DNA from: a virus
IMG/VR virus record: IMGVR_UViG_3300047320_000296
Location: 1-22,758 of that record
Reading direction: 5' to 3' (one strand)
Length of the DNA stretch: 22,758 bases
This document shows positions 1-22,758 of this stretch, piece by piece. The position numbers and the translations under genes were made by a program. The notes beneath the pieces are model-generated. The model had not been told where the DNA came from, made no database searches, and was given only the letters and a program-made list of their open reading frames with translations. Position 1 is the first letter of the stretch. Each line of letters begins with the position of its first letter.

Positions 1-9
1 GCCGGCCAT
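1..9 (-). CDS. start of next tail gene, probably tape measure protein (partial)
   Basis: Only the first three codons (ATG GCC GGC) lie inside the window. The start is supported by a strong ribosome binding site, GGAGG, seven bases upstream on the minus strand, just after the stop of the frameshifted chaperone reading frame. In siphoviruses the gene after the tail assembly chaperone pair is almost always the tape measure protein, so that identity is inferred from position alone. Confidence 0.5.
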
Positions 10-36
10 TCGGTTACCTCCATCAGGTGGCCGGCC

Positions 37-614
37 TCAGGTGCCGGCGGCGTACAGGCGGTAGAGGTCCCCGAGTCGGGTGGATCGGACCTCGCGGGGC
101 GGCCAGCAGTAGGGCTGACCGCCGAAGTGGACGACCAGCTCGTTCAGGCTGGCCGCTCGTCTTTTCCCGGCGACGGCACCTCGTACCAGTCGAAGCAGGC
201 CATCACCTCGCTGTGGGTGAGCTTCAGGGCCCGGCGGGCAGCCTTGTGATCCATGCCCAGCTCGCCCCGGCAGATCCCGTAGAGGATCGCGAGGGCGGGC
301 TTGATGGCGAGGCGGACGTTGTCGCCGATGACGACGTTGAGGATCCCCCACCCGCGGCCGTCGTACTCCTCGGCGTACCCGGCGACGGTGGCGTCGAGGT
401 CCTCCTCGGTGTAGGCGACGTCACGGAACGTGCATCGCCACCGTCGGCTGTTCTCGGCGATGCCCCGGTCGTAGAGCATCCCGGCCATCTGGATCAGGTT
501 CCCGTCGTAGCGCCCGGCCTTGACCCGGATGTCGAACGCCTCGAGGTTGAACCCGTCGTCGGGTCCGGTGGTGAGGGTGTCGTCCTCGGTGGGGACGGTG
601 TCGGTCACAGACAT
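37..614 (-). CDS. tail assembly chaperone, -1 frameshifted long form (gpGT-like)
   Basis: A -1 slip at G GGA AAA (162-168) joins codons 1-151 of the chaperone to a 41-codon extension in the overlapping frame, ending at the TGA at 37-39. The fusion would be 192 residues. The extension begins RRAASLNELV and ends YRLYAAGT. It has no good start codon or ribosome binding site of its own and reads as ordinary protein, which fits expression only by frameshift. The long form normally contacts the tape measure protein. That role and the slip itself are inferred from the conserved siphovirus arrangement. The heptamer and the open -1 frame are directly visible. Confidence 0.8.
130..168 (-). promoter_or_regulatory. 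-1 ribosomal frameshift signal: slippery GGGAAAA plus stem-loop
   Basis: On the minus strand the chaperone frame reads CCG GGA AAA GAC, so the heptamer G GGA AAA (162-168) is in perfect X XXY YYZ phase. Nine bases further on, CCAGC (148-152) can pair with GCTGG (135-139). Outer arms GACGA (157-161) and TCGTC (130-134) extend the stem, with a four-base bulge. Slippery site, spacer and downstream stem are the three standard parts of a -1 frameshift element. Confidence 0.85.
144..614 (-). CDS. tail assembly chaperone, short form (gpG-like)
   Basis: This 156-residue acidic protein is the zero-frame product of the tail assembly chaperone locus. In lambda-like phages gpG and gpGT bind the tape measure protein and recruit tail tube subunits during tail assembly. 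The ATG has AGGAG five bases upstream. The identification rests on position (after the tube gene, before the presumed tape measure), size, and a canonical slippery heptamer six codons before the stop. The sequence itself shows no domain I can name. It has a helical second half ending in PSPGKDERPA. The 97-base gap upstream, between this gene and the HK97 gp10-like gene, holds only a small inverted repeat at 687-703. Confidence 0.8.
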   Translation of the reverse strand: MSVTDTVPTEDDTLTTGPDDGFNLEAFDIRVKAGRYDGNLIQMAGMLYDRGIAENSRRWRCTFRDVAYTEEDLDATVAGYAEEYDGRGWGILNVVIGDNVRLAIKPALAILYGICRGELGMDHKAARRALKLTHSEVMACFDWYEVPSPGKDERPA

Positions 615-686
615 CGGTGCTCCTGTTTCTCAGGGTCGGCACAGAACGGCCGGTTATCCCCTGGATTCGTGATTTGAGGGCAGGTT

Positions 687-703
687 CCGGCGTGGCGTGC
701 CGG
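687..703. repeat. small inverted repeat upstream of the chaperone
   Basis: CCGGC and GCCGG arms surround a seven-base spacer in the gap between the gp10-like gene and the chaperone. There is no T-tract, so it is not an obvious terminator. It may be chance in GC-rich DNA. Confidence 0.3.
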
Positions 704-711
704 TCGGCGGG

Positions 712-1209
712 TCAGAACGCCCGGCGGACGGCGCGGACCTGGCCGTCGGCCATCGCCTTGGGGGCGAAGGCGCGGGCCTGGCGGGTGGCGGACTGGAAGA
801 ACTGCTTGCCGGTGGTGCCGGGGTGCTCGGCCCCGGCGAACGCCCCGCCGCCGATGGTGAGGGCCTTGGCCCCGGACTTGGACTGGCCCTTGCGTCGGCC
901 CCGCTGGTAGGTCTGCGCGCCCTTGGGTTCGATCTTGTGGGCCTTGGTGGGGTTGTTCAGCAGGTGGACGGGGCCGGTGTAGAACACGATCGCGGTGGGG
1001 GTGGGGCCACCCCGGATCGTGTAGCGGGCGCCGAGCTTGGCGCCCTTCTTGCCGACCCGCCGCAGGAACTTCGTCGGGAGCTTCTCCACGAAGATGGCCT
1101 TGGTGACCGCGGCGGCCTCCCGGACCCCCGCCTCGGTCTGGCCTTCGATGGCCACCCCGGCGTGACGGATCTTGGCGGCGAACTGATCGACGCTGTGCGA
1201 GGTCCCCAC
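712..1209 (-). CDS. HK97 gp10-like neck/tail completion protein
   Basis: This protein of 165 residues starts at GTG behind GAGGAGG. Longer upstream reading would run into the tube gene. The pattern fits the HK97 gp10 family, a head-tail joining or tail completion group. The N-terminus is helical. The middle carries a stretch ending in a basic 'AHKIEPKG' segment, followed by a 'KALTIGG' strand. Near the C-terminus an AEHPGTTGKQFFQSA segment matches the family's typical HPG...PF..A ending. An unusual feature is its position after the tube gene rather than before it. The assignment comes from motif memory and context, so it could be another minor tail protein. Confidence 0.6.
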   Translation of the reverse strand: MGTSHSVDQFAAKIRHAGVAIEGQTEAGVREAAAVTKAIFVEKLPTKFLRRVGKKGAKLGARYTIRGGPTPTAIVFYTGPVHLLNNPTKAHKIEPKGAQTYQRGRRKGQSKSGAKALTIGGGAFAGAEHPGTTGKQFFQSATRQARAFAPKAMADGQVRAVRRAF

Positions 1210-1225
1210 GGTGGCCTCCTCGGTG

Positions 1226-2173
1226 TCAGGCGGTGGCGGTGGCGTCGGTGTAGACGACGGTGAGGCCATCGGCGTCGGTGCCATCGCCGAACGCCCCGGC
1301 CCAGGTGATGTCGAACAGGTTGGGGCCGGTGCCGTTAACCGTCGGGGTGTCGCCGGTGAGCTTGGTGTGCACGGTGACGATCGTCGAGTAGGTGCCGTCG
1401 GTGAAGCCGAGGACGATGTCGATCCCGGTGCCGTTGACGTACAGGTTGTACTCGGTGAGGTCCTCCAGCTCGATGGTGGCCTTGCCGGAGACCTCCATCC
1501 GTCCGCCTCGCAGCGGCGGCTTGGTGATGATGTTCCCGGCGTGGTCCCGGGTGTAGAGCTTGTTGTCACCCTTCAGCTCGAACGCCTCGCAGTTGACCGT
1601 CGCCCCGTCGACGGTCACCGAGCCTTCGGTGAAGAGCATCGGGACCATGGCGTTGGTCGCGTACGCAGCGACCGCCATCGAGGTGCCGAGGTTCTCAGCG
1701 ACGTGGCCGACGCAGTCGATGGTCAGCTTGCCGATCTGGTCCTTCTGGCCGGAGAGCGTGAACCCGTTGAACTTCAGCCCGGCATAGGTCCGGGCCCGGG
1801 TCGTGTCGCCGGTGTCCTTCATCCCGACCTGGCCAGTGTGGGACGGCAGCGTCCCGCCCGGGGAGCAGGTGTGGGTGTAGGGGCCGGCACCAGCGTCGAC
1901 GCAGGTGCCGAGCACGCCTTTCCAGAAGATGCCCTGGCTCTGGGCGTAGACCTCCATCTCGAGCGGGCCGGCGACGCGCCGCATCCCGTACTTGACCTGC
2001 TTCACGTCGGGCAGGACCCGACCGGCGACGATGCCCTCGGACACGTGCTGGGTCCGGGACTGCTTGATCCCCTCCTTCACGAAGGGCACGGCGATGTCGG
2101 GCGTCTCCGGGGTGCCCGGGGTGCCTTCGCGCTTCAACATGAACTGACTGGTCAGACCGGTTCCGGTGCCCAT
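1226..2173 (-). CDS. major tail tube protein
   Basis: A beta-rich protein of 315 residues whose ATG overlaps the stop of the preceding gene (TGATG). It resembles siphovirus tube subunits of about 300 residues. The N-terminus (about 1-60) carries Gly/Thr-rich and PETP segments, the middle has repeated strand pairs, and from about residue 225 there is a second beta region (MEVSGKATIELEDL, then YNLYVNGTGIDIVLGF). The last 60 residues read like a beta-sandwich decoration. It lies between connector genes and the tail chaperone, the usual place for the tube gene. The tube forms the DNA conduit and is built on the tape measure complex. The identification is by context and general character. Confidence 0.7.
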   Translation of the reverse strand: MGTGTGLTSQFMLKREGTPGTPETPDIAVPFVKEGIKQSRTQHVSEGIVAGRVLPDVKQVKYGMRRVAGPLEMEVYAQSQGIFWKGVLGTCVDAGAGPYTHTCSPGGTLPSHTGQVGMKDTGDTTRARTYAGLKFNGFTLSGQKDQIGKLTIDCVGHVAENLGTSMAVAAYATNAMVPMLFTEGSVTVDGATVNCEAFELKGDNKLYTRDHAGNIITKPPLRGGRMEVSGKATIELEDLTEYNLYVNGTGIDIVLGFTDGTYSTIVTVHTKLTGDTPTVNGTGPNLFDITWAGAFGDGTDADGLTVVYTDATATA

Positions 2174-2475
2174 CAGGCGTCACCCTTCGTGTCGGTGCTC
2201 TCGGTGGACGTGTCGTCGACCGCGTTGGCGGCCTTGGCGGACTTGGGTGCCTTCTCCCACTTCTCGTGCTGGGCCAACAGCCCGTGGCCAAGGTCCCAGT
2301 CGTCCTCGCCGCGGGTGCCGGAGGGCGGTTCGCCGGCGAGCTCGTCGGCAACGAGCAGCACCGTCCCGGCGGTGATCGGGAGGACCTCGCCGGTGTCGGG
2401 GTCGCGGATCGGGTCGACCCCGATCGGATAGGTCTGGTCGGGCTGGCCCCTGCGGAGCCGGATCTTCGTAGCCAT
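2173..2475 (-). CDS. small structural protein of unknown function
   Basis: This 100-residue protein starts at ATG behind AGGAG with eight bases of spacing. An upstream in-frame ATG lacks such a site. The first 60 residues hold a short beta-like region (MATKIRLRRGQPDQTYPIG, then PITAGTVLLVADELAGEPP). The C-terminus is hydrophilic and disordered, rich in Ser, Thr, Lys and Asp. It sits between the tail terminator candidate and the tube gene and overlaps the tube start by one base, so the two are probably translationally coupled. No family is recognised. Confidence 0.75.
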   Translation of the reverse strand: MATKIRLRRGQPDQTYPIGVDPIRDPDTGEVLPITAGTVLLVADELAGEPPSGTRGEDDWDLGHGLLAQHEKWEKAPKSAKAANAVDDTSTESTDTKGDA

Positions 2476-2501
2476 GTGGATCGCTCCTGGTTGGGGGTCG
2501 T

Positions 2502-2996
2502 TCAGATGAGGAGGCGGCCGGCGGCTTGGATGCCGACCTCGAGGCCGCACCCGTTGCCGCCGGACTCGAGGTGGACGCCGGACTCGTTGACCTGGTGGCC
2601 GGTGACGCCGTAGAACTTGCGGTCGCCGTTGAGGACCAGGCCGAGGGTCGGGTCGGCCATGACGGCACGGAGGGCGACGCCGAGGATCTCGTAGGCCCGC
2701 AGCTGGGCCCGCTGCTCGGTGCCGTCGCTGGTGTCGAACAGCACCCCGATGGTGAACCAGACGGTGAACGCCTCGTCGGGCACGTACGGGCCGCCGACCA
2801 TGACCGCGGTCCCGGCGGCGATCTCGACGTCCTGGCCGCCTTCCCGGCCGAGCCAGATCGCCTCGCCCTGCTGGGAGGACACGAACCCGATGTTGTCGAT
2901 CGGGGTGGCCCTGGACATCTCGATGCCTGTGGCGGTCGAGACGACCGACACGATCGCGTCCTTGACCTCCGGGACGAGGCTCCCGTAGGCCGTCAC
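2502..2996 (-). CDS. tail terminator-like protein
   Basis: This protein of 164 residues begins at GTG, sharing GTGA with the stop of the connector gene. It has an N-terminal helix (SLVPEVKDAIVSVVS), a beta region that includes EAFTVWFTIGVLFD, a long helix (EQRAQLRAYEILGVALRAVM), then DPTLGLVL and further strands. This alpha-beta layout and the segment 'yEil..al..DptLgl' are usual in siphovirus tail terminator proteins, which cap the tube after it reaches its final length. Position between the head-tail connector and the tube gene agrees. Assignment is by pattern and context and could also be another neck protein. Confidence 0.55.
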   Translation of the reverse strand: MTAYGSLVPEVKDAIVSVVSTATGIEMSRATPIDNIGFVSSQQGEAIWLGREGGQDVEIAAGTAVMVGGPYVPDEAFTVWFTIGVLFDTSDGTEQRAQLRAYEILGVALRAVMADPTLGLVLNGDRKFYGVTGHQVNESGVHLESGGNGCGLEVGIQAAGRLLI

Positions 2997-3904
2997 GCGA
3001 TGCCCGGGTCGTACTGGATCTCGCCGGCGAGCATGTCGATCGCGGCGTCAGGGACGGCGAAGCGGGGGAACCGGTAGGCCGGGAGATCGAGCGGGTCGCC
3101 GGCGACAGCGGGCTGGGCGAGGACCTGCTGCCACCAGTTGATGAGGATCACCGCGGCGGCTTCCTTGAACACGGCTCCGACGAGGCCGGTGTCAGCGAAC
3201 CGGCCGGGCCAGTAGGTGGCGACGACGGTGTCAGCGAACCGGGTTGGATAGCCGGAGGTGGTGCGCCAAAGCCGGCCGGAGAGCCCGTCGGCCTGGTCGC
3301 GCTGGTCGGCGCTGTACCCGTTGGCCGGCTTGACCGTCGGGGTGTCGGCGGTGAGGACGGTCGGTGTGCCGGTCTGGGTGTACTCGGTGAGGAGGGTGAC
3401 CTCGAGGACGGGGCGGTGGCGGAGCCACAGCCGGTCCGAGCAGACCCGACGGTGTTCCTCGTCTTCGATCTCCCGGGCGACGATCGGGCCGCACATCTCG
3501 TCGAGCCGGCCGCTGAGCGCGGTGACCGCGGAGGCGAGGCGGGCGTTTTGGGCGATGTCGCTCTCCCCGACCTTCAGGATCGGGCGGGCCTCGTCGGTGG
3601 TGAGGACGTCGAGGGGGTCGGTGCCCGCGGCGTGGACGGTGAAGGTCCCATCGGAGATGTCGGCGACCGCTCCGGTGACGGTCCACCGGTACGCCCACTT
3701 GCCGGGCTGGTCGACGAGATGGTTCCGGTAGTACTCGCCGGTCGAGGCGCGGACGAGCTCGCCGTCGGCGTGGGTGTAGGAGGTGGCGACGCCTTCGGGG
3801 TCGGTGACGGTGAGGGTCACCGTCCCGGGGTCGGTGAGGGTGTCGCCGTCCCGGAAGCTGTTCTGGAGGTGCGGGGTGTCTCCGACGACCCAACGGTCAG
3901 CCAT
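2993..3904 (-). CDS. head-tail connector (gp6-like) with N-terminal Ig-like domain
   Basis: The protein has 303 residues and overlaps both neighbours (TGATG at its start, GTGA at its end). Residues 1-92 look like an Ig-like beta sandwich: DPGTVTLTVTDPEG, a GEYYRNHLVDQPGKWAYRWTV segment, and a final GTFTVHAAG strand, typical of accessory domains displayed on phage particles. Residues 100-303 are helical at first (DEARPILKVGESD, then ASAVTALSGRLDEMCG) and then mixed, in the style of HK97 gp6-like connectors, which bind the portal ring. Such connectors are often only 100-200 residues, so the N-terminal domain looks like an added module. Both assignments rest on eye-read patterns. Confidence 0.6.
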   Translation of the reverse strand: MADRWVVGDTPHLQNSFRDGDTLTDPGTVTLTVTDPEGVATSYTHADGELVRASTGEYYRNHLVDQPGKWAYRWTVTGAVADISDGTFTVHAAGTDPLDVLTTDEARPILKVGESDIAQNARLASAVTALSGRLDEMCGPIVAREIEDEEHRRVCSDRLWLRHRPVLEVTLLTEYTQTGTPTVLTADTPTVKPANGYSADQRDQADGLSGRLWRTTSGYPTRFADTVVATYWPGRFADTGLVGAVFKEAAAVILINWWQQVLAQPAVAGDPLDLPAYRFPRFAVPDAAIDMLAGEIQYDPGIA

Positions 3905-4665
3905 CAGGTCACCCCCAGCTCGGTCGGTAGGACGTCGGTGATCTCGTCGTCGGTGAGAGCGGTCCCGCTCCAGAAGAACCCGGCCCGCCATCTGCTCTCG
4001 TGCTCGCCCCGGCCGAAGATCCACTCGTGCTCGGCGCGGACCGAGGTCAGTCCGGTGAGGGTGGTGGTGGCGATCTTGCCGGTGTTGAGGAACACGTCCA
4101 TGGCGTTGCCCGGCCGGTCGATGCGGAGCGTGGCGAGATACCGCTGCCCGATGGTGAGCGGCGCGGGCGGGGACGGGACGGCTGCGGCAAGCTCTGCTCC
4201 CTGGACGAACCCGCCGTGCGCGGCGAGAGCGAGCGTCCCTCCGAACGGGGGGAAGTAGGCGAGCTGCCAGCCGTTCCCGCCGCCGCCGAGCGGTCCGTCG
4301 ATCTTGGCGAACAGGTTGTCGAAGCTGCCGGTCGCCTCTTGGGTCCAGACCCCTTCTGCCGACGCGGTGAAGGTCTCGACGTCGAGCACCGCGCCGTCGG
4401 GCACGTACAGGTACTTCTCGTCCTCCGGGTCCTCGGCCAGGCCGCCGATGCCCAGACCCCCGTCGGTGAGCTCGGGCAGCCCGTGGGCGAGCATGTCGTA
4501 GTCCTCACCGGCCCGGCCCTCGTTGGGGACCGGGTCGCCGGGTTCGTAGGCGGCGGGGTCGAGGGCACCGGCTCGCAACGCGATGTCCGCGGAGGCGATG
4601 AGGGGGGGCAGCCCCGAGTACGGGCCGACGGTCGGCCGGGACGTTGCCGACGGGGTGACCGTCAC
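3904..4665 (-). CDS. LamG/concanavalin-like structural protein
   Basis: A protein of about 253 residues. The start is taken as GTG at 4665, five bases after the preceding stop. A CTG overlapping that stop at 4674 is an alternative, and the ribosome binding site is weak in either case. The N-terminal 70 residues are Pro/Ala-rich and probably flexible. The rest resembles a LamG-like jelly roll: a VLDVETFTASAEGVW strand pair, a YLATLRIDRPGNAMDVFLNTG pair, and a closing RAGFFWSGTALTDDEI segment that is characteristic of LamG endings. These folds often bind carbohydrate on phage surfaces. It lies among connector genes. A decoration or adsorption role is an inference. Confidence 0.55.
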   Translation of the reverse strand: MTVTPSATSRPTVGPYSGLPPLIASADIALRAGALDPAAYEPGDPVPNEGRAGEDYDMLAHGLPELTDGGLGIGGLAEDPEDEKYLYVPDGAVLDVETFTASAEGVWTQEATGSFDNLFAKIDGPLGGGGNGWQLAYFPPFGGTLALAAHGGFVQGAELAAAVPSPPAPLTIGQRYLATLRIDRPGNAMDVFLNTGKIATTTLTGLTSVRAEHEWIFGRGEHESRWRAGFFWSGTALTDDEITDVLPTELGVT

Positions 4666-4670
4666 CGACG

Positions 4671-5174
4671 TCAGCCGTCCCGGTTGAACAGGACGTTGGA
4701 GACGGCGAAGGTGAAGTCCGGGCTGGCGGAGCCGCCGATGGTCCACGCCCACCGGCACTTCGACCCGAGCGGGCCGAACACCTTGACCTCGGCGGTGAGG
4801 TCGGTGGCGGTCAGCCCGGCGGGGTCGGAGGTGAGCTGTGCGATGTTCGTCGCTGCCAACGTCCCGCCGGCGGTGAGCGTGATGACGTCGCCGACCCGGG
4901 TGGCGACGATGTCGCCGGGAGCGAGGTTCGACAGGGTGAACTGGCCGACCTTCTCGAAGGTCGAGCCGTCGTCGCCTGAGGTCTGGAGCTCGACGTCGAG
5001 GGTGGGGCTGGTGCCGTTGCGGTCGGTGGCGGTGAGGGTGGCGATCAGGCTGATGGGGTCGGGGGTGTCGAACGCCGACCCGTTGCTGTTGGAGTTCCTG
5101 GAGGCCGAGGCGATCTCACCGGTGGGCAGGGGTTCGTCGGGCCGGATGTACCGGCCCTGTGCGTCATGTGCCAT
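4671..5174 (-). CDS. probable capsid-associated or connector-region structural protein
   Basis: This 167-residue protein starts at ATG behind AAGGAG with good spacing. The N-terminus (about 1-35) is hydrophilic with an NSNSNGS linker. The remainder alternates short strands (PISLIATLTATD, VELQTSGDDGS, GDVITLTAGGTLAA) and ends in a TFAVSNVLFNRDG strand, giving a beta-sandwich impression. I do not recognise a family. Its place, two genes after the major capsid gene and before the LamG-like protein, suggests a particle protein, perhaps a decoration or fibre-like protein. That role is inferred from position only. Confidence 0.65.
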   Translation of the reverse strand: MAHDAQGRYIRPDEPLPTGEIASASRNSNSNGSAFDTPDPISLIATLTATDRNGTSPTLDVELQTSGDDGSTFEKVGQFTLSNLAPGDIVATRVGDVITLTAGGTLAATNIAQLTSDPAGLTATDLTAEVKVFGPLGSKCRWAWTIGGSASPDFTFAVSNVLFNRDG

Positions 5175-5240
5175 GGAATGCTCCTTGTCTTCGGGAGCTG
5201 CGCCCCCGCGTTGGTACCTGGGTGGTTTGGCTGGCCGCTG

Positions 5241-5684
5241 TCAGCGAGCCTGCGTGGTGGTGAGCGGCGCGCCGCCGAGGGCGGTGCGCACGGCCTTGAC
5301 GGCGTCCTCGTCCGCGGCGTCGACGGCCATCTTGGACTCGATGAGGTGGGCGGCCTCGACGGCGGGCAGGGTGACGGTGGACCCGGGCGGCGGCCAGTCA
5401 CGGCCGTCGCGGGTGCCCGACACCTGGCCCCGCAGGACGACCTCGAGGGTGCCCTCGTCCTCGGCCGCCGGAGCGGGGGCATCGGCAACGAACCCGGCCT
5501 CGTCGCGGTGCTCGGGCGGCGGGGCGTCGGCCGTCTCGGGCGGCGTCACCGGCTCGGGGGTCGCTGGGGGCGGAGCGTCGGCGGTCTCCGGCGGGGTGGG
5601 CGGCTCGGGCGGGGTCTTCGCTGCGGCGGCCTTCTGTCGCCGCTTGTCGGCGGCGGCCTTCTTCTGGGCTGCGGTCTGGGCCAT
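5241..5684 (-). CDS. Pro/Ala-rich capsid-adjacent protein
   Basis: This protein of 147 residues starts at ATG behind GAGGAG. Longer upstream reading would run through the hairpin and into the capsid gene, and lacks support. Residues 1-25 are a basic Ala/Lys/Gln-rich segment. Residues 24-58 are Pro-rich and contain the 11-residue unit TPPETADAPPP twice (30-40 and 47-57). Residues about 75-147 look folded (TLEVVLRGQVSGT, PGSTVTLPAVEAAHLIESKMA, then a helical tail). The folded part recalls small head-tail proteins placed after capsid genes, but I cannot name a family. The Pro-rich part could be a flexible arm outside the capsid. Confidence 0.65.
   Translation of the reverse strand: MAQTAAQKKAAADKRRQKAAAAKTPPEPPTPPETADAPPPATPEPVTPPETADAPPPEHRDEAGFVADAPAPAAEDEGTLEVVLRGQVSGTRDGRDWPPPGSTVTLPAVEAAHLIESKMAVDAADEDAVKAVRTALGGAPLTTTQAR
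5514..5597 (-). repeat. two copies of an 11-codon Pro-rich repeat
   Basis: The segment TPPETADAPPP is coded twice, separated by six codons (ATPEPV). The copies differ at several silent positions, so the duplication is not very recent or is kept at protein level. Confidence 0.7.
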
Positions 5685-5718
5685 GGTCTTGCTCCTCGCT
5701 GGTTGTCTTCGATGGGGT

Positions 5719-5745
5719 CGGGGGTCGGGCGGCGCCCGGCCCCCG
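5719..5745. terminator. long GC hairpin after the major capsid gene
   Basis: Arms of 13 bases (CGGGGG and CGGGCG, then CGCCCG and CCCCCG) pair with one mismatch around a one-base centre, in the 104-base gap after the capsid gene. There is no T-tract. Hairpins like this, without U-runs, are common behind strongly expressed genes in actinobacteria and their phages, where they may reduce read-through or protect the upstream mRNA end. A second short hairpin, GGCCTG/CAGGCC, overlaps the capsid stop at 5779-5795. Confidence 0.55.
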
Positions 5746-5788
5746 CTGGGAGGCCGGGCGCGCGCCCTACGGGGTTGTGGCCTGGAGG

Positions 5789-7030
5789 TCAGGCCTGGAT
5801 GAGGTGCTTGACCGCGCCGGTCGAGTCGATGAGATCGCCGTCGGTGCGGAGGATGAACCGCCACGTGACCATGTCGCTGTCGAAGGCGAAGTCGTCGGAC
5901 CGCTCGATGCGGATGCCGTTGACGTCCCGGATGGTGTAGGCGGAGAAGTCGCCGAAGAGCAGCGACTTCAGGCCCGTGGTCATCGCGGGCATGTTCGGGT
6001 CGGTGTGGTACGGCTTGCCGAGGATCCGGTCCGGCTCGCCCGCGGTGAGCGCCGGCTGCCACAGGTACTGGCCGTCGGCGTCCTTGAGCTTGCGGATGAT
6101 CGCCATCGACGAGTCCTTGAGCATCCACTCGGCGTTGGCCCGGTAGGGGCCGATCACCGAGAAGAACAGGTCGATGATCTCGTCGAAGGTGACCGTCGCC
6201 GCACCGGCGGCGGTCTTGCCCAGCGTCGAGGCGGGGACGATGCCCCGCGGCTTGGACGAGCCGTCGCCGGTGACGAAGTGCGCGCCGGACCCGTTGGCCA
6301 GGGCCTGCCCGCCGATCTTGGCCAGGTAGGAAACCAGGTCGACGCCGGTGTCGGTGAGCAGCTCGTTGGCCGCCTGGGTCAGGATCCCGTACTTGAAGGC
6401 GTTGAGCGTCACCTGGCCGAACGTCGGCTCGGACTCGGTGATCGCCGTGCCCTCCGAGATCAGCGCCGCCGTCGGGTGGGCGGTGGTCTTGGGGACCTGG
6501 AGCGCCTCGCCCGAGTCGGTGTTGATGACGTTGACCCGGGTCTGGCGAATCGCGCTGTTGTCGATCAGGTGCTCGTAGAGCAGGTTGACGAACGACGTCG
6601 GCACGATGCTCGAGTCGTCGGTGGTGTTGAGGTCGCGGCGCTCGCCGCGAGCCACGGCCCGGGATTCGCCCTTCTCGAACCGCAGCTCGATGCGACGGGT
6701 CTCGCCGTTGACGAGCTTGCGCAGGGCGGCCTCGTCCTGGGCGTGGCGGCCGGTGGGCTCGCCCTCCTGCTCCTCGGTCGCGCGACGGCCGAGGTCGTCG
6801 GCCAGCTCGCGGGCCTCCTCGGCGGTCGCCTCCCGCTCGATGAGCTCCTTGACCGACGTGATCCGCTCGTCGAGATCGTCGAGCTCGCCGGTCTGGCGCT
6901 CGTACTTCTCCTTGGCCTCGCCCTCCAGCTCGCGGCCCTCGGCCTTGACGGCCTCGAGGTCGGCGCGGGCGGCGTCCCAGGTCTTGGCCCGCTCGGCGAG
7001 CAGGTTCTTCAGGATCTCTCGAAGCTCCAT
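5789..7030 (-). CDS. major capsid protein, HK97 fold
   Basis: The protein has 413 residues, starting at ATG behind AGGAGG; an in-frame ATG at 7048 has no such site. Residues 1-105 form a charged coiled coil, the delta domain that acts as built-in scaffold and is removed by the prohead protease. Residues about 135-413 carry typical HK97 features: a TSFVNLLYEHLIDNSAIRQ helix, the PTFGQVTLNAFKYG strand region, SSKPRGIV, and a C-terminal DMVTWRFILRTDGDLIDS segment. It forms the icosahedral shell. It follows the protease gene by 114 bases, and the downstream hairpin may end part of the transcript. Confidence is high from the fold pattern and gene order. Confidence 0.92.
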   Translation of the reverse strand: MELREILKNLLAERAKTWDAARADLEAVKAEGRELEGEAKEKYERQTGELDDLDERITSVKELIEREATAEEARELADDLGRRATEEQEGEPTGRHAQDEAALRKLVNGETRRIELRFEKGESRAVARGERRDLNTTDDSSIVPTSFVNLLYEHLIDNSAIRQTRVNVINTDSGEALQVPKTTAHPTAALISEGTAITESEPTFGQVTLNAFKYGILTQAANELLTDTGVDLVSYLAKIGGQALANGSGAHFVTGDGSSKPRGIVPASTLGKTAAGAATVTFDEIIDLFFSVIGPYRANAEWMLKDSSMAIIRKLKDADGQYLWQPALTAGEPDRILGKPYHTDPNMPAMTTGLKSLLFGDFSAYTIRDVNGIRIERSDDFAFDSDMVTWRFILRTDGDLIDSTGAVKHLIQA

Positions 7031-7223
7031 GGCGGAGCCTCCTCTCATGGTGGGGTGGGCGCGCGCCGGCCAGCGGTGGTTGCCCGGGTGGTTGTCAGGG
7101 TCGGGTGCGGGGGTGCGTTGCTCGCGGCCCCTGCGGGTTGGGCGCTATGCCGGCGCCCAGCGGCGACCCTGCAACTCGTGCAGGGCCCGGGCCATCTCGT
7201 CCGAGGAGTGCGTTGCTCGCGGC
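7031..7223. repeat. 16-base direct repeat across the protease stop
   Basis: GTGCGTTGCTCGCGGC occurs at 7113-7128 and again at 7208-7223 (plus strand). The second copy codes for PRATH near the protease C-terminus. The first lies in the 114-base gap before the capsid gene, which otherwise holds the capsid ribosome binding site and no gene. It looks like a small duplication of the gene end. Confidence 0.55.
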
Positions 7224-7852
7224 TCCTCGGGGTCGTCGGCCCGGATGATGGAGGCGAGGTCGCCGTCGGCGGCGGCTCGCAGGACTTCGTCGATCGACCG
7301 CCGTTCGGTGGTGAGCCCGGAGAGGGCCACGGCGCGCTGGTCGTCGGGAAGGGAAGCCCGCAGCCCGGACTCGGAGTCGAGGTAGGCGGGGTAGACGACG
7401 GGGCCGGTGTCGTAGAGGCGGATCACCTTGAGGGTCCGCAGCGGGAAGTCCTCGGGGGTGAAGCCCCAGTCGACCTCGACGGTGCGGAAGCTGAACGACG
7501 CGCCGTCGATGTCGCCCCGCCCGGCGGAGACGACGAGGTCCCGGCCGACCTGGGTGTCGGGCATGTCGATCTCGAACCGGAGGCCCTCCTTGTCCTCCTC
7601 CAGGTCCATGGTGTTCTTCTCCCGGCCGGCCTGGTGGCGGCCGAGGAGCAGCGACGGGTCGTGGTTGAGGAGCCCGCGGATGTCGCCTTCGGCGACGGTC
7701 TGGGTGCAGGCGCCCTCGGCGACCTGCTCGACGAACCCGCCGAGGTTCTGGGAGTACCGGTTCCACACGGGGGCGTGGCCGATGAGGACATGGCCCTCAT
7801 CGCCGTCGGCGCGCAGCCGCAGGTTGCTGACGATGGTGCGCTGTTCCTTCAT
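7145..7852 (-). CDS. prohead protease, HK97 type (peptidase family U35)
   Basis: The protein has 235 residues; its ATG overlaps the portal stop (ATGA). The likely catalytic residues are His64 in LLNHDPSLLLGR and Ser119 in DGASFSF, and the family segment GPVVYPAY is at 150-157. Residues 1-165 form the protease core; the C-terminal 70 residues are charged and helical. The protease cleaves the delta domain of the capsid protein after prohead assembly and then degrades itself. It sits in the standard position between portal and capsid genes. The last codons share a 16-base repeat with the following non-coding gap. Confidence 0.9.
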   Translation of the reverse strand: MKEQRTIVSNLRLRADGDEGHVLIGHAPVWNRYSQNLGGFVEQVAEGACTQTVAEGDIRGLLNHDPSLLLGRHQAGREKNTMDLEEDKEGLRFEIDMPDTQVGRDLVVSAGRGDIDGASFSFRTVEVDWGFTPEDFPLRTLKVIRLYDTGPVVYPAYLDSESGLRASLPDDQRAVALSGLTTERRSIDEVLRAAADGDLASIIRADDPEEPRATHSSDEMARALHELQGRRWAPA

Positions 7853-9135
7853 GTGGGGGCCTCCAGTTCGAGGAGCTCTCGGAGGGCGTTGGCCAGGCGT
7901 GCGCCGGACCGGTCGCCTTGCGGGTTGTCGAGGGTCGTCATGTTCAGCGGCTGCATGTAGCTGTCGCCGCCCTTGACCGGCGGCTGGTTCTCCAGGGCGC
8001 GGATGTCGTTGACCGACAGCCAGCCCCACTGGCGGCCCGTCCGGTAGGCCTCGTACCTCGACTTGGTGTCGCCCCGCAGGAGGCCCTCGACGTTGAACAC
8101 CGTCGACTGGGGGCGGGCCAGCATCCGCGACTGGCCGAGTTCGTTGCGGACGATCCACGGTCGCAGCGTGTGGACGACGAACCCGACGGCTTGTTCTTCG
8201 ATGCCGGTCCCCCAGGAGGTGGACCGCTCGACGTCGCCGACCAGGTGGGGGGCGACCCGGTAGAAGCGGGCGATCTCTGCCACCTGGAACTTGCGCGTCT
8301 CGAGGAACTGGGCGTGCTCGGGCGGCACCGTCATCTGCTTCCACTTCGCCCCGTCGGACAGCACCCCGGGACGGTGGGCCTTGCCGGGCTTGGAGTGGTG
8401 TTCCTCCCAGCCGTCCTTGAGCCGGTCGACGACGTCCTGGGTGGCGGGGCCGTCGAGTTCGATGACCCCGCCGGCGTGGGTGCCTTGACCGAAGAACCGG
8501 GCGCCGTACTCCTCGGTGACCAGCCCCAGGCCGATGGCCTGCTTGGCCCGCTCGATCGGCGACGCCCCCTTGAGCGAACCGGCCAGGCGGTGAGCCCGGA
8601 AGTGCAGGACCCCCGACGGCCCGCCGAATCGGTACGCCTGCGCGGTCACGACCGCGCCGTCGTCGGTGAGGAAGTCGATCAGCTTCTCTCGCCGCGGCCC
8701 GGGCCCGGAGGTGCGGCGGTAGACCCGGACGACCCGCTGCGGGTTGAGGGGCCAGACCTCGACGATCTTGCCGAGCCGGTCGACGATGACCTCGGCGTAG
8801 CCGTTGCCGTCCATGAGCAGCGAGGTGACGATCGCCTCGTTGAACGACTGCCGGTCGTCCTCGGGGTTCGGCTCTTCGATCCAGGCCGGCTGGTTCTTGA
8901 CCGGCGTCCGGATCTTCCCGTCGGCCTGCACCGCGGCGACGGGGAGGGTCGAGATCTCGTCGCTGATGAGGGTGACACAGGCGTGGACGGCGGAGAGCCG
9001 GAGCGCTTGGGCCTGGTTGACAGCCTTGCCGGCGTAGGTGTTGCCGCCGTCGTCGCCTTCGCCACTGGCCCACCGGCCCCAGAAGTCATGGGACTTGATG
9101 GTCCGCCCCTCGATCAGGTTGCGGACGAGGCTCAT
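7849..9135 (-). CDS. portal protein, HK97/SPP1-like
   Basis: This protein of 428 residues starts at ATG overlapping the stop of the small membrane gene (ATGA). Expected portal features are present: NQAQALRLSAVHACVTLISDEISTLP near the N-terminus, the LLMDGNGYAEVIVDR region, SPIERAKQAIGLGLVTEEYGARFF in the middle, and AQFLETRKFQVAEIARFYRVAPHLVGD followed by GTGIEEQ towards the end. This is the HK97 gp3 family. Twelve copies form the ring at one capsid vertex through which DNA is packaged and ejected and to which terminase and connectors bind. Length and gene order are usual for the family. Confidence 0.92.
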   Translation of the reverse strand: MSLVRNLIEGRTIKSHDFWGRWASGEGDDGGNTYAGKAVNQAQALRLSAVHACVTLISDEISTLPVAAVQADGKIRTPVKNQPAWIEEPNPEDDRQSFNEAIVTSLLMDGNGYAEVIVDRLGKIVEVWPLNPQRVVRVYRRTSGPGPRREKLIDFLTDDGAVVTAQAYRFGGPSGVLHFRAHRLAGSLKGASPIERAKQAIGLGLVTEEYGARFFGQGTHAGGVIELDGPATQDVVDRLKDGWEEHHSKPGKAHRPGVLSDGAKWKQMTVPPEHAQFLETRKFQVAEIARFYRVAPHLVGDVERSTSWGTGIEEQAVGFVVHTLRPWIVRNELGQSRMLARPQSTVFNVEGLLRGDTKSRYEAYRTGRQWGWLSVNDIRALENQPPVKGGDSYMQPLNMTTLDNPQGDRSGARLANALRELLELEAPT

Positions 9136-9290
9136 TCGTCGGCCTTCTGTGGCGGGTCGAGAGCGAGCCCGACGGCCACCAGGACGACGCCGGCGACGAC
9201 GAAGCCGAGGAACGGGGCGATCAGGTAGCAGCCGTGGACCACCGCGGCGGCGCCGGTCAGCTCGATGAGGGTGCTGATGATCTGGCGCAT
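9132..9290 (-). CDS. small membrane protein between terminase and portal
   Basis: This 52-residue protein starts at ATG behind a strong AAGGAGG site that overlaps the terminase stop. It is nearly all hydrophobic from residue 4 to 43 and breaks at CYLIAP, so it may have one long or two short membrane segments, followed by a charged tail (DPPQKADE). Small membrane proteins occur at this place in many actinophages without an assigned role. It could belong to the packaging or head module, or have a separate function in the host membrane. Confidence 0.7.
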   Translation of the reverse strand: MRQIISTLIELTGAAAVVHGCYLIAPFLGFVVAGVVLVAVGLALDPPQKADE

Positions 9291-9301
9291 CCGGGCCTCC
9301 T

Positions 9302-10876
9302 TCACAGGGACACGAAGTCCGGGCTCTTCGGGCGGGGCGGCTGGACACCGAGCGCCCACTTCGCGGCGGTGACCGCGACGAGCGGGGCGATGTCGGTCGA
9401 GGACTTCTTGCGGTCCCAGACCCAGGCGTCGGTCAACGGGCGGGTCTGAGCGGTGGCCGCGGCGACGTCGAGCACCGGTTGGGGACGGTGGCGGAGCCCC
9501 TGGGCGGGGTGTTCTTCGACGATGGAGACCTGGTCGTAGAAGGCGCCGCAGGACGGGCCGAGCGCCCGCCAGGGCAGGAACCGGATCCCGGCGACCTCCT
9601 CGATCTCTTCGCCGTCGTCACCGACCGGGGTGAGCGACGACACGGGCGCGCCATTGGCCTGCCAGGTGACCGCGACGAGACCGGCGGTGTCCTTGCGTTC
9701 GGTCAGCCACGGGATCACCCAGTCGGTCCCGGCCCGTGAGGCGACGATCTCGACGTGGGTGAGGCCGTCGGATCGGTGGCCGGCAACGGCGATGTGGGCG
9801 GTGGAGCGGTCCCAGGCGAAGTCGACGGCGAACACGAGCGGGTTGCCCTCAGGGATGGAGGACTTCTTGTCGGTGGTGGCTTCCCAGGTCCCGGGCGGGA
9901 ACGGTCCTTCGACCGAGCCGTCGGACCACTGGCACAGGACCTCGGTGCGGAACACCCACTCGGGATCGGTGGCGGCGTCACCGGCGAGGACCCGCTCGGA
10001 GATCATGTGGCCGAGCGACGGGTTGGCCTGCGCCCAGCCCTTCCGGTCCCCGATCGCGCAGCCCGGTTGGGCGGACCATTCGAAGATGCCGATCGTGTGG
10101 GCGTCGTCGAGATCGTCGTCGAGGTCCTCGGCGTCAGGGTCGTCGACTTCGGTCAGGCCGTCCGGGTCACCGAGGGCGTCGTGCGCCATCTTGCGCAGGT
10201 AGCGGAGCACGATGGAGGCGGCGTCACCTGCGTTGGACACCCCCCAGATCTGGGCCCGTTCCTTGGTCTGGGTGGTCTTGGTGACCGCCGCCCACGAGTC
10301 CCACGACTGGTGTTCCCGCAGCTCGTCGAGCAGGACCAGCTCGGCGCCGGCGAACCCGCGCCCGCCGCGCCGTGACGCCGCGGCGACCTTGTACCGCTCG
10401 CCGGTGTCGAGCTTCAAGGTCTTCTTGCCGTTGACCCGGGTGACCTGGTCGATCTTGTCGGCCAGCTCCTCGACGCCCTCGGCGAGTTCGATGGCGGACT
10501 CCCAGACCTCCTCGGCGACGTCGAGGTTCTGGGCGGTGCCGATGGTCAGGTGGCAGTCGTCGCAGTACATCCGCCACAACGTGAGGACCTGGAGGACCGT
10601 CGACTTGCCGTTCTGTCGGCCGACCAGCAGCACGATCCGCCGGAACCGGAACGTCCCATCCTCCAGCAGCTCGAGGGCGTGGAGGAGAAGCCACTTCTGC
10701 CAGGGCCACAGGACGATCCCCAGGATCTTCTCGGCGAACTCGATCGCCTCGTAGCCGAGGGTGGTGGCCCGGGTCAGCCGGCGCAGCGGCGGCGTGAAGA
10801 CCCGCGGGGTCTTCGACCCGTACCTAGGCGGATCGCTTGGCCCGCCGCTTCGCTTTGAGCTCGTCGACCTTGCCAC
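9302..10876 (-). CDS. terL: terminase large subunit
   Basis: The protein has 524 residues. The start is GTG with GAGGAG seven bases upstream, giving a 53-base overlap with terS. Walker A is GRQNGKST (86-93) and Walker B is LVLLDE (180-185), making the ATPase half. The second half is the nuclease, beginning with VFAVDFAWDRSTAHIAV, where the Asp is a probable metal ligand. TerL pumps DNA into the prohead through the portal and cuts the concatemer. An acidic run (DDPDAEDLDDDLDD, around 245-260) sits between the halves. It lacks an obvious second-family fusion. Assignment is very secure. Confidence 0.95.
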   Translation of the reverse strand: MARSTSSKRSGGPSDPPRYGSKTPRVFTPPLRRLTRATTLGYEAIEFAEKILGIVLWPWQKWLLLHALELLEDGTFRFRRIVLLVGRQNGKSTVLQVLTLWRMYCDDCHLTIGTAQNLDVAEEVWESAIELAEGVEELADKIDQVTRVNGKKTLKLDTGERYKVAAASRRGGRGFAGAELVLLDELREHQSWDSWAAVTKTTQTKERAQIWGVSNAGDAASIVLRYLRKMAHDALGDPDGLTEVDDPDAEDLDDDLDDAHTIGIFEWSAQPGCAIGDRKGWAQANPSLGHMISERVLAGDAATDPEWVFRTEVLCQWSDGSVEGPFPPGTWEATTDKKSSIPEGNPLVFAVDFAWDRSTAHIAVAGHRSDGLTHVEIVASRAGTDWVIPWLTERKDTAGLVAVTWQANGAPVSSLTPVGDDGEEIEEVAGIRFLPWRALGPSCGAFYDQVSIVEEHPAQGLRHRPQPVLDVAAATAQTRPLTDAWVWDRKKSSTDIAPLVAVTAAKWALGVQPPRPKSPDFVSL

Positions 10877-11162
10877 CCGGCTTCTCCTCGCCCTTGGGGA
10901 GGCGCACCCGACCGGCCGGGGTCAGTCCGAGCGACTCGCAGAACTTCAGGTAGGTCGGCAGCGACACGTTGTCGTTCTGCGGGACCTTCGGCCGCCCCTC
11001 CGCCCCAGCATCCGCGAGCGCCCAGTCGACGATCACGTCCCAGGCGTCGATCTTCCGGGCCACCGCCCGCAACGCCTCCACCGCCCCCGCGTCCGAAACG
11101 GTCAGATGCGTCGCGGCGGCCAACGCCCGCTCAGTCGCGGCGACCAGGGTGGAAGCGGTCAT
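10824..11162 (-). CDS. terS: terminase small subunit, P27-like
   Basis: The protein has 112 residues. The N-terminal 55 residues are helical and Ala-rich. The segment NDNVSLPTYLKFCESLGLTPAGRVRL resembles the C-terminal part of P27-family small terminases, which recognise the packaging site. The C-terminus is basic (DELKAKRRAKRSA) and overlaps terL by 53 bases. The ribosome binding site is weak (GAGGT about ten bases away). Just upstream is a repeat pair that might be a packaging site. The call rests on the family-like segment and on position directly before terL. Confidence 0.7.
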   Translation of the reverse strand: MTASTLVAATERALAAATHLTVSDAGAVEALRAVARKIDAWDVIVDWALADAGAEGRPKVPQNDNVSLPTYLKFCESLGLTPAGRVRLPKGEEKPGGKVDELKAKRRAKRSA

Positions 11163-11293
11163 CGGTCAGGCGACCTCGCTCAATCGGCAAGGCCCTCGCG
11201 ACCCCCCTCGCGAAACCCAGGGGGGAGATCTTTCGGAGAGGGCGGGGTCTTCGTTGCAGGTTCAGGTCGTGGAGTTTCGACCCGCCCCCCCGG
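11163..11293. other. gap between HNH gene and terS: candidate packaging or operator site
   Basis: This 131-base gap has no gene. Plus-strand CCCTCGCGA occurs at 11193-11201 and 11205-11213, twelve bases apart; each contains the palindrome TCGCGA. C- and G-runs flank it on both sides. A cos or terminase binding site often lies beside terS, and an HNH gene next to terminase fits a cos phage. This is a positional inference; no overhang can be read from sequence alone. Confidence 0.3.
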
Positions 11294-11581
11294 TTACCAG
11301 GGGCGGGAGGTGGTGCCGAGTGCGGGTTTGGGGGTGCGGGGTCCTCGGCTGGTGTTGCAGCGGAGGTGGGCGGGCCGGAGGTTGGCGGGGTCTTCGGCGA
11401 GGCGGAGGTCGACGGAGCGGGGGACGGCGTGGTCGACGGAGAAGCTGGCGGGGTCAGGCCAGGTGAGGCGGTAGTCGATGGGCTGGCCGCACAGCCAGCA
11501 CGGCAGGTGCTGGGCTCGGAGGTTGGCTTGGAGCTGGCGCCACCGGTGTCCGGACCGGCCGGCGCTACGAGGCTGCGTCAT
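11294..11581 (-). CDS. HNH endonuclease next to terminase
   Basis: This 95-residue HNH protein starts at ATG behind GGGAGGGG. It shows C28-x2-C31 (CWLC), the first His in SVDHAVPRS (D50, H51), Asn67 in ANLRP, and H72-x2-C75 before N76, the expected beta-beta-alpha-metal layout. HNH proteins next to small terminase genes take part in cos cleavage and packaging in several phages, such as HK97 gp74. A homing role is possible but the compact, in-line position favours packaging. The region upstream contains a candidate promoter and a long hairpin, so this may be the first gene of the late transcript. Confidence 0.8.
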   Translation of the reverse strand: MTQPRSAGRSGHRWRQLQANLRAQHLPCWLCGQPIDYRLTWPDPASFSVDHAVPRSVDLRLAEDPANLRPAHLRCNTSRGPRTPKPALGTTSRPW

Positions 11582-11613
11582 CGGCTCGGACCCCTCCCGC
11601 GCTGTGACGCGAC

Positions 11614-11654
11614 GAGAGCCGTGGACTCCGGCAGGACCGGGGGACACGGCTCTC
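11614..11654 (-). promoter_or_regulatory. long hairpin in the leader of the HNH/terminase operon
   Basis: Perfect 10-base arms, GAGAGCCGTG and CACGGCTCTC, are separated by 21 bases. Inside the loop CCGG pairs again with CCGG. In RNA this makes a long branched or extended stem ending 32 bases before the HNH start codon. No T-run follows, so an intrinsic terminator is unlikely. It may regulate the operon or be a protein binding site. Confidence 0.55.
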
Positions 11655-11667
11655 AACTTCAAGGCGG

Positions 11668-11697
11668 AGAGTAGTGACACGGATGTGGTTTGGTCAA
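11668..11697 (-). promoter_or_regulatory. candidate promoter for the packaging/structural operon
   Basis: On the minus strand TTGACC (11692-11697) and TACTCT (11668-11673) are 18 bases apart, a fair match to a sigma-70-type promoter reading toward the HNH and terminase genes. The -35 lies in nested short palindromes (GGTC-N3-GACC and GGAC-N4-GTCC). The 11-base repeat CGTGTCACTAC overlaps the -10 side and recurs 55 bases upstream. Confidence 0.45.
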
Positions 11698-11736
11698 GGA
11701 CCCTTGTCCCGCATGGGATCGGAGGGTAGTGACACG
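11671..11736. repeat. pair of 11-base direct repeats flanking the candidate promoter
   Basis: GTAGTGACACG occurs at 11671-11681 and 11726-11736 on the plus strand. The copies bracket the -35 element at 11692-11697, a layout expected of two operators. Confidence 0.6.
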
Positions 11737-11972
11737 AGCGTGCGTCGCCAGCGTCGCTTCGGGCCTGGCGGTCGGCGCTCGTTGCCGAACAGATCGGCCT
11801 GTACGCGTGGTCTGGATGGGGTGTCCCCACGTCGCCCGGGCGGGGAGGTCAGCCTCGAGGTGGAAGCCGGCGGCCTTGACGCTGGCACCGTCTGGGGTGG
11901 GTCGTTGTGGCGGTGATGGTCGGCGATGAACCGTCGGGCAGCCCGCAACGTGATCGGTCGGCGGACCAGCAA
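11694..11972 (-). pseudogene. decayed XF1762-like (acetyltransferase-like) gene
   Basis: Conserved fragments of one protein appear in two frames. Frame 0 begins VRRPITLRAARRFIADHHRHNDPP, like the N-terminus of XF1762-type proteins common in actinobacteria and their phages. The next frame then reads SVKAAGFHLEADLPARATWG, like the C-terminal third. Frame 0 resumes with DTPSRPRVQADLF and the usual basic end PGPKRRW. About 80 residues normally between the first two parts are missing. The second frame change falls in a G-run (TGGGGAC), consistent with loss of one base. The 92-codon open frame is therefore not an intact gene. The family match is from memory. Confidence 0.65.
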
Positions 11973-11975
11973 ACG

Positions 11976-12266
11976 TCAGCGCCGCAGCGTCGTGTTGCAC
12001 AGTCCGCAGCGGTGCAGACCGAGGGCGGCGTTGACCGTCACCCGCTCCGCCCGGGGATGAGGGCAGGCGCCGCCTGGGGATGGGCTTGCGGGTGGCGGCC
12101 GCAGTGTGGTGGTAGCCGGCCGGGTCGGGTGGGCCTCGGCCGCCGACGGGCTGGCGCAGCGGGCACGGATCCACTCGCTGATGCTCACACCCTCGGCCTT
12201 CGCCGCCTTCCGCCACGTCGCCAGCTCGGCAGGCTCGACCCGGATCGTGAAGCGAGGCGACGGCAT
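11976..12266 (-). CDS. ribbon-helix-helix protein with C-terminal zinc-like motif
   Basis: This protein of 96 residues begins MPSPRFTIRV, with a strand followed by helices (EPAELATWRKAAKAEG, SISEWIRARC), the normal layout of a ribbon-helix-helix DNA-binding domain like those of MobC or CopG relatives (residues 5-38). A Pro-rich linker follows. Residues 67-96 carry C-x-H and C-x2-C (HRCGLC), perhaps a zinc knuckle. The ATG has no Shine-Dalgarno sequence; instead a perfect palindrome stops five bases before it. Autoregulation through those palindromes is an inference. It ends four bases before the decayed gene begins. Confidence 0.7.
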   Translation of the reverse strand: MPSPRFTIRVEPAELATWRKAAKAEGVSISEWIRARCASPSAAEAHPTRPATTTLRPPPASPSPGGACPHPRAERVTVNAALGLHRCGLCNTTLRR

Positions 12267-12270
12267 CAGG

Positions 12271-12299
12271 CTGTCGCGACAGGGCAGATGTCGCGACAG
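12271..12299. promoter_or_regulatory. tandem TGTCGCGACA palindromes, likely operator
   Basis: Two perfect copies of TGTCGCGACA lie at 12272-12281 and 12289-12298, 17 bases centre to centre, directly upstream of the RHH gene start. The first copy extends to CTGTCGCGACAG. They occupy the position of the ribosome binding site and core promoter, so a bound protein would block expression. The RHH product is the obvious candidate binder. Confidence 0.65.
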
Positions 12300-12300
12300 G

Positions 12301-12402
12301 TCACGGCCACGCCCGCCCGGCCAGCCACCTACGCCAGCGGGACAGGCGGAACGCCCGACGTTGATGGCGGCGGATCCGGCGGTCGATGAAGCCGACGATC
12401 AC
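12301..12402 (-). CDS. possible 33-residue Arg-rich small protein
   Basis: A GTG at 12402 overlaps the stop of the upstream gene as GTGA, the coupling used throughout this operon, and opens a 33-codon frame ending at TGA 12301-12303, two bases before the operator palindromes. The product starts MIVGFIDRRIRRHQRR and has about a dozen arginines and four tryptophans or phenylalanines in an amphipathic pattern. It fills the only notable gap in this block. It may be a small nucleic-acid-binding or membrane-active peptide, or just an open frame. There is no recognised family. Confidence 0.4.
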   Translation of the reverse strand: MIVGFIDRRIRRHQRRAFRLSRWRRWLAGRAWP

Positions 12403-12968
12403 GACGCACGCTCCCTGCTCCGCTTCCGCAGCTCGATCACATCAGCCGGCACCGGAGGGGCGGGACGGCCACCGTTCTTGTCCCGCCAACGCTTCCGCCA
12501 CCGGTAACACGGCTCGCATCGTCCCTCCCGCCCCGGCGCCGACGGTTCCTCGCAGAACTGCTCGACACAGTCCGGGCGCCGCGGCCTGCCCTCCGAGTCG
12601 AGGTCCCGGCCCACCACCATCTCCTCCACCTTGAAACCGTCCTCCACCAGACGGGCCACCTCATGGGCCGCGCCGATCGCACGGTCCAACTCGGCCAGAG
12701 CCCGGGTCGCGCAGCCATGCACGAAATCCACCGCCGGGTCACGCTCGCCCGTCTCCCCCCGAGCCAGGGCAGCACCCGAAGTCGGGTCCGACTTCCCCGA
12801 CGCACGGCCACCCAACGTCCCCGGCCCGAACCCGTCCGGCACCGCCAACCGGGCGTCACGCTCCAGCAGGGTCACCAAGCCGCCGCCCGGCTGGATCCGC
12901 TGAGCCAGATCCCGAAGGGTCGCCGCGTACTCCCGGAGCTGATCGTTCGACGGGCCCCGACGCTTCAC
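12399..12968 (-). CDS. hypothetical protein with C-terminal Cys pairs
   Basis: This protein of 189 residues starts at GTG overlapping the MazG-like stop (GTGA); the longer TTG start at 12983 is less likely. Residues 8-45 are helical (QLREYAATLRDLAQRI). Residues 75-125 are helical and acidic. The end is basic with C134-x4-C139 and C151-x2-C154 next to YRWRKRWRDKNGGR, which suggests a zinc-binding nucleic-acid contact region. I do not recognise the family. It belongs to the small-protein tail of the replication operon, between the MazG-like protein and the small Arg-rich ORF. Confidence 0.75.
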   Translation of the reverse strand: MKRRGPSNDQLREYAATLRDLAQRIQPGGGLVTLLERDARLAVPDGFGPGTLGGRASGKSDPTSGAALARGETGERDPAVDFVHGCATRALAELDRAIGAAHEVARLVEDGFKVEEMVVGRDLDSEGRPRRPDCVEQFCEEPSAPGREGRCEPCYRWRKRWRDKNGGRPAPPVPADVIELRKRSRERAS

Positions 12969-13438
12969 GCCGGGTCGGTGCAACCGTGGAGCCGGCAGGT
13001 GCAGCCGTCACCCAGGCACATGCGGTGGAAGCCCTTCGAGCACGGAGCGCAAGTCGACGCCGCTGGGAGCCGCTCGGGGAAGCCCTGCCGCTCCGACACC
13101 CGGTTGAACTTCGACACGAGCGCCGCGGGCAGGTCGATGCCGTAGTGGTCGGCGACCAGCACCAGGTAGCAGACGACATCGGCCAGTTCGTCGCCCAGCT
13201 GGGCCATCAGCTCCTCGACCGGCGGGACCGGCTGACCGAGAGCAGCCAGGCCGGTCTCGTGCCGTCGGATCTTCTTCACGACGTTCGCTGCCTCACCCGC
13301 CTCACCACACATCGCGTTCGACCAGTCCGCCCCCGACCACTGCTCCGCCTCAGGCGGATGCCAGCGGTCACGACGGACCGCGTTCACCCTCACGATCTCG
13401 CTGACCGTCAACGTGCTGGCATCGAAGTCCTCAGGCAT
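12965..13438 (-). CDS. MazG-like nucleotide pyrophosphohydrolase with Cys-rich tail
   Basis: The protein has 157 residues. Residues 38-122 resemble MazG-like all-alpha NTP pyrophosphatases: GEAGEAANVVKK supplies E46-x2-E49, and LGDELADVVCYLV supplies E84-x2-D87, the metal-binding acidic residues. The family cleaves NTPs or dNTPs to monophosphate and pyrophosphate; in phages it may adjust nucleotide pools or interfere with host signalling. Residues 130-153 add C130-x2-C133, H138, C141, C146, C148, H151 and C153, an extra zinc-like cluster not usual for MazG. It overlaps both neighbours (8 and 4 bases). Confidence 0.8.
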   Translation of the reverse strand: MPEDFDASTLTVSEIVRVNAVRRDRWHPPEAEQWSGADWSNAMCGEAGEAANVVKKIRRHETGLAALGQPVPPVEELMAQLGDELADVVCYLVLVADHYGIDLPAALVSKFNRVSERQGFPERLPAASTCAPCSKGFHRMCLGDGCTCRLHGCTDPA

Positions 13439-13703
13439 TGCGGGCCTCCCTTGGCCGGAACGGGATCACACGGGCAGTAGGGGCGAACTCGGCCACCCGC
13501 TCACGGGCCGCCTGAAGGTCGGAGAACACGTCCTCCACCGGCCACGGCTGCGCCCCATGGGACCGGTCGACGGGCAGCTCCACCCAGACCGTCGGGAACC
13601 GGCCACGACCATCGACGCCCGACTTCACGACGACCGCCTTCTCCAGGCTGTTGCCCGCGGTGCGGACCAGGACTCGGTCGCCCTTCCTCGGACGGTCGAT
13701 CAT
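13431..13703 (-). CDS. small hypothetical protein, SH3-like barrel possible
   Basis: This 90-residue protein has its ATG overlapping the methyltransferase stop (ATGA). Residues 6-45 alternate charged and hydrophobic strands (KGDRVLVRTAGNSL, EKAVVVKSG, PTVWVELPV), suggesting a small beta barrel. The second half is a helix (VEDVFSDLQAARERVAEF) and a basic tail. There is no recognised family; it may assist nucleic-acid processing, given its neighbours, but that is only context. Confidence 0.7.
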   Translation of the reverse strand: MIDRPRKGDRVLVRTAGNSLEKAVVVKSGVDGRGRFPTVWVELPVDRSHGAQPWPVEDVFSDLQAARERVAEFAPTARVIPFRPREARNA

Positions 13704-15643
13704 GCGAGCACCAGCGCGACCTGGTGGCCCACGTGGTGGGCCACGTTGACGGCCACGGCGTTGCCCGCCATCAGGGTGTTCTGGCCCTTGTTGCCCGTGA
13801 ACTCGTAGGCGGGGTCGAATCGCTGGCCGTTGGCGTGTTCCCGCCAGCCGAGCATCCGGTACCAGGAGTTCAGCGCGGCCTCGTGAACCCAGGTGTCCAG
13901 TTCGCTCCCAGCGAGCCCGCTCGGCGGGGTCAGCAGAGCCTCACCGTCACGGGTCGCGAGGGTGTGGAGCGGCTCGCCCGCAGCGGCCGTGGTGCGCCCC
14001 CGCCGGTACGGGACGACCAGGCCCATCGACACCTTCGTCATCAGCGTTCCGAGCGGCTCGCCCGCTGCAGACCGAGTGCAATCAGATGGCTGAGCCCAGC
14101 CGCCGTGATTCTTCACGTACAGCGGCGGGGCGATCATCTCGTGGTGGCGGCCCTGGCCGGTGACCGTCGTCAGCGGCGCCCCATCCGCGGGGACGGCCTC
14201 GCCGTGGTTGCGGGACGTGCCCACGAGCGGCTGGACCAGGTCGACGCTCCCGGACGAGGTCGCTGCCGGGAGCAGGCCGCCATCAGCGGGGCGGGCACGG
14301 CCACCCGTACGGCGCGGGACGACGAGCGGGGGGTGGACGAGCCCGTAGCCGATCTTGCCCGTGGCGGTGGGGAGCGGCCCAGCGCCCGCGGGGCGGGTCC
14401 GGTTGTCGTCGTTGGCGCTGTTCGTGAGGAGGGCCTGGGTGGGGGAGGCGGTGAGCGATCCGAGCGGGTCGCTGGCCGGGTGGGCGCGGTGGTGGGCCTC
14501 GCCCGCTCCACCGTTGTTGTTCTTGATCGTCAGCGGCGGGCACAAGAGCTGGTGATGCCCCCGGCCCTGCGCCTGGATCGCCCCCAACGGCGCGCCGTCG
14601 GTCGGGGTGACCCGGCGCTCGACGCCTCCGGACTGGCCGTTGACCATGATCGGATTGACCAGGGCGTCGCAGCCGGTGCCCTGGCGGGTGGTCAGCGGCG
14701 ACCCCTCGGCAGGGACGGCGCGGCGGTAGCCGGAGGCCGGCCGCTCGAAGGTGTTGCCGGCGACCTGAGCGACGATCGGCGCCCAGAAGGTGCGGATCCC
14801 CCACTCGATACGGGCCATCGTGTTGTCGGCCAGCGGCCGCTCCCGGTCACCGATCCGGGTGCCAAGATCATCCAGGTCCAGGGCGGCGACCGCGGGGAGG
14901 ACGAACGGTTCGGCTTCGGCGCCGCAGGTCGGGCAGCGGTAGATGTACTGCTGGCCGTACTTGCCGATCCGGCGGCCCTCGGCCTTCTTCCACGCCTGGC
15001 GGGCTTCGACGACGTCCTCGCAGCCCCAGCACCACGACGGCGGCCGCACCTCGAGGTCGGGGAGCGGGATGCCCTTCTTGGTGAAGACGATGAAGATCCG
15101 GTCACGCCACTGGGGGGCCGGGTCGTTGCCCTCGCCGTACACGTGGGCGGCGGAGACGTTGAGGACCTGGACGTTGTAGCCCGGCTTGAGGAGGCACATG
15201 CCCGTCACCCACCAGTCGTAGAGCTCCCAGGTGGTAGCGAACTCGACGACGTTCTCGACGATGACGGCGTCGTACCGGTGGACCTCGGTGGCCCGGATGA
15301 CGTCGAGGGCGCAGGCGCGGGTGCGTTCGTAGTCCTCGTTACGGACGTGGCCTTCCATCTCCAGCTCGAGGATCCCCTGGCCCTTGTGCTTCTTGCGGCC
15401 GCCGGCGGGGGACATCTGGGTGCAGATCACCGAGGCCCACAGCACCTGGGTCTTCGGGAGGCAGCGCATGTCGTAGTTGTTGATGTCGGTGCACAGGAAG
15501 TCGGCGGTGTTGAAGTTGGTCGACACCGTCTCGATCGCCTTCGCCGAGTGGTTCGCGCCCAACACCAGCTCGGCACCGGCTTCGACCATCCCGGAGATCG
15601 ACCCGCCAGCGCCGCAGAACAGGTCGGTGAAGGTGAAGCTCAT
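13700..15643 (-). CDS. C5-cytosine DNA methyltransferase with repeat array and zinc ribbon
   Basis: The protein has 647 residues. Motif I is DLFCGAGG (7-14); catalytic Cys74 lies in VICTQMSPAGG, a variant of PCQ with the Pro absent; ENV is at 130-132; QWRDR at 178-182; the final GNAVAVNVA motif X is near the end. C205-x2-C208 and C237-x2-C240 form a likely zinc ribbon. Residues about 308-575, where target recognition is expected, are eight imperfect units of about 30 residues built around PADGAPLTT..G...L..PP. Most C5 enzymes are 300-450 residues, so this region is an expansion. The enzyme may protect phage DNA from host restriction. Overlaps helicase (ATGA). Confidence 0.88.
   Translation of the reverse strand: MSFTFTDLFCGAGGSISGMVEAGAELVLGANHSAKAIETVSTNFNTADFLCTDINNYDMRCLPKTQVLWASVICTQMSPAGGRKKHKGQGILELEMEGHVRNEDYERTRACALDVIRATEVHRYDAVIVENVVEFATTWELYDWWVTGMCLLKPGYNVQVLNVSAAHVYGEGNDPAPQWRDRIFIVFTKKGIPLPDLEVRPPSWCWGCEDVVEARQAWKKAEGRRIGKYGQQYIYRCPTCGAEAEPFVLPAVAALDLDDLGTRIGDRERPLADNTMARIEWGIRTFWAPIVAQVAGNTFERPASGYRRAVPAEGSPLTTRQGTGCDALVNPIMVNGQSGGVERRVTPTDGAPLGAIQAQGRGHHQLLCPPLTIKNNNGGAGEAHHRAHPASDPLGSLTASPTQALLTNSANDDNRTRPAGAGPLPTATGKIGYGLVHPPLVVPRRTGGRARPADGGLLPAATSSGSVDLVQPLVGTSRNHGEAVPADGAPLTTVTGQGRHHEMIAPPLYVKNHGGWAQPSDCTRSAAGEPLGTLMTKVSMGLVVPYRRGRTTAAAGEPLHTLATRDGEALLTPPSGLAGSELDTWVHEAALNSWYRMLGWREHANGQRFDPAYEFTGNKGQNTLMAGNAVAVNVAHHVGHQVALVLA
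13919..14722 (-). repeat. eight degenerate repeats in the methyltransferase
   Basis: Eight units share a Pro-Ala-x-Gly-x-Pro-Leu-x-Thr core followed by Gly, a hydrophobic trio and Pro-Pro. Examples of the core are VPAEGSPLTT, TPTDGAPLGA, VPADGAPLTT and AAAGEPLHTL. DNA identity between units is low, so it is an old protein repeat. Confidence 0.7.
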
Positions 15644-17028
15644 AGGTCGGCTTGCTCCTCGAACTTGGCGAAGCGGGGCATGAAGGTCAGGTGCACGGTC
15701 CCGGTCGGGCCGTTGCGGTGCTTGGCGACGATCAGCTCGGTGTCGCCGTCATCGACGCCGTCCCGGTCGTACATCGCCTTGCGGTAGATGAAGGCGACGA
15801 CGTCGCTGTCCTGCTCGATCGCTCCGGACTCGCGGAGGTCGGCGAGGGTGGGGCGCTTGTCGGCGCGGGCCTCGACGCCCCGGGAGAGCTGGGACAGGGC
15901 GACGACCGGGCAGTCCATGTCGCGGGCCAGGACCTTGGTTCCCCGGCTGATTTCGGCGACTTCGACCTGACGGTTCTCGTAGCCGCCGCGGCGAGGGCTG
16001 CCCGACATCAGTTGGAAGTAGTCGATGACGATCGCGCCGAACTGGGTGCCGTTGCGGGCCTGCTCGCGGCGGGCGATGGCCCGCATCTCCATGACGGTGA
16101 TCGAGGCGTTGTCGACAACCCAGATGGGGGCTTCGCCGAGGATGCCGACGGCGCGGCTGATGCGTTTCCAGTCGTCGTCGTTGAGCTGGCCGGTCCGGAT
16201 CTTCTTCGAGTCGACCTCGGCGACCATGCAGAGGAGCCGTTGGGTGATCTCCCGCTCGGACATCTCAAGGGAGAACAGGAGGACCGGCATCTTGGCGACC
16301 GTCGCGACGCCGAGGGTGATGCCCAGAGCGAGGCTGGTCTTGCCGGTGGCGGGGCGGGCGCCGATCGTGTAGAGGGCGCCGTTCTGGAGGCCGCCGAGCA
16401 GCTGGTCGAGGCCAGGGAACCCAGTACGGACCCCGGTGAGCGCACCGGGGTTGTCCAACATGAGCTCGATGTCGGTGAGGCCCTGGTCCAGCAGGTGATG
16501 GAGGGGCTTGGCGACGTTCGCGATCCGCCGCTCGGCGATGCGGAAGACAATCGACTCGGCGGCGTCGACAGCCTTGTCGACGTCGTCGGGGACGTCGTAG
16601 CCGAGCTGGGCGACCTCACCACCACCGGCGATGAGCTTCCGCATCATCGCCCGCTCTTCGATGATCTTGGCGTAGTAGGCAGCGTTGCTGGTGGCCGGAG
16701 TGGTCGACTCCAGGTCGACGAGGGCCTTGGCGCCGCCGATGCGGTCGAGGAGCCCGGCGCGCTGGAGCACCTCGGCCACCGTCGTCGGGTCAGCCGGCTC
16801 GCCGTCGGCGTACAGCGAGCCGATGGCGTCGAAGATGTGGGCGTGGGCCGGCTTGTAGAAGTCGTCGGTGGTGACGATCAACTGGGCGTCGGCGATCGCG
16901 TCCCGGTTGAGGAGCATCGCCCCCAGGAGGTTCGCTTCGGCGTCGAGGTTGTGCGGCGGGACCCGACCGCCGGCGTGTGGGCCCTCGTCCATGTCGGCGG
17001 GGTGCGGGGCCTGGCCGTCGTCAACCAT
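15640..17028 (-). CDS. dnaB: replicative DNA helicase, DnaB type
   Basis: This protein of 462 residues has the full DnaB layout. Residues 24-130 are the N-terminal helical domain (VPPHNLDAEANLLGAMLL). Residues about 175-462 are the RecA-like ATPase: Walker A GARPATGKT (223-231), SLEMS with the catalytic Glu255, Walker B VIDYFQL (334-340), SQLSRGVE, and LRESGAIEQDSD. It unwinds the fork as a hexamer. No separate helicase loader is evident; the initiator-like protein encoded upstream might load it. Its ATG overlaps the small Cys protein by eight bases and its stop overlaps the C5 methyltransferase start. Confidence 0.95.
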   Translation of the reverse strand: MVDDGQAPHPADMDEGPHAGGRVPPHNLDAEANLLGAMLLNRDAIADAQLIVTTDDFYKPAHAHIFDAIGSLYADGEPADPTTVAEVLQRAGLLDRIGGAKALVDLESTTPATSNAAYYAKIIEERAMMRKLIAGGGEVAQLGYDVPDDVDKAVDAAESIVFRIAERRIANVAKPLHHLLDQGLTDIELMLDNPGALTGVRTGFPGLDQLLGGLQNGALYTIGARPATGKTSLALGITLGVATVAKMPVLLFSLEMSEREITQRLLCMVAEVDSKKIRTGQLNDDDWKRISRAVGILGEAPIWVVDNASITVMEMRAIARREQARNGTQFGAIVIDYFQLMSGSPRRGGYENRQVEVAEISRGTKVLARDMDCPVVALSQLSRGVEARADKRPTLADLRESGAIEQDSDVVAFIYRKAMYDRDGVDDGDTELIVAKHRNGPTGTVHLTFMPRFAKFEEQADL

Positions 17029-17302
17029 CGTCGCCCCTCAGGCCGCGCAGCGCCGCCCGCGCCTCGGCCACGCCCGCCCGGCCCGCGGCGACCGTCGACT
17101 CGTCCAACTCCACCGGCTCCTCCCGGACCGGGTCGAACGCGCCGGACGGGGCGTCGAGGAGGGCGCGGATCCGGGCGGCGGTCTCATCAGCGTCTTCACC
17201 GGTCACCGCCGGGTAGCCGCACGGCCCGCCGGTGTCGCGGTGGTCACACGTCTCCGAGGCGTCGGTGTCGAACCAGTGGCCCTGACCGCACTGGACCCTC
17301 AC
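17021..17302 (-). CDS. small Cys-containing hypothetical protein
   Basis: This 93-residue protein starts at GTG overlapping the methyltransferase stop (GTGA). The first 30 residues hold Cys5, His9, Cys19, His21 and Cys28 (MRVQCGQGHWF, then ETCDHRDTGGPCGYP), a plausible zinc-binding module. The remainder is acidic and helical (ETAARIRALLDAP, then VAAGRAGVAEARAALRGL). It sits between an amino-methyltransferase and the DnaB helicase. No function can be assigned; a small partner of replication or methylation is possible. Confidence 0.7.
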   Translation of the reverse strand: MRVQCGQGHWFDTDASETCDHRDTGGPCGYPAVTGEDADETAARIRALLDAPSGAFDPVREEPVELDESTVAAGRAGVAEARAALRGLRGDDG

Positions 17303-18636
17303 CCGATCGCTCCGAGAAGGTCGAGCTGGCCTGGCTTCTCGGGCGGCGGCCGCTTCGGTGGGTCGAGGCCAAGGACCCGGGCCCGGAGCTTCGGGTCAGT
17401 CAGCCGCCAGGCGGCCCGCTCGAGATAGCCGCGGGAAAGGTCGCAGCCGACACCCAGTCGTCCGAGATGACCGGCGACCGCGGCGGTGGTGCCAGTCCCG
17501 ACGAACGGATCCAGCACCACAGCAGGCCGGGTTGGGGCCGCCGGCTCCGGGCAGCCGCACTCGTACCCGTCGATCGACGTGACCTGGTGGTGGCCCTTCG
17601 GGTACTCGTCGCCGTTCCACCCGTTCGTCTGCTCCGGGCCTCGCCGTGCGTCCTGCCGGCGGGCTCGACGCTCACCGGAGGACGGGCGGGTCTCGACGAG
17701 CTCGGTGACAGCGACCGGGCGGCGGCCCTCGTCGCACGCGGTGCAGATGCCGTGAGGTGACCAGCCGAGGATCAGGCGTTGTGGCCACTCGGCGGGGAAG
17801 GCAGCGAAGTGCTCGTCGCTCTGGAGGTGCTCGGGCCAGGTGACGCGGTCGTAAGTGACGGTCCACACCGACCCGGGGGGCCGGCCGAGCGGGTGGAACG
17901 CCGTCTTGCTGTACCAGCCGCCCGGCTTCCTGATCCCGGCGTCCGTCGCTCTTTGGAGCTTCGGCGACAGCGTCTCGTCCTGACGGCGCGGATGTGAGTC
18001 GCCGCTGTGCGGTTCTCGGATCTCGTCGAGAGCGGTGAAGTAGTCGCCCTGCTTGACCAGGTGGTACCAGTACTCATGGCTGTCCCGGGTCCGGTCGGCC
18101 ACGGGCTCGGGCATGCCGTTGGTCTTATGCCAGATGATCTCCTGGCGGAGGATCCAGCCGATCCCGGCCGGGTCGGCCAGGCCGTCCTCGCAGCCGATCG
18201 CCCATCGCTGGGGGAGCATCTGCCGGGACTTGGGCCTGCCGAACGCTGCCCGGTTGTAGCCACGAGTCGTCCGCCGATCGGGGTGGCCGTGGCCCGGGAC
18301 GGGATCCCGTGGTCCCTCGGTCATGCCGGTCCGGTCGCCTTGAGGGTTGCCGCCGAGCCCAGAGGTCGTGCCCGGCGCGCCGGAGCCGGAGCGCTTGTCA
18401 CCGAAGTTGAAGAACGCCGAGCCGGTGGGCTTCAGGACCCGCCAACACTCGGCGGTCGCCGCCCACATCGCCTCGAGGAAGTCCTGTGGGTGGGGCTCGG
18501 AGCCGAGTTGGCCGGGGTAGATCTCCCCGCCGTCGGTGTAGGCGCGCTGGCCGAAGTACGGCGGGCTCGTGACGATCAGGTCCACCGACCCGTCGGCCAG
18601 CGGGATGCGGAGGGCGTCGGCGCGGAGGAGGCTCAT
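17299..18636 (-). CDS. DNA amino-methyltransferase (TSPPY type, N4-cytosine or N6-adenine)
   Basis: The protein has 445 residues. Motif IV is TSPPY (23-27) and motif I is DPFVGTGT (376-383), an order (IV before I) typical of beta-class enzymes that methylate exocyclic amino groups. TSPPY occurs in many N4-cytosine enzymes, so both specificities are open. Extra Cys pairs, C298-x2-C301 and C360-x-C362, mark an insertion that may bind zinc. The long middle part (85-260) would hold the target recognition region. It overlaps both neighbours by four bases. Together with the C5 enzyme it would give the phage two kinds of methylation. No matching restriction gene is nearby. Confidence 0.88.
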   Translation of the reverse strand: MSLLRADALRIPLADGSVDLIVTSPPYFGQRAYTDGGEIYPGQLGSEPHPQDFLEAMWAATAECWRVLKPTGSAFFNFGDKRSGSGAPGTTSGLGGNPQGDRTGMTEGPRDPVPGHGHPDRRTTRGYNRAAFGRPKSRQMLPQRWAIGCEDGLADPAGIGWILRQEIIWHKTNGMPEPVADRTRDSHEYWYHLVKQGDYFTALDEIREPHSGDSHPRRQDETLSPKLQRATDAGIRKPGGWYSKTAFHPLGRPPGSVWTVTYDRVTWPEHLQSDEHFAAFPAEWPQRLILGWSPHGICTACDEGRRPVAVTELVETRPSSGERRARRQDARRGPEQTNGWNGDEYPKGHHQVTSIDGYECGCPEPAAPTRPAVVLDPFVGTGTTAAVAGHLGRLGVGCDLSRGYLERAAWRLTDPKLRARVLGLDPPKRPPPEKPGQLDLLGAIG

Positions 18637-19499
18637 GCCGTGGCCTCGATGTCGCAGTCGCCGCGGTGGTCGAGGTAGGCGTCGAGACCGACAACAACCT
18701 CGCCGCAGTCGCAGGTGAACCGGCGGCGCGGTCCGGCGGGGGCGGTGCCGTCGAAGAGGAGGCGGGCGAGCTCGTCGGCGGTGGCGGTCGGGTGGGCGGC
18801 GCGTGCGGCGGCGAGTTCGTCGGCGTGGTGGGCGCGGTCGCCGGCGATGGTGGTCCGGTACCAGCGGGCGGGGAAGACCAGGGGGCCGTCGCTGGGTCGG
18901 CGGGCGGCTCGGCGGAGGTCGGCGAGTGCCTTCCAGATCCCGAAGTCCTCGTCTTCTTCTTCCCGGTCGTCGGAGGTCTCGGCTGGTGTGTCAGAGGAGC
19001 CTGAAGAAGATCTTTGATCTTGAGTATTTCTCTCGTAGAGAGATGGCGCGGTTTCCCGACCGCGGGAACCGCGCCCGGTCCGGGTCGGGTTTCCGCGCCC
19101 GGTGCCTGTCGCGGTTCCCGCGCCGGGCTTGCTACCACTGGGCTGTGGGCCGTCCTTGCCGGTGCCGGGCGCGGTTTCCGCGCCAGGGGGGACCTCGAAG
19201 ACGTGGGTGGTCGTCTCGAACTGGCCGGTGATGGAGCGGGTGACGGTCTGGCGGACGTATCCGGCGGCCTTGAGCTCGTCGTAGGCGGTCATGACCGAGT
19301 AGCGGCCGTCCGGCTTCTTCTCCTCGATCTCTCGGGACCCGCACGGCGCGCCGTCGGGGAGCGACAGCAGGTAGGCGAGCAGGCCGCCGGCCTTCAGCGA
19401 CAGGTTGGGGTCGCGGATGGTCGAGTTCTGGATCTGGGTGAAGTCACGCCGGTTCCGGTGCTTGTGCAGCACCGCGCCGCGGTCGTCGCTCTCGGTCAC
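18633..19499 (-). CDS. winged-helix replication initiator-like protein
   Basis: The protein has 288 residues. GTG 19499 is preferred because GAGGTG lies six bases before it; GTG 19508 is an alternative. Residues 20-102 resemble the helix-turn-helix domain of phage replisome organisers: FTQIQNSTIRDPNLSLKAGG, then LLAYLLSLPDG, DGRYSVMTAYDELKAAGYV and a wing. Residues 103-185 are a Gly/Thr/Ser/Glu-rich linker. Residues 185-250 are helical. Residues 263-282 hold C263-x-C265, H278 and C282. Such proteins bind origin repeats and recruit helicase. The linker DNA carries a palindrome array and an AT-rich stretch, a candidate origin. It follows a terminator and precedes a methyltransferase. Confidence 0.75.
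   Translation of the reverse strand: MTESDDRGAVLHKHRNRRDFTQIQNSTIRDPNLSLKAGGLLAYLLSLPDGAPCGSREIEEKKPDGRYSVMTAYDELKAAGYVRQTVTRSITGQFETTTHVFEVPPGAETAPGTGKDGPQPSGSKPGAGTATGTGRGNPTRTGRGSRGRETAPSLYERNTQDQRSSSGSSDTPAETSDDREEEDEDFGIWKALADLRRAARRPSDGPLVFPARWYRTTIAGDRAHHADELAAARAAHPTATADELARLLFDGTAPAGPRRRFTCDCGEVVVGLDAYLDHRGDCDIEATA
19002..19182. other. candidate replication origin: five CGCGG-N3-CCGCG repeats and AT-rich stretch
   Basis: Repeats are centred at 19053, 19067, 19091, 19116 and 19176 (plus strand). The best are GGCGCGG-TTT-CCGCGCC at 19168-19184 and the perfect CGCGG-TTC-CCGCG and CGCGG-GAA-CCGCG copies; those at 19053 and 19091 are imperfect. Directly beyond lies 19002-19044 with 15 G or C in 43 bases (hand count) in a GC-rich genome. 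It contains AAGATC-TTT-GATCTT (19007-19021) and TCTCTC-GTA-GAGAGA (19029-19043). Iterons followed by an AT-rich region inside an initiator gene is the lambda ori pattern. Function is inferred. Confidence 0.6.
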
Positions 19500-19532
19500 C
19501 GAGACCACCTCGGCGTAGTTCCACAGGTGTCA

Positions 19533-19548
19533 TTTGCCGGTGGGCAAA
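19533..19548. promoter_or_regulatory. TTTGCC-N4-GGCAAA palindrome before the initiator gene
   Basis: A perfect six-base-arm palindrome lies about 34 bases upstream of the initiator start and overlaps the T-tract of the terminator. It could be an operator or an alternative hairpin that competes with termination. Confidence 0.45.
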
Positions 19549-19579
19549 AAAAGAGAGCGGCCCGATCCGGGGGTGCCGC
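19546..19579 (-). terminator. intrinsic terminator after the VRR-NUC-like gene
   Basis: On the minus strand GCGGC and GCCGC arms form a stem (19557-19579), extended by C-G pairs inside the loop, followed by TCTC and seven Ts (19546-19552). It starts within eight bases of the VRR-NUC-like stop codon. A T-run of this length is exceptional in this sequence. It separates the early block from the replication/methylation block. Confidence 0.7.
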
Positions 19580-19584
19580 CAGAT

Positions 19585-19989
19585 TCACGCCTTATCCCCT
19601 GCATTTCTCTTTTTGGGGCGCGCGGTCCGGGGGGCGGGCGTGTCGGTGGGTTCGGGGGGTGGCTTGGCGTTGAGGCGTCGGAACGCTTCGGTGGTCTTGG
19701 CCGGCGACCAGAGGTGGTACTCGAAGCCGGCGGCGGCGAGGACGTCCCGGTCGGCGCGCTGGTTCTCGGTCATCTTGGCTTCGGTGCCTTGGCCGGCGGT
19801 CTTGACCTTGACGGCGAGGCGTTCGCCGGGGCGGCAGATCATGAGCTCGGGGCCGATGGCCCGGTCCGGGTTGGGGTGCAGGAACCGGAAGACCCGCCAG
19901 CCGAGGTTGATGGCGGTCAGCTCGACCCAGCCGACCATGGCGTTGGCTTGGACCTCGGTGAAGTCCTTCGGGGTGGAGGAGGTGGGCAC
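19585..19989 (-). CDS. VRR-NUC-like protein, possibly with altered active site
   Basis: This 134-residue protein starts at GTG with GGAGG six bases upstream, just after the clamp stop. Residues 11-95 follow the VRR-NUC scheme: an N-terminal helix with Glu12, GPELMICR (Glu48 at the place of the usual Asp), a strand LAVKVKT, then TENQ (Gln77) and a final AAGFEYHLWSP. In active PD-(D/E)xK nucleases the strand reads (D/E)xK; here it is KVK, so one acidic ligand appears to be missing. The C-terminus is basic and Pro-rich. Its place by the clamp fits a recombination or replication repair role. The active-site point needs structural alignment. Confidence 0.65.
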   Translation of the reverse strand: MPTSSTPKDFTEVQANAMVGWVELTAINLGWRVFRFLHPNPDRAIGPELMICRPGERLAVKVKTAGQGTEAKMTENQRADRDVLAAAGFEYHLWSPAKTTEAFRRLNAKPPPEPTDTPAPRTARPKKRNAGDKA

Positions 19990-19990
19990 G

Positions 19991-20665
19991 TCAGTCCTCC
20001 AGCTGGACGGGGCAGACGGTGGCGCGGAGGTAGGGCCTGCATCGGCAGATGACCTCAGCGACTCCCTTGGTGCCGCCCCAGGTGAACTCGGCGGGAGGGA
20101 CGATCCCGTCGGCGGAGCGGATGCGTGAGAGCGGCTTGAGGGCGACGTCGACACCGAGCCCGATGTTCTTGACCGAGGCGGGCTTGTGGCCGTCCACGAT
20201 CGGCCGCCACTCGGGGGGCGGGCCTTCGTACTGGTCGAGGGTGAGGCGTTCGCCTTCGTAGGTCAGGACCAGGGCGTCACGCTCGAGGTCGGGGGTGAGG
20301 GTCGGGGCGGGGCCGGAGGTGCTCTTCCCGAGTGTCAGGGTGATCGTGGCGTCGGGCTTTCGCTTCTCGGTGGCGTCCTTCCAGACGTACTTCATGAGCG
20401 CCATTGCCCTGGCGTCGGGATCCATCACGACGTACACGGCGTCGGCCTGGACGTCCTCCTCGATGACGTACTCGGCCATCGTGTGGACAGCGGCGCGGAA
20501 CAGGATGTAGCTGTCGGTTGCCCACAGGCGCACGCCCACCGGGTCGCCGAGGTCCTCGACCATGACGGTCCGGAAGAGGGCGGGGCGTTCCTCGTCGTCG
20601 CTGGTGGCGCTCCAGACGTTCATCCAGGCCGCGGCGAAGGTGCGGGCGTGCAGGGTGATCTCCAT
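19991..20665 (-). CDS. sliding clamp-like protein (DnaN-like)
   Basis: This protein of 224 residues begins three bases after the preceding stop. The N-terminal strand-helix-strand pattern with ERPALFRTVMVED and VRLWATDSYILFRAAV resembles bacterial beta clamps, where a RPxL...ATD.y.L segment is usual. A later region (YEGERLTLDQYEGPPPEW) and the ending KPLSRIRSADG and EVICRCRPYL also read as alternating strands. Bacterial clamps have three domains in about 370 residues, so this would be a shortened phage version. No polymerase gene is in the window. The family call is by pattern and moderate. Confidence 0.6.
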   Translation of the reverse strand: MEITLHARTFAAAWMNVWSATSDDEERPALFRTVMVEDLGDPVGVRLWATDSYILFRAAVHTMAEYVIEEDVQADAVYVVMDPDARAMALMKYVWKDATEKRKPDATITLTLGKSTSGPAPTLTPDLERDALVLTYEGERLTLDQYEGPPPEWRPIVDGHKPASVKNIGLGVDVALKPLSRIRSADGIVPPAEFTWGGTKGVAEVICRCRPYLRATVCPVQLED

Positions 20666-20668
20666 CGG

Positions 20669-21559
20669 TCAGGCGGCCTCGTGCTCCTCGGCGGTGGTGA
20701 TCATCCGCTCGAGCAGGTCGAGGGCGGAGAGCTGGACGTGGGCGATGGTCGGGGCCAGCGCCTCTCGGGCTGCCTTCCGGCCGACCTCCCGCGCAGCGTC
20801 GATCGACTTCGCCCCGGCGGCCCCGGCGGCCCCGGCGGCCCCGGCGGCCCAGGCGGCCCCGGCGGCCCCGGCGGCCCCGGCGGCCCCGGCGGCCCCGGCG
20901 GCCCCGGCGGCCCCGGCGGCCCCGGCGGCCCCGGCGGCCCCGGCGGCCCCGGCGGCCTCGGCGGCCACGGCGGCCCCGGCGGCCCAGGCGGCCCCGGCGG
21001 CCCCGGCGGCCTCGGCGGCCCCGGCGGCCTCGGCGGCCCCGGCGGCCTTGAACTTCTCGATCGCTTCGACTCGGGCCTTCTCGCGGCGGGTCCAGGCCTC
21101 GTCGTGGATGGCGCGGAGGGTGGACTTGATCGACGGTGTCAGGGCCGAGGACAGAGGTGAGAGGTCCTCCAGCAGGGAGGCTTGGTCTTCCATCCCCGCC
21201 CGTCGGAGCCAGGTGGGGGTCGCGGTGCGGACGAGCCAGTCGGTGGCCATCCAGGCCAGCTGGTTCTCCAGCTCCGGGCCCTTGTTCGTGCCGACACAGC
21301 GGACGAGGTACGGCTTGAGAACCTGGCGGGCGGCTTCGGGCAGACCGTCGTTCCAGCGGCGGGCGAACGCTCCGAGGACGGGGGACATGCACGCCGGGTG
21401 GTCGGTGTGCTCTTCGCCGGCGAGCCAGGCGACGGTCTCGGTGAAGCACATCCCTTCCTCTCGGGACGTGTGGCCGCCGCGCTTCAGCTCGATGCTGTCG
21501 AGCAGGGCCAGGTGGTCTTCGAGGACCGTCACGGTCTTCTCCTTCGGGTTGGTGGTCAT
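20669..21559 (-). CDS. conserved actinobacterial-type protein with Ala-Ala-Xaa repeat tract
   Basis: The protein has about 296 residues; the ATG at 21559 lies six bases after the upstream stop, with only weak ribosome binding signals. Residues 13-115 (SIELKRGGHTSREEGMCF, TETVAWLAGEEHTDHPACMSPVLGAF, DWLVRTATPTWLR) resemble a domain I recall from Streptomyces and actinophage proteins of unknown function. About residues 171-250 are an Ala-Ala-Xaa array where Xaa is Gly, or in a few units Glu, Trp or Val. The last 45 residues are an ordinary helix (ALDLLERMITTAEEHE). The array might form a long helix or fibre-like spacer. Next to the clamp gene, but its function is unknown. Confidence 0.75.
   Translation of the reverse strand: MTTNPKEKTVTVLEDHLALLDSIELKRGGHTSREEGMCFTETVAWLAGEEHTDHPACMSPVLGAFARRWNDGLPEAARQVLKPYLVRCVGTNKGPELENQLAWMATDWLVRTATPTWLRRAGMEDQASLLEDLSPLSSALTPSIKSTLRAIHDEAWTRREKARVEAIEKFKAAGAAEAAGAAEAAGAAGAAWAAGAAVAAEAAGAAGAAGAAGAAGAAGAAGAAGAAGAAGAAGAAWAAGAAGAAGAAGAKSIDAAREVGRKAAREALAPTIAHVQLSALDLLERMITTAEEHEAA
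20813..21046. repeat. 9-base tandem repeat coding Ala-Ala-Gly, about 26 copies
   Basis: The unit is GCCGCCGGG on the minus strand (plus GCGGCCCCG, frame-shifted). Variants change the third codon to Glu, Trp or Val while keeping period nine with no indel. Several adjacent units are identical, pointing to slippage or recombination expansion. Confidence 0.9.
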
Positions 21560-21564
21560 GCCGG

Positions 21565-21948
21565 TCAGACGCCGGCCTTGCGGAGGGCGGAGATGCGTTG
21601 TCGGAGCCGGCCGAGTTCGGCGGGCCAGTCGACCGGTGGGACGTCGAGGGCGCGGGCCTTGGCCCAGAGGACGTCGTAGGCGGCTTGGCCGATGCGGCCG
21701 ATCACCCAGGTCCGCCACGTGTGGAGCTCGAAGTCGTCGTGGCACTCGGGGCAGAGGGCGACGCCGTTGTCTTCGTCGGTGCGGGTGTTGTTGTAGCCAC
21801 GGCGGACGATGTGGGCGGCGGTGAGGCCCAGCACAGGGAGGTGCTCGCTGGAGTAGACGCCTCGGATGCCGCAGGCCTGGCAGGCGCCGTCCCGGGCCCG
21901 GACGACGATCGACCAGGCCTTGTCGGCCTTCTCCTTGGTCGGGTTCAT
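21565..21948 (-). CDS. HNH endonuclease
   Basis: This protein of 127 residues starts at ATG overlapping the preceding stop (ATGA). C23-x2-C26 (CQAC), His46 in LTAAHIVRRG, Asn61 in EDNGVALC, C66-x2-C69 and His70 (CPECH) show an HNH fold with a zinc-binding Cys set. The final 40 residues are a helical, basic tail. The enzyme would nick or cut DNA; in this early block it may aid recombination or DNA processing, or be a selfish homing enzyme. It does not interrupt a neighbouring gene, which argues against recent homing. Confidence 0.8.
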   Translation of the reverse strand: MNPTKEKADKAWSIVVRARDGACQACGIRGVYSSEHLPVLGLTAAHIVRRGYNNTRTDEDNGVALCPECHDDFELHTWRTWVIGRIGQAAYDVLWAKARALDVPPVDWPAELGRLRQRISALRKAGV

Positions 21949-22313
21949 CGGATGGCCTCGACGCCTTCGGGGACGATGGCGCGGACCATGGCGACGACGA
22001 AGTACGAGTCGGGCCAGGCGTCGAGGCGTTCCTGGTAGCCGGCCCAGCTGTCTTCGACGGGCTGCTGGTCGGCGTCGTACATCGGTACGGAGCGGATCGA
22101 GTCGATGAGCTGCGGGGGGATCTCGTCGCGCTTGTAGATCAGCCAGGAGACGCCGGAGCGGCGGAGGGCGCCGGCTTGTTCGATGACCAGGTCGTGGGTG
22201 AGCTGTTGGGCTTCGGGGACGGCTTCGCTGGTTTCGGCGACGCCGTAGGTGGCGCAGGCGCCGAGGATCCCGTGGCGTTCGGGGTGGCGCCACTGCTGGC
22301 GGGAGTAGGTCAT
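21945..22313 (-). CDS. hypothetical early protein
   Basis: This 122-residue protein is joined to both neighbours by four-base ATGA overlaps. It shows a mixed alpha-beta pattern: SRQQWRHPERHGILGAC, a helix (EAQQLTHDLVIEQAGALRRS), a strand (GVSWLIYKRDEIPPQLIDSIRSVP) and an ending SYFVVAMVRAIVPEG. No family is recognised. It may interact with host functions, as many early phage proteins do, but the sequence gives no direct sign. Confidence 0.7.
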   Translation of the reverse strand: MTYSRQQWRHPERHGILGACATYGVAETSEAVPEAQQLTHDLVIEQAGALRRSGVSWLIYKRDEIPPQLIDSIRSVPMYDADQQPVEDSWAGYQERLDAWPDSYFVVAMVRAIVPEGVEAIR

Positions 22314-22663
22314 CGGAGGACCGTGGGGCGGTGGTAGCTGGGCATCCGTGGGGCCTGCTGGTCGGCCAGCGTCGGCAGGTCGGCGACGACCCGCTTGGCG
22401 GGGGCGTCAGGGTCGGGGTCGATGCCGGCCCGGTCGGCGAGCTCCTCGACGAACCCGGCCGGGTCGGCCTGGTGGCGGGCGGCCTGCCAGGAGAGGTCGT
22501 CGAGGGCGGCGATGGCCTCGGTGGCGTCACAGGTGATGTCGGCGGTGAGGGTGTCGGTGGGGCGGAGGTTCCAGTCCGACAGTTGGCGGATCACCGCTGC
22601 GGCCGCGGCGACGAGCACGACGAAGGCGGCGGCGTGGAGGGCGGCGGTTCCGAGCCAGTGCAT
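22310..22663 (-). CDS. membrane-anchored small hypothetical protein
   Basis: This 117-residue protein starts at ATG overlapping the preceding stop (TGATG) with AAGGG upstream. Residues 4-26 are one hydrophobic segment (LGTAALHAAAFVVLVAAAAAV), likely a membrane anchor. The rest is acidic and hydrophilic, containing a helix (TEAIAALDDLSWQAARH, then GFVEELADRAG), and a basic Pro-rich end. With only one or two basic residues near the anchor, topology is unclear. No family is recognised. Confidence 0.7.
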   Translation of the reverse strand: MHWLGTAALHAAAFVVLVAAAAAVIRQLSDWNLRPTDTLTADITCDATEAIAALDDLSWQAARHQADPAGFVEELADRAGIDPDPDAPAKRVVADLPTLADQQAPRMPSYHRPTVLR

Positions 22664-22758
22664 CAGTCGCCGCCCTTGACGAACGATTCGATGTCGCCGT
22701 CTTCGGTGAGGGTGGAGCTGCCCGACCCGGAACCGGCGTCGCCCTGGTCGGCGTCAGG
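22663..22758 (-). CDS. C-terminal end of an acidic protein (partial)
   Basis: The frame is open to the window edge and gives 31 residues ending SFVKGGD, with an acidic, Ser/Gly-rich stretch before it (GSGSGSSTLTEDGDIE). Its stop overlaps the next start as TGATG, matching the operon style. The start lies outside the window. An acidic flexible tail would fit many DNA-metabolism proteins, such as single-strand binding proteins, but nothing more can be said. Confidence 0.55.
   Translation of the reverse strand, partial: PDADQGDAGSGSGSSTLTEDGDIESFVKGGD

Follow-up and report, generated by a model that had tools for sequence, protein, structure and literature searches.

The locus studied here raises the question of whether two palindromes lying directly before a small regulatory gene of a phage are the operator of the protein that it encodes. 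The sequence is IMG/VR record IMGVR_UViG_3300047320_000296, a partial genome of 22,758 bases and 70.6% GC that was analyzed over its whole length and is called the window below. All nameable phage genes are on the minus strand, in the order DnaB helicase, C5 methylase, MazG-like protein, a 96-residue open reading frame (ORF), HNH, TerS, TerL, portal, capsid, and tail tube. Judging from the composition and from matches to phages of Arthrobacter, Gordonia, and Microbacterium, the host would be GC-rich and probably actinobacterial. Upstream of the replication genes, we also found a long Ala-Ala-Gly repeat protein (20669-21745, minus strand) with a weak match to collagen-like tail proteins. Next to the 96-residue ORF, a Mom-like fragment (11694-11972, minus strand, and an overlapping frame) matches phrog_1384 with an E value of 0.008. 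Its likely C-terminal part (SVKAAGFHLEADLPARATWGH), which we take to be such by its resemblance to the Mom C terminus, runs on in another frame, and the gene is probably degraded.

The palindrome pair and the gene behind it

The 96-residue ORF (11976-12266, minus strand) is preceded by two perfect 10-base palindromes, TGTCGCGACA, which we consider putative operator sites. The proximal copy is at 12272-12281 and the distal one at 12289-12298, 7 bp apart and thus with a period of 17 bp, and five bases separate the proximal copy from the ATG at 12266. This is the arrangement that an earlier note on this DNA had described, and a search of the record returned these two exact copies only in the 22,758 bases. 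Under a first-order Markov model, the window should have 0.045 copies, and pairs within 40 bp should number about 2.7e-6, so the pair is far beyond chance. Exact copies number 3 to 4 in each of three actinobacterial chromosomes of 5 to 9 Mb, which makes TGTCGCGACA a rare word in those three.

The product of the ORF appears to be a regulator of the ribbon-helix-helix (RHH) type. No curated RHH profile matches it above the cut-off, and residues 5 to 37 match two Pfam families below theirs, NikA-like (24.7 bits for a cut-off of 27, E value of 2.6e-5) and RHH_1 (17.3 for a cut-off of 20.5). An AF2 model, computed from an alignment of five RHH proteins, places helices at residues 12 to 25 and 29 to 37 after an extended segment, with a pLDDT of about 84 to 88 over residues 11 to 30. 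The top Foldseek matches of the model are RHH proteins, including Arc, NikA, CopG, and TacA, with E values of 0.3 to 1 that are weak because the RHH domain is short. The features that define the RHH (MetJ/Arc/CopG) superfamily, a beta strand at the N terminus and two helices after it, are thus present in the model, and by this prediction the window protein has the RHH fold. At the sequence level, the nearest matches of the domain, at 46-48% over 31 to 36 residues, are MobC proteins of Aeromonas plasmids, and RelB-type antitoxins match below the cut-off (E value of 3.8e-4). The C terminus (11976-12064, minus strand) carries a CPHP...CGLC pair and a small predicted beta hairpin, which suggests a zinc ribbon; this region had no match in phages. 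Searching phages, IMG/VR, and about 300 genomes from a single phylum for homologs of the RHH protein yielded nothing of use, and an alignment of the RHH proteins of loci L010 and L062 found nothing there either.

The lack of a Shine-Dalgarno (SD) sequence before the ATG, which had also been pointed out, was confirmed. Such a start is not distinctive here: of the 23 assumed starts of the window, 4 have no match of even 3 bases to the SD string, and the same is true of about 15% of random positions. The suggestion of a leaderless gene fared less well. We found no promoter- or terminator-like sites between 11100 and 13000 (the promoter scan covered the sigma-70 consensus only), SD-less starts are common in the contig, and the ATG overlaps in TGATG with the stop of a 12-codon GTG ORF (12266-12304, minus strand) that spans both palindromes and offers re-initiation instead. 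This ORF overlaps in GTGA with a 33-codon GTG ORF (12301-12402, minus strand; no Pfam match), which in turn overlaps, again in GTGA, the stop of the upstream gene at 12399-12983. Given the TGATG, the chained overlaps upstream, and the ordinariness of SD-less starts, re-initiation may be no less likely than a leaderless start.

Recurrence of the word in other viruses

We scanned IMG/VR for pairs of TGTCGCGACA at gaps of 0 to 30, 24 to 54, and 55 to 85, and the resulting counts are lower bounds. Clusters of the word adjoin the starts of RHH genes in five further viruses that are otherwise different, with three sites in L282/L010, four in L062, three in L023, two in L086, and, in L286, one before a first RHH gene and two before a second. 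Leaving aside the N22 and N23 spacing classes treated below, the RHH gene is directly downstream at five loci, of a total of at least about 25 after collapsing by hand. The records of L010, L062, L086, and L286 have every exact copy at the RHH-adjacent place, and that of L023 has three of its four copies there. The RHH assignment passes a Pfam cut-off in L023, L086, and the second L286 gene; it rests on a weak Pfam match for L010, on homology to L010 (35% identity) for L062, and on inspection by eye for the first gene of L286.

The position of the sites relative to their neighbors varies. The three sites of L282 are flanked by divergent DnaB and RHH genes, and the four of L062 by a winged-helix gene and the RHH gene, which are also divergent. 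L086 has its sites between two divergent RHH genes, and L286 has three consecutive RHH-type genes, with sites before the first two. Relative to the RHH ORF, the four copies of L062 occupy three reading frames; therefore, the DNA is kept and not the peptide. The RHH proteins have a low sequence similarity to that of the window (15-34%), four of them have in common, as judged by eye, the beta-strand pattern R-x-[AST]-[FI]-R-[VIL], and the same word seems to accompany two classes of beta strand. A common spacing rule between sites was looked for across the viruses and not found, so that no fixed cooperative geometry is evident. There was no TGTCGCGACA near the Arc-like genes of the Gordonia phages Periwinkle and Kamaru.

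As a control, we used the scrambled palindrome TGACGCGTCA, which has the same composition; its 50 stretches gave no RHH match among 48 neighboring ORFs. Among the TGTCGCGACA loci at gaps of 0 to 30 and outside the N22 and N23 classes, 13 were independent after collapsing by hand. RHH-linked loci amounted to 4 of these 13, versus 0 of 25 for the control (Fisher test, about 0.01, in a comparison that is post hoc and depends on the hand collapsing). Furthermore, there were 15 perfect pairs versus 13 with one imperfect site, although the latter have 15 times more possible sequences, and this excess is an independent sign of selection. The control loci also included pairs of TGACGCGTCA with a gap of 26 to 28 bp before small GRPP-containing genes (MRDDKDPGTLEM...RGRPP) in L293, L309, L319, and related loci, which apparently represent a separate operator family.

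Thus, as would be expected of an RHH autorepressor, the start of the gene has repeated palindromic sites, which come back in the other viruses. As the same word precedes similar RHH genes in five otherwise different viruses, we think it fairly likely that the RHH protein encoded just downstream has TGTCGCGACA-N7-TGTCGCGACA as its operator, through which it would shut off its own gene. Points that speak against this reading are the low similarity between the RHH proteins, the two apparent beta-strand classes, the variable spacing, the copies of the word that have no RHH gene beside them, and the negative result of the promoter scan of the window. Of the earlier proposal of an autorepressed gene, the part concerning the sites gained support from the clusters beside RHH genes and their absence for the control, while the binding itself is predicted. 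We infer RHH binding, repression, and downstream effects of the following kind. RHH dimers would bind to the major groove of each 10-bp palindrome, in a MetJ-like manner, and the bound protein would repress transcription across its own gene start, being held in this way at a set level. The start itself may be translated by re-initiation at TGATG, not from an SD sequence. Possibly, repression also damps the read-through that reaches the HNH-terminase block from the replication genes.

Other contexts of the word and alternative explanations

The word alone is not diagnostic, as elsewhere it belongs to coding sequence, to insertion-sequence ends, or to another prophage operator. Most pairs outside the window at gaps of 0 to 30 (97 of 118 among the matches listed) fall in the N22 and N23 classes, which lie in prophages before early genes; no RHH neighbor was seen among the 19 inspected. 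Two of the N22 pairs precede excisionase-like genes that are 91% identical (L025, 2528-2859, and L298, 1577-1903), one pair made of TGTCGCGACA and the other of TGACGCGTCA, which looks like a swap of operator specificity. Since TGACGCGTCA can take the place of TGTCGCGACA in front of a gene with 91% identity, the prophage pairs are probably served by another regulator. In L268 (10309-10781, on a contig of 74% GC), an XRE/Cro-like gene is directly preceded by copies of TGTCGCGAC, one of them exact and several imperfect.

In the scan of genomes, 61 of 114 first pairs among the matches listed had a gap of 1 bp (for example, L154, L157, and L168). The N1 pairs examined encode QIVATLSRQLSWSH-type stretches, presumably of the DUF1016/YhcG family, and therefore a palindrome pair can arise from coding sequence. 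The N12 and N13 genome pairs (L192, L245, and others) adjoin IS481-like transposase genes or occupy a repeat-like context of such genes, and are possibly the ends of insertion elements. In view of both contexts, raw counts of TGTCGCGACA were left out of the evidence.

The prophage pairs without an RHH neighbor and the XRE-type gene of L268 are what could be expected if the sites were the operator of a different regulator, a helix-turn-helix repressor of the phage or the host, with the RHH gene as a mere target. The contig is a partial genome, so further regulators may be missing from it. We consider this explanation unlikely, as it leaves unexplained why RHH genes lie beside TGTCGCGACA in five viruses and none beside the control palindrome. 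An RNA element that limits or processes the translation of the RHH message is highly improbable in our view, although the two palindromes can pair before the start codon as a stem of 10 bp with a loop of 7 nt, and the start lacks an SD sequence. The z-score of this fold is a modest -1.98, with 5 of 200 shuffles folding as well; other clusters have three sites (L282 and L023) or a single one (L286, before the first RHH gene), and the sites of L282 and L062 have divergent genes on either side.

Another explanation concerns only the role of the protein, as it is compatible with autorepression. The phage could have acquired its RHH protein as an orphan relaxosome accessory (MobC/NikA) or as an antitoxin, with the sites serving that role and not phage timing. 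The closest matches are indeed MobC of Aeromonas plasmids and, below the cut-off, NikA-like proteins and RelB-type antitoxins, and the module looks acquired, as nine phages that have the terminase block in common with the window lack the motif. We regard it as very unlikely, given that no relaxase or toxin family was seen among the window ORFs scanned with Pfam, a scan that covered part of the small ORFs of a partial record.

The earlier note had also suggested a possible master switch between the early/replication block and the late one, and our results lend it no support. The window has a single cluster, and none of nine loci sharing the HNH-terminase block (L120, L122, L125, L128, L135, L140, L141, L142, and L144) has a copy of TGTCGCGACA; for L120, the whole 36.8-kb record lacks one even with one mismatch. 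Neither was an RHH-like ORF seen upstream of HNH in these nine loci (by eye, among plus-strand ORFs of at least 45 residues and a GC3 above 0.7). Because these loci lack the motif, the unit of RHH gene and operator looks like an accessory module, and with one operator cluster only, wider control could act only through read-through. From their anatomy, the sites of L282 and L062 could control a replication gene besides the RHH gene. A broader proposal, that TGTCGCGACA is an undescribed operator code convergently reused by phage RHH regulators at the replication-gene boundary of unrelated phages and placed here at the replication/late junction to gate the terminase operon, seems to us rather doubtful.

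Relation to known systems

The putative autorepressor is of a kind already known, that of Arc, CopG, and MobC, while the proposed pairing of operator and regulator is new. In the full text of 5.39 million open papers, TGTCGCGACA turned up in two, neither of which, by its title or abstract, concerns phage regulation, and literature searches revealed no operator of this kind. The word is a candidate operator, open to direct testing, of a group of phage RHH regulators, and, if confirmed, could locate RHH regulators too divergent for homology search, as happened here.

Arc, CopG, and MetJ are RHH repressors of phages and plasmids, among other systems, with palindromic or paired sites, and the MetJ boxes are palindromic. 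Arc of phage P22 and CopG of pLS1 are structural neighbors of the window model. The candidate system departs from these three in the sequence of TGTCGCGACA, in a site spacing that is variable across viruses, and in the possible zinc-ribbon C terminus. The prophage N22 and N23 pairs have the same 10-mer, also paired and before phage early genes, but differ from the window pair in their spacing of 22 to 23 bp, their lower GC content, and the absence of an RHH neighbor among those seen. The MobC protein of plasmid RA3 is an RHH autorepressor that binds a palindromic operator at its own promoter, a single imperfect palindrome between -35 and -10, and it also stimulates conjugation (PMC4175270). 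The window protein resembles it in having palindromic sites at its own gene and in its predicted autorepression, whereas it differs from RA3 MobC in its two exact 10-mers, its phage context, and the lack of a relaxase family among the ORFs scanned.
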